Shown here: positions 1 through 64,000 of the stretch, piece after piece
Position numbering within the stretch: the first letter of the stretch is position 1
Layout of the letters: each line of letters opens with the position of its first letter
Assembly (NCBI RefSeq): GCF_016107575.1
Contig: NZ_JABAST010000015.1
Span: 1 to 64,000, forward strand
Reading direction: 5' to 3'
Origin: Psychrobacter faecalis
GTDB taxonomy: Bacteria; Pseudomonadota; Gammaproteobacteria; Pseudomonadales; Moraxellaceae
DNA: 64,000 bases
Notes under the pieces: model-generated
The model's input: the letters and a program-made list of their open reading frames with translations, nothing else
Databases searched by the model: none
Told to the model about the DNA's origin: nothing
Translations under genes and position numbers: made by a program

Positions 1-114
1 GATTAGTGAGGTGCTCTTCTTTTTTCAATCACTTTCGAAGTTGAGAGTGGGGTAAGTATATGCTTGCTTATAACCACTTTGTCAGATGAGAACGCTTTCG
101 AACTTCCAAAGCAT

Positions 115-144
115 AAAAAAAACGACCCATTACGGATCGTTTTT
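115..144. terminator. Bidirectional-looking hairpin terminator
   Basis: An A-run leads into arms AAAACGA and TCGTTTT with a CC/GG extension, followed by a T-run. It lies just past the stop of the FadL-like gene on the minus strand, where a rho-independent terminator is expected. The A/T runs on both sides allow it to work in both directions. Bases 1-114 show no gene; CTTTCGAA occurs twice there without clear meaning. Confidence 0.75.
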
Positions 145-187
145 AATATGACTAAAATAATTTTAGTTAGAATAAAGACATAAATTC

Positions 188-1651
188 TTAGTTAAAGTTC
201 TGTTTAGCTTGATAAGATAGTTTTACGCCAAGAGCAAAACCGTCATTGTTTTCAAACTTACTGACGACTTGCTTGGTTGGGATTTGGCCATCTGCATCAC
301 CGAACCATAAATACTTACCGCCAGCAGATACTGCCCAGTTTTCAGTGATATCATATTTACCACCTAAACCAACGCTATAATAGCCTTCGATTGGACCGAG
401 TGAAGTAACAGGGTTGCCTGCGCCACTATCCCAACCAACGGTACCGCTTACCGCAAACTTCGGTGCTAGACGTTTTGCAAGGCCTAATTCTACTTGCCAT
501 TGATCCTTATCGTAACTAACTAAAGGCAAACCTATATCATCTTTAGTTAGGTTTTTACTTACGTCATTATAAACAGGCGGAACAATGGCAAAATCTCCCC
601 AGGGCACCCAACGTACTTTTGCTGTAGCTAAAGTTGTTGGATTAATACCAGTCTGAAAATCAAAGTTTACAGATTTTGGTGTGGTAATATCAATATCACC
701 ACCCTTTTTTATTCCTGCTACTGGATATTGTTCATATATAGGAAGGGTATGGTCAATTTCTGAACGATACGTCAATGCAGCTTTTAAAGCAATTTCAGGT
801 TTGCTGTAAGCAATACCTGCTAACCAACCAATATCCTTATCAGAGCTAATATGGGCAGTATAACCGTTCGCTAAACCATAAGCCAGTCCTCTAAGCTTGA
901 CATCGGCCTGTACTTGCTGCGCGACTGGACCACCATACACTTGGAATTCTTTGTTAGTACCAAATTTTGCGCCTAATATTGCTGTAAGACTCTCAGTGCG
1001 TACCTCGACATTCGTACCCTCGCCTTTACTGTCTAGCTCAGATTTGACAGCATTTAAGGGTGCGCCAAGTTGTTCAGCTTCAGTTTTATAGCCTGTCGCT
1101 TTCTCTTTTGCATCTTGTGCCAAAGCAGCCAATCTACCCGCTTCAACAAGGTTGCCCTGCTGCTGAGCTAAGCCTGCTTGCTGAGCAAAACCTTGTGCCT
1201 TGGTAGCTTCTTCTACTGCATTGTTACGAGCACTATTAAAGTCTGAGTTTAGATCATTAAAAGAAGTATATTTACCTTGTGTTAAATACTTCGTAGAATT
1301 ATCAACATTGCCTTGAGCTACGAAATCGTTATTACCAAGATAGTCAGCTGCAGCACCAAATGGTTCATCATATAAGATACCAATACTAAAGGTGTCATTG
1401 ATATCCGTTTTTACACCATAACGGAAAAAGTCATAATCTTCTGCGATGTCATCAATTTTATTACCTGAAGAGTCTTTACCACTAACATCAGCATCGATAT
1501 AGGTATAAACGGTTTCGGCATAGGTACCATCTTGCAAAAACGCGGTGATATCTTGACCTGAACGATCAAGACCTGCCGCACTAGCGATACTAGCTGCAGA
1601 AATAGCAGCCAAAGCTACCGTTAGAGTCTTTAGATTGAAATATGCGCCCAT
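188..1651 (-). CDS. OmpP1/FadL-family outer membrane transport protein
   Basis: Predicted outer-membrane beta-barrel of the FadL/OmpP1 family, which takes up long-chain fatty acids or other hydrophobic compounds. The 487-residue protein starts with a Sec signal peptide ending ASAAG, followed by the typical early region with AGLDRSGQ. The C-terminal half has alternating strands and ends in an aromatic-poor tail. The ATG at 1651 is chosen because GGAG lies about eight bases upstream; an in-frame start 21 bases earlier lacks such a site. Odd: an Ala/Gln/Glu-rich, probably helical insertion of about 60 residues (roughly residues 135-195) sits inside the barrel region and makes the protein longer than the usual 420-450. 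The substrate cannot be read from the sequence. The family call is fairly sure. Confidence 0.82.
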   Translation of the reverse strand: MGAYFNLKTLTVALAAISAASIASAAGLDRSGQDITAFLQDGTYAETVYTYIDADVSGKDSSGNKIDDIAEDYDFFRYGVKTDINDTFSIGILYDEPFGAAADYLGNNDFVAQGNVDNSTKYLTQGKYTSFNDLNSDFNSARNNAVEEATKAQGFAQQAGLAQQQGNLVEAGRLAALAQDAKEKATGYKTEAEQLGAPLNAVKSELDSKGEGTNVEVRTESLTAILGAKFGTNKEFQVYGGPVAQQVQADVKLRGLAYGLANGYTAHISSDKDIGWLAGIAYSKPEIALKAALTYRSEIDHTLPIYEQYPVAGIKKGGDIDITTPKSVNFDFQTGINPTTLATAKVRWVPWGDFAIVPPVYNDVSKNLTKDDIGLPLVSYDKDQWQVELGLAKRLAPKFAVSGTVGWDSGAGNPVTSLGPIEGYYSVGLGGKYDITENWAVSAGGKYLWFGDADGQIPTKQVVSKFENNDGFALGVKLSYQAKQNFN

Positions 1652-1885
1652 TATGTATCTCCAAACATCCACATTGTTTTACCGCTACACCGAACTTTGT
1701 TAGGTAGACAGTATCTAAGGTGAAGGATACTAATGTGTTTTTTACATGAAAACAACCGAAAAATACATTATTTCTGCAATATGACTGAATAGACGGCAAA
1801 CCGTATATTTATGCTAAAATTCGCATATAAACTTATAATAAATGCTGTGCAATTGTTTGTTATCCATAATTAAAAAAACTTATTA

Positions 1886-2167
1886 CTAATAATGCGGTGG
1901 TCTATCTGCCATGACATCAAAAGGCGCTACACCGCCCTCCCTATCTTGGTTTTGCACCTGCTTATAGATAAACTGTAGTTGGCGCTGCAAGGTTTGGATA
2001 TCTCTATCTTGGCGCGTAATAACCTCATCAAGCCTCTCGACAGTAACTTCAAGGTGAGAGAGGTTCATTTGCAACTCAATGACCTGTGCTTGTAAATCTG
2101 CTTGGCTATCTGACAACTGAGCTTGTTGATTAGACGCGTCTTTTTCAATCGAATTTGGTTGGTTCAT
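1886..2167 (-). CDS. slyX: SlyX family protein
   Basis: A 93-residue protein of the SlyX family, whose biochemical role is not established. A predicted coiled coil (residues about 25-75, heptads such as LEVTVERLDEVI) is followed by the family's C-terminal PPHY ending. The start is ATG 2167, preceded by GAG with seven-base spacing; a TTG eight codons upstream is in frame but less likely. It stands alone, divergent from tnpB and uup. The identification rests on the coiled coil, the length and the PPHY tail. Confidence 0.85.
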   Translation of the reverse strand: MNQPNSIEKDASNQQAQLSDSQADLQAQVIELQMNLSHLEVTVERLDEVITRQDRDIQTLQRQLQFIYKQVQNQDREGGVAPFDVMADRPPHY

Positions 2168-2286
2168 ATTTTTCTCAATAGTAGTTCTCAATAATAGATA
2201 GTATGGTTATTTTCTTTATTAAATCTCAGACCTAACCATTTAAAACAGACTTTATAAAATAGTGTTTATCAAAAAGCCCCGTAAAA

Positions 2287-2308
2287 CCACGTCACTTCTA
2301 GGGCGTGG
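2287..2308. repeat. Left-end subterminal hairpin of the tnpB element
   Basis: CCACG and CGTGG arms separated by 12 bases, just inside the presumed left end. IS200/IS605 elements use such imperfect hairpins for single-strand recognition by TnpA. The assignment follows from position and form. Confidence 0.55.
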
Positions 2309-2384
2309 ATATCAGGCGTCAACCGTTGTCACCTAAGATTGAACCCACCTTGTTAACCAAACCCATTGAGAACATAATCACTCT

Positions 2385-3464
2385 ATGAAAACGCTCAAAC
2401 TACGCATCAAAGACAAACACACCAATCAGCTAAACATCTTAGCAGGGTCGGTTAATTTTGTCTGGAATTACGTCAATGAGCTTAGTTTCAAACATCTCAA
2501 ACGCACGGGTAAATTCTTTACAGCTTACGATTTAGCAGCCTACACCAAAGGGGCTGGTGAATACCTAAATCTACACAGCCAGACCTTACAAGCTATTAGT
2601 GAGGTTCACGCTAAATCTCGCAAACAATTTAAAAAAGCCAAACTCAACTGGCGTACCAACAATCCTAAAGCCAAACGTAGAAACTTAGGTTGGATACCGT
2701 TTAAAAAGACCGCGATAAAATATCTAGCAACCCATCAATCAGGCAAGAAAAGCCTTAAATCCACCATTCAGCTAAGCCTCGCTAAGGGTAAAAATCTCAC
2801 TATTGACCTATGGGATGGCTATAACCTAGCCCTATACAACATCAACACCTGTGAGCTGGTGCAAGATGCTCGCGGCCACTGGTATGCCTGTATCACCGTT
2901 AAAGAATTTCCAAAAACAGCTTGTGGTAGTGGTCAAGTCGGTATTGATTTGGGCTGTAAAGATGCCGCAGTCAGTAGTGATGGCGATCAACTACAAACCA
3001 AAGTCACGCATCAATACGCTGAAAAACTGGCGATTGCTCAAAGGGCCAAGAATAAAAAGCGGGTCAAGGCGATTCATGCCAAGATTAAAAATACCCGAAA
3101 AGATTTAACCCATAAATTTACTAATAAACTGGTTAAAGCCAATAGCTTAATTGTCGTTGGTAAAATAAAATCAACATCATTCACTAAGGGCAAACTGGCC
3201 AAATCTGTCTATGACGCTGGTTGGTTTGAGATTAAGCGGCAACTGGATTACAAATGCAAGCATGCAGGTTGCCACTATATCGAAGTGAATGAAGCGTACA
3301 GCACCCAAACCTGCTCGTGTTGCGGCTCACGCCAAGACAGTCCGAAAGGTAGAGCGGGTCTTGGTATAAGAGTGTGGTTCTGTCGTTCTTGTAAAACGAC
3401 CCATCAACGGGACGTTAATGGAGCAAAAAACATACTCGCGGTCGGGCTTGGCCGTCTTGAGTAG
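2385..3464 (+). CDS. tnpB: TnpB, RNA-guided nuclease of IS605 family
   Basis: A 359-residue TnpB. The family are RNA-guided DNA nucleases that use an omegaRNA made from the 3' end of the element. Visible parts are the N-terminal OrfB helix-turn-helix region, RuvC-I GIDLGCKD (D near residue 188), a C-terminal zinc ribbon (CSCC near 310 and CRSC near 333) and RuvC-III RDVNGAKN. The usual RuvC-II glutamate position reads VVGKIKS, with glycine instead; a glutamate is present downstream in VNEAYSTQ, as in TnpB lineages with a rearranged catalytic site. So it may be active despite the missing canonical residue. No clear ribosome site precedes the ATG. The reading frame is intact and full length. 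Confidence 0.88.
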   Translation: MKTLKLRIKDKHTNQLNILAGSVNFVWNYVNELSFKHLKRTGKFFTAYDLAAYTKGAGEYLNLHSQTLQAISEVHAKSRKQFKKAKLNWRTNNPKAKRRNLGWIPFKKTAIKYLATHQSGKKSLKSTIQLSLAKGKNLTIDLWDGYNLALYNINTCELVQDARGHWYACITVKEFPKTACGSGQVGIDLGCKDAAVSSDGDQLQTKVTHQYAEKLAIAQRAKNKKRVKAIHAKIKNTRKDLTHKFTNKLVKANSLIVVGKIKSTSFTKGKLAKSVYDAGWFEIKRQLDYKCKHAGCHYIEVNEAYSTQTCSCCGSRQDSPKGRAGLGIRVWFCRSCKTTHQRDVNGAKNILAVGLGRLE

Positions 3465-3500
3465 GAATCCCCTTCGCTTTTAAGAAGGGGAGGAAGTCAA
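3440..3500 (+). ncRNA. Probable omegaRNA (reRNA) 3' scaffold of TnpB
   Basis: The 3' end of tnpB and the right-end hairpin (CCCCTTC/GAAGGGG) end in TCAA at 3500. In characterised TnpB systems this region forms the guide-RNA scaffold and the guide is the flanking sequence, here starting about 3501. The 5' limit is not visible. Inference from family architecture, not from an expression signal. Confidence 0.4.
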
Positions 3501-3600
3501 AAAGGCATTTACGCATACTACAGTTAGGTGGCAGCATGTTATACTGCTAGGAATTTTGCAACAACCCTTACCTCACTATTATATAAGCTTAAGATATTCT

Positions 3601-5550
3601 ATGGCATTGATACATTTAAAAGATATTCACTTGGCATTTGGCGTGGCTCCTATTCTCGATGGCATCGATTTTTCAATCAATGCAGGCGAGCGCGTTTGTT
3701 TGATTGGCCGTAATGGCGAAGGCAAATCTACTTTATTTAAACTGATAAATGGGTCATTGCAGCCTGACAGCGGCGAGATTATCAAAAATAGCAGCATGCG
3801 TGTTGCGATGTTAGAGCAAGACGTTCCTGAAACCAGCGGACGTATCTTAGACATCGTGATGGGCGGTAGCCGCCACACCGCCAATTTGCTGATTAACTAT
3901 AATAAGCAAGTCGATATGTGTGCCAATGGCGATATGGACGCTTGCGAGCATATGGCAACCTTGCAACACGATATCGATGCAGTACATGGCTGGGATTTAG
4001 AGCGTGATGCAACCCGTCTAATTACGACTATGGGACTTGATCCTGAAGCTGACCTGTCTTCATTGTCTGGCGGTCGTAAACGCCGTGTGCTACTTGCTCG
4101 TGCACTAGTCACTAAGCCTGATGTGCTATTACTCGATGAGCCAACCAACCATTTAGACGTTGAAAGCATCGAATGGTTGGAGCGCTTTTTACTCGACTGG
4201 CAAGGTCTGACGTTATTGTTCGTGACGCACGATAGAGCATTTGTCAATAAGCTCGCCACCCGTATCGTTGAGCTTGATCGTGGACAATTGACCAGCTATG
4301 ACGTGACCCAAGGCGCTAAAGGTTATGCGCGTTATCAAGAATTAAAAGAGCAGCAGCTACTCGCTGAAGAAAAGAACAACGCTAATTTTGATAAAAAATT
4401 GGCACAAGAAGAAGTTTGGATTCGCCAAGGTATCAAGGCTCGCCGTACCCGTAATGAAGGCCGTGTCCGCGAGCTAAAAGCCCTGCGTGAAGAGCGCAAA
4501 GGCCGCCGCGAGCAAGTCGGTAACGTCAATATCACTATGGGTGAAGGCGAGAAAAGCGGCAAGCTAGTTTGTAAAGTTAAGAACCTGCATCTAGAATATG
4601 ATGGCAACGTCTTGGTCGATAACTTTAGTACCATGATTATGCGCGGTGACAAAATTGGTATCGTCGGTCCCAACGGCGCGGGTAAAACCACGCTGATTAA
4701 AGCCCTGCTCGATATGTCTGATGATGAAGTCACCAAAACAGGCACAGTCGAGCTTGGCACCAATTTACAAATTGCCTTTTTCGATCAGCTGCGTGATCAG
4801 TTGGATTTAGAAGCCAGCGTGGCGCAAAACGTCTCAGAAGGTTCTGACTTCGTAGAAGTTGGCGGGCGCAAAACGCATATCATGAGCTATTTGCAAGATT
4901 TCTTATTTGCCCCAGAGCGTGCGCGTACGCCTGTTAAAGCCTTATCAGGTGGTGAGCGTAATCGCGTACTACTTGCCAAGCAATTATTAAAGCCTGCCAA
5001 TATTTTGGTACTCGATGAGCCAACCAATGACTTGGATATGGCCACCCTGGAGCTTTTAGAAGAATCGGTCGCCAGCTTCAACGGTACTATCTTGCTGATT
5101 AGCCATGACCGCTCATTTATGGACAACGTCGTTACCTCTACTTGGGTATTTGACACGGATGAAAATGGTAATGGCATCGTCAAAGAATATGTCGGTGGCT
5201 ATCAAGAATACTTGATACAAAAAAACCGTGAAGAAGAAGCGAAAGCTAAGAATGCTAAATCGTCTAACGATAATGCTGCTATTAGCAAAGCTAACAATAA
5301 AACTACGGTCACGGTAAAGTCTAATACCGCTGCCAAAAAGCTCAACTACAATGAACAGCGCGAACTCGATAATTTGCCAAAAGAAATTGCTGCGTTAGAA
5401 GCTGAGCAAACGGAGCTAGAAGAAAGGCTGGCTGACGGTTCATGGTTTACGAAAGATATGGAAGCCGCTACGGCTGCCAGTGAGCGTTTATTAGTCATCG
5501 AAGATGAGATGATGACTAAGCTTGAGCGCTGGCATACGCTTGAGAGTTAA
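3601..5550 (+). CDS. uup: ABC-F ATPase Uup
   Basis: Soluble ABC-F protein with two ATPase domains and no membrane segments. Uup binds branched DNA and ribosomes and limits precise transposon excision. Domain 1 has Walker A GRNGEGKST, signature LSGGRKRR and LLLDEPTNHLD. A linker rich in Arg/Lys/Glu follows. Domain 2 has GPNGAGKTT, LSGGERNR and LVLDEPTNDLD. The C-terminal 70 residues form the charged coiled coil typical of Uup, which separates it from other ABC-F members. Start 3601 (MALIHLKDI) fits the family N-terminus; an in-frame ATG 45 bases earlier would add an unrelated extension. At 649 residues it has the normal length. Upstream is the inserted tnpB element, which may have changed its promoter. 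Confidence 0.93.
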   Translation: MALIHLKDIHLAFGVAPILDGIDFSINAGERVCLIGRNGEGKSTLFKLINGSLQPDSGEIIKNSSMRVAMLEQDVPETSGRILDIVMGGSRHTANLLINYNKQVDMCANGDMDACEHMATLQHDIDAVHGWDLERDATRLITTMGLDPEADLSSLSGGRKRRVLLARALVTKPDVLLLDEPTNHLDVESIEWLERFLLDWQGLTLLFVTHDRAFVNKLATRIVELDRGQLTSYDVTQGAKGYARYQELKEQQLLAEEKNNANFDKKLAQEEVWIRQGIKARRTRNEGRVRELKALREERKGRREQVGNVNITMGEGEKSGKLVCKVKNLHLEYDGNVLVDNFSTMIMRGDKIGIVGPNGAGKTTLIKALLDMSDDEVTKTGTVELGTNLQIAFFDQLRDQLDLEASVAQNVSEGSDFVEVGGRKTHIMSYLQDFLFAPERARTPVKALSGGERNRVLLAKQLLKPANILVLDEPTNDLDMATLELLEESVASFNGTILLISHDRSFMDNVVTSTWVFDTDENGNGIVKEYVGGYQEYLIQKNREEEAKAKNAKSSNDNAAISKANNKTTVTVKSNTAAKKLNYNEQRELDNLPKEIAALEAEQTELEERLADGSWFTKDMEAATAASERLLVIEDEMMTKLERWHTLES

Positions 5551-5758
5551 TACTATGTATCGCCATTTATGACCTTATAACTTTTATATTAGGCATGCTT
5601 TATATTGGACATAGTTAAGGGTTATAAATAGCTTACGACCACTTACAACCGTGTAATGTGCGGAAAGTTAGTGAACATTGTCTTGATTTCAAGTATCATT
5701 CCCTATTGCTGAATACCCTTATTAATTATAAGGTCATTATTCATAATAGTCTTGTTGA

Positions 5759-5850
5759 TAAAAAAGCGTACTTTAAGGTAGGTTAAATATTGATAATTAA
5801 GCAGTTTTAGACTAATTATCTTGTTTAACACTGAAGTACGCTTTCTCAAG
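5759..5850. repeat. Large imperfect inverted repeat (possible MITE or structured RNA)
   Basis: The outer arms share AAGCGTACTT and AAGTACGCTT. Moving inward, GTTAAA/TTTAAC and GATAATT/AATTATC also pair, so almost the whole 90 bases can fold back on itself. No T-run follows, so it is not a plain terminator. The size and AT-rich interior suit a small non-autonomous repeat. Copy number in the genome is unknown from this window. Confidence 0.55.
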
Positions 5851-5977
5851 GCTGCTTTATTTTTAACACAATAATTTATTTTATGACCGAAATAGCTTAG
5901 AATAGCAACAATTAGCAAAATTAGGCACAGCTAACGTGGCTTGATAATTGTCATTTTTCTAAGCCACAAACCCAGTG

Positions 5978-5990
5978 TGGGATAATCCCA
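5978..5990. promoter_or_regulatory. Palindrome upstream of petA
   Basis: TGGGAT-A-ATCCCA lies about ten bases before the petA ribosome site and includes a GATAAT that resembles a -10 box. It could be an operator, a 5'-leader hairpin or part of the promoter. No regulator can be named. Confidence 0.35.
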
Positions 5991-6015
5991 TTTCATTCAC
6001 CTGGAGGAAGTATTA

Positions 6016-6600
6016 ATGAGCCATGCCGAAGGCGTTAACGTACAACGTCGTAGAGTTCTTATTGCCTCGACTGCCGTCATTGGTGCAGCTGGGGTAGCTG
6101 CTGTGGCGACACCTTTTGTCCGTTCTTGGACTCCGAGCGCAAAAGCCGAGGCTGCAGGTGCTGCAGTGACCCAAGATATTGGTTCTATCGAAGCAGGACA
6201 GATGATTGTCGTCAAATATCGGGGCAAACCTATCTTTGTGGTCAAGCGCACTGAAGAGATGCTGACCACCTTAGAATCAGTGAAGCCATTACTGTCAGAC
6301 CCTGATTCAGATGAGTCGCTACAACCAGAATATTGTAAAAACCCTGAGCGCTCTTTATCACCAGAAGTCTTGGTGGTAGAAGGCGTCTGTACACATTTAG
6401 GCTGCGCACCAAACTACCGTCCTGATGTGGGCGCAGCTGATTTAGGCGGTAATGACTGGTACGGTGGATTTTTCTGCCCATGTCATGGCTCTAAATACGA
6501 CTTATCGGGTCGTGTTTATAGTGGTGTCCCTGCACCGCTTAACTTACCAATCCCAGAGTACAGCATGGATGGTACTATCTTGACGATTGGGGAGGCTTAA
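6016..6600 (+). CDS. petA: Ubiquinol-cytochrome c reductase Rieske iron-sulfur subunit
   Basis: Rieske subunit of the cytochrome bc1 complex (complex III), moving electrons from ubiquinol to cytochrome c1 at the periplasmic face. The 194-residue protein has an N-terminal twin-arginine-like RRR followed by the membrane anchor (about residues 14-35). The two cluster-binding motifs are CTHLGC (C125, H127) and CPCHGS (C154, H157); C130 and C156 make the usual disulfide. GGAGG lies ten bases before the ATG. First gene of petABC; petB follows after one base. Confidence 0.97.
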   Translation: MSHAEGVNVQRRRVLIASTAVIGAAGVAAVATPFVRSWTPSAKAEAAGAAVTQDIGSIEAGQMIVVKYRGKPIFVVKRTEEMLTTLESVKPLLSDPDSDESLQPEYCKNPERSLSPEVLVVEGVCTHLGCAPNYRPDVGAADLGGNDWYGGFFCPCHGSKYDLSGRVYSGVPAPLNLPIPEYSMDGTILTIGEA

Positions 6601-6601
6601 T

Positions 6602-7828
6602 ATGAGCATGGGTAAAAAGTTAATGCATTGGGTAGACGCGCGCTTTCCTGCGACTGAAACCTATGAATATCATATGTCAAAGTACTATGCACCAAAGAAC
6701 TTTAACTTTTGGTACTTCTTTGGCGTGTTATCAATGGTGGTATTGGTCAACCAGCTAGTGACTGGTATTTGGCTAACAATGATGTACAACCCAAGTGCCG
6801 AAGGGGCATTTGCGTCTGTTGAATATATCATGCGTGATGTCAAAGGAGGCTGGCTCATCCGTTATATGCACTCGACGGGCGCATCTGCGTTCTTCGTCGT
6901 CGTATACCTGCATATGTTCCGCGCCTTGCTATATGGTTCATACCAAAAACCGCGTGAGCTTATTTGGCTTATCGGTATGGGTATTTACCTCGCATTGATG
7001 GCAGAAGGTTTCTTCGGTTACCTACTTCCTTGGGGCAACATGTCATTCTGGGGCGCTCAGGTTATTCTAAACTTACCTGCAGCTCTACCTGTCATTGGCG
7101 ATGGTCTTGCTGAATGGGTACGTGGTGACTATATCATCTCAGGTATCACCTTAAACCGCTTCTTTGCTTTGCACGTTGTTGCTATTCCACTTGTCCTTGT
7201 CGGCTTAGTGTTTATGCATTTAGTGGCGCTGCATCACGTTGGTTCGAACAATCCTGATGGCATTGATATTAAAAAGCTAAAAGATAAGAATGGCGTACCA
7301 TTAGACGGTATCGAATTCCATCCGTACTATACTGTGCATGACATGGTTGGTATTGTGGTCTTCTTTATCTGTTTCTTTGCAGTGGTATTCTTCTTCCCAG
7401 AAGGCGGCGGTTTCTTCCTTGAGCCACCAAACTTTGAAGCAGCAAACTCACTGAAAACACCTGCGCATATTGCACCAGTATGGTACTACACACCTTTTTA
7501 TGCCATCTTACGTGCGGTTCCTAATAAGCTTGGTGGTGTGATTGCAATGGGCGGTGCGATTGCCTTCCTATTCTTAATCCCATGGCTTGATAGATCGCCT
7601 GTACGCTCGATACGTTATAAAGGTATTTTGTCTAAGATTGCCCTTACTATCTTTGCTATCAGCTTTGTGGTATTAGGCTACTTGGGTGCGACACCTGCAA
7701 CGCCAACAGCGACAATTTTGGCACGTATCTTTACTATTCTGTATTTCTTGTTTTTCTTATTGATGCCGTTCTACACAGCTATTGAGAAGTGTAAACAGCC
7801 ACCAGAACGCGTTACCGGAGGTCACTAA
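6602..7828 (+). CDS. petB: Ubiquinol-cytochrome c reductase cytochrome b
   Basis: Membrane core of complex III with the two b hemes and the Qo and Qi quinone sites. A 408-residue, strongly hydrophobic protein with the paired histidines in HSTGASAFF...HMFRALLYG and FALHVVAIP...HLVALHHVG. The Qo-site tetrapeptide is PVWY instead of PEWY; I believe this variant is widespread in gamma- and betaproteobacteria, so it is not a defect. The start at 6602 is chosen because GGGGAGG precedes it and it follows the petA stop directly. The end overlaps petC by one base (TAATG), indicating translational coupling. Confidence 0.96.
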   Translation: MSMGKKLMHWVDARFPATETYEYHMSKYYAPKNFNFWYFFGVLSMVVLVNQLVTGIWLTMMYNPSAEGAFASVEYIMRDVKGGWLIRYMHSTGASAFFVVVYLHMFRALLYGSYQKPRELIWLIGMGIYLALMAEGFFGYLLPWGNMSFWGAQVILNLPAALPVIGDGLAEWVRGDYIISGITLNRFFALHVVAIPLVLVGLVFMHLVALHHVGSNNPDGIDIKKLKDKNGVPLDGIEFHPYYTVHDMVGIVVFFICFFAVVFFFPEGGGFFLEPPNFEAANSLKTPAHIAPVWYYTPFYAILRAVPNKLGGVIAMGGAIAFLFLIPWLDRSPVRSIRYKGILSKIALTIFAISFVVLGYLGATPATPTATILARIFTILYFLFFLLMPFYTAIEKCKQPPERVTGGH

Positions 7829-8541
7829 TGAGCACGCTAATTAAATCCCTAGCTGGTCTAGGCTTAGGCGCCGCGCTGACGTTGACTGCTGGCACTGCAA
7901 GCGCATCAGGTGGTGGATGTGGTACTTTTACCAATGCTGATGGTGTGGTTGAACACTTAGCTTGTAGTACAGCTCCTATTGATTTTACCAATAAGGGTTC
8001 GCTACAAAACGGCGCGAAAATCTTTATGAACTACTGCGCTGGATGTCACTCAGCAAAATATGTTCGTCATTCGCGCATTGCTAAAGACTTAGAGATACCG
8101 CCTGAGCTGGTTGAAAAGTATTTGATGGTCACCACCGATGAAATCGGTGACCATATCAATGCTGAAATCGACCCTGATGTTCAAGCATCATGGTTTGGCG
8201 CGGCACCTCCGGACTTGTCACTTGAAACAAGACTACGCGGTGATGACTGGGTTTATACTTACCTTCTATCGTTCTATGAAGATCCAAGCCGTCCTTGGGG
8301 CTCGAACAACTTAGTACTTGCAAACGCTGCTATGCCGCATGTGTTGCATAATATGCAAGAAACCTTGAGTGAAGAAGAGTTTGAATCTGAAGTTGGTGAC
8401 TTGGTTAACTTTATGGCGTGGATGGCAGAGCCAGTACGTCATGACCGCCAAGTAATCGGTTTCTTTGTGATTTTATTCTTATTAGTACTACTCATTCCAG
8501 TTTACTTATTGAATAAAGAATTCTGGAAAGACGTAAAATAA
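7828..8541 (+). CDS. petC: Ubiquinol-cytochrome c reductase cytochrome c1
   Basis: Heme-c subunit of complex III, anchored in the inner membrane and passing electrons to soluble cytochrome c. The 237-residue protein has a signal peptide ending ASASG, a covalent heme motif CAGCH (C70, C73, H74), and a C-terminal membrane anchor (FFVILFLLVLLIPVYLL). A methionine that could serve as sixth heme ligand lies in the AAMPHVL segment. CGGAGG precedes the start, which overlaps the petB stop. A strong terminator follows 30 bases after the stop. Confidence 0.96.
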   Translation: MSTLIKSLAGLGLGAALTLTAGTASASGGGCGTFTNADGVVEHLACSTAPIDFTNKGSLQNGAKIFMNYCAGCHSAKYVRHSRIAKDLEIPPELVEKYLMVTTDEIGDHINAEIDPDVQASWFGAAPPDLSLETRLRGDDWVYTYLLSFYEDPSRPWGSNNLVLANAAMPHVLHNMQETLSEEEFESEVGDLVNFMAWMAEPVRHDRQVIGFFVILFLLVLLIPVYLLNKEFWKDVK

Positions 8542-8572
8542 TAAAGCAATAAAGATCCAAAGTTAATCTAAA

Positions 8573-8602
8573 AAATAAGCACTACTTCGGTAGTGCTTTT
8601 TT
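8573..8602 (+). terminator. Terminator of petABC
   Basis: AGCACTAC-TTCG-GTAGTGCT followed by six T residues: an ideal rho-independent terminator with a stable UUCG tetraloop, just after petC. Confidence 0.93.
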
Positions 8603-8735
8603 ATGTCTAATTAGACCATTAATTATAAAATCTTCTATTAAGAAATCGCCTTATATGCAATGTTTACGTACGCTACCTTGATAAACGCAGCGACATTGTT
8701 TACGATAATAGGCTTTATTAATACATTAGGCTTCC

Positions 8736-9350
8736 ATGATTGATGCGAATGACATTCCAAGTAGTCAGCTGATTTTATACGCTGACGATGGCTACAACAG
8801 CCATGTGGTCCGCCTATTGCTTGAAGAAAAAAAGCTTGCCTATTATTTATCACGCCTGCATTCTGAGCGTCCGGAAGACTTGACCGAGCTCAACCCCTAT
8901 CACACTTTGCCTGTTTTGCAACAGCGTGAGATTGCGCTATATGAGATTAACGTTATCTTCGAATACCTTGAGGAGCGTTATCATGCCAATAAACTATTGC
9001 CAGATACGCCGCAAGAGCGCGCCCAGTTTCGTCAATTGGCTTGGCGTATACAACATGATTGGTTAGTGCTCGGCAAACGATTGCTGATGCATCCGGACAG
9101 TTTTAACAAAGCGCAAGCAGCCTTGGCGAAAAAGCAGCTAAGCGACTCCTTGATTACTTTGTCGCCTTTATTTGCTCATAAACCTTATTTTATGGCCGAC
9201 GAGTTTGGTTGGTGCGACGTGCTATTAGCGCCTTTGTTATGGAGATTGGAAGAGATGGGCATTGAGCTACCGCGTGCTATCAGCCGCCCCCTATTTGACT
9301 ATCAAAAACGGGTCTTTGAACGTGACAGCTTTCAAAAAAGCGTACGTTAA
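8736..9350 (+). CDS. sspA: Stringent starvation protein A (GST-fold RNA polymerase-associated)
   Basis: A 204-residue protein of the SspA family: glutathione-S-transferase fold without known transferase activity, which binds RNA polymerase and helps in stationary phase and acid survival. The thioredoxin-like N-terminal half (residues 10-85) contains LNPYHTLPVL and the family's YEINVIFEYLEER; the helical C-terminal half has WRIQHDW and WCDVLLAPLLWRL. It lies between petABC and sspB, the order found in many gammaproteobacteria, which supports the call. AGG lies seven bases before ATG. The 133-base gap to sspB leaves room for a separate promoter. Confidence 0.9.
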   Translation: MIDANDIPSSQLILYADDGYNSHVVRLLLEEKKLAYYLSRLHSERPEDLTELNPYHTLPVLQQREIALYEINVIFEYLEERYHANKLLPDTPQERAQFRQLAWRIQHDWLVLGKRLLMHPDSFNKAQAALAKKQLSDSLITLSPLFAHKPYFMADEFGWCDVLLAPLLWRLEEMGIELPRAISRPLFDYQKRVFERDSFQKSVR

Positions 9351-9483
9351 TTAGACAACCGCTGATGACTCCCCTAAAATAGACTCTGATATAGAATAGC
9401 GATATAGTGAATGATTTTTCTATAAATACGACTTTATCGCAAACGAGACAGTATTTAATAATAATGCATAAGGAAACCAAAAA

Positions 9484-9921
9484 ATGAGCGAAGAAACCAC
9501 CTCTATTACCCCAACACGTCCCTATATGGTGCGCGCGCTATATCAATGGATAGAGGACAATGCGCTCACCCCATACCTGATGGTAGATGCTACTGCTGAC
9601 AATGTCCAAGTCCCTAAAGAGCATATCCAAGACGGACGTATCGTGCTCAACATTGCTAGCCGCGCGACCGGTAATATGAGCATGGAAAATGATTATATTC
9701 ATTTTAGTGCGCGCTTCGGCGGTGTCTCGCAAGAGATTTGGGTACCATTGACGGCGGTAATGGGGATTTATGCCAAAGAAAATTCGCAAGGGATGTTTTT
9801 TGACCCTAATGAATACGATGATTATGTCCCTGAAGAAGACGCAGCGACTACCTCCAAGAAAAGTACTGCTGCCCCAAAACCTAAGCGCGATAATAAAGCA
9901 GGGTTAAAAGTTTTAAAATAA
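9484..9921 (+). CDS. sspB: ClpXP adaptor SspB
   Basis: Adaptor that brings ssrA-tagged proteins to the ClpXP protease. The 145-residue protein has an N-terminal substrate-binding domain (residues 10-115, with RPYMVRALYQWI and FSARFGG). A flexible Lys/Ala-rich linker leads to the C-terminal ClpX-binding tail KAGLKVLK. ATAAGGA precedes the ATG. Follows sspA, as in other gammaproteobacteria. A shared terminator separates it from the convergent dcd gene. Confidence 0.92.
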   Translation: MSEETTSITPTRPYMVRALYQWIEDNALTPYLMVDATADNVQVPKEHIQDGRIVLNIASRATGNMSMENDYIHFSARFGGVSQEIWVPLTAVMGIYAKENSQGMFFDPNEYDDYVPEEDAATTSKKSTAAPKPKRDNKAGLKVLK

Positions 9922-9966
9922 TTATGTTGAAAAATCGACTTTAAAATAGCCGAAAGAATTAGCCAT

Positions 9967-10003
9967 AAAAAAGCCAGTCATATTCCATATGCTGGCTTTT
10001 TTT
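9967..10003. terminator. Bidirectional terminator between sspB and dcd
   Basis: Arms AAAAAAGCCAG and CTGGCTTTTTTT, with CCAT/ATGG pairing outside them. Long A and T runs on each side let it stop transcription from both convergent genes. Confidence 0.9.
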
Positions 10004-10069
10004 ATGGTCAGTCCAAAATGCTAACAGGCTCAAAAACACTTAATCTCTTGGCGTTTAAGTGCTTGAGTA

Positions 10070-10645
10070 TTAAGTTCTTGGCAGTGTCACACCGCGCTGA
10101 CCTTGGTATTTACCGCCGCGGTCTTTATAACTGGTCTCACAAACGTCGTCCGCATCGCTTTGAAAAAACAGCATCTGTGCCACGCCCTCGCCCGCATAAA
10201 TACGCGCAGGCAAGTTGGTGGTATTACTAAATTCCAACGTCACATGCCCTTCCCACTCAGGCTCAAGTGGTGTGACGTTGACGATGATACCGCAGCGTGC
10301 ATAGGTCGATTTACCAAGACAAATCGTCAATACATCACGCGGAATACGAAAATACTCCATCGTGCGCGCCAAAGCAAAAGAGTTTGGCGGAATGATACAC
10401 TCGTCACCGATGACATCAATGAAGCTTTTTTCATCGAAGTTTTTTGGGTCTACAATCACTGAATGCACGTTGGTAAAGACTTTAAATTCAGGCGCACAGC
10501 GTACATCATAACCGTAGCTTGAGGTGCCATAACTGACCAAACGCTCGCCGGCATCATTAAAACGTACTTGACCTGGCTCGTATGGTTCAATCATGCCATG
10601 TTCTTCGGCCATTTTACGAATCCAGCGGTCAGACTTGATAGACAT
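10070..10645 (-). CDS. dcd: dCTP deaminase
   Basis: Converts dCTP to dUTP and ammonia, the main bacterial source of dUMP for thymidylate. The 191 residues match the normal length. The conserved KSTYARCG (about 111-118), the catalytic-glutamate segment [16 protein letters not shown] and the C-terminal lid [13 protein letters not shown] are all present. AAGGA precedes the ATG by eight bases. It is transcribed alone toward the shared terminator. Confidence 0.96.
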
Positions 10646-10796
10646 TGTTGTTCCTTAGCAAATATAAAATCGAGATGATGATATGAATGATATTTTGATA
10701 GCGACGATTATACGGAATTGACGGCGCAATTTATAGAGCGGCAACGACTTTAAAGTTAAACCTGCTATTTATAAGTGCATCATAAGCGCTCATAAG

Positions 10797-11900
10797 CTAC
10801 CATTTAGCAAAATGATCTTCCGCTAAGCCCATTACCTTATCAAGCTTAATCACCTCATCTACTAGCCGTATCTCACCACTATACAAACCAAGCCATTGCT
10901 CAAAGATACTGGCGAGCACACCGAAGTTATCGGTCTTTTTATAGACAGTCATCGGCGTAAAGGTTAAATCAATATCAACCTTGCTCCAGCCAAGATTTTG
11001 ATGATAAATACGCCAAGTATGCTGCGCAGCTGCATCCAAATCTTGACGTACAAACATCACAGGCGGCAAATACACTATCTGCCCATCAAGCCAGCAAGCG
11101 TTTTCACTGGCGCCGGTTTCATTGACACCCATCGATAAGTTAAGAGTAAAATGACGACCGTCTGGCAAGTAGCTATTAATACAAGTCCAAAACCAATTGG
11201 TCTTGTGGCGCATATAGCCAAGCGTCCAATCTAGATTGGCAATAGTCGTGTCAGTAAAGTCGATTTGCTTGGCTTTAGCATCAGGAACAGTAATATTAGA
11301 TGTTGAATGAGATTTAATAAGTAGATGTCCAGATATTGCTGTCAGCGGCTCTTTTTGGGTAAAGGTCCAACCGCGTCTGCCCGTTGGTGTACAGATAGCT
11401 AGTGGCTGTGATTGTCTTGCTAAGGTTGCATTGAGTGCAAGGTTTTGACTATCTAGCACAACGTTAATCTGCGAAGGCGTAAAATCCAATGTTACGGTCA
11501 GCTTATCATGGGTAAACGCCATTTGACCTTGATAGCAATCGCCTTTTAATAAGGTCTGCCGCGGCAAAGGTTGCAAGGCTTCGCAAACTTCTAGCTCACT
11601 AATTTCATCATGATAAAGATAAACGAAGGCGCTGGTCGCAAGCTTAATCGTCGCCAGTGCTAGGCAAACTCGATAAGGCGGCTCGATAATTTGGATAAAA
11701 CAAAATTGGTTGGCTTTAAGCGCTTTGCGCCAGTTTGGCAGCGCTTTTTGCGAGATAAGATAACTATGATAGTCAAGATAGTTGATGCGCTTAACGTTAG
11801 CAAAAACGCCTAAGTTAGGTTGACCGTTTTGAATAAGCTGGTCAATCTCAACTACTCTCAAGTGATTAGCGATAGGTTGATGATTATTATTTTGCTTCAT
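10797..11900 (-). CDS. DUF2804 family protein
   Basis: A 367-residue protein I recognise as DUF2804, a family of unknown function; the C-terminal GLAEDHFAKW and central WTLGYMRHKTNWFW are characteristic of the family as I know it. Rich in beta-strand-like and aromatic segments, with no signal peptide or membrane segment. The next gene upstream ends only 26 bases away on the same strand, so the two may be co-transcribed. No catalytic motif could be recognised. Confidence 0.75.
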   Translation of the reverse strand: MKQNNNHQPIANHLRVVEIDQLIQNGQPNLGVFANVKRINYLDYHSYLISQKALPNWRKALKANQFCFIQIIEPPYRVCLALATIKLATSAFVYLYHDEISELEVCEALQPLPRQTLLKGDCYQGQMAFTHDKLTVTLDFTPSQINVVLDSQNLALNATLARQSQPLAICTPTGRRGWTFTQKEPLTAISGHLLIKSHSTSNITVPDAKAKQIDFTDTTIANLDWTLGYMRHKTNWFWTCINSYLPDGRHFTLNLSMGVNETGASENACWLDGQIVYLPPVMFVRQDLDAAAQHTWRIYHQNLGWSKVDIDLTFTPMTVYKKTDNFGVLASIFEQWLGLYSGEIRLVDEVIKLDKVMGLAEDHFAKW

Positions 11901-11926
11901 GGTTAAGGCATCCTAGCCAAAATTCA

Positions 11927-12349
11927 TTACGAGACTACCTGTCCTTGGTAGCTAACCATGCTGCTGACGATTCTTCTCTTCGCTTGTCCTAAAGCAGCCC
12001 AAACGGCTTCTCTAATAGCTTTAATCTCTATCATCGTCAAACCATCTATAAGTTCTTCTGTCACATTGACTACTGCAAAAGAACTTATGCCAAACGGATG
12101 CCTAGAAAACTTAAGCAATAAATCAGTCATAGCTTGTACTGCTTGTAAAAAATCAGCAATCACCATTCGGCGATTGCTAAAATCTGCATTAACCTGATAG
12201 CGTTTGCCACTGCCATCTTTATAGTAGCAAACCGCGCTTACTTGATTATTCGACAGCTCAATCACGTATATCGGCGGACGAAATAGCTTTAGGAGCTGAT
12301 ATTGCTTGGGGATAGTATCTAAATGACGTTGATAAATGGATAGACTCAC
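11927..12349 (-). CDS. Small conserved-looking protein, possibly an actin-fold (MreB-like) fragment
   Basis: I do not firmly recognise this 140-residue protein. The early segment IYVIELSNNQVSAV resembles the first phosphate loop region of MreB-type actins. The late segment VNVTEELIDGLTMIEIKAIREAV resembles the MreB stretch with ERRAIRE. It covers only what would be the first subdomain and lacks the later nucleotide-binding loops. So it is either a small lineage-specific relative or the similarity is chance. Complete reading frame with ATG at 12349, preceded by AAGGAAGT. It sits directly upstream of the DUF2804 gene on the same strand. Confidence 0.55.
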   Translation of the reverse strand: MSLSIYQRHLDTIPKQYQLLKLFRPPIYVIELSNNQVSAVCYYKDGSGKRYQVNADFSNRRMVIADFLQAVQAMTDLLLKFSRHPFGISSFAVVNVTEELIDGLTMIEIKAIREAVWAALGQAKRRIVSSMVSYQGQVVS

Positions 12350-12440
12350 GATACTTCCTTTTTAAAATTCAAAGTCATTTAGATTGTAAGACTTTATATG
12401 CTTAGGCTATTTTACTAACTTTAGAAGCCATTAAAAACTA

Positions 12441-13664
12441 TTAGAAAATCCGCTTATCATCAACTGGTTTGGCAAATTTATTGATATTGGCTTCGATATT
12501 TTTAGCAATACTTAGATAATACGGCGCAAATTCATCATCGGCCAACACGCTCGGCTCACCTTTATCCACTTGGGCGCGAATACCGCTAGCAAGTGGCAAC
12601 TGACCCAAGAGTGGCACATGGTATTGCTCAGCGATTTTTTCGCCGCCACCCGTACCAAAAATCGCTTCAGTATGGTTACAGTTGCTACAGGTATGCAGCG
12701 CCATATTTTCAACCACGCCAAGTACTGGAATATTGGTTTTATTAAACATCTCGATGCCTTTTTGCGCATCAAGTAAGGCGATATGCTGCGGCGTCGTCAC
12801 AATCACCGCACCCGTTACCGGAATGCGCTGCGCCAATGTCAGCTGAATATCGCCAGTACCAGGCGGCATATCGATGACTAAGTAATCGAGCTGCGGCCAA
12901 TTGGTTTGGTTATACAGCTGCATTAAGGCGCCAGTGGCTTTTGGTCCGCGCCACGCCACAGGTGTATTATCACCATCGAGCAAGCTACCAATCGATAGCA
13001 TTGCCAAACCATGCGCTTCAATAGGTACAAATTGCTCGTTTTCTAGCTCAGGTTTGACTTTGTCCACGCCCAGCATCGTCGGCATACTTGGTCCATAAAT
13101 ATCAGCGTCTAGCACGCCAACCCGATTGCCCAATTTCTGTAATGCTAAGGCGATATTAACGGTAGTGGTTGATTTACCAACGCCGCCTTTACCCGAAGCG
13201 ACGACGATAATATGGCGGATACGCGGATGCGCCGTTAAGGACGCTTGCGTCGGCGCCGCTTTCGTAATCGGCGGTTCAGCCTGATTGCTGCTATTTGTAT
13301 TTGCAGAGGGTTTGGTCTGCTTTTCCATCGCGTTAGTGGTTTTTGGCATGGCTTTCGGTAGGCTTGAGCCCGCGCCTTTTGCAGGCGCTGGCAGGCGCAC
13401 ATTCATATGAATCACTCTGATGCCATGCGGATGCAGTAGATTGCCAAGCTCTTGCTGAATGGTCTCAGGGTCGCTATCTTGCGGCAGACGCAAATCCAAA
13501 GTCAGCTCATCGCCATCGCGCTCTAGACCTGTGACCATAGTTGCAAGACTGTTATTACCCAAATGGTAATTGAGCAACACTTGATCAACGGCGCTATCAC
13601 GAGCCGCTTGTTGCTGCGGAGATTCGGATTTCGAAGATGCTCTTTTTTTTATAAAATTAAACAT
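12441..13664 (-). CDS. apbC: Iron-sulfur cluster carrier ATPase ApbC/Mrp
   Basis: P-loop ATPase of the Mrp/NBP35 family that carries and transfers Fe-S clusters. The 407 residues contain an N-terminal MIP18/DUF59-like domain (residues 20-95), an Ala/Pro/Lys-rich linker, and the ATPase with deviant Walker A GKGGVGKST (about 160), DADIYGPSMP and DMPPGTGD. The cluster-binding CxxC is in TCSNCNH near residue 325. The start has GAGG seven bases upstream. Commonly found beside metG and dcd in gammaproteobacteria; here extra genes lie between them. Confidence 0.94.
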   Translation of the reverse strand: MFNFIKKRASSKSESPQQQAARDSAVDQVLLNYHLGNNSLATMVTGLERDGDELTLDLRLPQDSDPETIQQELGNLLHPHGIRVIHMNVRLPAPAKGAGSSLPKAMPKTTNAMEKQTKPSANTNSSNQAEPPITKAAPTQASLTAHPRIRHIIVVASGKGGVGKSTTTVNIALALQKLGNRVGVLDADIYGPSMPTMLGVDKVKPELENEQFVPIEAHGLAMLSIGSLLDGDNTPVAWRGPKATGALMQLYNQTNWPQLDYLVIDMPPGTGDIQLTLAQRIPVTGAVIVTTPQHIALLDAQKGIEMFNKTNIPVLGVVENMALHTCSNCNHTEAIFGTGGGEKIAEQYHVPLLGQLPLASGIRAQVDKGEPSVLADDEFAPYYLSIAKNIEANINKFAKPVDDKRIF

Positions 13665-13924
13665 AGCTACCTCTACTACCTATATCGATGGTTAAATTTG
13701 GCAAAAACGATGAATCTTTTTAAACAATAACTGTTTAAAATTGTTTAAAAAAACTCTTAGCTAAAACTTTAGCCCATAAAACTTTTGCCAAATGCTTTTA
13801 TATAGATACAGTGTAGCTCAATGGGCGCTATAAAAAAACCACACTGTCAGTAGGTATGAGGGTCAAAATTGGTGTTATTTTTTTATTTAAGCGGTCTTAT
13901 GTAAATGACCGTTTATTAAACAAA

Positions 13925-15277
13925 CTAACCAATCGGTAAAAATTTAGAAGCGATGAATAAATAGATCAGTACACCCGAGGCATCACTGATTGAAGTAATC
14001 AAAGGCGCACTGGCGGTTGCAGGGTCAAAACCGAGTTTATTGAGTATAAAAGGCAGACTCATGCCAATGACACTACCAATCATAACAACGCACAGCATAC
14101 TTAGTGCCAAAACCAAAGAGACGGTCGCGTCACCGCGCACATAGCCAATAAGGGCAATGGCAACGGCCATCGTCGCCCCGAGCAGCAGGGCAACTAAGGC
14201 TTCGCGGCCAAGGAGTGAAAACCAATCACGCATCACCACATCACCCGTCGCTAAAGCACGTACCATTAAAGTCGCTGATTGCGAGCCGGCGTTACCGCCA
14301 CTATCAACCAGTAAAGGTAAGAAAAATACCAATACTAAGTTTGCCGCAATGACGTCTTCGAAGTTAGCAATACTTAGCCCCGACAGCAAGTTGCCAAATA
14401 CTAAAAACACCAGCCAAAAAACCCGCTTACGGTAAAGGACAGTAATACTGACGTCTTTTAAGCGCCCAACCATGGTCGAGACACCGCCTGACTTATGGAA
14501 GTCATCCGTGGCTTCATCACTTGCCACGTCCATCGCGTCATCATGAGTGACGATACCAACCAACGCCCCACTGGCATCAGTAATGGGTAGGGAGATTAAG
14601 TCATAACGGGCAACAGTTTTCGCAACGTCTTCTTGATCATCGTTGACATCAGAAGAGATGACCGAGCTGACCATGATGTCTTTAATCAGCTGCTCAGGCG
14701 ATGATAAAATAAGCACCCTTAATGACACCACGCCCAAGAGCTTACGCGCGTCATCAATCACATAAGCATGATAAATAGTTTCGGCATCGGGCGCTTCTAA
14801 ACGTAGCGCGTCCAAGGCTTCGGCGACAGTCATCTCAGCCCCTAACGTCGCATAATCAGAGCTCATCAAGGCACCAGCTGTGCCTTCTTCATAGGCCGAT
14901 AGACGGCGAATATCCTCACGCTTCGCCTGCGCTAAGGCAGGTAATAACACGTCGCGTTGGTCTTGACTTAAGCGCTTATACAAATCAGTCCGTTCATCAG
15001 ATGGCATCTCACCGACTATCTTGGCTAAAATAGCGCGCGGAAAGACATAAGCGAGCGCCACTTGACTATCTGGGTCTAAATAAGCAAATATCGTCGAGCG
15101 ATTGGGCAAATGCGCAAGGAGCTGCCAAGCGAGTTTGGGTTCAATTAATGCCAATAAATCAGCTATATCGATAGGACGCAGGTTTTGAATCTCTTCAATC
15201 GCTTGCTCATACTGCTGCTGCTCGATAGCACGGCTTATTTTTTCGGCATAGGTCAACGCCAAGTCTTTATTATTCAT
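13925..15277 (-). CDS. mgtE: Magnesium transporter MgtE
   Basis: Inner-membrane Mg2+ channel/transporter. Domains in order: N-terminal MgtE_N superhelical domain (residues 20-125), a CBS pair (about 130-255), a connecting helix, and five membrane helices from about 285 with the pore region PLLVDSGGNAGSQSATL. At 450 residues it has standard length. The start at 15277 is chosen because CGGAG lies nine bases upstream; an in-frame start 57 bases earlier would add a Phe/Leu-rich tail without a good site. The CBS and N domains sense cytosolic Mg2+ in characterised members. Monocistronic by layout. Confidence 0.94.
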   Translation of the reverse strand: MNNKDLALTYAEKISRAIEQQQYEQAIEEIQNLRPIDIADLLALIEPKLAWQLLAHLPNRSTIFAYLDPDSQVALAYVFPRAILAKIVGEMPSDERTDLYKRLSQDQRDVLLPALAQAKREDIRRLSAYEEGTAGALMSSDYATLGAEMTVAEALDALRLEAPDAETIYHAYVIDDARKLLGVVSLRVLILSSPEQLIKDIMVSSVISSDVNDDQEDVAKTVARYDLISLPITDASGALVGIVTHDDAMDVASDEATDDFHKSGGVSTMVGRLKDVSITVLYRKRVFWLVFLVFGNLLSGLSIANFEDVIAANLVLVFFLPLLVDSGGNAGSQSATLMVRALATGDVVMRDWFSLLGREALVALLLGATMAVAIALIGYVRGDATVSLVLALSMLCVVMIGSVIGMSLPFILNKLGFDPATASAPLITSISDASGVLIYLFIASKFLPIG

Positions 15278-15449
15278 CGCTTTTACTCCGTGCAGCGCAA
15301 AATAGGGCAACAGGCGCTCATAAAAAAGAGCCAATATTATTGGCTCAAATTAACATAAAATCAAATGCTAAAGGATTGAGGTTTTATTAGCAAGCGAATG
15401 ATGCTTAAACCAAGCAAACAGCCCGCAAATCTATCCATTGACCAAACTA

Positions 15450-16250
15450 TTAATTCATAAACCAACCATGACTGGCGACGATAGACTGCCCAGTAAATAC
15501 ATTGCTTGGAAAAGCCGCTAAGAATAATGCCAATTGAGCGATATCATCAACCGTGGTAAATTCTTTATCAACGGTATTGACCAACATAATGTCATTTACC
15601 ACAGATTCTTCACTGATGCCTTTTTCAACCGCTTGTTGCGGGATTTGTTTCTCGACTAATGGTGTTTTGACAAAACCGGGACAAATGACATGTGCGCGTA
15701 CATTATGTTCAGCGCCTTCTTTTGCCAACACCCGGCACAGTCCAAGTAGTCCGTGCTTGGCAGTAACATACGGTGCTTTAAATAATGACGCTTCATGCGA
15801 GTGCACCGAGCCCATATAAATGACTGTACCGCCTTTGTCAGCCTTATACATATGCTGCACAGCCGCTTTAGTGGTTAAAAATGCCCCATCTAAATGAATA
15901 GCAAGCATTTTTTTCCAGTCAGCAAACGCCATTTTATGAATCGGGTCAATGATTTGAATACCCGCATTTGATACAAGAATATCTATACCACCAAAGGTAT
16001 CCACTAATTGCTGTACGCCAGAATTTACGGCACCCTCTGAGGTCACATCCATGGCGATCGCTAACGCACGTCCGCCAGCGGATTCGATAGCATCGACCGT
16101 TTGCTGTGCGGCTGCCAGATTAATATCAGCAATACCAACGGCAGCGCCTGCTTTAGCATAGGTTTCAGCGATATCACGGCCAATGCCGCTTGCAGCGCCA
16201 GTGACTAATGCCACTTTGCCGGTCAAATCTTGTTGTAATGTGGTCGCCAT
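15450..16250 (-). CDS. bdhA: 3-hydroxybutyrate dehydrogenase (SDR family)
   Basis: NAD-dependent short-chain dehydrogenase that oxidises 3-hydroxybutyrate to acetoacetate. Cofactor motif TGAASGIG (residues 17-24), NAG at about 95, and catalytic Ser-Tyr-Lys in SVHSHEAS and YVTAKHG. The SVHSHEAS signature is typical of 3-hydroxybutyrate dehydrogenase rather than of general SDRs. 266 residues. Third gene after scoA and scoB on the same strand with gaps of about 68 bases, so probably one operon. The product acetoacetate is the substrate of the preceding CoA transferase. Confidence 0.9.
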
Positions 16251-16317
16251 ATTTTATAGTCCATTATTAAATAGGTTGTTTGGATGCCTATATTACCCGC
16301 TTGTTTATTAAACAGGC

Positions 16318-16947
16318 TTATTGAGTAATGCTCACTGGCGTTTTTTCTTGTAACTCCTCAAAACTTACGCCTTCTGCCAGCTCAACCAATTTTAGACCGT
16401 TGTCAGTGACATCTAATACGGCAAGCTCGGTAATGATACGGTCGACCACCCCTTTACCCGTTAGTGGCAGCTCACAGTCGGCAAGGATTTTTGGCTCGCC
16501 ATGTTTGTTGACTTGCTCCATCAGCACAATCACCCGCTGCACGCCAGCCACCAAATCCATCGCGCCGCCCATGCCTTTGACCATTTTTTTCGGAATCATC
16601 CAGTTGGCCAAATCGCCTTTTTCGGATACTTCCATCGCGCCCAATATCGCAAGATTGACATGACCGCCGCGGATCATCGCAAACGACTCTGAACTACTAA
16701 AATAGCTGGCACCGGGTTCAGTGGTTACGGTTTGCTTGCCCGCATTGATTAAATCCGCATCGACATTTTCTTCGGTTGGAAACTCGCCAATACCGAGTAA
16801 ACCGTTTTCAGACTGAAGCCAAACATCGACGCCCTCAGGGATATAGTTGGCGACTAGGGTCGGTAAACCAATACCTAAATTAACATAATAGCCGTCTTTT
16901 AATTCTTGAGCGGCACGCTGTGCCATCTGCTCTCTTGTCCATGCCAT
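16318..16947 (-). CDS. scoB: 3-oxoacid CoA-transferase subunit B
   Basis: Beta subunit of a two-component succinyl-CoA:3-ketoacid (or acetate:acetoacetate) CoA transferase. The 209-residue protein has [12 protein letters not shown] near the start and the catalytic glutamate in SENGLLGIG (about residue 51), the signature of CoA transferase family I subunit B, plus GGAMDLVAG. Downstream of scoA, upstream of bdhA. Whether the CoA donor is succinyl-CoA or acetyl-CoA cannot be read from the sequence. Confidence 0.92.
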
Positions 16948-17015
16948 GATAATTTCCTTATTTTTTACAAAGCCTATTGTTATTTTTTCATTAAAACTAT
17001 TAAATAATCTTTCAT

Positions 17016-17732
17016 TTAAGCGCGTGTAGTGGCTGCTTTGGTAGTAGTTTTTTCAATACGTTTTTCGGGATTATTATTTAAGACAATACGTTGGACAAAA
17101 ATACCCGGCAGATGAATATCATCGGGGTTTAGCTGCCCAATCTCTACGATTTCCTCAACTTCGACAACCGTAACTTTACCCGCCATCGCACAATCTGGAT
17201 TAAAGTTACGCGCTGTTTTATTAAAAATTAAGTTGCCGGCTTTGTCAGCCTTTTGTGCTTTAATTAGTGCCACATCTGCCCGCAAAGTATGCTCAAGCAC
17301 ATAGGTACGACCATCAAACTCGCGCGTCTCCTTGTCTTCAGCCACTTGTGTGCCAACGCCAGTTGCGGTATAAAACGCTGGAATACCAGCGCCGCCTGAA
17401 CGCAGTTTTTCCGCTAACGTGCCTTGCGGCGTTAGCTCAACTTCTAGCTCGCCTGATAAGTATTGACGCTCAAACTCTTTATTTTCACCTACGTACGATG
17501 AAATCATTTTTTTAATTTGGCGCGTTTGTAATAGTAAGCCCAAACCAAAATCATCGACACCGGCATTATTACTGATACAGGTTAATTCCTTGACCCTACT
17601 ATCACGTAATGCTTCAATCAGCGCTTCAGGAATACCGCACAAACCGAACCCTCCAATAGCGAGAGTTTGACCGTCACTAACGATACCTTTTAACGCCTCT
17701 GCTGCGCTGCTATATACTTTTGATTGACTCAT
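17016..17732 (-). CDS. scoA: 3-oxoacid CoA-transferase subunit A
   Basis: Alpha subunit partner of the preceding beta subunit; together they activate acetoacetate to acetoacetyl-CoA. The 238 residues include the glycine-rich CoA-binding segment [13 protein letters not shown] and the downstream [10 protein letters not shown]. The start at 17732 is chosen for AAGGAG six bases upstream; an in-frame start 21 bases earlier overlaps that site. First gene of scoA-scoB-bdhA, divergent from the GntP-type permease gene, which probably imports the substrate. Confidence 0.92.
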
Positions 17733-18058
17733 GCTTATCTCCTTGCAAGTCACTTTTTATATTTTATTTAATGATTTTTCCTGCATGATGCAACTCACAT
17801 CATGGCAACTCTCGTCTTACCAACCAATAGACACAGTTATTCTAAAAGCAATACACTGCGTATCGATATATCTTATTTAAAATTCTTATGCTAACTTAAC
17901 ATATTATTCTCACAGCGACTAGAGAATAACCATAAGGAAATGGGAGCGGTATTTCACGTTTGGGCTATTTGATAATAGCGATATTACTATCGCCTGTACA
18001 TGACGTAGTAGCAAACGTTATTTATTCGCTATTTAACATCGGCTAAGGAGAGGCTTTC
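17733..18058. promoter_or_regulatory. Divergent promoter region between scoA and the GntP permease
   Basis: A 326-base spacer serving two divergent transcripts. It contains a palindrome CATGATG-caactca-CATCATG at 17784-17804, close to scoA, which could bind a regulator of the ketone-body genes. No regulator gene is adjacent. Nothing else recognisable. Confidence 0.45.
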
Positions 18059-19474
18059 ATGTTTAGCACATTTGCTATTATTATCACTTTATTATTATTG
18101 ATGTTCTTTGCTTATCGCGGCTATTCCGTGCTGATTTTGGCACCGATTATGGCGATGTTGGCTGTATTACTTTCAGGTGATTTCTTAAGCAGCATTCCTG
18201 CCTATACTGATGTATTTATGGGTGCATTAAGTGGATTTTTGCTAAAGTTTTTCCCTATCTTCCTACTCGGGGCACTATTTGGGCGCTTAATGGCAGACTC
18301 AGGTGCGGCAACAGCGATTGCCAAAACCGTGGTCGAAAAGCTCGGTGCCAGCAAAGCTATTTTGGCCGTTATTTTAGTATGCGCTATTTTGACCTACGGT
18401 GGTGTGTCATTATTTGTGGTGGCATTTGCAATCTATCCGATCGCTAAAGACTTGTTTAAAGCTGCGGATATTCCTAAACGCTTGATTCCAGCTGCAATTG
18501 CGCTAGGTTCGTTTACCTTTACTATGACTGCATTGCCTGGCACGCCAGCAATTCAAAATGCAATTCCCATCCCTTATTACAATACCAACGTTTTTGCTGC
18601 CCCTATTTTGGGTATTGTAGGCGGTCTTATAATGTTCTTTTGTGGCTGGTTGTGGTTACAATCAAGAGCCAAAAAAGCCGTTGCAGCAGGTGAAGGCTAT
18701 GGTCAGCATGATGAAAGTGATGTGGGTGGTGTTGGTAGCGCAACAGTAGAAACCAATTTGGCGAGCACGCATCACAGTTCCTTTACCGTTGCTATGATCC
18801 CGCTGGTGCTGGTCATCGCACTAAACGCTTTATTAACTTACTTTATTTTTCCATCGATGGATTTTAGCGGTTTACAAGCCCAGTTTCCGGACTTAAATAT
18901 CGCAGGTTCACTTGGGTTATGGTCAATTATCATCTCATTGGTCGTTGCTTGTACTGTACTCATTGTGCTGCGTATTGGACATTGGAACAATCTACAAAAA
19001 ACCATTAACCGTGGAACTTATGACTCAATGTTGCCAATTTTTAATACGGCCTCGGAAGTTGGTTATGGCGCAGTTATTGCCTCATTAGCAGGTTTCCTTA
19101 TTATTCGTGACAGTATCTTAAACCTAACCCCTGGCAACCCACTTATCTCAGAGGCGGTCGCTATGACCACGCTGGCTGGTATTACGGGGTCATCTTCTGG
19201 TGGCTTAAGTATCGCTCTATCGACGCTGGGCGAAGACTATTTGAGAATGGCTGTCGCTGCTGGCATTGACCCAGAGCTGATGCACCGAGTCGCTGTGATG
19301 GCAGCAGGCGGTTTAGACACCTTGCCACATAGTGGTGCGGTCATTACCTTGCTGGCGATTTGTGGTTTGACGCATAAGCAATCTTATCTAAACGTTGCTA
19401 TGGTCACTATAGTAATCCCACTTATTGCGGTGGTTGTTATTATCATTTTAGGAACGATGTTTGGCTCGTTCTAA
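18059..19474 (+). CDS. GntP family permease (probable 3-hydroxybutyrate/short-chain acid importer)
   Basis: A 471-residue membrane protein with about 12 hydrophobic segments. The GntP-family look is clear from the repeated glycine-rich loops (FLLGALFGRLMADSGAATAIAKT, GITGSSSGGLSIAL) and the late TLPHSGAVITLL. GntP members carry gluconate or other hydroxy acids. The neighbouring bdh/sco genes point to 3-hydroxybutyrate or acetoacetate as cargo; that is inference. TAAGGAGAG precedes the ATG. A polar loop near residues 215-245 is rich in Gly, Glu and His. Confidence 0.88.
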   Translation: MFSTFAIIITLLLLMFFAYRGYSVLILAPIMAMLAVLLSGDFLSSIPAYTDVFMGALSGFLLKFFPIFLLGALFGRLMADSGAATAIAKTVVEKLGASKAILAVILVCAILTYGGVSLFVVAFAIYPIAKDLFKAADIPKRLIPAAIALGSFTFTMTALPGTPAIQNAIPIPYYNTNVFAAPILGIVGGLIMFFCGWLWLQSRAKKAVAAGEGYGQHDESDVGGVGSATVETNLASTHHSSFTVAMIPLVLVIALNALLTYFIFPSMDFSGLQAQFPDLNIAGSLGLWSIIISLVVACTVLIVLRIGHWNNLQKTINRGTYDSMLPIFNTASEVGYGAVIASLAGFLIIRDSILNLTPGNPLISEAVAMTTLAGITGSSSGGLSIALSTLGEDYLRMAVAAGIDPELMHRVAVMAAGGLDTLPHSGAVITLLAICGLTHKQSYLNVAMVTIVIPLIAVVVIIILGTMFGSF

Positions 19475-19882
19475 AAAGTAGCTAAAATATAAAAACGGAC
19501 TATAAATACCACAGAAATCTACCCTTTCATCGAATCCACTTATTCATTAAACCTACTTAGCAAATTGCTGGGTGGGTTTTTTATGTTAGTTTTAGCATAG
19601 CTGACTTTAAATAAAGCTAATTTCCTCTATCAAACAAATAACCATATAAATGCTAAATATAGTTAATCACTGTCTTAGCATCGATTTAATTACCAAGGTA
19701 ATATCACAAAATCGGCCGAATTACGGTATCATAGGCGCACTTTTTTAATTCTTCTCTTTTTTAGAGTTATTGGACGTTTTAAGTGTTAATAATTTAGCAT
19801 TGATAATACGGTGCTGACTCCTCATAAAGTGCTCGAGACGTTTGAAAATCAACCCGTTTATATAAAAATATAGGTGACAAAA
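19475..19882. other. Intergenic region before metG
   Basis: Holds the terminator of the permease gene (19549-19583) and, by position, the metG promoter and leader. I see no gene, no convincing riboswitch and no long repeat. Confidence 0.5.
19549..19583 (+). terminator. Terminator after the GntP permease
   Basis: An AACCTAC...AGCA arm pairs imperfectly with TGCT...GGTGGGTT, followed by six T residues. The position 75 bases after the stop fits a rho-independent terminator. Confidence 0.75.
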
Positions 19883-22000
19883 GTGCGTGAGATTTTAGTA
19901 ACCAGTGCGCTGCCCTACGCCAATGGCTATATCCATTTGGGGCATCTTGTAGAATATATTCAGACCGACATTTGGGTACGTGCGATGAAAGCACAAGGCC
20001 ATCAGGTCACCTATGTCTGCGCTGATGATGCACACGGTACGGCGATTATGCTCAAAGCAGAAGCCAATGGCGTCACCCCAGAAGAGCAAATCGCCTCGGT
20101 AAAAGCCTCACATGAAGCCGATTTTGCCAAATTTTTGATTGACTTTGATAATTATCACAGCACCCATTCAGAAGAAAACAAGCATTTCTCTGAGCTGATT
20201 TATCGTCGCCTTAATAGCGCCGGACATATCAGCACAAAGGACGTCAAGCAGCTTTTTGACCCTGAAAAGCAGCTGTTTTTAGCCGATCGTTTTGTCAAAG
20301 GAGAGTGCCCTGAATGCAGCGCGCTTGACCAATATGGCGATAATTGTGAGGTATGCGGTACCACTTATGATGCAACCGACCTTATCAATCCGCATTCAAC
20401 GCTATCTAATGCGACGCCCGTGCTTAAAACTTCTAAGCATTATTTCTTTGATTTGCCTGAGTTTGAGCAATTCTTAAAAGATTGGACGCGTAGCGAAAAT
20501 CGCTTGCAAGTCTCCGTCGCCAATAAACTGCAAGAATGGTTTGACGCGGGTCTGACCAGCTGGGATATCTCGCGTGATGCGCCGTATTTTGGTTTTCAAA
20601 TCCCAGATACACCAAGCGATGAGCCAGAAAAATACTTTTATGTCTGGCTAGATGCACCAGTTGGCTATATGGCAAGCTTTAAAAACCTATGTGATAAGCG
20701 CGAAGGTAGCGACCAAGCGCTTGATTTTGACCGTTATTGGATGCAAGAAAACGAGCATAAAACCGAGGTGTATCATTTCATCGGTAAAGACATCGTTTAT
20801 TTCCATGCGCTATTTTGGCCAGCGATGCTAGCCGGCAGCGAGTTCCGTACGCCAACCGGTGTTTTTGCCCACGGTTTCTTGATGGTCAATGGCGAAAAAA
20901 TGAGTAAGTCACGCGGCACCTTTATCAAGGCCGAAACTTACGCGGAACACTTACACCCTGAATACTTGCGTTATTATTTCGCCAGTAAACTGTCTGACAA
21001 AGTTGAAGATATTAACCTTGATTTAGAAGACTTTATGCAAAAGGTCAACTCTGACTTGGTGGGTAAAGTGGTCAATATCGCCAGCCGTAGTGCCGGTTTT
21101 ATCGTGAAGAAATACGACGGTATGCTGTCAGACAATTGCGTAGAATCAGAATTACTAGAAAATATCACCAAAACTGGTGATGAAATTGCCGCCGCTTACG
21201 AAAACCGTGAGTTCTCGCGTGCGATGCGCTTAATCATGCAGTGTGCCGACAAAGCCAATGAATATATCGACGAGAAAAAACCTTGGTCGCTTGCCAAAAT
21301 CGAGGGCACTGAGAAAGAAGTGCAAGACGTCTGCTCGGTGGCGATTAATATCTTCCGCCAATTGATGGTTTATTTGGCGCCAGTATTGCCTGAGCTGACA
21401 GCCAATGCTAAAGAATTCTTAAATATTGATGATTTAAGCTTTGCTAGCCGAAATCAATGGCTACTTGGTCATAAAATCAATAAATTTAAACCTTTGATGC
21501 AGCGTATCGAAGAAAAAGACGTTGCGGCAATGGTTGAAGATTCAAAGGCCTCGTTAGCGCAAGCAGACGCCCCTACTGCTAACAGCGATAATAATTCAGA
21601 TAATAAAAAAGCAGTAGTAAACACCCAGCCAGTACCAGCGGCTAATACTGACAGTGAAGCTGGGCAAGCGGACTATATTGGTATTGAAGACTTTGCCAAA
21701 GTTGAGATGAAAGTGGCACACGTCTTAGCCTGTAATTATGTCGAAGGTGCGGATAAGCTTTTACAATTTACCTTGGACGTTGGCGAAGACAAACCGCGTA
21801 ATGTCTTTAGCGGTATCCGTAAGTTTTATGAGCCTGAGCAATTGCTGGATAAAAAGGTAATTTGCGTCACCAATCTTGCGCCGCGTAAGATGAAATTTGG
21901 CATCTCAGAAGGCATGGTATTATCGACTGGCAACCCGAAAACTCAGTTAACGGTGGTTACTTTACCGGACAACTGCGTGATTGGTGATGTGTTAGCTTAA
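19883..22000 (+). CDS. metG: Methionyl-tRNA synthetase
   Basis: Charges tRNA-Met with methionine. Class I synthetase with the HIGH-type motif HLGH (about residue 20), a zinc knuckle region with [17 protein letters not shown] (about 140-160), and KMSKS near 335. After the anticodon-binding helical domain an Ala/Asn/Asp-rich linker (about 555-600) leads to a C-terminal EMAP/Trbp111-like tRNA-binding domain with FAKVEMKV. I choose GTG 19883 because AGGTGA lies just upstream and [15 protein letters not shown] fits the family; GTG 19874 is in frame but has no such site. 705 residues, full length. Confidence 0.95.
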
Positions 22001-22021
22001 ATGCGGTTGTACTTATAGAAT

Positions 22022-22052
22022 AAAAAAGATGCTTTCGTGGCATCTTTTTTTT
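22022..22052 (+). terminator. Terminator of metG
   Basis: AAAAGATGC-tttcgtg-GCATCTTTT with a trailing T-run, 21 bases after the metG stop. Confidence 0.92.
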
Positions 22053-22203
22053 GCCTAAAATTCATTGGTGACAAAATAAAAAGAGCGTGGGCAAAAAATA
22101 AAAATATCGACAAAAATCTGCCTTTATTCACTTTTATAAAATCAATGACAAATGCGTTTTATTTTCTTATTGCCATAAGTTACATTACTGTCATAATATG
22201 GAC

Positions 22204-22226
22204 GTAATCATCAAGGGATTGATTAC
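22204..22226. promoter_or_regulatory. Palindrome upstream of the ABC importer genes
   Basis: GTAATCA and TGATTAC arms separated by nine bases, about 70 bases before the first binding-protein gene. The size and symmetry suit a dimeric repressor or activator site. No regulator is encoded next to it, so the partner is unknown. Confidence 0.4.
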
Positions 22227-22293
22227 CTTTATGTTCGCCCGTTATCTCAGCATGCACATAACATTGACTCGGGTAACCTGCAATTTTTAACCT

Positions 22294-23358
22294 ATGAGCC
22301 AAAATAAAATGACCTTTGCCACTACTTTACGCCTTAGCCTGTGCGGCGCTGCTTTTAGCGCGGCGCTTGGTTTAACCGCTTGCTCTAATAATGCGACCGA
22401 CCCTGCCGTCAACGCTGATGATAGCGCAACTAACGATAAGCCTGCCAAAACCTTGGCCATCACGCAAATTGTCGAGCATCCTTCTTTAGATGAGATGCGC
22501 CGCGGCATTATTGATGAGCTGGCGGACAACGGCTACGCAGAAGGGCAAAACCTAACCGTTAATTTTCAAAGTGCGCAAGGGAATACCGCAACGGCTGGGC
22601 AAATTGCCAAACAGTTCGCCGGTGACAATCCAGATGCCATCGTCGCCATCTCAACACCTTCTGCGCAATCAATCGTAGCGTCGACTAAAACTGTTCCCGT
22701 TATTTATACCGCCATTTCAGACCCTGTGGCAGCCAAGCTAATTGACGAAAATGACGTGCCTATCCAAACCAATGTGACTGGTTTGTCGAGCGAATTACCT
22801 ATTGAACCGCAGTTAGACAATATTCAAAAAATTGTCCCTAATGTGAAAACCATTGGTTATGTTTATAGCCCAGGCGAAGCCAATTCGGTGGTGGTTCTTA
22901 AACAACTGGAAAAAGCAGCACCAGCACGTGGGCTTAAGATATTGGGCGTTACTGCCAATCGCCCTACCGACGTTGCAATGGCGACTCGTAGTCTAGCAGG
23001 CAAGGTAGAGGTTATTTATACCTCATTAGATAACAACGTGGTTTCTGCCTTTGAAGCAATGGCAAATGCGGCTAATGAACTTGATATCCCAGTTATTGCC
23101 TCAGATGAGTTTAGCGTCAGACGCGGTGCGACGGCGGCACTTGGGGTTAATGATTATGACTTTGGCCGTACCACGGGCAAAATGGTGTATCGGGTATTAA
23201 ACGGTGAAGCGACCAAAGATATCGCACCGCAAGTGATGAATACCTTAACGCTATATGTCAGCCCAAAACACGCCGCTGAACAAGGTACTAGCCTATCGGC
23301 AGACTTACTTAAAAACGCCATCAATGTCGACAAAGAAGCACAAAAGGTCAGTAAATAG
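22294..23358 (+). CDS. ABC transporter substrate-binding lipoprotein (TrpX-like)
   Basis: A 354-residue periplasmic binding protein of the ABC_sub_bind (TrpX/DUF534) type. The N-terminus has a lipoprotein signal ending LTAC, followed by an Ala/Asn/Asp-rich spacer. The fold signatures ITQIVEHPSLDEMRRGI, NFQSAQGN and GYVYSPGEANS are shared with the next gene. Relatives in other bacteria bind tryptophan or other aromatic compounds; the ligand here is unknown. The permease and ATPase genes follow after the second binding protein. Confidence 0.87.
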   Translation: MSQNKMTFATTLRLSLCGAAFSAALGLTACSNNATDPAVNADDSATNDKPAKTLAITQIVEHPSLDEMRRGIIDELADNGYAEGQNLTVNFQSAQGNTATAGQIAKQFAGDNPDAIVAISTPSAQSIVASTKTVPVIYTAISDPVAAKLIDENDVPIQTNVTGLSSELPIEPQLDNIQKIVPNVKTIGYVYSPGEANSVVVLKQLEKAAPARGLKILGVTANRPTDVAMATRSLAGKVEVIYTSLDNNVVSAFEAMANAANELDIPVIASDEFSVRRGATAALGVNDYDFGRTTGKMVYRVLNGEATKDIAPQVMNTLTLYVSPKHAAEQGTSLSADLLKNAINVDKEAQKVSK

Positions 23359-23524
23359 TCACTAATAAATAGTTGCGACTCAATAGTAAAGAATAAATGG
23401 ACGGTAATTAATAATCAGCTATACAACGGATTACACAATCAGCTAGGATAATGGCTGGCAGCGCTACCCTTTTTTATCTTTTATATAATGTACGGACACA
23501 TTATTATTTTCAGGAGTCAGACCC

Positions 23525-24553
23525 ATGTTGTATCAAAATCGTTTTGCCAAAGCTTTATTATGGGGCGGTGTTTGCACCGCTATCTTGACCGGCTGTAACC
23601 AGCCAGCACAAGATGCCAACACCACTGACGGCGCTGCAACGGGCGGCGATGCCAAAGCTGTCATGAAAACGGTCGCTATTACCGCCATCGTTGAACATCC
23701 AGCACTCGATGATGTGCGTAAAGGCGTTATCGACGAGTTAAGTGACGCCGGCTTCAAAGAAGGCGAAAACTTAACCATCAACTTCCAAAGCGCCCAAGGT
23801 AATACCGCCACTGCCGGTCAGATTGCCAAACAATTCGTCGCTGATGCACCAGATGTCATCGTAGCGATTGCCACACCATCGGCTCAGTCTGTAGCCGCTT
23901 CTACCAGCAGCATTCCTATGGTGTTCTCAGCGGTCACCGACCCTGTTGCAGCTAAATTGGTACCGAAACTTGATGGCTCTGGCACCAACGTTACTGGCGC
24001 CTCTGATGCCCTTCCTTATGCACCGCAAATCGATTTGATGCGTCAAATTATCCCAAGTCTAAAAAACGTCGGTTATGTCTATAGCCCAGGCGAAGTAAAC
24101 TCAACCATCGTTTTAAAAGCGCTAAAAGAGAATCTGACCCCGCTTGGTATTAACGTTCACGAAGCGCCTGCGCAGCGTAGTAACGATATTGCGATGGCCG
24201 CTCGTAGCCTTGAAGGTAAAGTCGATATGATTTATACCTCAACGGATAATAACGTGGTTTCAGCATACGAATCACTGTACCAAATCGCTAAAGAAAGTAA
24301 GATTCCATTGATTGCCTCTGATACCAGTTCGGTTGAACGCGGTGCCGTTGCTGCGTTAGGAGTGAACTATTACGATTTGGGCCGCGAAACCGGTAAAATC
24401 GTTACGCGTATCTTAAACGGTGAAAAAGCAGGCGAAATCCCTGTTTATACGCCGCAATCGCTTGATTTACATGTCAGTCCAAAGAATGCGCAAGCCGAAG
24501 GCATCACGCTACCACAAGCCGTTATCGATAAAGCAAAAGTAGTGTTAGAATAA
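23525..24553 (+). CDS. Second ABC substrate-binding lipoprotein, paralogue of the preceding gene
   Basis: A 342-residue paralogue with the same segments (VEHPALDDVRKGVIDEL, NFQSAQGNTATAGQIAKQF, GYVYSPGEVNS) and a lipobox LTGC. CAGGAG lies ten bases upstream of ATG. The two proteins are clearly a tandem duplication that has since diverged outside the conserved blocks. Both presumably feed the single downstream permease/ATPase. It has its own 166-base upstream gap and may carry its own promoter. Confidence 0.87.
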   Translation: MLYQNRFAKALLWGGVCTAILTGCNQPAQDANTTDGAATGGDAKAVMKTVAITAIVEHPALDDVRKGVIDELSDAGFKEGENLTINFQSAQGNTATAGQIAKQFVADAPDVIVAIATPSAQSVAASTSSIPMVFSAVTDPVAAKLVPKLDGSGTNVTGASDALPYAPQIDLMRQIIPSLKNVGYVYSPGEVNSTIVLKALKENLTPLGINVHEAPAQRSNDIAMAARSLEGKVDMIYTSTDNNVVSAYESLYQIAKESKIPLIASDTSSVERGAVAALGVNYYDLGRETGKIVTRILNGEKAGEIPVYTPQSLDLHVSPKNAQAEGITLPQAVIDKAKVVLE

Positions 24554-24577
24554 CTGCCGCTTTTAACTCTAATTCTT

Positions 24578-24606
24578 AGACGATAGTTTTTATCAATTAT
24601 CGTCTA
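24578..24606. repeat. Hairpin after second binding-protein gene
   Basis: Nine-base arms TAGACGATA/TATCGTCTA with an 11-base loop and no T-run. It may protect the mRNA 3' end or limit read-through; it is not a classic terminator. Confidence 0.5.
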
Positions 24607-24655
24607 GGTTAATTGGATATAGCTATTTTGATATGGCTATGTAGGTAGCGCAGAC

Positions 24656-24693
24656 AAACCCAGCTCTCAGTCAGTAGGCTGGGCTTGTTTTTT
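24656..24693 (+). terminator. Terminator between binding-protein and permease genes
   Basis: CCCAGC...GCTGGG hairpin followed by CTTG and a T-run. A terminator here would lower permease/ATPase expression relative to the binding proteins, as expected for importers. Confidence 0.75.
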
Positions 24694-24894
24694 CAAGGCT
24701 GTAAATAAGCAAAGCTTATAATCAAGCATTCTAAGAATAGGTTTTGCTTGACCCTAACTGCAGATACCTCTATCTGTTAAATTCACCGCTTAGTCGTTTA
24801 AGCAAAGTTGGCTGATTGATAGCGCGATATGTCGCCTATCTCAATTATCTCGCCATCATTTATTAAACGCTGGGTTATGACTTACTGATCTCTT

Positions 24895-25794
24895 ATGTCT
24901 TTAATTGCTTTTTTTGGTGCGCTTGAAAGTGGTCTGATTTATGGCCTAGTGGCGCTTGGCGTCCTTATCTCATTTCGTACCCTCGACTTTCCAGATTTGA
25001 CCGCTGACGGTAGTTTTCCGTTGGGCGGCGCTGTCGCGGGTATTTCTATCATCGCTGGAGTGAATCCTTGGCTTGCTTGTGCCTTTGGTATGCTAGCAGG
25101 GTCAGTCGCCGGTATTGTCACCGCGTGGCTACACGTTAAGCTGGGCATTTTACAGCTGCTTGCCAGTATCCTTGTGATGGTTGCTTTATACTCTGTCAAT
25201 CTACGGATTATGGGTGCGCCAAACTTACCATTGTTAGGTGAAACGACCGTATTTAGTACCTTGGTCAGTGATGGTAATGGTTACTGGATGCGCTGCCTCA
25301 TTATTGGTGTCGTCGTCCTATTGGCCATGTTGTTTTTAAACTGGTTTTATAGTACCGAAACGGGTTTATCGATGCGGGCGACTGGCTCAAACCTACGCAT
25401 GGCACAGGCGCAAGGTATCAATACCTCATGGATGACCATCATTGGTATGGCGATTTCTAACGGCTTGATTGCGTTAGCAGGCGCATTATTTGTGCAGACG
25501 CAAGGTGGCGCTGATATCTCAATTGGTATCGGTACGATTGTCATTGGTTTAGCAGCGGTCATCATCGGCGAGACCATTATTCCAGCTAAGCGTATTTGGC
25601 TGATTACCTTTGCGGTGGTCGTTGGTGCGGTGCTTTATAAGCTCTTTATTCAAGTGGCTCTATCAAGCAGTACGCTACGTAGTATCGGATTTGGTCCCCA
25701 AGATTTGAACTTGATTACCGCGCTACTCGTGGTATTAGCCTTAGTCTTGCCAAAAGCTAAAAATAAATTTTTAAGTCGTAAAGTTCGGGCTTAA
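24895..25794 (+). CDS. ABC transporter permease (TrpY-like)
   Basis: A 299-residue inner-membrane permease of the branched-chain amino-acid/TrpY type (BPD_transp_2 fold) with about eight to nine hydrophobic segments. Characteristic strings include SGLIYGLVALGVLISFRTLDF near the start, TETGLSMRATGSN (cytoplasmic coupling segment near 160) and a C-terminal Lys/Arg-rich tail. The gene is followed at 31 bases by the ATPase. The ribosome site is weak, with only GATCTC upstream. Works with the ATPase and the two binding lipoproteins. Confidence 0.88.
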   Translation: MSLIAFFGALESGLIYGLVALGVLISFRTLDFPDLTADGSFPLGGAVAGISIIAGVNPWLACAFGMLAGSVAGIVTAWLHVKLGILQLLASILVMVALYSVNLRIMGAPNLPLLGETTVFSTLVSDGNGYWMRCLIIGVVVLLAMLFLNWFYSTETGLSMRATGSNLRMAQAQGINTSWMTIIGMAISNGLIALAGALFVQTQGGADISIGIGTIVIGLAAVIIGETIIPAKRIWLITFAVVVGAVLYKLFIQVALSSSTLRSIGFGPQDLNLITALLVVLALVLPKAKNKFLSRKVRA

Positions 25795-25825
25795 TGTCAA
25801 TATGCAACCATAAGGAATAATTATT

Positions 25826-26620
25826 ATGATGCAAGCTACAGATTTGCGGTTGACCTTTAACCCTGGAACGCCCATTGAAAACCCTGCCCTACGCGGTATC
25901 AATTTAAATATCGCCGATGGTGAATTTGTCACCGTCATCGGTACCAATGGCGCAGGCAAATCGACCTTTTTAAATGCTGTCAGTGGCACCACGCGCGTGG
26001 ATAGCGGTTCAATCTTGTTAAATGGTATTGATGTCACCAAAAAGACCGCACACCAACGTGCCCATTGGGTTGCTCGCGTTTTCCAAGACCCGATGGCGGG
26101 AACTTGTGAGGCGCTAACCATCGAAGAAAATATGGCGCTAGCCTATAAGCGCGGCGGCAAACGTGGTTTGAACTTTGCCCTTAATCAAAATAACCGTGAC
26201 TTATTTCGCGAGAAATTATCGGTATTAAAATTGGGTCTAGAAAATCGTTTAACCGACCGTATGGGCCTGTTATCCGGTGGTCAACGCCAAGCCGTGAGCT
26301 TACTGATGGCGTCATTGCAACCGTCTAAGATTCTACTGCTTGATGAGCATACGGCGGCCCTTGACCCTAAAACAGCGGCGTTTGTTTTAGAATTAACCGA
26401 TAAAATCGTCACCGACAATCAGCTAACAACGATGATGGTGACGCATTCGATGCAGCAGGCTCTAGCTCATGGTACGCGTACTGTGATGCTTCATCAAGGT
26501 CAGGTGGTATTAGACGTATCTGGCGATATCCGTAAAGGCATGGATGTGCATGATTTACTGGATATGTTTGAGCAAACCCGCGGTGAAAAGGTCGAAGATG
26601 ACAGTTTGATATTAAGCTAA
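25826..26620 (+). CDS. ABC transporter ATP-binding protein (TrpZ-like)
   Basis: The 264-residue ATPase that drives the importer. Walker A GTNGAGKST (about residue 40), Q-loop FQDPMAG, signature LSGGQRQAV, Walker B ILLLDEHTAAL and the switch histidine in MMVTHS. The Walker B region has DEHTAAL instead of the common DEPTSAL, a variant seen in this transporter group. AAGGAA precedes two adjacent ATG codons (25826 and 25829); either could start. A terminator lies 31 bases past the stop. Confidence 0.9.
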   Translation: MMQATDLRLTFNPGTPIENPALRGINLNIADGEFVTVIGTNGAGKSTFLNAVSGTTRVDSGSILLNGIDVTKKTAHQRAHWVARVFQDPMAGTCEALTIEENMALAYKRGGKRGLNFALNQNNRDLFREKLSVLKLGLENRLTDRMGLLSGGQRQAVSLLMASLQPSKILLLDEHTAALDPKTAAFVLELTDKIVTDNQLTTMMVTHSMQQALAHGTRTVMLHQGQVVLDVSGDIRKGMDVHDLLDMFEQTRGEKVEDDSLILS

Positions 26621-26650
26621 CTCATTTTGCAAAATATTTTGAATTTAAAA

Positions 26651-26679
26651 TAAAACGCCTTCTCATTAGGCGTTTTTTT
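26651..26679. terminator. Bidirectional terminator between ATPase and response-regulator genes
   Basis: AAAACGCCT-tctcatt-AGGCGTTTT with A-rich and T-rich flanks. It ends the importer operon and, on the other strand, the two-component operon. Confidence 0.9.
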
Positions 26680-26695
26680 ATGGCTGTTTTAGTTT

Positions 26696-27349
26696 TTAAG
26701 AATCAAGCATGACCAATTTTTGAATCAATTCACTGACATGCTGCGCTTGCATTTTCTTCATCACCTGTGAGCGATGTACCTCTACCGTTCGTACCGATAT
26801 GTCTAAATGGTCGGCGATATTTTTATTTAGATTGCCTTGCATCAGCTCATGAGCGACCTGTTTTTCTTTCTCGGTTAGCTGCGCATAGAGCTTTTTTATA
26901 CTATAAAGCTCAGCTCGTTTGAGGGTTAATACTTGCGCACGCTCAAGCGCTTCTTGGAGACGGTGACTATTAATCGGTTTCTCTAAATAATCAGCGGCGC
27001 CTTGTTTGAGCATATTAACAGCATCAGCAATCTCACCTTGACCAGTTAATGCAATAAGCGCTATCGGACTGTCCTGTTGATTAAGGTGCGCTTGTAGTGC
27101 TTGACCGCTCATGGCTGGCATCATTAAATCACTGACGATCACCGCGGGATAATAGATATCAACTTGCTGCAAAAAAGTCAGGGCACTTGACCACACTTGG
27201 GTCGGCAATCCTAAGCTGCTAATTAAAAAATTACAGGAATGACGCACGCTTTCTTCATCGTCGATGATATGAACCAGTAGAGGTTCATTATTGCTATCAA
27301 CTGGCGTTTGCCATTCTGAGTGCTTAACTGAATTATGCTGAGCATTCAT
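26696..27349 (-). CDS. FixJ/TtrR-type response regulator
   Basis: A 217-residue response regulator. The receiver domain has acidic IIDDEE, phospho-acceptor Asp in VSDLMMP (about residue 71), switch Thr in ALTGQG and Lys in YLEKPI. The C-terminal LuxR/FixJ helix-turn-helix contains LTEKEKQVAHELMQGNLNKNIADHL and VRTVEVHRSQVMKKM. ATG 27349 has AAGG nearby; a TTG two codons upstream is less likely. Encoded about 105 bases downstream of the sensor kinase, so one operon. The pairing with a TtrS-like kinase suggests a TtrR-like role in sulfur-oxyanion response (inference). Confidence 0.87.
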   Translation of the reverse strand: MNAQHNSVKHSEWQTPVDSNNEPLLVHIIDDEESVRHSCNFLISSLGLPTQVWSSALTFLQQVDIYYPAVIVSDLMMPAMSGQALQAHLNQQDSPIALIALTGQGEIADAVNMLKQGAADYLEKPINSHRLQEALERAQVLTLKRAELYSIKKLYAQLTEKEKQVAHELMQGNLNKNIADHLDISVRTVEVHRSQVMKKMQAQHVSELIQKLVMLDS

Positions 27350-27454
27350 ACGCAACCTTATGATTAAGTTAATTTGTAAAATTTATAAATGCTTGGTTGT
27401 TGATAACCCTCTCTTGCTCACTTTCGCTTTTGCTTACTGTCTCTGTTGATTATC

Positions 27455-29689
27455 TTATTTCTGCGCATCATCTGCCAAATGCAACGGCAGATAAAAAGAC
27501 ACTTGCGCACCTACCCTGTTTGCTAATGGATGAGTGTTTTCCATTTTTATCAAGCGCACTTTACCATTTAACGACCGCTTTAAGCGTTGCTGATAACCAT
27601 CTAACGCTTGTATAGTATTAAGCTCCTGCTGGAATTCGATATTGCCAAGCTGCATCATACCGCCAATTGACTTGCACAAACGCTGACATATCATCAGCCC
27701 CAAGCCTAAACCATTTTCTTTGGTCGATTTGGTGGCGTATTTATTAGTCAGACGCTGTTGTGATTGACCCTCAACTAACTGCTGATTACCCTCTAACGGT
27801 TTATGGTCAAGCAACTGCGCCTCATCAAAACCGCCTGCATCATCGGTTATATGCAATACGATATAAGATTTACCATTATAATCTTTTGCCTGACAACGTA
27901 ACATTATCTGCGTTGCCCCTTGCTGCTCGGCATTGAGCATACTATTCATCAATAACTGGTCAAGAACCAAGCTTGGCAACTGCAAAGTCTGGTAGTCACT
28001 CGCCAACCAAAAGCCAATACTTGAGGCTTTTTCACCAAGTAGCAATATACACTGCGCATAGGTGGTGACGATGTCCACTTGAACGTTGTTCGGCTGCGAG
28101 CGCCCTGCCCAGCGCCGAATATTACTGATAACAGCCGCGACCCGTTCGGTTTCATTAACAATTTGCTGTAACGCACTTTCTGTCGCTTGTTTGTCTATTG
28201 CTTGCTTTTCTAGCACTTGCTTGTCCGTTAGGGTCTTTTCTAGCGCATTCAAACTATGGGCAGAGTTTTTATCCAGCACCGTACTTTCTTTACCGTCTTG
28301 GCGGCTGACACTGCTTTGACTGCGAATAAGTAAGCCTTGCGCATAATTTTGAATGGTCGCCAGCGGCTGATTGATTTCATGGGCGATGGATCCACTCATC
28401 TCACCGATGACAGCGAAGCGTTCTGATTGACGTAGCTGCTGGTCATAATCACGAATCAGTTGATTTTGCAGAATGATTTTTTGCCGTCGTCGCCATGCCA
28501 GCCAGCTCATCCACGCATAATTCACCGTTGATATCAGTACAATTAAAACGATAACTGCCATCCACAATCGATGCGCCTTTACCCAATCGACCATATGCGC
28601 GCCCAGCTGCTTTTGTGCTGGATGACGATTCATATCATAAAGGATACGTTCAGCATCGCTACTCGATTCGGCTGGTAGCCAGTGCTGTCCTATCCCTAAC
28701 GACTCTTGCTCTGGTTGACTCTTTCCATATTGACTCAAACCAAATAAATTTTGATTGATTTGCCGAATCAAGGCAGCTGGCGTTTGCTCGGTCGCCGCCA
28801 ATGTCCAATTGGGATATATCTTTGTTGAAGACTGACAGCTAGAAGCGGTCGCCACAGGGTGAATAAGTCGGTATTGTTTTTTGCTAATCTTCCCTTGCTG
28901 CGCCATCTCTTCCATCAAACAAAGTGGCGCAATCGCTGCATCTACACTGCCACTCGCCAATGCATGTAAGGTACGCTCAATAGGATAACCGACGAACTGG
29001 GTCTGATAACGGTTGGATGGCATACCGTTTTGTTGTAATAAATGCGCGACGAGCAGATAACCACCAAAAGCCTCACTGTCGACGGCAGCAATTTTACGCT
29101 GCTGCAAATCTTGCAGCTGATAAATGCCGCTGTCTGCCTTTACCCAAAGAGCACTAGCGACGGCTTCCATGGCGCTGGGCTCTTTTAACTGCCTATCTTG
29201 AGACAGTTTATTAAATTCATTAGCTAGATTAACCGTTGTAGAAAGCGGCTTATCAACGGTTTTATTGAAACCTTTTTCATGAAAAGCTTTTTCCTTAAAG
29301 TTTTTACCATTGATATCAGCAGGCGCATGCAATTGAGCGGTCTCTGTATCAGCTTGCAAGGTCGCAAGCCAGCGCCAATGGGTGGTATTCATTTTAATCA
29401 GTTGAACTTGTGGTCCAAGCACTAGGGCAAACTGCTGCGCTTCGATTTCCTGCTGCCAATTTTCTAACGCTAGCGGCACCAAGACCACAGTGTCTTCTCG
29501 GAGTTGCTCATTAAGTTGATTAAGCCAAGGTTGCCAACGCTCTTGCGCAGCCGTTTCCCCTTGCGGCGCCAGCACGCCTAAATAGTAGGTTTGTGCATTG
29601 GCACTGGCTAGCATTAACCAAGTAAAGGACGCTACCACGACAAGAAAATAAGCCTTCAAGCTCGCCCAGACTTTAGACTTTTTATCCAT
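27455..29689 (-). CDS. TtrS-like sensor histidine kinase with PhnD-type periplasmic domain
   Basis: A 744-residue membrane kinase. Residues 10-32 form a signal/membrane segment. About 33-365 is a PhnD-like periplasmic binding domain with LGVLAPQGE, FGGYLLVAHLLQQNG and CQSSTKIYPNW, resembling tetrathionate sensor TtrS. A second membrane helix is at about 372-392. The kinase core has H-box IAHEINQPLATIQ (about 436), N-box LLMNSMLNAEQ, DDAGGFDEA and NGLGLGLMI. Two low-complexity regions (about 165-195 and 460-500, Lys/Asp/Thr-rich) look like insertions. The locus is divergent from the tri-heme cytochrome and tsdA genes, whose product tetrathionate is the TtrS ligand in enteric bacteria. Ligand here inferred, not shown. 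Confidence 0.85.
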   Translation of the reverse strand: MDKKSKVWASLKAYFLVVVASFTWLMLASANAQTYYLGVLAPQGETAAQERWQPWLNQLNEQLREDTVVLVPLALENWQQEIEAQQFALVLGPQVQLIKMNTTHWRWLATLQADTETAQLHAPADINGKNFKEKAFHEKGFNKTVDKPLSTTVNLANEFNKLSQDRQLKEPSAMEAVASALWVKADSGIYQLQDLQQRKIAAVDSEAFGGYLLVAHLLQQNGMPSNRYQTQFVGYPIERTLHALASGSVDAAIAPLCLMEEMAQQGKISKKQYRLIHPVATASSCQSSTKIYPNWTLAATEQTPAALIRQINQNLFGLSQYGKSQPEQESLGIGQHWLPAESSSDAERILYDMNRHPAQKQLGAHMVDWVKAHRLWMAVIVLIVLISTVNYAWMSWLAWRRRQKIILQNQLIRDYDQQLRQSERFAVIGEMSGSIAHEINQPLATIQNYAQGLLIRSQSSVSRQDGKESTVLDKNSAHSLNALEKTLTDKQVLEKQAIDKQATESALQQIVNETERVAAVISNIRRWAGRSQPNNVQVDIVTTYAQCILLLGEKASSIGFWLASDYQTLQLPSLVLDQLLMNSMLNAEQQGATQIMLRCQAKDYNGKSYIVLHITDDAGGFDEAQLLDHKPLEGNQQLVEGQSQQRLTNKYATKSTKENGLGLGLMICQRLCKSIGGMMQLGNIEFQQELNTIQALDGYQQRLKRSLNGKVRLIKMENTHPLANRVGAQVSFYLPLHLADDAQK

Positions 29690-29925
29690 ACACCTAGCCT
29701 TACAATTGAGCTATCAAACCTTCATTATAAATTAAAACCATAATTATAATGTGGTTTTCCACAATATCACAATGTTACACGCTCCTCTATACTGAATGAC
29801 AATCGTGTAACTTTTCATTCACTAAGCTTAAATCCTAAATGTTTCATAGGACTATCTAATAGTCCTCATAGAATGTATATGACGAATGAGAAGCTTAGTA
29901 AAAATATCTTATGGAGGGCAGGCTT
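29690..29925. promoter_or_regulatory. Divergent control region with two inverted repeats
   Basis: Two symmetric elements are visible: GTTACAC (29774-29780) with GTGTAAC (29805-29811), and AGGACTAT-cta-ATAGTCCT (29848-29866). They lie between the sensor kinase and cytochrome genes, where a response regulator would act. Neither can be assigned to a known box. Confidence 0.5.
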
Positions 29926-31302
29926 ATGAAAAAGTGGCTATTAATCATTATTATGGCAGCCATTGTCGGGCTGATTTTAGCGTTTATTATTGGGCAAATA
30001 CTGCCTAATATGCGCACAACCAGCAGTGACATTGAGGTTAATGTCACCGACCCTGCGCTTATTAAACAAGGCGAATACATCGCGCGTACTGCTGACTGTG
30101 TCGCCTGCCATACGACGCTTGACGGGGAGAACTATGCCGGTGGTCTGCCTATGCTGACGCCGCTAGGTGCCATTTATTCAACCAACATTACCCCTGATAA
30201 AGAAACCGGTATTGGTCAATATACCTTTAGCGACTTTAAAAATGCCGTCAAGCATGGCGTGCGCCGTGATAATAAAGCGCTATATCCTGCCATGCCCTAT
30301 CCGTCTTATCAGCTTATGCCAGAGGAAGATTTGGCCGCGATGTATGCCTATTTTATGTCTGACGTCAAACCGGTCAAGCAAGCCAACTTAAAAAGTGAGT
30401 TGCCGCCAATAGCCAATTGGCGCTGGCCGCTGGCTTATTGGCAAGCACTGTTTGACCCAAAACGTGACTTTGTGCCAGAAACTGATGATGCGCTATTGAC
30501 CCGTGGCCAGTATCTAATAGAAGGTCCTGGACACTGCGGCTCTTGTCATACTGAGCGCGGTATCGGTTTCCAAGAAATCGCCTTAAACAATGCCGACTCA
30601 GAAGAATATTTGAGCGGGGCGGTTATCGATGGTTGGCGCGCCAAAAGTATCCGCGGTGAGCATCGCGGTTTGGCTACGTGGACCGTCGCAGAATTAAATG
30701 ATTTCTTTAAAACCGGTCGTACTGACACCACGGCTGCTTTTGGCGCCATGGCCGAAGTGGTCGAGCACAGCACGCAATATATGACAAACTATGATATCAA
30801 CGCCATGTCATCTTATCTAAAAACCTTAACGCCAGCGCCCAATAAAGAAAAAACCTTGCCGGCGAAAAAAGACATTACCACGCAAAAACTGCTTGATGGC
30901 AATTATGATTCGCGCGGCTCGATTCTATACGCCGAGTATTGCCAAGTTTGTCACCGTGCTGATGGTAAAGGCGTGGCGCGTATCTTCCCAGCCCTTGATG
31001 GCAATAGTGCGGTATATGCGAAAAATGCCGACTCGGTACTCCAAATCACCTTGAGCGGTGGCCGCATGCCAGAAACCCCGCACGACCGCATGGCCTTTAC
31101 CATGCCTGAATTTATTAACCTGAGTGATGCCGATGTGGCGGAAGTGGTCAACTATGTCCGTAATAGCTGGACCAACCAAGCACCTGAAATCGATGTCGAT
31201 GATGTGGTAAAAATGCGCGCTTTTCTTGCCAAAAAACCAAAGACCAGTACCGATATCGCCCCAGACTTAAGTATTGATGCGCAAACAAAAGGAGCAAAAT
31301 AA
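29926..31302 (+). CDS. Tri-heme membrane-anchored cytochrome c
   Basis: A 458-residue protein with an uncleaved-looking N-terminal membrane anchor (residues 3-25) and three covalent heme motifs: CVACH (about 57), CGSCH (about 205) and CQVCH (about 340). The overall form resembles cytochrome subunits of membrane alcohol/gluconate dehydrogenases (AdhB-like). No dehydrogenase subunit is adjacent; instead the stop overlaps the tsdA start (TAATG), so it likely takes electrons from TsdA or passes them to an oxidase. This role is inference. GGAGG lies eight bases before ATG 29926; an earlier in-frame start overlaps the site. Confidence 0.85.
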   Translation: MKKWLLIIIMAAIVGLILAFIIGQILPNMRTTSSDIEVNVTDPALIKQGEYIARTADCVACHTTLDGENYAGGLPMLTPLGAIYSTNITPDKETGIGQYTFSDFKNAVKHGVRRDNKALYPAMPYPSYQLMPEEDLAAMYAYFMSDVKPVKQANLKSELPPIANWRWPLAYWQALFDPKRDFVPETDDALLTRGQYLIEGPGHCGSCHTERGIGFQEIALNNADSEEYLSGAVIDGWRAKSIRGEHRGLATWTVAELNDFFKTGRTDTTAAFGAMAEVVEHSTQYMTNYDINAMSSYLKTLTPAPNKEKTLPAKKDITTQKLLDGNYDSRGSILYAEYCQVCHRADGKGVARIFPALDGNSAVYAKNADSVLQITLSGGRMPETPHDRMAFTMPEFINLSDADVAEVVNYVRNSWTNQAPEIDVDDVVKMRAFLAKKPKTSTDIAPDLSIDAQTKGAK

Positions 31303-32270
31303 TGAAAAACTCTCCACTCAACTTGCCTGCTATTGTTAGCGTAATCTCTCAGAAAATAAAAATGGGCAAACTAACCACCGCTGCCCTGACTGCTTCAGCG
31401 CTTAGTATCGCCGCTATTAGTAGTGGCTGCTCACAGCCCGAGCCTACTGAGCAAAACGCGCCTAAATATGGCTTAGTTACTGCTGATGATGCCAACGAAG
31501 ACATCGGTACTTATGTACTGCCGCAAGATACTTCTATCTTGGATGAGCCAAACGCTGATGAAATCTTTTATGGTAAGCGATTATTAAACGAAACCAAGCG
31601 CTTATTACCCGAGCACGTTGGCGCGCAAATGAACTGTAATAGCTGTCATATTTCGCAAGGTAAAATCCCCCTTGGCGACCCGTATATCAACAGTTACAAC
31701 TTCTACCCGCGTGTGATGCCACGCGCAGGTAAAGAAATCGATTTAATCAAACGCATCAATGGCTGTTTTCAGCGTTCGATGAATGGCAAACCATTAAAAC
31801 CTGAATCCCCTGAAATGCTAGCAATGTTGGCCTATATGAAATGGCTGTCCCAAAATACGCCGAAAGAACAAAAGGTCGATATCCAAAACGCGGGTAAAGT
31901 GGATGAATCCTTGGTCGGTAACCCTGTACGCGGTAAAAAAATATACCAAGTACAATGCGCCACCTGTCATGGTGATAACGGCGAAGGCATGAAAGACAGT
32001 CGCGGTGATATTGTCTTCCCACCATTATGGGGCGATGAATCCTTTAATATCGGTGCGGGCATGGCGCGTACTTATAAAGCGGCGGCTTTTGTGAAATACA
32101 ATATGCCGATGGGCATTCAAACCAAAGGTCTATGGGGTCATGGCAATGTGCTCAGTGATCAAGACGCCATCGATGTCGCTGAATTTTTTACCCATCAACC
32201 GCGTCCTGACTTTGCTGGCAAAGTAAACGACTGGCCTAATGGCAAAAAACCTAAAGATGCGCGTTATTAA
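31302..32270 (+). CDS. tsdA: Di-heme thiosulfate dehydrogenase TsdA
   Basis: Oxidises two thiosulfate to tetrathionate in the periplasm. The 322-residue protein has an N-terminal export signal ending near SSGC (possible lipoprotein), a first heme motif CNSCH (about 113-117), and a second CATCH (about 223-227). The diagnostic cysteine axial ligand of heme 1 is in INGCFQRSMNG, 39 residues after the first heme histidine, the same spacing as I recall for Allochromatium vinosum TsdA. PPLWGDESFNIGAGMAR is also typical. AAAGGAG precedes the ATG; a second in-frame ATG lies 20 codons downstream. Translationally coupled to the tri-heme cytochrome. Confidence 0.92.
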   Translation: MKNSPLNLPAIVSVISQKIKMGKLTTAALTASALSIAAISSGCSQPEPTEQNAPKYGLVTADDANEDIGTYVLPQDTSILDEPNADEIFYGKRLLNETKRLLPEHVGAQMNCNSCHISQGKIPLGDPYINSYNFYPRVMPRAGKEIDLIKRINGCFQRSMNGKPLKPESPEMLAMLAYMKWLSQNTPKEQKVDIQNAGKVDESLVGNPVRGKKIYQVQCATCHGDNGEGMKDSRGDIVFPPLWGDESFNIGAGMARTYKAAAFVKYNMPMGIQTKGLWGHGNVLSDQDAIDVAEFFTHQPRPDFAGKVNDWPNGKKPKDARY

Positions 32271-32314
32271 ATGCACTAACCTGACAACATATCAGTCATG
32301 CTGATTTTTAAAAT

Positions 32315-32354
32315 AAAAAAACCTCAAACGCCTGAATGACTTTGAGGTTTTTTG
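32315..32354 (+). terminator. Terminator of the cytochrome-tsdA operon
   Basis: AAAAAACCTCAAA and TTTGAGGTTTTTT arms with a 12-base loop, 45 bases after tsdA. Confidence 0.93.
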
Positions 32355-32470
32355 TTATCTATGGTTAATGCGACTAAAAAATTTTGACCAGCCATTATAT
32401 AGTAGTGCTTAAGGCAATGACTTTTATTACAGTCATACTTACTTATCGCCATTCGCTTATGAGGTCTATC

Positions 32471-34867
32471 ATGCGTAAAATTCCTATTTACTCTCACCCT
32501 GCAGCTGGTTGGCCAGCTTTGGTTGCTTCTACTCGTAAGTTAATGGATTATAAGGCTTTTTTGCGTGGCAGCATAAGTATCTTGCATAGCAACCAGCCCA
32601 ACGGCGGCTTTGACTGTCCGGGCTGTGCATGGCCAGATCATAAGACCCATAAAAGCCTTGATGTCTGTGAAACGGGTATTAAAGTCATTGCTAGTGAAAC
32701 GATGAGTAGGCGCGCCGATGCCGCATTTTTTGCCAAACATAGCGTTAAAGAACTACAAGGCTGGTCAGGCTACGAGCTTGAGCACAGCGGCCGCTTATCA
32801 GAGCCGTTATATTATGATGCGGGGCAAGACCGCTATGTGGCGATTTCTTGGCAGGCAGCGTATGAGCGTATCGCCGAGACATTACAGAATCTCGATTCGC
32901 CAGATGAAGCGTTATTTTACACCTCAGGACGCGTCACTAACGAGCCTGCTTTTATGTATCAATTGTTCGTACGCTGTTTTGGCACCAATAATTTGCCAGA
33001 TTGCTCAAATATGTGTCACGAGCCAACGTCAGTGATGCTCGGTAAACAGTTAGGCGTCGGTAAAGCCACGGTGGTTTTGGAAGATTTTGAACAGGCGAAG
33101 CTAATTATGCTGTTTGGGCAAAATCCTGCCACCAATCATCCGCGTATGCTTGAGATGCTGGCACACGCTCATAAGCAAGGCTGCAAAATCATCTCTATCA
33201 ATCCGATGCGGGAGCAAGGTTTAAGCAAGTTTAGAAATCCACAAAAACCTACCCATATGGCCGCAGGGCAAAGTGATGAAATGGTTGATGAAGTCATTCA
33301 AATTCAAATCGGTGGTGATACCGCTTTATTGACGGGCTTGGCCAAATGGCTGACCAAAAATGGCAAAATTGATAATGATTTTATTGAGCAGCACACATCA
33401 GGTTATGAGGCGCTCGATACTTGGTTACGCCAGCAGTCTTGGGCAGAGGTAGAGCGTGGCTGCGGTATTAGTAAAGCAGACATTATCAAACTTGCCAAAC
33501 TTGTTGCTGATAGCCCAGCAACCATTTGTACCTGGGGCATGGGTATTACCCAACATGTCCAAGGCGAAGATAACGTCGCCATGATTACCAATTTGTTGCT
33601 ACTCATGGGGATGATTGGGGTCGATGGCGCAGGCGCCTCACCGGTGCGTGGTCACTCCAATGTGCAGGGCGATCGCACCATGGGTATCCATGAGCGCCCT
33701 AAACAGAGCTTACTTGATAGCCTTGAGCGCGTGTTCAAGCGCCCTATGCCACAAGAAGATGGGCTTGATGTCATCGCTGGCGCAAAAGCATTAATGCAAG
33801 GTAAGCTCAAAGCTTTTATCAGCATGGGCGGTAATTATGCCGTTGCCGCGCCCGATAAAAGTGCGATTCAAACGGTCTTAACCACTACCGAACTCAATGT
33901 TTTCATCGGCACCAAACTTAATGAAACTATGCTATATCCGGGTAAAAATAACCTTATCTTACCTTGTATCAGTCGTACCGAACGCTTAGTAACGGAAAAA
34001 GGTGAGCAGTTCGCGACGATTGAAGACTCTATGTGCCAAATTGTTCCTACGCGCGGTCGCATTGAGCCGATTAGTGATAATTTAAAATCTGAAGCGCAAA
34101 TTGTGGCCGATATGGCAACCCACGCGCTTGACGCTGATTCGTCTATTCCATGGCAAACAATGAGCAGCGACTTTGATATCATCCGTAATTATATCGCTCA
34201 AGCGATTGAAGGCTTTGAGAATTTTAACGATCGTATTCGTGAAAACGAGCGCGGTTTTCATTTATACCACCCTGCCCGTCATCGCGTTTGGAATACCGAT
34301 AGCGGCAAAGCGCAGTTTGAAGTCCCACAATATCCCATTACTTATGTCGCAGCACAGATGGCAGAAACCACATCGAGCTATCATAGCCATGCTAAAAATA
34401 ACAATGCTAAAAGTGACCATAGCAAAAATAATGAACCCGCGATTCATCCAAGCAATAGCGATCACAATCCAACCCAAAGCGCTGAGCAAAAAGTATGGCA
34501 GCTAACCAGTGTCCGCAGTCATGATCAATTTAACACCATGATTTTTGGTCATCAAGACCGCTATCGCCAGACCAACCGCCGCGACGTGTTATTTATGCAT
34601 CCCGATGAAATCAAGCGTTTAGGTTGGCAAAAAGGCGATAGTGTTATGGTATCGCGTCAAGACAGTCAAGATGAACAGCGCACCTTAGGTCCATTAATAC
34701 TGACTGAGATGGATATCGCTGCCAATGCAGTGGCGACTTATTATCCTGAATGTAACGACCTTATCGACTTAGACACTCACGCGCCAGACTCAAGGACGCC
34801 TTCTTATAAATCCGTTACCGTTGTTTTGCAGCGCGTTACTGAAAACACACTAGCTGCCAGCGCTTAA
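32471..34867 (+). CDS. FdhF/YdeP family molybdopterin oxidoreductase
   Basis: A 798-residue cytoplasmic molybdopterin-guanine-dinucleotide enzyme of the YdeP type, related to the formate dehydrogenase alpha subunit. The N-terminal AGWPAL and GGFDCPGCAWPD (about residues 50-60) mark the YdeP group and offer two cysteines for a cluster. Molybdopterin-binding segments include FGQNPATNHPRM, GADGASPVRGHSNVQGDRTMG-like loop around 390-415, and the C-terminal molydop-binding domain from about 675. A Asn/His/Lys/Ser-rich linker (about 650-685) looks lineage-specific. The start 32471 has GAGG seven bases upstream. Substrate unknown; YdeP aids acid resistance in E. coli. fdhD follows. Confidence 0.87.
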   Translation: MRKIPIYSHPAAGWPALVASTRKLMDYKAFLRGSISILHSNQPNGGFDCPGCAWPDHKTHKSLDVCETGIKVIASETMSRRADAAFFAKHSVKELQGWSGYELEHSGRLSEPLYYDAGQDRYVAISWQAAYERIAETLQNLDSPDEALFYTSGRVTNEPAFMYQLFVRCFGTNNLPDCSNMCHEPTSVMLGKQLGVGKATVVLEDFEQAKLIMLFGQNPATNHPRMLEMLAHAHKQGCKIISINPMREQGLSKFRNPQKPTHMAAGQSDEMVDEVIQIQIGGDTALLTGLAKWLTKNGKIDNDFIEQHTSGYEALDTWLRQQSWAEVERGCGISKADIIKLAKLVADSPATICTWGMGITQHVQGEDNVAMITNLLLLMGMIGVDGAGASPVRGHSNVQGDRTMGIHERPKQSLLDSLERVFKRPMPQEDGLDVIAGAKALMQGKLKAFISMGGNYAVAAPDKSAIQTVLTTTELNVFIGTKLNETMLYPGKNNLILPCISRTERLVTEKGEQFATIEDSMCQIVPTRGRIEPISDNLKSEAQIVADMATHALDADSSIPWQTMSSDFDIIRNYIAQAIEGFENFNDRIRENERGFHLYHPARHRVWNTDSGKAQFEVPQYPITYVAAQMAETTSSYHSHAKNNNAKSDHSKNNEPAIHPSNSDHNPTQSAEQKVWQLTSVRSHDQFNTMIFGHQDRYRQTNRRDVLFMHPDEIKRLGWQKGDSVMVSRQDSQDEQRTLGPLILTEMDIAANAVATYYPECNDLIDLDTHAPDSRTPSYKSVTVVLQRVTENTLAASA

Positions 34868-34900
34868 CAAAGATAGTTTGATAAAGGAAATGGTTAAAAT

Positions 34901-35953
34901 ATGATGGTCAGTAAACATAACGTAGTTGCAGTAGAACCTTGGTTAAATGGCTCAGCGGCCGATTTAGAAACCAATGCTGATCATGCTGCTGCGCCAATAA
35001 TGGATATGCAGACCGTGCCTTTATCGCGCCTACATTTAACACAAAAACATGCTTATTTATCTACAGCAAATGTCTCTTCTAAAAATGCAGAAACAGAGGT
35101 TGATGACAAATCAGCGCTGCTGGCAGTAGAGGCAGCGGTTGCGATTGTCATTAATGGTATCCACTATGCGATATTGATGGCAAGCCCCTACCAGCTTGAG
35201 TATCTTGCTATTGGTTTTTTGTATAGCGAAGGATTGATTCATCATAGTCATGAATTATTAGAGTGGGAGGTAACGCAACTGACCGATATTGCCAGTTACC
35301 GAAAATTCACCAGTGATTTAACGGATGACTTACTTGATGAAAAGACGGCATTTGAGCAATTTTCAGCGCAGTTGCAAGACTATGATGTATATGTAGTAGA
35401 GCTGGTACTAAATCAGCGCTGTCATCAGCGTATTCAAGCGCAGAGGCGACAGCTAGCAGGACGTACAGGCTGCGGTATGTGCGGTATCACCGGGCTTTCG
35501 CAAGCGCTTCCCGATTTAAGTCATTATTTATCATCCAGCTTGCAACAAAAACAGTCAGAATCCTCCGTGCCCAGTCTTAATTATTTACTGCACATGCATC
35601 AGCAAATTAACGCCGCCCAGCATACCCATCAACTCACTGGTGCGGTACACGCTGCAGCCACCATGCAAGGCAAGGATTTGTATTTATTTGAAGACGTAGG
35701 GCGTCATAACGCACTTGATAAACTCATCGGTTGGCAATTGCGCAACAAGACCAAGCTGACATGCGTGGTGATGACCTCGCGATTGTCTATTGAGCTGGTA
35801 CAAAAATCCATTCGTAGCCACATTCCTTGGCTCGTTGGTATGTCGGCACCGACCAGTACTGCAGTACGCGTCGCTGAACACTATGGTTTGGGACTGGCAG
35901 GGTTTTTACGCGATGACCGAGTTACTTATTATACCAATTATAAAGACGCTTAA
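34901..35953 (+). CDS. fdhD: Formate dehydrogenase sulfurtransferase FdhD
   Basis: Transfers sulfur to the molybdenum cofactor of formate dehydrogenase-type enzymes. The 350-residue protein carries the CxxC sulfur-relay loop GCGMCGITG (about residues 190-198) and the conserved EDVGRHNALDKL and MTSRLSIELVQK blocks. The N-terminal 60 residues are longer than usual and polar. AAAGGAAA lies ten bases before adjacent ATG codons at 34901 and 34904. It is 33 bases downstream of the YdeP-type gene, which suggests that enzyme is its client. Confidence 0.93.
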   Translation: MMVSKHNVVAVEPWLNGSAADLETNADHAAAPIMDMQTVPLSRLHLTQKHAYLSTANVSSKNAETEVDDKSALLAVEAAVAIVINGIHYAILMASPYQLEYLAIGFLYSEGLIHHSHELLEWEVTQLTDIASYRKFTSDLTDDLLDEKTAFEQFSAQLQDYDVYVVELVLNQRCHQRIQAQRRQLAGRTGCGMCGITGLSQALPDLSHYLSSSLQQKQSESSVPSLNYLLHMHQQINAAQHTHQLTGAVHAAATMQGKDLYLFEDVGRHNALDKLIGWQLRNKTKLTCVVMTSRLSIELVQKSIRSHIPWLVGMSAPTSTAVRVAEHYGLGLAGFLRDDRVTYYTNYKDA

Positions 35954-36834
35954 AACAACAAGTTAGGGGCGACTCTTTTATTATATCCATTTAACTCTAT
36001 CACTAAACCGCTAAGCAATAACTATTTTCTACTTATTTTTACTTCAACTTAACTCTCCCTGTAAGTTCGTAAAAGAGCCCCTAGCCTTTATCGTTACCTT
36101 TCCTTAATACAAGAAAATTTGTTTAAACTTCATAGTTTCTCCTAACCTCTTCTGCTTATTAGGATCATTTTAATGACGACCTATTAGTTTATCTTAATGC
36201 TGGCTGACTAAAAAGTCTGCGGTAAAATTTGAGATAGCAGACAGAATAGGTTACTCTTACCGCACAAACATGTTACGAGAATTTAACATCGCTGTAGTTT
36301 TATTTATCAATGAGAAGTAAATACTGGCAATAACTGCCGTAAAAATTTACTTATTATCACGACAGCGGATGTTCGCTCACAAGCAATAAAGGGATGAAAA
36401 TCCATCCTAACTGTTGCTTAACGCAGCTACTATAAACAGCTCTATTTAGCACCGCTCAAGCAGTTTAGGCTCAGTGCTTATCCGTATTTTTGCTAGAGAT
36501 GCTTAGTCAATAAGCGTCTTTTAGCGTCTCGTTACTATCGAGTAGGCATCACTTGACAGCGTAATGGTCAATCCATTAACAGACGCCTATTGAGAGTTGC
36601 CGCCGTTATTTCTAAGACAAATTTTTAGTCTATATTTTTTGTCAAATATTTGTCTAACAGGCTGTGCTAAATGAAAAAGCGGCATCACATTTAACGTGAG
36701 CGTTTGGCTTGCCTCATTGCGTGCTTGTGCGCTGTATACAAGCAGCGAATAGAACCAATGCGTCCTATTACATTCCTAACAGTTTGTGGCATGACTTTTA
36801 TTGCAAACCTTTATTCTTCAAACAATTGCGAGGT
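35954..36834. other. Long gene-free region upstream of the symporter
   Basis: About 880 bases without a supported gene. It includes a spaced inverted repeat TTAGGGGCGACTCTTTTA-like (35962-35981) and TAAAAGAGCCCCTA (36070-36085). Near the symporter there is a pair AGACAAAT/ATTTGTCT (36615-36656) within an AT-rich stretch that could be a promoter or operator. The AUG-to-AUG distance suggests a long 5' leader, but I could not match it to a known riboswitch. Confidence 0.5.
35962..36087. repeat. Spaced inverted repeat after fdhD
   Basis: The left arm GTTAGGGGCGACTCTTTTA pairs with the right arm TAAAAGAGCCCCTAGCC apart from a two-base bulge, with about 88 bases between. It could act as a transcription end structure for fdhD or mark the ends of a small decayed element. 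Confidence 0.45.
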
Positions 36835-38502
36835 ATGAATTTGAAAACTGAGTCATTGTTCCAATTTTCATCAATCACCATTCTTTTACTTTTATTAGGA
36901 TTTTATGGCGGTACTTACCTGCTGTCTTTATTGATTAAAAAAGATAAGGAAACCACTTCTGGATTTATGGTCGCCGGTCATGGTGTCGGTTTTGGCATGG
37001 GCGCGGCGAGTATGACTGCAACTTGGATTTGGGCAGCCTCGTTTTATGCGGCTGCAACCTCCGGTTATAAATACGGCGTTTCAGGACCGCTACATTATGG
37101 TTTTTGGGGCGCCTTGATGATTTTATTCATCTACCCTTTTGGCATGCGCTTTCGCGAACTTGCTCCTAATGGACACACCTTAGGTGAACTTATCCACGCG
37201 CGCCACGGATCATCAAGCCAATTAATTTTAGCAATATCTAATCTTATGGGCAGCTTAATTAGCTTGATGGTCAACTTCACCGCTGCTGGTGCTTTGGTAT
37301 CAGTATTATCGCCGTTATCTTTTCAGACCGGCGTCATTATCGCAGGTGTCGGAGTGCTCAGCTATACGTTAACCTCTGGATTTCGAGCGTCCGTATTTAC
37401 CGATTTTGCTCAATTAGTTGCTTTGATGGCGATTGGAGTCATCATCATCCCTGCGGTGCTATTTGCCATGGGCGGGCCATCGGTCATGGTCAGTGGCTTA
37501 TCAAACTTAACCTTAGAGCAGCAAAACCTGTTTTCTTCCGAAGCCTTTTTTCAGCAAGGGGCGCCTTATTTTGTCGCGGTATTGGCTTATGCTATCGGCA
37601 ACCAAACCATTACCCAGCGATTATTTGCCATTGATAAAAGCAAAATCAAAGCCACTTTTGTCACTGCAACGGTCGGCTACGCGGGCATCGTCATTGGACT
37701 TGGTATGATTGGCTTGATGGCTTTGACCATTGGTATTGAACCGCTCGATGGCAATATGAATAACTTAATCCCGCAAATGGTTAGTACTTATTTGCATCCG
37801 GTATTTATTGCCTTGTTCTTTATTTTGGTCATTGGCTCGTTATCCTCAACCGCTGACTCAGATTTATCGGCGCTATCAACGATTATGATGGCGGACGTTT
37901 ATGGCAAAAATATCGCTAAAGGGCGCGTAAAACCAAAAACCATGATGCTGGTTGGACGCTCAACCATGATTATTGCCACCGCTGCCGGATTGATTTTTGC
38001 CAGCTTTAAGCTTGATATATTGGTCATGCTGGTCTTCGTTGGCGCATTGTGGGGCACCATTGTATTCCCTGTGATTGCTAGTGTGTTCTGGAATCGCGTC
38101 ACCAATGTGGCCTTTACCTCAGCCGTCATCGTCGGGTTGTTATTATTTTGCGTCGCGCGCTTTGAGCTGATTCCCATTGAAGGCTTCACCGCACTATTTT
38201 TTGAAATTTTGGCCAGTGTTGGTGCTGCTGTCGTCATTGGACTCATGGTCTTTGGCTTTTTAGGACGCAAAATCGGTGTGGGCGCCGCCGCTATTACGCT
38301 CGTACTGATGCTCATTTTTGCCACCGGCTTTTTACGCCAATATATGGTCTTGCTGGCTTCCTTGACCGCTTACGGTGCCAGTACCATCGTCTGCGTGATT
38401 GTTAGCCTTATGGGTGACGAGCATTTTGATTTTGACCTCATTAAACAGCGGGTGGGCAACTACGATAAACAGCCGCAAGCACAAACGTTACCAAAAACTT
38501 AA
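36835..38502 (+). CDS. Solute:sodium symporter (SSS family)
   Basis: A 555-residue secondary transporter with about 13 hydrophobic segments of the LeuT-fold SSS family. Family markers include GFMVAGHGVGFGMGAASMTATWIWAAS-like region after helix 1, GNQTITQRLFA and the sodium-site SSTADSDLSALSTI. The cargo is not evident. GAGG sits directly before ATG 36835; upstream in-frame starts would add a polar tail with no site. A 44-residue membrane protein follows, a partner known from several SSS loci. Long leader upstream. Confidence 0.87.
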   Translation: MNLKTESLFQFSSITILLLLLGFYGGTYLLSLLIKKDKETTSGFMVAGHGVGFGMGAASMTATWIWAASFYAAATSGYKYGVSGPLHYGFWGALMILFIYPFGMRFRELAPNGHTLGELIHARHGSSSQLILAISNLMGSLISLMVNFTAAGALVSVLSPLSFQTGVIIAGVGVLSYTLTSGFRASVFTDFAQLVALMAIGVIIIPAVLFAMGGPSVMVSGLSNLTLEQQNLFSSEAFFQQGAPYFVAVLAYAIGNQTITQRLFAIDKSKIKATFVTATVGYAGIVIGLGMIGLMALTIGIEPLDGNMNNLIPQMVSTYLHPVFIALFFILVIGSLSSTADSDLSALSTIMMADVYGKNIAKGRVKPKTMMLVGRSTMIIATAAGLIFASFKLDILVMLVFVGALWGTIVFPVIASVFWNRVTNVAFTSAVIVGLLLFCVARFELIPIEGFTALFFEILASVGAAVVIGLMVFGFLGRKIGVGAAAITLVLMLIFATGFLRQYMVLLASLTAYGASTIVCVIVSLMGDEHFDFDLIKQRVGNYDKQPQAQTLPKT

Positions 38503-38604
38503 GCAAAAACTCATTAGTCATTGATGGTTAACCAATGCTTGGCTAGCCATTGTTACTAAAATCTAGTAAGCAAAAAATTTATATAAACACTATAAGGAGA
38601 CATC

Positions 38605-38739
38605 ATGGAAAACGTCTTTATCTATGGATTTTATATCCTCGTCTGGCCGGCGATTACCCTTGGGGTGCTGACATTAATCTGTACCGCAACTTATCGCGAT
38701 TTCAAAAAAGCAAAACGTAATAATCAAGATATTGTCTAG
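38605..38739 (+). CDS. 44-residue single-span membrane protein, putative transporter small subunit
   Basis: A short ORF starting ATG at 38605 with AAGGAG at the right distance. The product begins MENVFIYGFYILVWPAITL and has one membrane helix (about residues 5-28) followed by a basic tail (RDFKKAKRN). It lies 102 bases after the symporter stop in the same direction. Proteins of this form are annotated in databases as putative transporter small subunit next to SSS genes, as I recall. The strong ribosome site and good codon form make it a real gene. A function in stability or gating of the symporter is inference. Confidence 0.8.
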   Translation: MENVFIYGFYILVWPAITLGVLTLICTATYRDFKKAKRNNQDIV

Positions 38740-38770
38740 CAAGCGCTAAACTAGAATAACTATTTTTAAC

Positions 38771-38804
38771 AAGTCATCACTGAATTTAGGTTTGGCGATG
38801 ACTT
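38771..38804 (+). terminator. Hairpin after the symporter operon
   Basis: AAGTCATC...GATGACTT with an 18-base loop, about 32 bases past the small gene. The following bases are only mildly T-rich, so termination efficiency is uncertain. Confidence 0.45.
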
Positions 38805-38957
38805 CATTTGCACCACTTTTGCTGTCCTTTTACCTTATTAAGGCTCAAATAATGCCTCATTTATGGTTAAATAGCGGCAACTTAGCAAATAAGCGCTGTT
38901 TCGTTAAAAAATGACTTGTAATTTAAATTATTTTTGCTAATATAGGCATCCTTGATT

Positions 38958-39031
38958 GGCTGGGTGGCAGAGTGGTCATGCAGCGGACTGCAACTCCGTT
39001 AACGCCGGTTCGATTCCGACCTCAGCCTCCA
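38958..39031 (+). tRNA. tRNA-Cys (GCA)
   Basis: Cloverleaf with acceptor GGCTGGG/CTCAGCC, anticodon GCA in ACTGCAACT, T-loop GGTTCGATTCC and encoded CCA. Length 74 bases including CCA. Confidence 0.95.
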
Positions 39032-39153
39032 ATTATTTAGCTATAAATATATAAGTATGACGTTAATTTTAGCTTGCATTATTAATGGAAATGCTTATAA
39101 TAGCGACCACTATCTAATAAGTAGAAAGCTTACTTTTAGATAAGACAAGTTTT

Positions 39154-39240
39154 GCCCGGGTGGTGAAATTGGTAGACACAAGGGATTTAAAATCCCTCGC
39201 TAGTAATAGCGTGCCGGTTCAAGTCCGGCTCCGGGTACCA
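39154..39240 (+). tRNA. tRNA-Leu (TAA)
   Basis: Acceptor GCCCGGG/CTCCGGG-type pairing, anticodon stem AGGGA/TCCCT with loop TTTAAAA giving anticodon TAA, a long variable arm CTCGCTAGTAATAGCG, T-loop GGTTCAAGTCC and encoded CCA. 87 bases. Its 3' end adjoins an integrase gene, so it probably is the chromosomal attachment site of the island. Confidence 0.96.
39217..39240 (+). other. Candidate attL at the tRNA-Leu 3' end
   Basis: P4-like integrases recombine within the T-arm/acceptor end of tRNA genes. The integrase starts about 160 bases after this end. The exact crossover core cannot be found without the partner site. Confidence 0.45.
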
Positions 39241-39273
39241 TTACATAGTTCTATGCTATCTCATAGAGTAGCC

Positions 39274-39297
39274 AAAGCCCCTGATATCAGGGGCTTT
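39274..39297. terminator. Perfect palindrome after tRNA-Leu, terminator-like
   Basis: AAAGCCCCTGAT and ATCAGGGGCTTT form a 24-base perfect palindrome 34 bases after tRNA-Leu. T-run is short (CTTT), so it is either the tRNA terminator or a protein-binding palindrome near the attachment site. Confidence 0.6.
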
Positions 39298-39352
39298 GCT
39301 GTATCTGACGTCCTATACTGTCTTTTAATATCTATCCCAATCCATGCATCTG

Positions 39353-39390
39353 ATGTACACTACTATGTACACTGACTTTTAAATGTACAT
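39353..39390. promoter_or_regulatory. Three ATGTACA repeats before the integrase
   Basis: ATGTACA occurs at 39353, 39365 and 39383, with spacings of 12 and 18 bases, and the core TGTACA is itself a palindrome. These may be integrase arm sites or a repressor operator controlling int. Confidence 0.4.
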
Positions 39391-39402
39391 TGGGTGGCAG
39401 TC

Positions 39403-40767
39403 ATGGGAATACGCAAGCCAATCAGCTCTGATCGCAGCATCAGCAGTCACAAGGCCGAAGACAAAGAATATCTGGTCTCTGTAAGAAACTACCCCATGCT
39501 GTATCTCATGGTCAGACCTAACGGCACTAAGTCTTGGGTTTATCGCTACCTGTCTCCTACTCACTCAAAAAATAAACGTATATCGCTTGGCGTGTATCCA
39601 AACGTCTCGTTCGCTCGTGCCTGTGAAATCTGGCGTGACTATGAAGAGCTACTAAGTCGTAATATTGATCCTAAAAATCACCGTGAAGAATTAAAGAATA
39701 GTATTATTAGTAAAACTAAAAACTCATTTAATCATTTTGCTTGGGAGTACTTTGATAGTTTAGAGCAGACTCAAAAAGGTAATACGTTAATTCGTAAGAA
39801 AGGTCGCTTGGAGCTAATATGCTCATATATTGGTGATCAGCCTATCAGTGAAATCGACTCACCTAGAATGCTTGAAGTGCTTTTAGACATCCAAGCTAAG
39901 TCATTAAACAAAGCTGGCAAGCCCACAGATAAGGCGGAGCGCTGTGCAGGTATCGCTAGCGACGTATTTGTCTATGCTGGTGCTCGCGGCTTCTGTAGTA
40001 GCAATCCAGCCGCATTAATCAAAAGCCAACTGGCTAAGTCGAGCTATGGTCATCGTCCTGCGATCACTAAGCCTAAAGAACTAGCTAAGCTGCTACGTGA
40101 CATAGAGACTATAGAAGGTGATCCAAACACTATCAACTCTCTTAGGCTATTATCGTTACTGTTCATGCGTAATGGAGATCTCAGGCGCATGCGCTGGGCT
40201 GACGTCGACTTAGATGTTGGTAGGTGGACATTAAAGCCGCTCAAAGGACAAGGCAAGGTAAACATGGTTAAGGACATGGTCGTGCCCCTACCTCGTCAGG
40301 CAGTGGCTATCTTACGCGCGCAGCAGCAAATCAATGGTCATACTAAATTCGTCTTCTACAGTGAGACGGCAAAAAAGCATCAGATCATCTCTGATGCGAC
40401 AGCGAATAAGCGTTTAAAAGATTTGGGCTACAAAGACATTCATTGTGCTCACGGCTTTAGAGCTACAGCGAAAACCATCTTACAGGAGCAATTAAAGTAT
40501 CCTCTCGTGCTTGTTGAGATGGCTTTGGGACATACAACCAAAGATCCTAATGGCACGGCATATGGTCGATTTGAGTACATTGATGATCGTAGTGATATGA
40601 TGCAGAAGTGGGCTGATTATTTAGATGCTTTGCGAGAAGGCAGAGATACAGCAGAATTTAAAGCAGATGCGCAATCCAAAACTGACTCTACCGCGCAGCT
40701 CCAAGCATTGATTGATCAGCTGGGAGAGGATAAAGTAATGGAACTTCTTAAGAAGGAAGAGGCATAG
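39403..40767 (+). CDS. int: Tyrosine recombinase, P4-type integrase
   Basis: A 454-residue island integrase. The N-terminal part has the DUF4102-like segment (YRYLSPTHSKNKRISLGVYPNVS, about residues 45-75), a SAM-like core-binding domain (about 100-190), and a catalytic domain with Arg in LLFMRNGDLRRMRW, HGFR (HxxR), LGH and the nucleophile Tyr in GTAYGRFEY. All catalytic residues are present. The start is uncertain: ATG 39403 has GGGTGG about ten bases upstream, and GTG 39394 is in frame. It reads away from tRNA-Leu into the island. Confidence 0.93.
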   Translation: MGIRKPISSDRSISSHKAEDKEYLVSVRNYPMLYLMVRPNGTKSWVYRYLSPTHSKNKRISLGVYPNVSFARACEIWRDYEELLSRNIDPKNHREELKNSIISKTKNSFNHFAWEYFDSLEQTQKGNTLIRKKGRLELICSYIGDQPISEIDSPRMLEVLLDIQAKSLNKAGKPTDKAERCAGIASDVFVYAGARGFCSSNPAALIKSQLAKSSYGHRPAITKPKELAKLLRDIETIEGDPNTINSLRLLSLLFMRNGDLRRMRWADVDLDVGRWTLKPLKGQGKVNMVKDMVVPLPRQAVAILRAQQQINGHTKFVFYSETAKKHQIISDATANKRLKDLGYKDIHCAHGFRATAKTILQEQLKYPLVLVEMALGHTTKDPNGTAYGRFEYIDDRSDMMQKWADYLDALREGRDTAEFKADAQSKTDSTAQLQALIDQLGEDKVMELLKKEEA

Positions 40768-40788
40768 TCTTTCAGCTAATAAGTACTA

Positions 40789-41685
40789 CTATATTCTAAG
40801 ATCATATACAGCAATATTTGTGCTCATTAAACTATGACTATTAGAGTCATTATAATCATCATAAAAAATATTGTTATCTGGGATTCCGATGCTAGCTATG
40901 TAAGCTTTTACTGATTCACGATTTCTTATATATGCCTTCTCAGCATCTTTATAATCTTCTTCCTTAGCCTCTATTTCCTCCGATAGAAGCTTAGTCACAT
41001 AGTCTGGCAACATTTCTGAAGATACTACACAACTGGTAATTTCTTCAGAACTATCTACTAAAGCTGAAAGCCTTTCTATAATTAGCCCTACGATGTTGCT
41101 ATTATTCTGGTCGAGATATTCCTGTCCATAACAAAATAACTCATGAAAGTGGATACTTTTAGAGAGTAGTTTAGTCTTTGATAACTTCGCATATGGCTTC
41201 TGCGGTGCAAGTTTATTCACAGTTTTAGCATGGGCTATGAATACACCAGAATCTTTGAGAAGCTTGCGTGAAACAATATTAACTTTACTTGTAGAAGAAG
41301 CACTGTAAAAAATATATAAGGGCACTTTTTTAGTTATATTAGCGTGACATAATAATTTAGTAATTTGTCCCTTCGATTGGTCTGGATAATTAATAGCTGA
41401 AACGTATTTATTATGCTCTTTACTAATTTTTTTCGCTTGAAACAGTAAAGGCAAGCTCTGAGTTTTACCTACTAACCAAATCTCCATTCTAAAGTCAGCG
41501 CCTGATGTCTTGCTCTCCTGAAGTTTAGTATAGTGTCTGAAATCTAAATGTTGGAAACACTTATTAATATCTGCCCACTTCCAAAATAAATAGTCGGTAA
41601 TAGATTCTTCGCCTACGTGTCTAACATTTTCAGTAAATTCTACTACTTGCCTTTCGACCTCTTTATGTTTTTCACACATGTTCAT
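40789..41685 (-). CDS. DUF6615-like protein, possible PD-(D/E)xK nuclease fold
   Basis: A 298-residue protein. Residues 25-90 contain EESITDYLFWKW and SGADFRMEIWLV, then LLFQAKKI. This D...QxK layout resembles PD-(D/E)xK nucleases and matches DUF6615 as I recall it. PLYIFYSA follows, also a family string. No membrane segment or signal. AGGA precedes the ATG. It is convergent with the integrase and next to a DUF262 nuclease and a type I restriction operon, so a defence role is plausible. The nuclease reading is inference with moderate-low certainty. Confidence 0.55.
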   Translation of the reverse strand: MNMCEKHKEVERQVVEFTENVRHVGEESITDYLFWKWADINKCFQHLDFRHYTKLQESKTSGADFRMEIWLVGKTQSLPLLFQAKKISKEHNKYVSAINYPDQSKGQITKLLCHANITKKVPLYIFYSASSTSKVNIVSRKLLKDSGVFIAHAKTVNKLAPQKPYAKLSKTKLLSKSIHFHELFCYGQEYLDQNNSNIVGLIIERLSALVDSSEEITSCVVSSEMLPDYVTKLLSEEIEAKEEDYKDAEKAYIRNRESVKAYIASIGIPDNNIFYDDYNDSNSHSLMSTNIAVYDLRI

Positions 41686-41858
41686 ATTAGGCTTTCCTAG
41701 CTATCAAATTAATAAGTTGTATTTAAAAAACAATCGTCTTACAGGCATATACTCTCTTCAAAAAACCGATTTTTCATCAAGCACAATTCAAGATAACTAT
41801 TATTTATAAGAAAGCTGTTTGTGTTAGCGTTTATGTCTAGCAGAATTACTGTAGAGAG

Positions 41859-43955
41859 TTATACGCCCTCACCCATCTGTATTTCTAAAGCTTGGCGAAT
41901 CAGACCCATGACGTAAGGCACCTGAGAGATATTATTAATTCCTACCTCAGCATCCCCATTTCCCCATCGACCAAGATTGGTAACATCACGAGCTATACCT
42001 TTAGGATCATTTAGATCATGGAAGGGTATATTTAAAGTGAGACGCAGTCTACTCTTTTGAGGAACAACGTCCACAAAATTGGTATCCGCTTTAAACGCAA
42101 CATAAAGTTTCAATATATCTTCAGTGACACTAGGATCAAGTGCCATTATTTCATTGCGTAGCTGTTCAAAAAGCTCGCGCATGGGCATTCCTTTATTTAG
42201 TTGAGGATGATCAGCTAATGTGTAACTTCCTTGCTTTGGTGGAGTATTTTGATAAGTTCTTAATACCTCTTCAGTCAGCGAAGGAGTATCCCAAACTTTA
42301 ATAGCACGATTAGCAAGTTGATTGGCTCTAGCCTTGATTGCTTGTTCATTCCATAATTCTACAGCACCTAAGCCTTCATTGAGTATAAGAGGGCTATACT
42401 TGAAACCACCTGACATATCGCGTTTATCAGTAAATGGACGGTCACTATATTCAGAGTTATAACCAGTGAGTGTTAAGTTGCCCAAGGTATGTAGATAGGT
42501 TTCATGCACTCGTACCCATTCTTCACCAAGCTCATTCTGCCATTCTTTGGAAAGCTTTTCATTTTGAGGCATGATATGTTCGACGGTATATTCGTGCACT
42601 GGAACACGCTCTTTGCGTTCAAAATTTTCCAAACGGCGTAACCAATAACTTCTACTACGTATGGTATACAAATCGCGGAGAACTACATCACGCTTAAACT
42701 CATCATTACGTGGAAATCTCTTATAAGAACGCAATCCTAGTAAATGCGCTTTAAAACTTTCTAAGTAACGTTCTTTATCCAAAGATTTATGAAAAGTGGC
42801 AAAGGTTTTATTTAGAGAGTTGGTAGGAATAGCACAGACTGCACGGCGAAATACATAAGCTTCAATTAAGCGAATTGCTGTATGGAAGTCCTCTTTAGTA
42901 AGCTGCCTTTGACTATAGTCATCATATAACTCAAGCAATAATGGATAAGCTACATCGACCTTTAATTCACGCAAGTCTTTAAACGCCATAGACAGCTGAT
43001 TATCAGTCTCTTTATCTAATACCATTGCACAGAAGTAACTTGCAAATGCGTGAATATCTGTTACCAGCTGATCTACACCTAAGCCCATTGTTTCAGCATT
43101 TTGCGCGTGTTGCTTAAAGGCATCATAGACACCATCGATACGTGGTATATCTCCAGTTTTAACGGTAAGGTAATGGCGCATAAAACTATCAAAATAGCTT
43201 CCATACCCTTCTTGACCAAACTCAATTTCCATCGGTCGCCAATGATTATTATATAGTTTAGATTGATGTTCTGGCTCTAACCCCATTAGTACAAAGTTAC
43301 GAATCAGATCAGCTTGGCTCAACGCCTTACCAGTAGAGTTCATACTCTCAAAAATCAGCTGTGGATTGTCTTGATCTCGACTTAGAGCGATATCAACAAT
43401 AATAAGCTTAGCTAAACCACGGCAGAGTTGTTCCAAATTACCATTCAGTTTTTCGATCTTCTTATCAAAGAAATTAAAAATTTCTTCAATACGAAGCGAA
43501 TGATTCTCTGGAAGTGACTTCTGTGTTACCAACGCCAAAAGACTGTCTTTATCGGTTTGTGTTAATATTAATTTATATTTGCGTTCACCTTTTTCATAAG
43601 GATTAAGCAAATAGTAGTTACGTAACTTTTCTGCTGAGAACCCCTCTATTGGCTCGCTGTCACCAAGATGCCTAGATAAAGCCTCTAACAGTAACATAGC
43701 CGTCGTTAAGCGCTGTTGTCCATCTATAACTAACAATGGAGACTGACTTGATATTTGGTATAAACCTTGCTCGATATAAACAATAGATCCAATAAAATGA
43801 CCTCCTACAGCGTCATTACTACCTGCTCGAATGATATCATCCCACAGCTGTTGGCACTGTTGCTCGGTCCATGAGTAGGTACGCTGATAAATAGGAATAA
43901 CAAATTGTGGTGACTTTTGCAGGAATTTAAGGAGTTTGGCTTCTGTTGCTTTCAT
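41859..43955 (-). CDS. DUF262/DUF1524 protein (GmrSD-like), with DUF5655-like C-terminus
   Basis: A 698-residue single-chain relative of GmrSD, the modification-dependent (type IV) restriction enzyme. The N-terminal DUF262 domain has IPIYQRTYSWTE (about 17-29) and the ParB-like DGQQRLTT (about 85). The central DUF1524 HNH nuclease has EHIMPQ (about 455) and TLGNLTLTGYNSE. The last 120 residues resemble DUF5655, often fused to DUF262. It lies between the DUF6615-like gene and the M48-like peptidase gene of the type I operon, all on the minus strand. Target (glucosylated or other modified phage DNA) unknown. Confidence 0.85.
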   Translation of the reverse strand: MKATEAKLLKFLQKSPQFVIPIYQRTYSWTEQQCQQLWDDIIRAGSNDAVGGHFIGSIVYIEQGLYQISSQSPLLVIDGQQRLTTAMLLLEALSRHLGDSEPIEGFSAEKLRNYYLLNPYEKGERKYKLILTQTDKDSLLALVTQKSLPENHSLRIEEIFNFFDKKIEKLNGNLEQLCRGLAKLIIVDIALSRDQDNPQLIFESMNSTGKALSQADLIRNFVLMGLEPEHQSKLYNNHWRPMEIEFGQEGYGSYFDSFMRHYLTVKTGDIPRIDGVYDAFKQHAQNAETMGLGVDQLVTDIHAFASYFCAMVLDKETDNQLSMAFKDLRELKVDVAYPLLLELYDDYSQRQLTKEDFHTAIRLIEAYVFRRAVCAIPTNSLNKTFATFHKSLDKERYLESFKAHLLGLRSYKRFPRNDEFKRDVVLRDLYTIRSRSYWLRRLENFERKERVPVHEYTVEHIMPQNEKLSKEWQNELGEEWVRVHETYLHTLGNLTLTGYNSEYSDRPFTDKRDMSGGFKYSPLILNEGLGAVELWNEQAIKARANQLANRAIKVWDTPSLTEEVLRTYQNTPPKQGSYTLADHPQLNKGMPMRELFEQLRNEIMALDPSVTEDILKLYVAFKADTNFVDVVPQKSRLRLTLNIPFHDLNDPKGIARDVTNLGRWGNGDAEVGINNISQVPYVMGLIRQALEIQMGEGV

Positions 43956-44087
43956 AGCTGTAAATATTTCCTTGATATTAATTTTGTCATTTATTAATTG
44001 ATCACTACAATAACTGCAGAATTTGGGTATAGCTTAATTGATTCCAATAACGAGGTAGATTGAACCCTATATATTGTTACTGTATGC

Positions 44088-44741
44088 TTATAAGCTATTC
44101 CCGTATTTATCAAGCCAGTTAATCGCCTCTTTATAATCAGGATACAGTGACTTTAATAACGTCCAAAACTTAGCTGAATGATTCATGATTTTTGTGTGTA
44201 CAAGTTCATGAATGATAATATAATCTGATACTAGAGTTGGCACCTTAATCAAACGCCAATTTAGAGAAATATTTTTATCACTAGAACAATTTCCTAATTT
44301 AGTTTTTTGATCTCTAATGTAGACAGCTTTGTAAGTGAAATTCAACCTTCCTGCTAGCTCTTTAGTTCTAGGCACTAAGTATTTTTTGGCTTCAGCCTTA
44401 TACCACTTTTTTTGAACAACGGGATCTAGCAGATCTTTTTTGGCTCGAATTGTCTTATATTCATGGTCAATGATAACTTTAGTACTACAAGTTTCATCGT
44501 AGAAGTAAGAGTACCTGTTACCAAACATTAAGAGTTGGTTACGGCCCAACTCAATCTGGGTTTTCTTACTAAAAAAAGACTGCTGTTTAATAACCCATTT
44601 TGATTTCTTTGTGATTAATGCCTCTATCTCATCATCAGTAAATGAAGTCGGTATAAGAACTCTGACTTGCCCATCTTCTGACACCTTTATTCTGGCGTGT
44701 TTAACATCTTTTTTCTCTATTACGTAAATCTTTGATGACAT
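44088..44741 (-). CDS. YgjP-like (DUF45) metallopeptidase of the type I RM operon
   Basis: A 217-residue zinc metallopeptidase-like protein of the DUF45/YgjP (SprT-like) family. The metal-binding HELVH (about residue 176) is followed by HSAKFWTLL; the N-terminal KHARIKVSEDGQVRVLIP is typical. Its start is two bases after the hsdR stop, so it is the last gene of hsdM-hsdS-hsdR. Proteins of this family often travel with type I RM systems. Its role there is not established. Confidence 0.85.
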   Translation of the reverse strand: MSSKIYVIEKKDVKHARIKVSEDGQVRVLIPTSFTDDEIEALITKKSKWVIKQQSFFSKKTQIELGRNQLLMFGNRYSYFYDETCSTKVIIDHEYKTIRAKKDLLDPVVQKKWYKAEAKKYLVPRTKELAGRLNFTYKAVYIRDQKTKLGNCSSDKNISLNWRLIKVPTLVSDYIIIHELVHTKIMNHSAKFWTLLKSLYPDYKEAINWLDKYGNSL

Positions 44742-44743
44742 TT

Positions 44744-47700
44744 TTAATTTAATCCAAAATACTTAATAATGCTCAGCATAATAGCATCCATAAGCTGAGA
44801 ATCATCTTCAATGCCCAACTCTTGGTACTTGTCTGAAGCTGCAAATATTTCAATGTATACCTGCAAACGTGTAACTTCTTTAGGTATATCCTGCCAACCA
44901 ATGTAAATTTTCCTTTTAACAACTGATTCTACTATATCCTTAGCAAGCTCTTTTGTTAACTCATCATTAAACCTAACTAAATTGGCGTTTTTAATGTGGG
45001 CATAGATCTCAAACGTCCCTTTATCTGCAAACCCCATTTTTTGAGGCAAGGTAGCAATATCATCAAGTTCATCGTAAAGCTTTCCTAGCTCAAGTAAAAG
45101 CTGCTCAATCGCCTGATTTTCTTCATTTTTCTTTTTTACTAGCTCATCCAATCGGTTCTGGAACTCAACATATGCTGCACTATTTACTTCATTCCTGCGG
45201 ATGACTGTTTCGATATCACGTATAATTTTTTCTGCCTTATCTGATGGAGACAACTTAGTTTGTCTTAACTCATCCAGATAATTCGAATCAATAGTGACCT
45301 CAGGTAAATGTCCCTTAAAGTCAATTAATTGAGCGCTTTCTTCTATCAGCTTTCTAGTTTTAGCTGCATATATCTCAGCATCGAAGTCCAAGCGTTTAAA
45401 TTCTTCCAGATAAATCTCATATATTACATTGAGCCATAGATACTTATTGCGGTACTCTCTTAGTTTAGGATGTGGTGATATTGCCTCCCATAACTGAAGT
45501 ACTTCTTTATAATCCTGTTCAAATTTGCCTTGGTCTAATTCATTCAATTTGCGTACAATTGCCATTGAGCATTCGTAACTATCTTCTAGCTCTATATCTT
45601 CAAAAGGCTTTAATGCCGCTTCTAAAACCTTAGGAAACTGATCTACTAAACTCTCAACATCCTCAAACTCTCCGATGTCTTCAGGATCATAATTTAAAGC
45701 TGCTTTATAGTTTTGGAATACGCCAACATAGTCCACAATGCGACCAAACTCTTTAGATAGATTAGATATTTTGTCATCATAAGGGCGGTTAGTACGAGCA
45801 ACTGCTTGTAGTAAGTTGTGGTCTCTAATTGGACTATCCAAATACATGGTTTGTTCAATGGGTGCATCAAATCCAGTAAGGAGCATATTGCAAACAATAA
45901 TGATTTTAAGATTGTTGCCACTCTTCAATTCTTTAGGAGTAATACGTTTTTTAAAGTTCGCGATTAATTTACGACGTTCTTTATCTTCTTTATAATGATC
46001 TTTGAAAAGCTCATACTTCTCACCTTCTTCATAATTACCTGTAGAGAAGATAATCGTCATTTCTGATTGATCAAAGTAATTTAGTAACTCATTATAGTAA
46101 AGAACACACGCTTCTTTATCACAGGCTACTATCTGTGCCTTATAGCCTTGAGGCTCAACACCTTCTTTGAAATCTTGAGCAATATCTTTGGCAAGAACTT
46201 CGATTCTATCAGGATGCTTTAAAAATACTTTCCACGCCTGAACTCTTCTCTCTACCAATTTCTTTTCATCTTCACTTAAATCAGCCGTAATCTCATCATA
46301 ACCTTGCTTGAGCTTATCTTTGTCAAGAAACCATTCTTGCGGACCGAAAGTATAGCGAATGGGTACAGTAGCTCCGTCTTCGATAGCATCTTGAATGCTA
46401 TATTTGTCTAGATAATGCTCATGAGAGCCTTCTTCGTTTTTTATACCAAATTCTTGATGAGTCTTGGGGATTGGTGTGCCGGTGAACGCAAAACGACGCG
46501 CGTTAGGCAAAACGTTTTGTAGCTCTATCTGAAAGTTACCATACTGAGTACGATGTGCCTCATCAATAAGTATGATGATGTTATCCCGAGTGTCTTGGAC
46601 ATTACCAAGCTCTCTAAATTTTTGCACTGTAGTGATAAACACCCCTGCTGGTGATTTATCAATAATATATTTTAAATCGCCAATATTGTGGACAGGCCTA
46701 GCATTAGGAAAGTCGCAATCATCGAAAGTACCACCTATCTGCTCTCGAAGCTCTTTACGGTCAACAACTATATATACGGTTGGGTCTTTAAGGGAGGGGG
46801 TATTGCGAAGCTTATAAGCGGTATATAGCATGGTCAAACTCTTGCCTGACCCTTGAGTATGCCAGATTACACCTTGCTTTAAATCCGACTCTGCAACTCG
46901 GTGCACAATTTTATTAGCCGCACGAAATTGCTGATAGCGTGCTACTTTCTTAACAATACTGGTTTCAGCTCTTTCAAAGACCAAAAAGTTTTTAACAACA
47001 TCTAGCACTCGGGCTGGTTGTAACAGACCAACGATACCAAGCTTCATCTGCTCTAAGACTTCACCGTTAGGTAAGCGCTCTACATCGAAGTGATAAAAGC
47101 CATCTTCTTCATTTATTGAAGTATGACATAGATCATTATTTTCATCCAAGATAGGGTTAGGATGATCTGTTTCCAACAAAGTACTTTTCCATTCGTTGAA
47201 ATACGACGAAGATGCTCCTGGAATACCATATTTTGCGATGCGTCCATTACATGCCACACCAAAGCCGTGACACATGTAGAGTTTATCAGCACGTTGATCG
47301 TAGGTTGAGAACTGCTTAACACCTTCAAGCCAGTTCGTACCCTTACGTGCTCGTTGTTTTGCTTCAATAGGTACTAATGGAATACCATTTACCAACAGGA
47401 CAATATCCGTTCTTACCAATTTAAACCCTTGTACTGAGTACTGGTTGGTGACAATAAAGCTGTTTTGCCAAACATCATTAAAATCAATAAAACAGAAATC
47501 TTTATCCTCACCGTCTACTGATAAAGTAATACCCTTCACAAGCTTTTCCAAAAAAGCTTCGTTTCCAAGAATTGGGCTAGGATTGTTAAGGTTATGGGTT
47601 AGCTGCTCTACCACTCTCTCGGCGATATCGACTGAAACCTCATTGATACTAGCAACTTTATCAATAAGAATTGTGTCAATAATGGGATTCGAAACTGGTC

Positions 47701-47806
47701 GGTTATACCTCTTTAAGTCATCATAACTTTCAAATACCCAACCCATCTTAGATAACCATTTCGTGACTGGCTTCTCAACGCCTTTAAGTTCTGACAGCTT
47801 TCCCAT
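44744..47806 (-). CDS. hsdR: Type I restriction endonuclease R subunit
   Basis: A 1020-residue motor/nuclease subunit. The N-terminal HSDR_N nuclease domain has ExK in VPIEAKQRARKG (about 150). SF2 helicase motifs follow: TQGSGKSLTM (about 315), IDEAHRTQYG (about 425), FTGTPIP, and later LTGFDAP and QAVARTNRPY. The C-terminal helical region with acidic/Lys-rich coils contacts the methylase core. The frame is intact. Three bases separate it from hsdS. DNA cleavage occurs away from the recognition site after translocation in this family. Confidence 0.94.
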   Translation of the reverse strand: MGKLSELKGVEKPVTKWLSKMGWVFESYDDLKRYNRPVSNPIIDTILIDKVASINEVSVDIAERVVEQLTHNLNNPSPILGNEAFLEKLVKGITLSVDGEDKDFCFIDFNDVWQNSFIVTNQYSVQGFKLVRTDIVLLVNGIPLVPIEAKQRARKGTNWLEGVKQFSTYDQRADKLYMCHGFGVACNGRIAKYGIPGASSSYFNEWKSTLLETDHPNPILDENNDLCHTSINEEDGFYHFDVERLPNGEVLEQMKLGIVGLLQPARVLDVVKNFLVFERAETSIVKKVARYQQFRAANKIVHRVAESDLKQGVIWHTQGSGKSLTMLYTAYKLRNTPSLKDPTVYIVVDRKELREQIGGTFDDCDFPNARPVHNIGDLKYIIDKSPAGVFITTVQKFRELGNVQDTRDNIIILIDEAHRTQYGNFQIELQNVLPNARRFAFTGTPIPKTHQEFGIKNEEGSHEHYLDKYSIQDAIEDGATVPIRYTFGPQEWFLDKDKLKQGYDEITADLSEDEKKLVERRVQAWKVFLKHPDRIEVLAKDIAQDFKEGVEPQGYKAQIVACDKEACVLYYNELLNYFDQSEMTIIFSTGNYEEGEKYELFKDHYKEDKERRKLIANFKKRITPKELKSGNNLKIIIVCNMLLTGFDAPIEQTMYLDSPIRDHNLLQAVARTNRPYDDKISNLSKEFGRIVDYVGVFQNYKAALNYDPEDIGEFEDVESLVDQFPKVLEAALKPFEDIELEDSYECSMAIVRKLNELDQGKFEQDYKEVLQLWEAISPHPKLREYRNKYLWLNVIYEIYLEEFKRLDFDAEIYAAKTRKLIEESAQLIDFKGHLPEVTIDSNYLDELRQTKLSPSDKAEKIIRDIETVIRRNEVNSAAYVEFQNRLDELVKKKNEENQAIEQLLLELGKLYDELDDIATLPQKMGFADKGTFEIYAHIKNANLVRFNDELTKELAKDIVESVVKRKIYIGWQDIPKEVTRLQVYIEIFAASDKYQELGIEDDSQLMDAIMLSIIKYFGLN

Positions 47807-47809
47807 GAC

Positions 47810-49081
47810 TTACGCCTTATCCAATAGCTTATTTATTTTGTCCACATCCACTCGGACTTTTCCTGTTAATAGGTTTTGCATTAATGACTTTCTCAAATTA
47901 TTGAGCTTTAATCTTTTTGCTAACAATAAATTTAACTCTTCATCAACAACTCCAATAATTTTCATTATGCTAATCTGCTCACTAATATTATCCGGTACTA
48001 ATATTTTGATACCATTTAAGTCGCGCTTGTTAATTTTTGGTTGAGCAGAACCATAAATAATTGAACGATAATCCTTTGACTCTAGTTGTTCGCATAAATA
48101 CTCAGTTGTAATATATTTAGTATTTGCTTGTATCACGTGTGCATGGTTGTTAGCCCAAAACTTTCCTCTAACAATGAACGCTTGTGGAACTTTCCTTGAT
48201 AGAAGATTATTACCATCCTCACCAAAGAGTATATAATCTCCATCGAAAATATAGCTATTTACCCAATCAATTATTCCAGCTGCGCCATAGTAAGGAAAAT
48301 CACCAACTATACCTTTCCTGTTTTCAGCTTTGATGGGTTTTCGGCGAGAATCATAATTAAAGGAAATATCACTTACCTTCTTGATTTGCCAATTTCTTGG
48401 AACCATTCCAAACTTTTCATCAATATAAAACTCTTTTTCACTGCGCCAAACACCATCTGGCTTTAACTTACCTGTCAGTAAGTTTTGTATAAAAGATTTT
48501 TTTAGGCGTTCTGCCGAAAGTATGCTATTTGCTTTTGCTTTGATAGACTCATCAACTATAGATAATATACCTGCAATAGCTTTTTGCTCAGGAAGTGGAG
48601 CACAAGGCAGCTCAAGTTTTGAAAAATAACGTTTCGATAACTCAATTTGGTTTGTTGATCCTGTATAGCAGACTGACTCCAAATATCGTTGACCAAGTTC
48701 AGATGTTAAAAAGTAGCGAGCATATGTACTATCAATGGAATCTTCCATCGTTCTTAGTACAGTAACGTGACTGTCAGCAACTGCCTGAACGTCAGAGTAT
48801 GACCACTGATTTACTCTACCTATAGTACCTGTACCTGTAGAGTTAATGAGAATATCTCCTTCGCACAAATAGGAAGATTCATCTATCTGATTTGGTACTA
48901 CATGATATTTAACTTTTCCTAAATTAATGCAGTTCCATCTAATGCAATCTTGATTAACAACAAATAAGCCCTGATTATCTTCACTATAAACAGGAGATTT
49001 GCCACGACGTAGAAAGGTATTATTATCTTTTAATTGTTTTTCAGTCCAACCTATCGGTAGGCTTTCGATAATTTTTTTCAT
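47810..49081 (-). CDS. hsdS: Type I restriction specificity subunit S
   Basis: A 423-residue S subunit setting the DNA target. Two target-recognition domains (about 5-165 and 220-370), each followed by a helical conserved region: PEQKAIAGILSIVDESIKAK then LKKSFIQNLLTGKLKP, and ISIMKIIGVVDEELN then LRKSLMQNLLTGKVRV. The repetition of QNLLTGK shows the usual internal duplication. The recognition sequence cannot be predicted from reading. Its ATG overlaps the hsdM stop (TAATG). Confidence 0.93.
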   Translation of the reverse strand: MKKIIESLPIGWTEKQLKDNNTFLRRGKSPVYSEDNQGLFVVNQDCIRWNCINLGKVKYHVVPNQIDESSYLCEGDILINSTGTGTIGRVNQWSYSDVQAVADSHVTVLRTMEDSIDSTYARYFLTSELGQRYLESVCYTGSTNQIELSKRYFSKLELPCAPLPEQKAIAGILSIVDESIKAKANSILSAERLKKSFIQNLLTGKLKPDGVWRSEKEFYIDEKFGMVPRNWQIKKVSDISFNYDSRRKPIKAENRKGIVGDFPYYGAAGIIDWVNSYIFDGDYILFGEDGNNLLSRKVPQAFIVRGKFWANNHAHVIQANTKYITTEYLCEQLESKDYRSIIYGSAQPKINKRDLNGIKILVPDNISEQISIMKIIGVVDEELNLLLAKRLKLNNLRKSLMQNLLTGKVRVDVDKINKLLDKA

Positions 49082-51120
49082 TATTGAATTACCTCCATTA
49101 GTTCCTTAAGTAAATCATCAAGCGAACTTTCAATAACTAATGACGATTTAAAGTCTGAAACTGCTTCTTTTAGATCAATTTCTTCCTCTGGCTCAAACGT
49201 ATCAACGTAACGTGGGATATTAAGGTTAAATTCATTTTCCTCTAATTCTTCCATGTCTACTACAGAGAAATAACGCTTACTTAGCTCTGGATCAGCTAGT
49301 ACAGTTAATAGCTCAGTTTCAACCTCATCAATAGCTAGTCGCTCTTTATTTGCTTGCTCTTGAGCATCTGATATTTTTTGTTCTTTTTCAAAGATCAGCT
49401 TTTCGAGTAAATCTTCGCCCTTTACTTTGTTATTGATCATCGTTTTAGTTGGCTTTTTATCTTCAGACTCTCGCTTTAATATCTGCTCATCCGCTTCTAT
49501 TATTTTATTCTTAGCAAACTCAATGTCATCAATACTATCAATCTCTATTTCATTTAGTTTAAAAGCTAGCTCTTCATCAATAAGTTCACGCAGCCGCGTT
49601 TTTTGCGAGTCTATCCACGCTTTGGCTATTTCTATATCACCCCAGCTCTCTAATATGGTAGATATACGCAGCATATCTTGCGGCATAAGCGTATTCATAT
49701 TGGACTCTTCTTTATACCAGCCCTCTCTAGCAGCATAGACCATCAGCACCTTGTTTTTGCGCTCTTCTGGTTTATTCTTATCAAGAAGCAAGATTGAGCC
49801 TGGTATTGTCGTTCCATAAAACAAATTACCCGGCAATACGACTATGGCATCAATAATATTGACACTCTTAACGAACTCACCATCTTTGTTAACTGGACCC
49901 TGCAAAAAGCCACGACGAATTAAATATTCATCATCCGCTTTTCGATTCTGTCCATCCTCTTCCTCAGTTTTTTCAGGTTGACCACGGAACAATACCCCTT
50001 GTGGGCATACCACACCAGCCTTACCATTTTCATTGATTGAGGCAACGATATGCTGTAGAAATGCGAAATCACCATTTGAATAAGGCGGAATGCCATAATC
50101 AAAACGTTTATATTGATCACTGAACTCTTCTTTACCTGGATAGCTCAGTTTAGGAGAGCCATCCTTATTAGTTTCAGGTTTACCCTTTTTGTTCTTCTTA
50201 GGTTCACCGTTCTTCCACCAGTTTTCCTGTGAGAATGGGAAATTAGCAGTGGCATAATCAAATTTCTTTATAGCTAAACTATTATCTTCTTCAGTAAATT
50301 TAGGGTCTTTTAGAGTATCCCCTTTTTCGATAGAAGCGTCTAACCCATGAAGAATCATATTTATATTAGCAATTGCCCAAGTATTCCACACATCCTCTTG
50401 CCCAAATAACCGAATGTTTTTTTGAGATCCTGTGGTTTTTTTGATGTATTTGGCGGCATTAATTAAGAAGCCTCCAGAACCACAAGTTGGATCGTATAAT
50501 GTAGTGCCTCTTTGAGGCTTTAGATAACGCACGATAATATCAACGACTTCTTGCGGGGTATAAAACTGCCCAGCCGTAGTGCCACCTTTATTTTCGTCTG
50601 CAAATCGCTTAATCAGGTATTCATAAGCATCACCAAGTATATCTACTGAAGCATTTCTATTACTTAAATCTACTGCATCCAAATAGCTAACTAGAAGGCT
50701 AACAACCTCAGGATGCAACTTTTTACCACCAGAACCATCTGGAGATGGCTCATTCCAGCGTACTGTATTGATGACGCCCTTAAGTGATGGGTTAGCATCA
50801 GCAATTGCATTAACGGCTTTATTTAAAGCATCGTTTTTTCTATCCAATGGTGCGTTTCGGACATCTGTCCAAAAATGACCTTCAGGAATAATAAAGTCGT
50901 GTTTGTCCTTAATAATTTTTTGTTTTTGTTTTTCATTAGGCTCTACGCCATACTCTTTTACAAACTCTTTGATGCCATGCTCAATCTCCCAAGCATAGTT
51001 GTCTGATAAGCGCTTAAAGAATAGGAGTGATAGTATATATGACTTATAATCCTCAACTTTATCTCGTAGAATATCTGCCATTCCAAAAAGAGTACTACCT
51101 AATGCTTGCTTACTAATCAT
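49081..51120 (-). CDS. hsdM: Type I restriction modification methyltransferase M subunit
   Basis: A 679-residue N6-adenine methyltransferase. An N-terminal HsdM_N helical domain is followed by the AdoMet motif YDPTCGSGGFL (about 205) and the catalytic ANFPFSQ (NFPF in place of the more common NPPF, as in this subfamily). A C-terminal extension rich in Glu/Lys (about 480-670) contains probable coiled coils. CGGAG is located ahead of the ATG. First gene of hsdM-hsdS-hsdR-peptidase; a 240-base gap separates it from the next gene upstream. Confidence 0.94.
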   Translation of the reverse strand: MISKQALGSTLFGMADILRDKVEDYKSYILSLLFFKRLSDNYAWEIEHGIKEFVKEYGVEPNEKQKQKIIKDKHDFIIPEGHFWTDVRNAPLDRKNDALNKAVNAIADANPSLKGVINTVRWNEPSPDGSGGKKLHPEVVSLLVSYLDAVDLSNRNASVDILGDAYEYLIKRFADENKGGTTAGQFYTPQEVVDIIVRYLKPQRGTTLYDPTCGSGGFLINAAKYIKKTTGSQKNIRLFGQEDVWNTWAIANINMILHGLDASIEKGDTLKDPKFTEEDNSLAIKKFDYATANFPFSQENWWKNGEPKKNKKGKPETNKDGSPKLSYPGKEEFSDQYKRFDYGIPPYSNGDFAFLQHIVASINENGKAGVVCPQGVLFRGQPEKTEEEDGQNRKADDEYLIRRGFLQGPVNKDGEFVKSVNIIDAIVVLPGNLFYGTTIPGSILLLDKNKPEERKNKVLMVYAAREGWYKEESNMNTLMPQDMLRISTILESWGDIEIAKAWIDSQKTRLRELIDEELAFKLNEIEIDSIDDIEFAKNKIIEADEQILKRESEDKKPTKTMINNKVKGEDLLEKLIFEKEQKISDAQEQANKERLAIDEVETELLTVLADPELSKRYFSVVDMEELEENEFNLNIPRYVDTFEPEEEIDLKEAVSDFKSSLVIESSLDDLLKELMEVIQ

Positions 51121-51363
51121 TTTTGCTCCGTTAAACTGCTGCCTATAATTGCTTCAGATATATTTAAAAAATTTGATTAAGATGTTTAAAACTAGATCAT
51201 GATGCCTTACATGTATCATTACATTGTGGTTCATTGGATACTAATTTACAATCCTTCCACCATTTAAAACGTCAATTTGTGTCGCGCAATTAAACGACTT
51301 ATCTATTTAATTACTAATTACTTTATGATACCTCACCTACTAAAATTCGTAGATCACCAATAT

Positions 51364-52440
51364 TTAAGTATTTGGATTTTCACATCTTAGCAAATTATCC
51401 ACTCCCAAAAACCATCCTTTCATCGTCATCCGATCAAAGCTATATACATGTGCATGAGGCGCTTCTCTACAGAGTCCTACTAGCGGCTGCTTTTGATCAG
51501 GCTTGCCATCAGCAAGCTCTATCAATCCTGAGCAAATTGGACAAGTTGCAGTAAACTCTGTGACTCTCGCTACATTCAGCCTATCTTTGTCCCAATACAT
51601 CTCGATATCCGCATTTACGACATTAATATTTGCAAAGAACATAGGCGCTTTAACAACACGGTAATAAGGCAGTCTATATAACGGCACAAAGAAATATCGC
51701 CAGTTAAGATAAGCCAGAGGAATGAATGCTACAAAAATTATGGCTTGCCAAAGCTTAAAATTTGGCAAGTCGCTTAGCAATAAGATGACGAGTAAGGAAA
51801 ATATAGCAATAAAGATATCCAATAAAAAACTTAGCATCAGCAAAACCATTAGCAAAACGCCTCGAAAGCTTAAGATCTTTAGCTCACCCTTTTTGAAGAA
51901 AAGCCGAGTGAATAAAGATGGCTTAATCTCAGAAGCCGCTTTTCGCTCATAAGTAACACTACTTAAATATTCATCATCCTCAATGTCATCAGAGTCAATG
52001 ACGGCAGATCCAGCTATCTGCTCTTCATCTACTTCCTCATTTTCAATAGCTTTAATGCTCATCCATACGAGGGTTCTGTTCTTGGCACCACCCTCTGATA
52101 AAGATGAGATAACTTCTGGCAAATAGCCTATATCATTAAACGCCTGTTCACAGTCTGGTTGTGACTCAATAAACTTTACTAACTCTATATTTAATCTATC
52201 CGTTTTTATCTTATTTTTAGCGATTTCACTGCTTACAGTATTTTCATTTACGCCTCTAGCTTTGGCGTAAATAACTTGCCTCGATAGCTTCTCAGGCTCA
52301 AACTCTTCATCTGAATATTTTAGTTTGTTGAGCTGTGCGTCAACTATTATTCTTAGACAATGATCATAAAAAGTATTTCTTGGAAAATTAAGCAATTGTT
52401 TTTTGAGCTCTTCAAAAACAACTAAGTGTATGTTTTTCAT
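51364..52440 (-). CDS. Unrecognised membrane protein with CPIC-type C-terminal domain
   Basis: I do not recognise this 358-residue protein. The first 110 residues are helical and charged, with a possible helix-turn-helix-like stretch near YAKARGVNENTVSSEIA. A Glu/Asp-rich linker follows. Two to three membrane segments lie at about 195-260 (VLLMVLLMLSFLLDIFIAIFSLLVILLL). The C-terminal cytoplasmic or periplasmic part has CPIC, then C...H.H in GLCREAPHAHVYSF, a possible metal site. It is between the type I RM operon and a CoiA-like nuclease, divergent from the latter by 111 bases. A defence effector is one possibility; no evidence beyond context. Confidence 0.7.
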   Translation of the reverse strand: MKNIHLVVFEELKKQLLNFPRNTFYDHCLRIIVDAQLNKLKYSDEEFEPEKLSRQVIYAKARGVNENTVSSEIAKNKIKTDRLNIELVKFIESQPDCEQAFNDIGYLPEVISSLSEGGAKNRTLVWMSIKAIENEEVDEEQIAGSAVIDSDDIEDDEYLSSVTYERKAASEIKPSLFTRLFFKKGELKILSFRGVLLMVLLMLSFLLDIFIAIFSLLVILLLSDLPNFKLWQAIIFVAFIPLAYLNWRYFFVPLYRLPYYRVVKAPMFFANINVVNADIEMYWDKDRLNVARVTEFTATCPICSGLIELADGKPDQKQPLVGLCREAPHAHVYSFDRMTMKGWFLGVDNLLRCENPNT

Positions 52441-52551
52441 AGATAAATACCGATTAAAACCCTATTATATCCCCTATAGCAGTCTGTTCCAGAGGCAGAA
52501 TTCTTCTCATAATTACCTCACTCCTAACCAACTAACAAGAGGATGGTAACT

Positions 52552-53448
52552 ATGTCAATGTCAATCGCTGTTAATGAGCAAAAGCAAATCGTCAATTTTA
52601 AGCAAGTCGAGCGAGGGCTGGCTTGTATGTGTTTTTGCTTTGAATGTGGTGAGCCTGTAGTGGCTCGTAAAGGTGAGAAAAATGAGCATCATTTTGCGCA
52701 TCTCAACAATAAGGAAAGCTGCACGATCCACCCTGAAAGTATCCTACACAAGTTTGCCAAGCAAGTCATTATGGAACAGAGGTATTTAACACTGCCATCA
52801 CTACCTGATGACGAAAATAGCGAGGATAAAACTTGGGAGTTTGATCAGCTGATTGAGGAACAAGCTGTTGGCTGTATTCGGCCTGATATAGTCGCAACGG
52901 TTGACGGGGAAATGATGTTTATTGAAGTTGCTGTGACTTCTTTCATCGATACCGATAAAGCGGATTTTATTAAGCAATTAGGTATTAAGACCGTTGAGAT
53001 CGATTTGAGAGGAATCATCACACAAGGTATTGAGTTGCCAAGTGAGGAAGCCAAAGATTACATTTTAGACTGTGTCAGTAATAAGCAGTGGATATTTCCA
53101 GCACCGAAATCGTTAGCAGTACCAATAGCCCCTGCACCATCACCTGAGCCTCTTTATAATTGCCAGAGCAGTACTGATGAGAATAACAACGGAAGCTTTG
53201 ATAAAGGCTATACCATCTATCGCTTTACCATCAAACACGCTTGGGTAGATGTCAGGGTCTTTAATTCAGGCATGGTATCTATTAAGTGTGTGACCTACAA
53301 CCATGATGTCATTGAGATACTAAAGCAATGGCATAACGAAGGCGGTGGTCAGTACAACCAAAAATATAAGTCATGGAATTACTTTAAGCCGTTTTCAGAC
53401 ACCGTCTTGCGACGATTACAAGAGATGGATAGCTCCCCCAAGCAATGA
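52552..53448 (+). CDS. CoiA-like nuclease domain protein
   Basis: A 298-residue protein related to the competence/CoiA nuclease family. Residues 25-55 form a zinc-binding unit CFECGEP...HHFAHL; the nuclease-like core has IRPDIVATVDG and MFIEVAVTS (D...ExA in place of ExK). The last 90 residues (about 210-298, with GGGQYNQKYKSWNYF) form a separate domain of unclear family, faintly like HARP-type DNA-binding modules. GAGG lies nine bases before ATG 52552; an ATG three codons upstream abuts the site. A perfect hairpin follows the stop by 17 bases. Role on the island unknown; DNA processing or defence. Confidence 0.75.
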   Translation: MSMSIAVNEQKQIVNFKQVERGLACMCFCFECGEPVVARKGEKNEHHFAHLNNKESCTIHPESILHKFAKQVIMEQRYLTLPSLPDDENSEDKTWEFDQLIEEQAVGCIRPDIVATVDGEMMFIEVAVTSFIDTDKADFIKQLGIKTVEIDLRGIITQGIELPSEEAKDYILDCVSNKQWIFPAPKSLAVPIAPAPSPEPLYNCQSSTDENNNGSFDKGYTIYRFTIKHAWVDVRVFNSGMVSIKCVTYNHDVIEILKQWHNEGGGQYNQKYKSWNYFKPFSDTVLRRLQEMDSSPKQ

Positions 53449-53465
53449 GCTAATCCAGTGCATTC

Positions 53466-53509
53466 AAGGTAAGGCCTTACTATCAGCATTGATAGTAAGG
53501 CCTTACCTT
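53466..53509. terminator. Perfect 20-bp stem with GCAT loop
   Basis: Arms of 20 bases (53466-53485 and 53490-53509) pair without any mismatch around a 4-base loop; the arm itself contains the palindrome AAGGCCTT. No T-run follows. It sits between convergent CoiA-like and NCS1 genes and may end both transcripts, but such length is more than needed for a terminator. Confidence 0.6.
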
Positions 53510-53554
53510 ATAACAAACTATAGGAGTTTTTGTCTAAACTCTATCATATCTAGA

Positions 53555-54967
53555 TTAATTTGAAATAGGAGATAAAAAACCAGGACTTATGACTTGCTTT
53601 TGTTCAGCACGCGAAGACATAGCAAAAGATAGAACAATATGTAAAACAAAGGTAATTATTAATGCCGCTAGACCTGCGGGGAAATCAAATGGTATAGATA
53701 TTTTATACTGAAATAAAACTCCCATAATCGCTCCAACTATGAATGAAATTATGGCAGGCCATCGTACTGGTGGCATATCATTAGGATTTGCTGTCGCATA
53801 TTCAGAACGTCTAATGATGTAGAAATCTGCTAGGATTGGTCCTGCCAAGGGCACAAATGCGGCTCCTAGAATTGTAATAAAATCACTGAAAAAATAACTA
53901 TAAAAGCCTAACGCCCCTAATACACTACCAATAGCTCCCATTGTAATAACGATTTTACCACGTGGTAATTTAATGCCCATAGACTCAGCTGAAGGGCCGA
54001 TATATAAAGCATTACAGTAAAGCTCAGACATGTTAGTCGTCCAAAGAGCTACGACCCATAATGTAACACCCATTACCGTTAAGACAAGCCCATTTTGTAC
54101 CATCCACGTTATAAAATTCGCATCTCCAGTTGTTATAGCACCTAAATAACCGACAACATTCAGAAGAGGGTTAGTTAATACGAAGCAGGCCATTGCACCA
54201 ATAAAAACATGTGACGTACGTTTAGCATAACGAAAGATATCAACACCCATAATAACGCCAGCGATCCAAGCACCAATCATCACAGTAACTGCAGTACCTC
54301 GTGATAACCCTTCTCGTGTTGAAGCCTCAACCATCACTTTATCAAAACCGCCAAACTGTTTGACCATTATATAAGAAGCAACTATAGCGATGACCAAAAC
54401 AAATGGTGCCGCGAAACTTGAAATCTTTTCAATTGCAGCTATACCTTTCCATGCAGAATACGTAAAAACAGCTCCCCATATTAAACAAATTAAAATATAT
54501 TCTAGACTAAGGCCATTAATAACAGTTATTCCTGTTACATCTCCTAGTGCTACGTTGAAGATATCACCTACCATACCTACAATTGAAGCAAACCAACCTA
54601 AAGTTAAACAAGCCATAATTAGCATAGGTAGGATCATGCCTTTTTTACCATAGGAAATGCGAGATATAAGAGAAAGGTTCAATCCAGTCTTCATAGCCGC
54701 AAAACCAAGTAAAAACGTAAGTACTAGTAAGACCCCTTCTCCAACTGATATAGCAATCAGAGCATCAGTAAAAGACATTCCGGGATTGCCGTCTTGGCCT
54801 GCTAATAGTCCTCCAATAATAAGTCCCGTAGGTACATAGCCAAAACCTACCCAAATCGCAAACATCGCCCACCATGAACGTCTTTCACTGGTTGGCACAG
54901 GTGTAAGCATATGTTCTTCATGACTATCTTGCTCATCCAACTGAGCTGTATGTAGATGATCAGACAT
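53555..54967 (-). CDS. NCS1-family nucleobase/hydantoin/allantoin-type permease
   Basis: A 470-residue permease with about 12 membrane helices of the NCS1 (CodB/Mhp1-like) family. Visible family strings: RRSWWAMFAIWVGFGYVPTG (TM1), ISYGKKGMILP, and DIFRYAKRTSH. N-terminal 30 residues are polar and His/Glu-rich. GGAGGG lies seven bases before ATG 54967. NCS1 members import cytosine, purines, hydantoins or allantoin with Na+ or H+. It is divergent from the PuuE-like hydrolase by 140 bases, which points to a cyclic amide/ureide as cargo. Confidence 0.88.
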   Translation of the reverse strand: MSDHLHTAQLDEQDSHEEHMLTPVPTSERRSWWAMFAIWVGFGYVPTGLIIGGLLAGQDGNPGMSFTDALIAISVGEGVLLVLTFLLGFAAMKTGLNLSLISRISYGKKGMILPMLIMACLTLGWFASIVGMVGDIFNVALGDVTGITVINGLSLEYILICLIWGAVFTYSAWKGIAAIEKISSFAAPFVLVIAIVASYIMVKQFGGFDKVMVEASTREGLSRGTAVTVMIGAWIAGVIMGVDIFRYAKRTSHVFIGAMACFVLTNPLLNVVGYLGAITTGDANFITWMVQNGLVLTVMGVTLWVVALWTTNMSELYCNALYIGPSAESMGIKLPRGKIVITMGAIGSVLGALGFYSYFFSDFITILGAAFVPLAGPILADFYIIRRSEYATANPNDMPPVRWPAIISFIVGAIMGVLFQYKISIPFDFPAGLAALIITFVLHIVLSFAMSSRAEQKQVISPGFLSPISN

Positions 54968-55107
54968 ACGTATTCCCTCCATTGAAGTTTTTTAACATCC
55001 TCATTCTCTATATCATTACAACATATAATGACAAATGTAAAGATTTACTTACTCACTTCTTTGTTATAGGGTATATAGGAAGAATATCTTTATTAAAGGG
55101 AGTTAAT
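54968..55107. promoter_or_regulatory. Divergent promoter between NCS1 permease and PuuE-like genes
   Basis: A 140-base spacer with an inverted repeat TCATT...AATGA at 55013-55031 within AT-rich DNA. A shared regulator may act here; no regulator gene is adjacent in this cluster. Confidence 0.4.
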
Positions 55108-56091
55108 ATGTCTAGAAAAGAGCAGCTTTCAAAAAATCATTGGTATCGTAACGACGATCTACCAAATGTGAGCGGACCCAATCGCGAAATACAAGGTTAC
55201 GGAGAACACCCTCCAAAAATAAGATGGAATAACGGTGCGAAAGTCGCAATTAATATCGTTGTTAACTATGAAGAAGGGTCTGAGAAAACCTTTGCTATGG
55301 GCGATGGTATGAATGATGGCATGCATGAGTTACCGTTTGAAGTAGATGATCAGCGTGATCTTGCTAAAGAATCAATGTATGAATATGGATCTAGAGCAGG
55401 CATTTGGCGTCTATTTAGAATATTTGATCGTTATAAAGTTCCAGCAACCTTTTTTGCTGCAGCCGTAGCACTTGAACGCAATCCTGATGTTGCAAAAAAA
55501 ATGAATGAGCGCAAAGACGAGATTGTTGGTCATGGTTATCGTTGGATTGATCATTATGAGTATTCACGTGAAGAAGAAAAAGATCTCATAAATTTAGCAA
55601 TGGACTCTTTCCAAAAGACACTTGGACGACAGCCCATAGGATGGTATTGCCGTGAAATGTCAGTTAACACGCGTGAGCTTTTAGTCGAAGATGGACGTTT
55701 CACTTATGATTCAGATTACTATGGTGATGATCTACCATTCTGGACTTTTGTGGATGGAAAGTCACATTTAGTAATACCCTATTCCTTAGTCAGTAACGAC
55801 TGTCGATATATCATAGGTACAGGCTTTGGAGCACCATCAGACTTTGTTGAAACAGCATCACGTATGTTGGACCAATTGTTAGAAGATGGCGACGACTGTG
55901 GTCGTATGATGTCTATTGGTATACATCCGCGCATTACTGGAAACCCAGCACGTGCACATGGTTTGGCTGAATTTATTCGCTATGCACAATCTAAAGAAGA
56001 CGTAGTATTTATGCATAGAGATGATATTGCAAAAAAATTCATTGAGCAGGTTCCACGTCCTGCATCTCCAGAAGATTGCCTTAATAAGTAA
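55108..56091 (+). CDS. PuuE-like polysaccharide-deacetylase-fold hydrolase (cyclic amide/allantoinase type)
   Basis: A 327-residue NodB-fold hydrolase. The strings GYGEHPPKIRW, VVNYEEGSEKTF, YEYGSRAGIWRLFRIF and VGHGYRWIDHYEY are those of PuuE, a metal-independent allantoinase; other relatives act on further cyclic amides. Substrate here is unknown: no uricase or allantoicase genes are nearby. AAGGGAG precedes ATG 55108; an ORF extension upstream to 54982 overlaps the promoter region and is not used. The adjacent NCS1 permease and the downstream flavin monooxygenase suggest a small N-heterocycle catabolic set. A terminator follows after 60 bases. Confidence 0.85.
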   Translation: MSRKEQLSKNHWYRNDDLPNVSGPNREIQGYGEHPPKIRWNNGAKVAINIVVNYEEGSEKTFAMGDGMNDGMHELPFEVDDQRDLAKESMYEYGSRAGIWRLFRIFDRYKVPATFFAAAVALERNPDVAKKMNERKDEIVGHGYRWIDHYEYSREEEKDLINLAMDSFQKTLGRQPIGWYCREMSVNTRELLVEDGRFTYDSDYYGDDLPFWTFVDGKSHLVIPYSLVSNDCRYIIGTGFGAPSDFVETASRMLDQLLEDGDDCGRMMSIGIHPRITGNPARAHGLAEFIRYAQSKEDVVFMHRDDIAKKFIEQVPRPASPEDCLNK

Positions 56092-56152
56092 GTGACATAC
56101 GTCGGTTTTATACTTTTAGGGTTTAAATATAGATAGTTAGTGATATTAGAAT

Positions 56153-56184
56153 AAAACCTCTTAATGAAATTAAGAGGTTTTTTA
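56153..56184 (+). terminator. Terminator of the PuuE-like gene
   Basis: AAAACCTCTTAAT-gaa-ATTAAGAGGTTTT with following T residues; 13-bp stem, tight loop. Confidence 0.93.
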
Positions 56185-56368
56185 GTATATTATTCTGAGA
56201 TTTGTCTCACTACCCACATAAACTGCCTTAACCTTTTCGACTGTTCAGTTAGGATCGAAATGTCGTAAACTTTACTCATTACCTATTCTTTGGTTAGTGG
56301 ATTATAAGCAGTTACACAATTTTGACCACTGTCGTCAAATCCGTAGAACCAAACTTGGGAGATTTTAA

Positions 56369-57238
56369 TTACGCAGCTTGACGATAATAATCAAACCACA
56401 CCTGTCTTGGCGATTTATAGCTCAAGCCCTTTTGAATCCTAGTTTGGTTGTAATATAGCTCGATGTATCTAATGATATCGGTAATGGCGGCAAACCTTGT
56501 TTTATAATCCTTATGATATACCAGCTCATTCTTTAATATGCTCCAGAAGCTTTCTATGGGTGCGTTATCAAAGCAATTACCTTTGCCACTCATTGAGCCT
56601 ATAAACTGGTGCTGTTTAATGATTTTATGATACGCATGGCTACAGTATTGACTACCTCTGTCTGAGTGCACAATTAACCCTTTATTAGGTCGTTTGTTTT
56701 TGATTGCCATATTTAGTGCTTTGCAAACTAAGTCAGCAGTCATGCGTTTGTTGATAGCGTAACCGACCAACTCTTTGGTATATAAATCTTTCACTCCTGC
56801 TAAGTACAGCCAGCCCTCATTTGTCCAGATATAAGTAATATCGCTCACCCAAGACTCATTAGGGCAACTGGCATCAAACTGCTGATCCAGCACATTCGGA
56901 TAAACTAGCTTGTTGTGATTAGAGTCGGTGGTCACTTTAAAGCGCTTATGACGACGACATTTAATGCCGTGTTGCTCTTTGATGCTTCTTACCATATACA
57001 AGCTAATGTTATGGCCTTGCTCGCTTAGATAAGCATGCAGTCGATCTACGCCATAACATTCTTTCGTTTCACTGTGAGCCGCTTTAACCAGTAATTCAGA
57101 CTGGTTGCGGTGTATCTGTTGGTCACTGATGTCACGACTAATCCAGTCGTAATAGCTTGAGGGCTTAACGCTCAATACACGGCACATAGTGGTTATGCTA
57201 AATATCTTCTGGTTATCCTTGATAAAGGCGTACTTCAC
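56369..57238 (-). CDS. IS3-family transposase OrfB (DDE)
   Basis: A 289-residue catalytic part: HTH_21-like N-terminus (VLSVKPSSYYDW, about 20-30) and rve integrase core with the first Asp in WVSDITYIW (about 130), second Asp in HSDRGSQY (about 192) and Glu in NAPIESFWS (about 229). The GTG start overlaps the OrfA stop by one base; expression is expected as an OrfAB fusion by -1 frameshift. Intact frame, so the element could still be mobile. Confidence 0.93.
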   Translation of the reverse strand: MKYAFIKDNQKIFSITTMCRVLSVKPSSYYDWISRDISDQQIHRNQSELLVKAAHSETKECYGVDRLHAYLSEQGHNISLYMVRSIKEQHGIKCRRHKRFKVTTDSNHNKLVYPNVLDQQFDASCPNESWVSDITYIWTNEGWLYLAGVKDLYTKELVGYAINKRMTADLVCKALNMAIKNKRPNKGLIVHSDRGSQYCSHAYHKIIKQHQFIGSMSGKGNCFDNAPIESFWSILKNELVYHKDYKTRFAAITDIIRYIELYYNQTRIQKGLSYKSPRQVWFDYYRQAA

Positions 57239-57534
57239 TAACTGTGCTTGGCAAAGTACGCCGTCGCCTTTTTTAAGATCTCGCGCTCCTCTTCAGCCAC
57301 TTTAAGCTGCCGCTTGAGCTGCTTTATTTCTTGAAGAGCACTCATAAGATCAGGATCATATTGATCTGTGCCGACAAGCTTGCCTTGATTGGCTTTGTTC
57401 TGCCAATTTGAGAGCGTTTGCATGGCAATGCCAAGCTGCTTTGCGGTAGCCGAGATATTGCCATTATTGTCTGATATCTTCTTGACAGCTTCTGCTTTAA
57501 ATTCGTCACTGTAGGTTCTTATTTTCTTGGTCAT
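57238..57534 (-). CDS. IS3-family transposase OrfA (helix-turn-helix)
   Basis: A 98-residue HTH protein with the segment YSDEFKAEAVKKI and GNISATAKQLGIAMQTLSNW (about 25-45), followed by a leucine-zipper-like coil ending KKATAYFAKHS. Near its 3' end an A6G slippery run (in TTAAAAAAGGCG) provides the -1 frameshift into OrfB. Standard OrfA size. Confidence 0.93.
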   Translation of the reverse strand: MTKKIRTYSDEFKAEAVKKISDNNGNISATAKQLGIAMQTLSNWQNKANQGKLVGTDQYDPDLMSALQEIKQLKRQLKVAEEEREILKKATAYFAKHS

Positions 57535-57890
57535 GATAAACTCCGATTAATACGCTTAGTTTACCAAGTTTAGTTGTACGGTTTCTTCAGCATAGCTCAG
57601 AATATCAGAGAACAACCGTACGCTATAATTGACAATACCTACTTGTAAGAGATATAGTCTTTAAGAGATATAGTTTTTAAGAGCTATAGCTCTTACAAGC
57701 AGATATTGTCCGTAAAAAATATACTTTCTATTTGGTATATTCTTTTTTTGAAATGATTCTCACTTATATCAACAGATTATACTTTTCGACTCACTTTGAA
57801 AAGCATGCTATTTAGCGATTAGTAAAATTTTTACTGCTGCATATGGATTTCAGCAATAGAGTAAATAAAAATAACCATGGAGAGGAATTT
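57535..57890. other. Region between IS3 element and flavin monooxygenase
   Basis: Contains the IS right end, the repeat structure at 57631-57710, and AT-rich DNA that should hold the monooxygenase promoter. No gene is seen. Confidence 0.5.
57631..57710. promoter_or_regulatory. Inverted repeat with three internal 16-base repeats upstream of the flavin monooxygenase
   Basis: Outer arms of about 27 bases (57631-57657 and 57684-57710) pair with few mismatches around CTTGTAAGAG/CTCTTACAAG and GACAATA/TATTGTC. Within them a unit like TTAAGAGATATAG recurs three times at 16-base intervals. Repeats at 1.5 helical turns before a gene suggest cooperative regulator binding; a folded leader RNA is another option. 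Confidence 0.5.
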
Positions 57891-59705
57891 ATGACTATTC
57901 AAAAATTAGATAGCGAGCTATCTGTAAGTCAACAAGTAACTAATTGGCTGGAAGGTTTTGATCAAGCCTTGCGTGTAAAAGATATAGACAAAGCAGCAGA
58001 GTATTTTGAAGAAGAAGGATTTTGGCGTGATTTAATTTCATTCACTTGGAATATAAAAACGTTAGAAGGTCAAGATGAAATTAAAGACATGCTTTCACAT
58101 ACTTTAGAAACGACTGAACCGTATAACTGGAAGCTTGATGGAGAAGCGGTAGAAAATGATGGCGTTATAGAAGCTTGGATAAGCTTTAACACTAAGGTGG
58201 CGAAAGGCTATGGACATTTGCGTCTGCGTAACGGCAAAGCTTGGACCTTATTAACGACTATGGTTGAGCTCAAAGACTTCCCTGAAAAGCGTAAAAGATT
58301 ACGCCCAAAAGGTGCTGAACACGGTGCTGACCCCAATCGTTTAACGTGGCAGGAAAAACGTGAAGCTGAAGAGAAGAACCTTGGTTATAGCGAGCAACCT
58401 TATTGCTTAATCATTGGTGGTGGACAGGGTGGTATAGGTTTAGGAGCTCGCTTGAGACAACTCGAAGTTCCAACAATTGTTATTGATAAGCAGCCTAGAC
58501 CAGGTGATACGTGGCGTAATCGTTATAAGTCATTATGTTTGCATGATCCTGTCTGGTACGACCACATGCCTTATCTTCCTTTTCCTGAGAACTGGCCAGT
58601 ATTTACTCCAAAAGATAAAGTTGGTGATTGGCTGGAAATGTACACTAAGATTATGGAGTTGAACTATTGGGGGTCAACTGAGTGTATTAGCGCTGAATTT
58701 GATGAAGAACTAAAGCAGTGGAATGTAGAGGTTGATAGAGCGGGTGAGCGTTTAACATTACACCCTCAGCAATTGGTTTTAGCTACTGGTATGTCAGGAC
58801 TACCAAATATTCCAGAAATTACTGGCATGGAAGATTTTTCTGGAGAGCAACATCACTCAAGCCAACACCCAGGTGGTGAGGCTTATAGAGGAAAGAAATG
58901 TATTGTACTAGGTGCCAATAACTCAGCGCATGATATTTGTGCCGCCCTTTGGGAAAATGGCGCAGACGTAACTATGATACAACGCTCCTCAACGCATATT
59001 ATTAAATCAGACACATTAATGGAAGAAGTATTAGGTGGCTTATATTCTGAAGAAGCGGTTGAAAAAGGAATAACTACATATAAGGCAGACCTCACTTTTG
59101 GCTCAATACCTTTTAAAATCATGCCACAATTTCATGAGCCCGTTTACCGTAGAGTGGCGGAACTAGATGCTGACTTTTATGAAAAGCTAACCGATGCAGG
59201 CTTTATGCTTGACTTTGGTGAAGATCATACTGGTCTATTTATGAAATATTTACGTCGAGGTTCTGGTTATTATATTGATGTAGGTGCTTCTGATCTTGTA
59301 GCGAAAGGTAAAATAAAACTTAAATCCAATGTAAGTATCGATCATATCAAATCTAATTCAGTAGTCTTAACTGACGGGTCGGAGTTAGAAGCCGATTTAA
59401 TTGTATATGCGACCGGATATGGTTCCATGAATGGCTGGGCTGCAAAAATTATTTCACAAGAGGTAGCCGATAAAGTTGGTAAATGTTGGGGAATGGGCTC
59501 AGATACCGCTAAAGACCCAGGTCCTTGGGAAGGCGAGCTAAGAAATATGTGGAGACCAACGCAACAAGATGCGTTATGGTTCCATGGTGGAAACCTTCAT
59601 CAGTCGCGACATTACTCTCAATACTTATCATTGCAACTTAAAGCCAGAATGGAAGGGATAGAAACGCCAGTTTATGGTTTACAGGAGGTTCACCACTTAG
59701 AGTGA
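57891..59705 (+). CDS. NTF2-like/flavin-containing monooxygenase fusion
   Basis: A 604-residue enzyme. Residues 15-135 are an NTF2/SnoaL-like domain (YFEEEGFWRDLISFTW). Then comes a flavin monooxygenase: FAD motif GGGQGGIGLG (about 175), FMO/BVMO-like fingerprint FSGEQHHSSQH (FxGxxxHxxxH, final His instead of Tyr or Trp), NADPH motif VLGANNSAHD (about 340), and the late ATGYGSMN. The start 57891 is preceded by GGAGAGG; an upstream in-frame ATG lacks a site. The substrate is unknown; oxygenation of an N- or S-containing or ketone compound would fit. Neighbours are a PuuE-like hydrolase and an NCS1 permease, separated by an IS3 element. A terminator follows. Confidence 0.85.
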   Translation: MTIQKLDSELSVSQQVTNWLEGFDQALRVKDIDKAAEYFEEEGFWRDLISFTWNIKTLEGQDEIKDMLSHTLETTEPYNWKLDGEAVENDGVIEAWISFNTKVAKGYGHLRLRNGKAWTLLTTMVELKDFPEKRKRLRPKGAEHGADPNRLTWQEKREAEEKNLGYSEQPYCLIIGGGQGGIGLGARLRQLEVPTIVIDKQPRPGDTWRNRYKSLCLHDPVWYDHMPYLPFPENWPVFTPKDKVGDWLEMYTKIMELNYWGSTECISAEFDEELKQWNVEVDRAGERLTLHPQQLVLATGMSGLPNIPEITGMEDFSGEQHHSSQHPGGEAYRGKKCIVLGANNSAHDICAALWENGADVTMIQRSSTHIIKSDTLMEEVLGGLYSEEAVEKGITTYKADLTFGSIPFKIMPQFHEPVYRRVAELDADFYEKLTDAGFMLDFGEDHTGLFMKYLRRGSGYYIDVGASDLVAKGKIKLKSNVSIDHIKSNSVVLTDGSELEADLIVYATGYGSMNGWAAKIISQEVADKVGKCWGMGSDTAKDPGPWEGELRNMWRPTQQDALWFHGGNLHQSRHYSQYLSLQLKARMEGIETPVYGLQEVHHLE

Positions 59706-59750
59706 TCTGAACGCCACTACTCAAAGTAAATTATAAAAAGTAGTAATTTT

Positions 59751-59787
59751 AAAGGCCATGCTGATGTAATTCAGTATGGCTTTTTTA
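59751..59787 (+). terminator. Terminator of the flavin monooxygenase gene
   Basis: GCCATGCTGA and TCAGTATGGC arms (one G-T-type mismatch) with a six-base loop and a T6 run. Confidence 0.9.
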
Positions 59788-59916
59788 TTAGGTAAGCTAC
59801 TATTGTTAAAAACAGCTTTATCTATACAGATAACATCCTCGTTACACTTTTTTAGGATTTTTAATACCTCTAAAATATCTACTTTTTTATTTTACTAATG
59901 CTAAATACAAGAAATA

Positions 59917-59945
59917 AACCGCCCTACTCTTAGGGCTAGAGCGGT
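59917..59945 (-). terminator. Terminator downstream of the AlpA-like gene
   Basis: On the minus strand CCGC...GCCCT-aagagt-AGGGC-GG-T forms a stepped hairpin followed by a short T-run, ten bases past the stop of the AlpA-like gene. Confidence 0.7.
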
Positions 59946-59954
59946 CAGATACAT

Positions 59955-60206
59955 CTAAGCTGAACGCTCAGCAATCTTAGTATTAATCCACTCCGCAATC
60001 TCACTTGCCACCCAAGCTACTCTCACTTGTGTCAGTTGGAGCTTTTTAGGGAATGTTGGATCATATTGATCAGAATCTACGTCGCCCATTGCATAGATAG
60101 TTGAGCGGCTGATACCTGTATATTCTATGACTTTTTTGACACTAAGTAGCTGCGGTATATGATTGCATTGCTCGATTACTGGCTGTGCTGCGTTTAAATT
60201 ATCCAT
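59955..60206 (-). CDS. AlpA-family regulator
   Basis: An 83-residue helix-turn-helix protein of the AlpA (phage/island regulator, MerR-like winged helix) type; the segment LLSVKKVIEYTGISRSTIYAM (about residues 20-40) and C-terminal VRVAWVASEIAEWINTKIAER are the family signature. AAGGAG lies six bases before the ATG. AlpA proteins in prophages and islands promote integrase or excision gene expression. It is the last gene of the right-hand module in this window. Confidence 0.9.
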   Translation of the reverse strand: MDNLNAAQPVIEQCNHIPQLLSVKKVIEYTGISRSTIYAMGDVDSDQYDPTFPKKLQLTQVRVAWVASEIAEWINTKIAERSA

Positions 60207-60320
60207 TGTTTTCTCCTTGTAAGTTAATGAGAGCGTTATCTCTCATACAGTTAGGGAGTCCTATATTTTTTTACGGCATCCTATACAGTCCGACCGTTAG
60301 CCTTGAACGAAACTATAAAA

Positions 60321-60350
60321 AAAGGAGCAGAATGAATCCGCTCCTCTTTA
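60321..60350 (-). terminator. Terminator downstream of the RDF-like gene
   Basis: On the minus strand GAGGAGC-ggattcattct-GCTCC followed by seven T residues, 25 bases after the stop at 60375. Confidence 0.88.
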
Positions 60351-60374
60351 TGTCACCTATTTGGCTTGATAGGT

Positions 60375-61286
60375 TTAACTCACCGCTGTCACGCTTTGTC
60401 GTAATCCTTTCTCAATGCTATTCACGTTACGAGTGGCTAACCCATTCTGATAATTACCTTGCTGATTGCTACTGATGTCATCTGTTTCTACTGGATAAAA
60501 CTCTTCAACCACATCAAGCAGACCATCGCTATCAACCTCAAAGCACGAGTTCACATAACCAAGCTTTGCTGCTTCCTCTAGTGCCGCTTGATCAAAGCCG
60601 TGTTCACTTAGCTCATTATCAATCACTCTGGCATGTTGTACCGCATCTTTAAGTGTTACCCCATCACGCAAGGTCAGGTCCACAAAGTAAATCGGTGTGC
60701 GATAGCTTTGCGTGGTGCTTTTGCCTCTTAGCGTTAATTGCAGTGGTAGACATGACAGCTTATTGCCTGATACCGCAGCAAAGTAGCTCAGCCTTGCTGC
60801 AAGCGTTCTAATACTATTAAAGCCTGTGGTGCGAAAGATGAATGTTCCTAGCTCATCATCTTCACTGAGATTAACGTATAGCCTGCCATACGGCTTACAA
60901 GCACCGCCTTGTGCTAATGGGCAACGATCAGGTGATGGGCAAGGCAATTGCTCAACGCCACCATTCGTTCGACGTTGACACTGCTCACCGTCACCGACGC
61001 AGAGTGGTCGTCCAGTTTGTCGATCAAACAGTGTGTACTCAGCTCTCAGGTTTAGTGTCGGATCGTTAAACAGCATGCGTACTGGTATTTGCCTCAATTT
61101 ACCGTCACTATTTGCGCGTAGCTTTGCATCAAGTGGATGATTGATCCAGCCATCCTTGTTTTGAACTTGGCTGGTAATGGTGAATTGATCGTCTTTAGCA
61201 GGTAAGCGTTTGCCATCTTTTACAATGACACGCCCAATGCTGATACGACCTAAAACTGGTGGGGTAATAGTTAGACCTTTAATCAT
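60375..61286 (-). CDS. Island protein of the 'recombination directionality factor / metal-binding' type
   Basis: A 303-residue protein usually annotated as a hydrolase or metal-binding protein, or recombination directionality factor-like, on integrative elements. The start ITPPVLGRISIGR and the cysteine cluster C...C (CVGDGEQCQRR, then PCPSPDRCPLAQGGACKPYGR, about 100-135) suggest zinc or Fe-S binding. GFNSIRTLAARLSYFAAVSG is a further marker. The start is ambiguous: ATG 61292 has AAGGA only two to three bases upstream; ATG 61286 (used) has better spacing. Sits beside YqaJ and DUF932 genes, so linked to DNA recombination/replication of the element. Confidence 0.75.
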   Translation of the reverse strand: MIKGLTITPPVLGRISIGRVIVKDGKRLPAKDDQFTITSQVQNKDGWINHPLDAKLRANSDGKLRQIPVRMLFNDPTLNLRAEYTLFDRQTGRPLCVGDGEQCQRRTNGGVEQLPCPSPDRCPLAQGGACKPYGRLYVNLSEDDELGTFIFRTTGFNSIRTLAARLSYFAAVSGNKLSCLPLQLTLRGKSTTQSYRTPIYFVDLTLRDGVTLKDAVQHARVIDNELSEHGFDQAALEEAAKLGYVNSCFEVDSDGLLDVVEEFYPVETDDISSNQQGNYQNGLATRNVNSIEKGLRQSVTAVS

Positions 61287-61326
61287 AGTCATGTTCCTTT
61301 TGTGTTTGATAGGTTTTGTTTAGCCA

Positions 61327-61357
61327 TAAAAAAGCCCACCTATGACGGATGGGCTAT
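61327..61357 (-). terminator. Terminator downstream of the YqaJ gene
   Basis: On the minus strand GCCCATCC...GGTGGGC followed by six T residues, about 70 bases after the YqaJ stop. Confidence 0.85.
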
Positions 61358-61426
61358 TATGTGCTTACTTTGATTGATTGGCTTTGAGTGGTTGATGAAT
61401 GTGTTAATAATTAAATGACTGATAGC

Positions 61427-62551
61427 TTAGTCATTAAGAATAACAAATCGACGGCTGCCTTGACGGGTTTTACTAAACCGCTCGAGTAATTCCGGATGGG
61501 CTTTAATGACCGCCTTGCTATCAAGACTGACACTGTCCTTCGAGCGCTTCCATGAAATCGCGCCCTTCTCAAATACAGCGACCTCATTATCTTGAATTAA
61601 GCTTTGCAGCTGATGCTTCACTTGGTCATGACGCTGCTCTAGCTCTTGCATATAGTCACGGTAGCTAAGCAGTTGCTCAAACAATTTGTTGGCACCATCG
61701 TCATCTCGCAGATCAACCTTGCTTGACGGCTTGGGCGTTGGATAAAGCTGCTTTAATGCTCGCGCAGCAGATTCTGAATGATCAGGCGTTGGCGGGGTAT
61801 CGGTTTCTACGTACTGCCAGAACAGACGCTCATGCTCCATGATAGATTCAATCAAGCGCTCGTCACGCTCAACCTTATATATCTTAGCCTCATGCCCACA
61901 AAGTAGCACACAGATATGCGCCGCAGTTTTACCAGTAACCGCTAGTTGATGTTGCACTTGGCAAGTGACATACAAGGGCACGCCATGCTTCCAAAGCTTG
62001 GCACCATGCTCACCAGCCGTTTTACACTCTAAAATCTGTGCCTCGTCACTACCTGTGATGGCGTAGTCTAGATTAGCCAGCATAAAATGCTTGTCAGGAT
62101 CAGGATGCTGCAAGATCGCGTTTACGCGCCTGACTTTATTGCCTGTATGTTCTTGATAGTATTTCGCCACCATCGGCTCTAGGGAATTGCCCCAATACAG
62201 CGGTGAGTAGCCCTCTAAGCTTTCATCGATGCTTGATTCCATACGTCCTGTCTTAATCATCCATAACTCCAGCATGGATAGATAAGGATGAATACCACAA
62301 GCAGCGGCAGCGTCAGAGCTACCAATCCCTTGCTTGCGAAATTGTAGCCAGTCCTCACGACTTAACGATTTGGTGTTGACCAAACGCTTAGCAGTGATTG
62401 ATTGATTAGCAGATGCTTTAACCGTTTTACCTTCTACCTTAGGCAACTCTTCGCTATTGTGCCGAGCGTTTAGTGGAGTCTTATTCTTAACAGTGGCCCG
62501 CTTAAGTCTTGGCTGAGTCGTAGTCGTATTATTTAATGCAATCATATTCAT
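61427..62551 (-). CDS. YqaJ-family (lambda-type) exonuclease
   Basis: A 374-residue exonuclease of the YqaJ/lambda Exo type, which resects DNA ends for single-strand annealing. After a basic N-terminal 70 residues comes the core RKQGIGSSDAAAACGIHPY, then LANLDYAITG and the catalytic ILECKTAG (ExK), and QVQHQLAVTG. A C-terminal coil (about 275-330) precedes KAHPELLERFSKTRQGSRRF. AAGGAG lies six bases before the ATG. The partner annealing protein (RecT/Bet) is not seen in this window and may lie beyond the edge. Confidence 0.9.
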   Translation of the reverse strand: MNMIALNNTTTTQPRLKRATVKNKTPLNARHNSEELPKVEGKTVKASANQSITAKRLVNTKSLSREDWLQFRKQGIGSSDAAAACGIHPYLSMLELWMIKTGRMESSIDESLEGYSPLYWGNSLEPMVAKYYQEHTGNKVRRVNAILQHPDPDKHFMLANLDYAITGSDEAQILECKTAGEHGAKLWKHGVPLYVTCQVQHQLAVTGKTAAHICVLLCGHEAKIYKVERDERLIESIMEHERLFWQYVETDTPPTPDHSESAARALKQLYPTPKPSSKVDLRDDDGANKLFEQLLSYRDYMQELEQRHDQVKHQLQSLIQDNEVAVFEKGAISWKRSKDSVSLDSKAVIKAHPELLERFSKTRQGSRRFVILND

Positions 62552-62616
62552 GATGAACTCCTTGGTTAGATTTCTTATTGGTAATTAGTTAATGTGAATA
62601 GGCTTACTTACGGCAT

Positions 62617-62643
62617 AAAAAAACCACGCTCAAAGGCGTGGTT
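62617..62643 (-). terminator. Terminator downstream of the DUF932 gene
   Basis: On the minus strand AACCACGC-ctttga-GCGTGGTT with a run of T residues; about 30 bases after the DUF932 stop. Confidence 0.92.
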
Positions 62644-62674
62644 GATTCATTAGTTAAATACAGTGTCTATGTGA

Positions 62675-63667
62675 TTAGGCAATTAAGCGCAGCGCTTCAT
62701 CCAAGCTTTTATCTTTGAGTTTAGCGCCAGCACCAAACCATGCTGAGTCTAAGCGATGGTCCCTCGACATGGCACGGCGTTCATGGTCAACAAACTCCGT
62801 CATTGCCGACAGTAACCCGTAAGCGGTATCTTTAGCAGAAGCCAAATCTGCGCCGCGACCTTGACCGTTAAACATCTTCATGACCTGATTCATCGCTTTA
62901 GCATTAGGCACGGCATCTTTCTCTTTCTTAGCGCTGTTAAATAGAATGATGTCATTGTCTTGATCATTGAACACACGGCTCAAATAATTGGCTGCTTCTG
63001 CTTGGGTCACACGGCGCTCTGATAGCTGCTTCATCTCATAGCTGTGTTCTTCCCACTGCTTCACTGATACGCCTAATTGCTGCTTGACCTTGTCAGCATC
63101 AAAGGAGGTTGAATGTGGCACTTTCACTACACCGCCATTGCCGTTGGCAAGGCTGATCGCTAGTGTGTTGTTACACACCACACGGATGGAGGTGAACTGA
63201 GCAGTAGTCGCTAGCGTGCCGTCACAAGCGGTTGCCAATAACAAGTACCCATTACTCACATCTTTACCCTTAAGCGTTGCTGACTGGCCTGTACGAGCCA
63301 ATGCCCATAGCTTACGACCACCCTTTAATACTCCAGCAGTCTCAAGCTCAAAGTCAGACTGCTCAGTAAGATCACGATAGAACTCTAGAATCTCACGAGG
63401 CTGTACTTCTTGGTAGCGTTGGCTGACTACTGATAACGGTTCGAAGTTATCACTGCGGTAAAGTACTTTCTGCTCAGCAAAGGGCAGAATCAGATTGTGC
63501 CCTTTGTCATTGTTTGCCATGTAGCTGACGTCCGATGACTCAATACGCCAGTCCATACCGGCTTGCTTTGCCCAGATATCGATAGGTTGCTTAGGTGCAA
63601 GCTCGTTACCTAGACCATGCCAAGGGGTTTCGCCAACGTATGCCATTGTTTCGATTAAATGTGCCAT
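62675..63667 (-). CDS. DUF932 domain protein
   Basis: A 330-residue protein of DUF932, common on plasmids, phages and islands beside recombination genes; the function is not established. Family marks: MAYVGETPWHGLG at the start, WRIESSDVSYM, SVVSQRYQEVQPREIL, and VRVVCNNTLAISL near 170. The start 63667 has AGGA upstream; the open frame extends further upstream without a ribosome site. It is in the same direction as YqaJ and RDF-like genes, each with its own terminator, so probably separate transcripts. Confidence 0.88.
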   Translation of the reverse strand: MAHLIETMAYVGETPWHGLGNELAPKQPIDIWAKQAGMDWRIESSDVSYMANNDKGHNLILPFAEQKVLYRSDNFEPLSVVSQRYQEVQPREILEFYRDLTEQSDFELETAGVLKGGRKLWALARTGQSATLKGKDVSNGYLLLATACDGTLATTAQFTSIRVVCNNTLAISLANGNGGVVKVPHSTSFDADKVKQQLGVSVKQWEEHSYEMKQLSERRVTQAEAANYLSRVFNDQDNDIILFNSAKKEKDAVPNAKAMNQVMKMFNGQGRGADLASAKDTAYGLLSAMTEFVDHERRAMSRDHRLDSAWFGAGAKLKDKSLDEALRLIA

Positions 63668-63716
63668 GAGGATATTCCTTATAAATTGATTGATTAAGTA
63701 AATTGATGATTGATGG

Positions 63717-63953
63717 TTAATTAAAAGCTGTAAACACGTGAGTACAGTCATCACAGCGATACTGCTTATTGATCAGCATCGGTAAAGCGGTGTTTGATTG
63801 AGCCATCTCGATCAGGGTTGCGATAGCAGTACCTGTAATCACACCGATCACAGGATGCACTCTGAATGATTTGCATAGACTGTTACCAAGACCGATCAGC
63901 ACAGTAGGAGACAGCAGCTCATCGATCAAACGGTCGTGAGTACCATCAGTCAT
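63717..63953 (-). CDS. Small island protein with C-terminal CxxC
   Basis: I do not recognise this 78-residue protein. It has a hydrophobic middle (PVIGVITGTAIATLIEM, about residues 33-50), which might be a membrane or amphipathic helix, and a C-terminal RCDDCTHVF with a CxxC. ATG 63953 has GGTG about eight bases upstream; an in-frame GTG at 63962 is a second option. It precedes the DUF932 gene by about 50 bases and probably belongs to the same module. The sequence to the window edge shows nothing more. Confidence 0.55.
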   Translation of the reverse strand: MTDGTHDRLIDELLSPTVLIGLGNSLCKSFRVHPVIGVITGTAIATLIEMAQSNTALPMLINKQYRCDDCTHVFTAFN

Positions 63954-64000
63954 CTCATACACCGCTAATGACTGACAACGTGGTCATACTGGTTTCATAA

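Follow-up and report, generated by a model that had tools for sequence, protein, structure and literature searches.

In Vibrio parahaemolyticus a two-component system of this family has already been connected with thiosulfate oxidation. In the published account (PMC11293645), TtrRS senses tetrathionate and activates tsdBA via a GTGG-N4-CCAC box, the similarly regulated TsdBA oxidises thiosulfate, and activation by the circuit's own product is proposed. With this precedent, the idea that such a system senses its own product is already known. In Salmonella and other enteric bacteria TtrSR is coupled to ttrBCA, and its output is a molybdenum tetrathionate reductase (TtrA of the enteric locus L244 scored 2039 bits, cut-off 1750). 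The output of ThsSR-PhsAB/PsrC of Shewanella halifaxensis is a thiosulfate reductase (PMC5408782).

The locus described here lies in a 64,000-nucleotide stretch of Psychrobacter faecalis DNA (contig NZ_JABAST010000015.1, positions 1 to 64,000; "the window"). Like the TtrRS-ttrBCA-tsdBA circuit of V. parahaemolyticus, it combines a TtrS-family sensor and a TtrR-type regulator with a GTGG-N4-CCAC box before the tsd operon. It differs from that circuit in having an alcohol-dehydrogenase-type tri-heme cytochrome (Cyt3) in place of TsdB, a single extended operator genome-wide and an altered sensor loop, and in lacking the ttrBCA branch, as judged by the TtrA model, whose best match in the genome reached 38.8 bits against a cut-off of 1750. 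Linkage to ttrBCA was thus not found on the evidence of TtrA; nor did the PhsA model match this genome over its cut-off, and the PhsA linkage that marks ThsSR was likewise not found. Domain architecture, operator core and the sensor clade of the best tree are shared with enteric TtrSR, whose sensor loop, however, is TN[PQ]. The S. halifaxensis system has the same architecture and a nearly identical operator core, but ThsS-kind sensors form a separate clade. TsdA itself resembles the A. vinosum and C. jejuni enzymes in its two CxxCH motifs and, by alignment, its Cys and Met heme ligands, and departs from them in its cytochrome partner and its link to a TtrSR-type pair. What is new is the genome's lack of TtrA and PhsA matches over cut-off, the different cytochrome partner and the [GA]PQ sensor loop.

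The preliminary description had proposed coupling of the sensor to the oxidative enzyme rather than to a reductase, as a different wiring of a known family. This was supported in part: the sequence data indicate that the TtrS/ThsS-family sensor very probably controls the Cyt3-tsdA operon and not a reductase operon. The wiring is not new in this respect, since its kind is known from V. parahaemolyticus (PMC11293645). The explanation as a whole, a TtrSR-type system dedicated to the single operon Cyt3-tsdA, is given a probability of roughly 0.72.

Gene content of the locus

All four genes were present at the positions first given: a TtrS-like kinase and a TtrR-like regulator divergent from Cyt3-tsdA (Table 1). 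The architecture is that of TtrSR-type systems, a PhnD-type periplasmic domain followed by HisKA and HATPase domains, with the FixJ-type regulator adjoining. The top NCBIfam models were TtrS (NF040750, 347.6 bits) for the kinase and TtrR (NF040749, 205.8 bits, FixJ being second) for the regulator; as these scores are below the equivalog cut-offs of 750 and 290, the proteins were not classed as TtrS and TtrR equivalogs. The phosphorylation quintet of the regulator (DDDTK) is intact.

Table 1. Features of the kinase-tsdA locus, in window coordinates
Feature	Coordinates	Strand	Remarks
TtrR-like FixJ-type response regulator	26696..27355	-	Response_reg + GerE
TtrS-like sensor histidine kinase, 744 aa	27455..29689	-	Phosphonate-bd + HisKA + HATPase_c; H-box His437
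Periplasmic PhnD-type sensor domain, kinase residues 31-365	28595..29599	-	Cys257/Cys285; GPQ loop (residues 92-94); poorly modelled insertion
Predicted TtrR/ThsR-type operator ATGTGGTTTTCCACAATA	29749..29766	+	intergenic; sequence match
-10-like TATACT	29788..29793	+	21 nt past operator, directed toward Cyt3-tsdA operon
Cyt3, tri-heme c-type cytochrome, hydrophobic N-terminus	29911..31302	+	CxxCH at residues 63, 209, 344
TsdA, predicted diheme thiosulfate dehydrogenase/tetrathionate reductase	31302..32270	+	SoxA-TsdA_cyt-c domain; 4wqc_A

For Cyt3 the ATG at 29926, which is preceded by GGAGG, is the likelier start. Its top PDB match was 8gy2_B, the cytochrome c subunit of a quinone alcohol dehydrogenase (E 1.4e-107), and all five PDB sequences matching at E < 1e-40 are named cytochrome or beta subunits of dehydrogenases. 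Cyt3 and tsdA overlap by one base, 31302, which belongs to the stop codon of the former and to the ATG of the latter; they thus appear to form an operon. TsdA matched best the thiosulfate dehydrogenase 4wqc_A (E 3.5e-44), from a PDB series that also includes 4WQ7 and 4WQ9 of A. vinosum. Of its two CxxCH hemes, heme 1 has Cys155 as aligned ligand, in accord with the heme-ligand cysteine pointed out earlier, and heme 2 has Met268, preceded by Asn267. No SoxB match was found in the same genome, and a scan of viral contigs with TsdA gave no relative.

Proposed circuit and direction of TsdA

In the circuit that we propose, the periplasmic domain of the kinase would bind a sulfur oxyanion, most likely tetrathionate, and the kinase would phosphorylate the regulator. 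The latter would bind the predicted operator, located approximately at the start of the -35 region, and turn on Cyt3 and TsdA. TsdA would then interconvert thiosulfate and tetrathionate, and Cyt3 would serve it as electron partner. If the net reaction is thiosulfate oxidation, the enzyme's own product would exert positive feedback. Sequence evidence covers the gene identities, the operator, its uniqueness and its loss together with the regulator; ligand, direction, electron path and feedback are what we infer.

With respect to direction, net thiosulfate oxidation in the cell is given a slight preference over tetrathionate reduction. Alternatively, TsdA could be mainly a tetrathionate reductase, as the C. 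jejuni enzyme is; the sensor would then induce a tetrathionate consumer, an ordinary wiring with an unusual reductase, and a second TsdA would supply the tetrathionate. Such a paralogue (about 40-49% identical) does accompany the window-type tsdA, being present in 44 of 45 genomes with it (one copy broken) and in 13 of 60 without it, counts that ignore kinship, and it carried Lys at the AvTsdA-208 position in all five loci read. The potential of the thiosulfate/tetrathionate couple, +198 mV, at which ubiquinol could reduce tetrathionate, also speaks for this alternative. Against it, Psychrobacter is mostly aerobic, the solved relatives of Cyt3 are dehydrogenase components, and TsdBA of V. parahaemolyticus, similarly regulated, oxidises thiosulfate (PMC11293645). 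A mainly reducing TsdA is considered somewhat less likely than an oxidising one.

The heme-2 residue was dropped as a sign of direction: Asn was found in 39 of the 40 class-sample TsdA loci read, a subset of the matches, and as the common state Asn267 therefore tells nothing on direction. The AvTsdA variant K208N has residual tetrathionate reductase activity as in wild type.

Affiliation of the sensor and its ligand

The likeness to TtrS claimed in the preliminary description was borne out, as the sensor did not fall with unrelated phosphonate sensors but grouped with TtrS/ThsS, separate from eight other PhnD-type kinases (support 99/96). The grouping with TtrS received 98/95 in the first tree (49 of 90 kinases) and 90/87 in a tree of 42 kinases rebuilt after the longest rows had been removed and the outgroup thinned; the regulator grouped with TtrR (93/92; 42 of 86 regulators). 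The alternative groupings with ThsS in the rebuilt tree (p-AU 0.137) and with ThsR (p-AU 0.216) were not rejected. Psychrobacter branches were long, and the Advenella regulators did not clearly unite with those of Psychrobacter.

Were the sensor to detect thiosulfate, like ThsS, the circuit would amount to a thiosulfate dehydrogenase simply induced by its substrate. The operator type is indeed common to ThsSR, similar sites being present in 16 of 17 Shewanella loci among the best 80 of 154 relatives, and the ThsS grouping was not rejected, as mentioned above. However, both best trees point to the TtrSR side, and the sensor stretches AFGG[YF]LL, RWL and CL[LM]E match TtrS, where Shewanella sensors have ALGG[Y]QA, SWL and CTLE instead. 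A thiosulfate sensor is considered less likely than a tetrathionate sensor.

The sensor loop was [GA]PQ in the 23 tsdA-linked sensors versus TN[PQ] in 30 others, while the pair Cys257/Cys285 was conserved in 53 of 53. As GPQ replaces TN[PQ] in the window sensor, its ligand may differ from those of both TtrS and ThsS. Structure was dropped as a guide to the ligand: the sensor-domain model (mean pLDDT 79.5; residues 87-122 and 129-138 below 50) names no ligand, and the top 50 Foldseek hits mix PtxB, PhnD, HtxB, ArrX, AioX and SsuA, the fold being common to phosphonate, phosphite and arsenate binders. A PDB profile search with the domain gave weak matches to ArrX, PtxB, AioX and PhnD.

Operator and distribution of the module

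The 3.08 Mb genome has a single copy of the sequence TGTGG-N4-CCACA, located between the kinase and Cyt3 genes. Its core, GTGG-N4-CCAC, resembles the published ThsR operator and ttrR box and was present in all 41 Psychrobacter loci with the regulator, 40 of them with the spacer TTTT; the -10-like element stood at the 21-nt distance in at least 90% of these loci, L096 being an exception. Among the best 80 of 154 relatives, 33 of the 34 enteric-type ttr loci had a similar site, and 10 of the 17 Shewanella loci had two operators. When 199 family genomes were searched with the 18-mer pattern, it was present in all 21 Psychrobacter genomes with the kinase, and in none of the remaining 45; among the 133 genomes from other genera, 2 had it. 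Its backward control was present in 5 of the 199.

The kinase (E < 1e-100) was found in 39 of 105 Psychrobacter genomes, in all 39 adjoining tsdA. Window-type tsdA was present in 45 genomes, which include all 39 with the kinase and the broken copy of G050 and exclude decayed copies in G026, G031 and G055; none of the other 60 had the kinase, an association beyond what chance would give. In four of the 45 loci the regulator was absent, and all four kept Cyt3-tsdA and were missing the operator core, regulator and operator having gone together in two separate losses on the tree. Two kinase-less loci kept the operator and the DNA-binding domain (HTH) of the regulator and had lost most receiver phosphorylation residues. 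At the decayed G026 locus (L106) a fragment of the regulator is left, and the operator is missing. The same divergent module was present in two Advenella species (Betaproteobacteria), whose kinase scored 522.2 bits with the TtrS model, also below 750.

TtrSR-type control of tsdA is well supported because the operator is unique in the genome, is lost along with the regulator, and the module is also found in Advenella. That the two-component system lies here by chance or for historical reasons and has another target, as might be argued from its scores below the family cut-offs and the four loci keeping Cyt3-tsdA without it, is highly improbable in view of the position of the genome's sole operator, its co-loss and co-conservation with the regulator across Psychrobacter, and the identical module in another bacterial class.

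We tentatively picture a reductase-free switch, in which a TtrS-derived [GA]PQ sensor would read tetrathionate from its sole target enzyme. It could form a closed positive-feedback, possibly all-or-none, thiosulfate-oxidation circuit in Psychrobacter and Advenella, with a perhaps phosphorylation-independent regulator in one kinase-less Psychrobacter lineage. With one sensor, regulator, operator and operon each, this minimal tetrathionate circuit lets one ask whether TsdA is oxidising or reducing under such control and whether a bacterium does turn itself on through its own product. The natural losses (of the kinase only, or of kinase, regulator and operator) are ready-made controls, and [GA]PQ-loop sensors are new candidate thiosulfate/tetrathionate biosensors.

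The neighbourhood, which the preliminary description had suggested looking for in further Moraxellaceae, was not found in the other genera sampled. A kinase match in one of these (G534, genome 59% complete) was set aside, as it lies on a 4 kb contig and adjoins the end of a ttrA-like gene. The flanks of operator-like sites in G552 and G554 were searched for the system's genes and gave no match. In G538 a truncated TsdA relative is kept, without the sensor system.

The locus and its operator

All four genes of the preliminary description are present in the window as it described them: the regulator and kinase genes are transcribed leftward, Cyt3 and tsdA rightward, and the latter two overlap by one base. 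The kinase contains a Phosphonate-bd domain, the H-box His437 and sensor cysteines 257 and 285.

The intergenic region between kinase and Cyt3 contains ATGTGGTTTTCCACAATA; the published ThsR operator of Shewanella halifaxensis is TATGTGGTTTACCACAAT (PMC5408782), and the ttrR box of Vibrio parahaemolyticus has the form GTGG-N4-CCAC (PMC11293645). The string TGTGGNNNNCCACA occurs in the genome (3,081,191 bases) only at this intergenic site, and its backward control gave 0 occurrences in the same 3,081,191 bases. TATACT follows the operator at one fixed distance in at least 90% of 41 Psychrobacter loci (in the window, 21 nt past the end of the 18-mer). The asymmetric CCACAATA side lies towards the target operon. 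This orientation is shared by Psychrobacter, both Advenella loci, the two enteric loci inspected and G306, a genome of the class sample described below.

Next to the two-component system lie genes for a permease, an ATPase and two ABC substrate-binding proteins in tandem, the first of which matches the TrpX model below cut-off. The same transporter genes still adjoin Cyt3 in Psychrobacter locus L080, though the two-component system is missing there. Immediately downstream of tsdA are genes for an FdhF/YdeP-family molybdoenzyme (TIGR01701 over cut-off) and FdhD.

Coordinates of the locus, its neighbours and related features
Feature	Location	Coordinates	Strand	Remark
ABC transporter genes	window	22294-26620		
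TtrR-like regulator	window	26696-27355	-	FixJ-type
TtrS-like kinase	window	27455-29689	-	744 aa
Operator	window	29749-29766		core GTGG-N4-CCAC
Cyt3	window	29911-31302	+	tri-heme cytochrome c
tsdA	window	31302-32270	+	
Molybdoenzyme, FdhD	window	32384-35953		
Orphan TtrR-type regulator	L090	3090-3776	-	kinase lost, HTH and operator core kept
Orphan TtrR-type regulator	L099	4302-5060	+	kinase lost, HTH and operator core kept
Second TsdA, own genome	L109, contig C10	7338-8315		43% identical to window's TsdA
TtrS-like kinase	L294	8387-10288		
Protein matching 1sp3	L294	14981-16369		E 1.3e-302

Occurrence of the system and its relatives

Of 105 Psychrobacter genomes, 45 have window-type TsdA (in G050 as a broken copy). 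The kinase (E below 1e-100) was found in 39 genomes, every one of which belongs to these 45. When the 45 loci (the window plus 44 fetched) were read, the operator core was present in all 41 with a regulator and in none of the four without (L080, L100, L101, L102; Fisher p 6.7e-6, computed on related loci). Allowing up to four mismatches upstream of Cyt3 yielded four 4-mismatch strings in L080 and none in the other three. The regulator-less loci represent two losses on a quick Cyt3-TsdA tree.

The 199 Moraxellaceae genomes searched include 66 Psychrobacter, of which 21 contain the 18-mer pattern, exactly the 21 with the kinase; of the 133 genomes from other genera, 2 contain it (backward control, 5 of 199). 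One additional kinase match, of the ttrA-linked type, came from a genome without the 18-mer site (G534). The neighbourhood, for which other Moraxellaceae had been suggested as a place to look, was found in no other genus among the 199 sampled genomes.

When genomes were scanned with the sensor alignment, 154 relatives emerged, of which the best 80 were kept: 27 Psychrobacter, 2 Advenella, 34 enteric-type and 17 Shewanella loci. In both Advenella loci (Betaproteobacteria) Cyt3 (63%) and TsdA (64%) diverge from the system, the operator is present, and a TtrA/TtrB match is absent in about 20 kb. TtrA and TtrB matches accompany the operator core in 33 of 34 enteric-type loci; the remaining one (L265) ends early. 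The core and a weak molybdoenzyme match were detected in 16 of 17 Shewanella loci, the enzyme being PhsA in the three checked (L270, L271, L283; 1361-1385 bits, cut-off 694). Neither was found in L294 (Shewanella hafniensis). In that locus the TtrS-like kinase is separated by about 4.7 kb from a match to 1sp3, an octaheme tetrathionate reductase.

The class sample comprised 369 genomes; 42 had TsdA and 11, own genome included, a TtrS-family kinase (E ≤1e-60). Of 40 TsdA loci read, only that of G306 has the kinase, the regulator and the operator core next to TsdA, and it additionally carries TtrA- and TtrB-like genes; G378 has the Cyt3-TsdA pair without a two-component system.

Vibrio parahaemolyticus TtrRS detects tetrathionate and switches on ttrBCA and tsdBA, TsdBA serves thiosulfate oxidation there, and the authors propose self-activation of the circuit (PMC11293645). 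Sensing of TsdA's own product, suggested for the window in the preliminary description, is therefore not a new idea but already in print for another organism. The window's system is a reductase-free variant of that circuit. The literature searched on Psychrobacter tsdA or tetrathionate, on tsdA with a histidine kinase or TtrR, and on Advenella does not name this locus, and older TsdA work may say more; Psychrobacter arcticus TsdA appears in a tree (PMC9237845).

The sensor domain and its ligand

Structural comparison of the sensor, as first proposed, gave a predicted fold of the PhnD/PtxB/ArrX type. In the sensor tree Psychrobacter and Advenella make up a single clade (100/98) within the group that includes TtrS (98/95), apart from the Shewanella sensors. 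With the longest rows removed the grouping with TtrS had support of 90/87, and a ThsS grouping was not rejected (AU p 0.137). The regulator tree is similar, but in it Advenella does not clearly join Psychrobacter.

The sensor signature stretches match those of TtrS. However, kinase residues 92-94 are GPQ in 21/21 Psychrobacter and APQ in 2/2 Advenella sensors, whereas this loop is TNP or TNQ in all 30 other aligned sensors (17 enteric-type, 13 Shewanella), which counts against simple transfer of the ligand from TtrS. The cysteine pair 257/285 is present in 53/53 aligned sensors and in one outgroup PhnD-type kinase (L205), and missing from three others (L210, L211, L212). Thiols react with tetrathionate; given the invariant pair, a thiol step in sensing via Cys257/Cys285 is conceivable.

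Most Psychrobacter sensor domains have an insertion of about 50 residues (around 117-168), modelled at pLDDT under 50 and missing in L096 and in the other groups.

Kinase-less loci and the direction of TsdA

The sister loci L090 and L099 have lost the kinase, and it is missing from the rest of their genomes too: the kinase search gave no match in G006 and only a distant kinase match in G087. Of the 41 regulators, 39 have DDDTK as their receiver phosphorylation quintet; the alignment shows SPDGA in L090 and KDRGE in L099, with four of five residues lost in each, though the phosphorylatable Asp may still be there in L090. Since the kinase is gone and the quintet mostly lost while HTH and operator core are retained, the orphan regulators are probably phosphorylation-independent activators.

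As to the direction of the window's TsdA, we lean towards oxidation. The own genome has 0 SoxB matches and neither TtrA (38.8 of 1750 bits) nor PhsA over cut-off; the best PhsA-model match (contig C40) fits models for formate dehydrogenase and NasC, again without reaching their cut-offs. The closest solved relatives of Cyt3 are cytochrome subunits of alcohol, glucose, fructose and aldehyde dehydrogenases.

The second TsdA has Lys instead of Asn267, at the AvTsdA-208 position. GTGG-N4-CCAC is absent in the 16 kb read around it, and the surrounding genes were read as housekeeping. A third TsdA type, with Asn, occurs in L112-L114. Of the 45 genomes with window-type TsdA, 44 also contain the paralogous second TsdA; of the 60 without it, 13 do (p 1.4e-16, uncorrected for relatedness).
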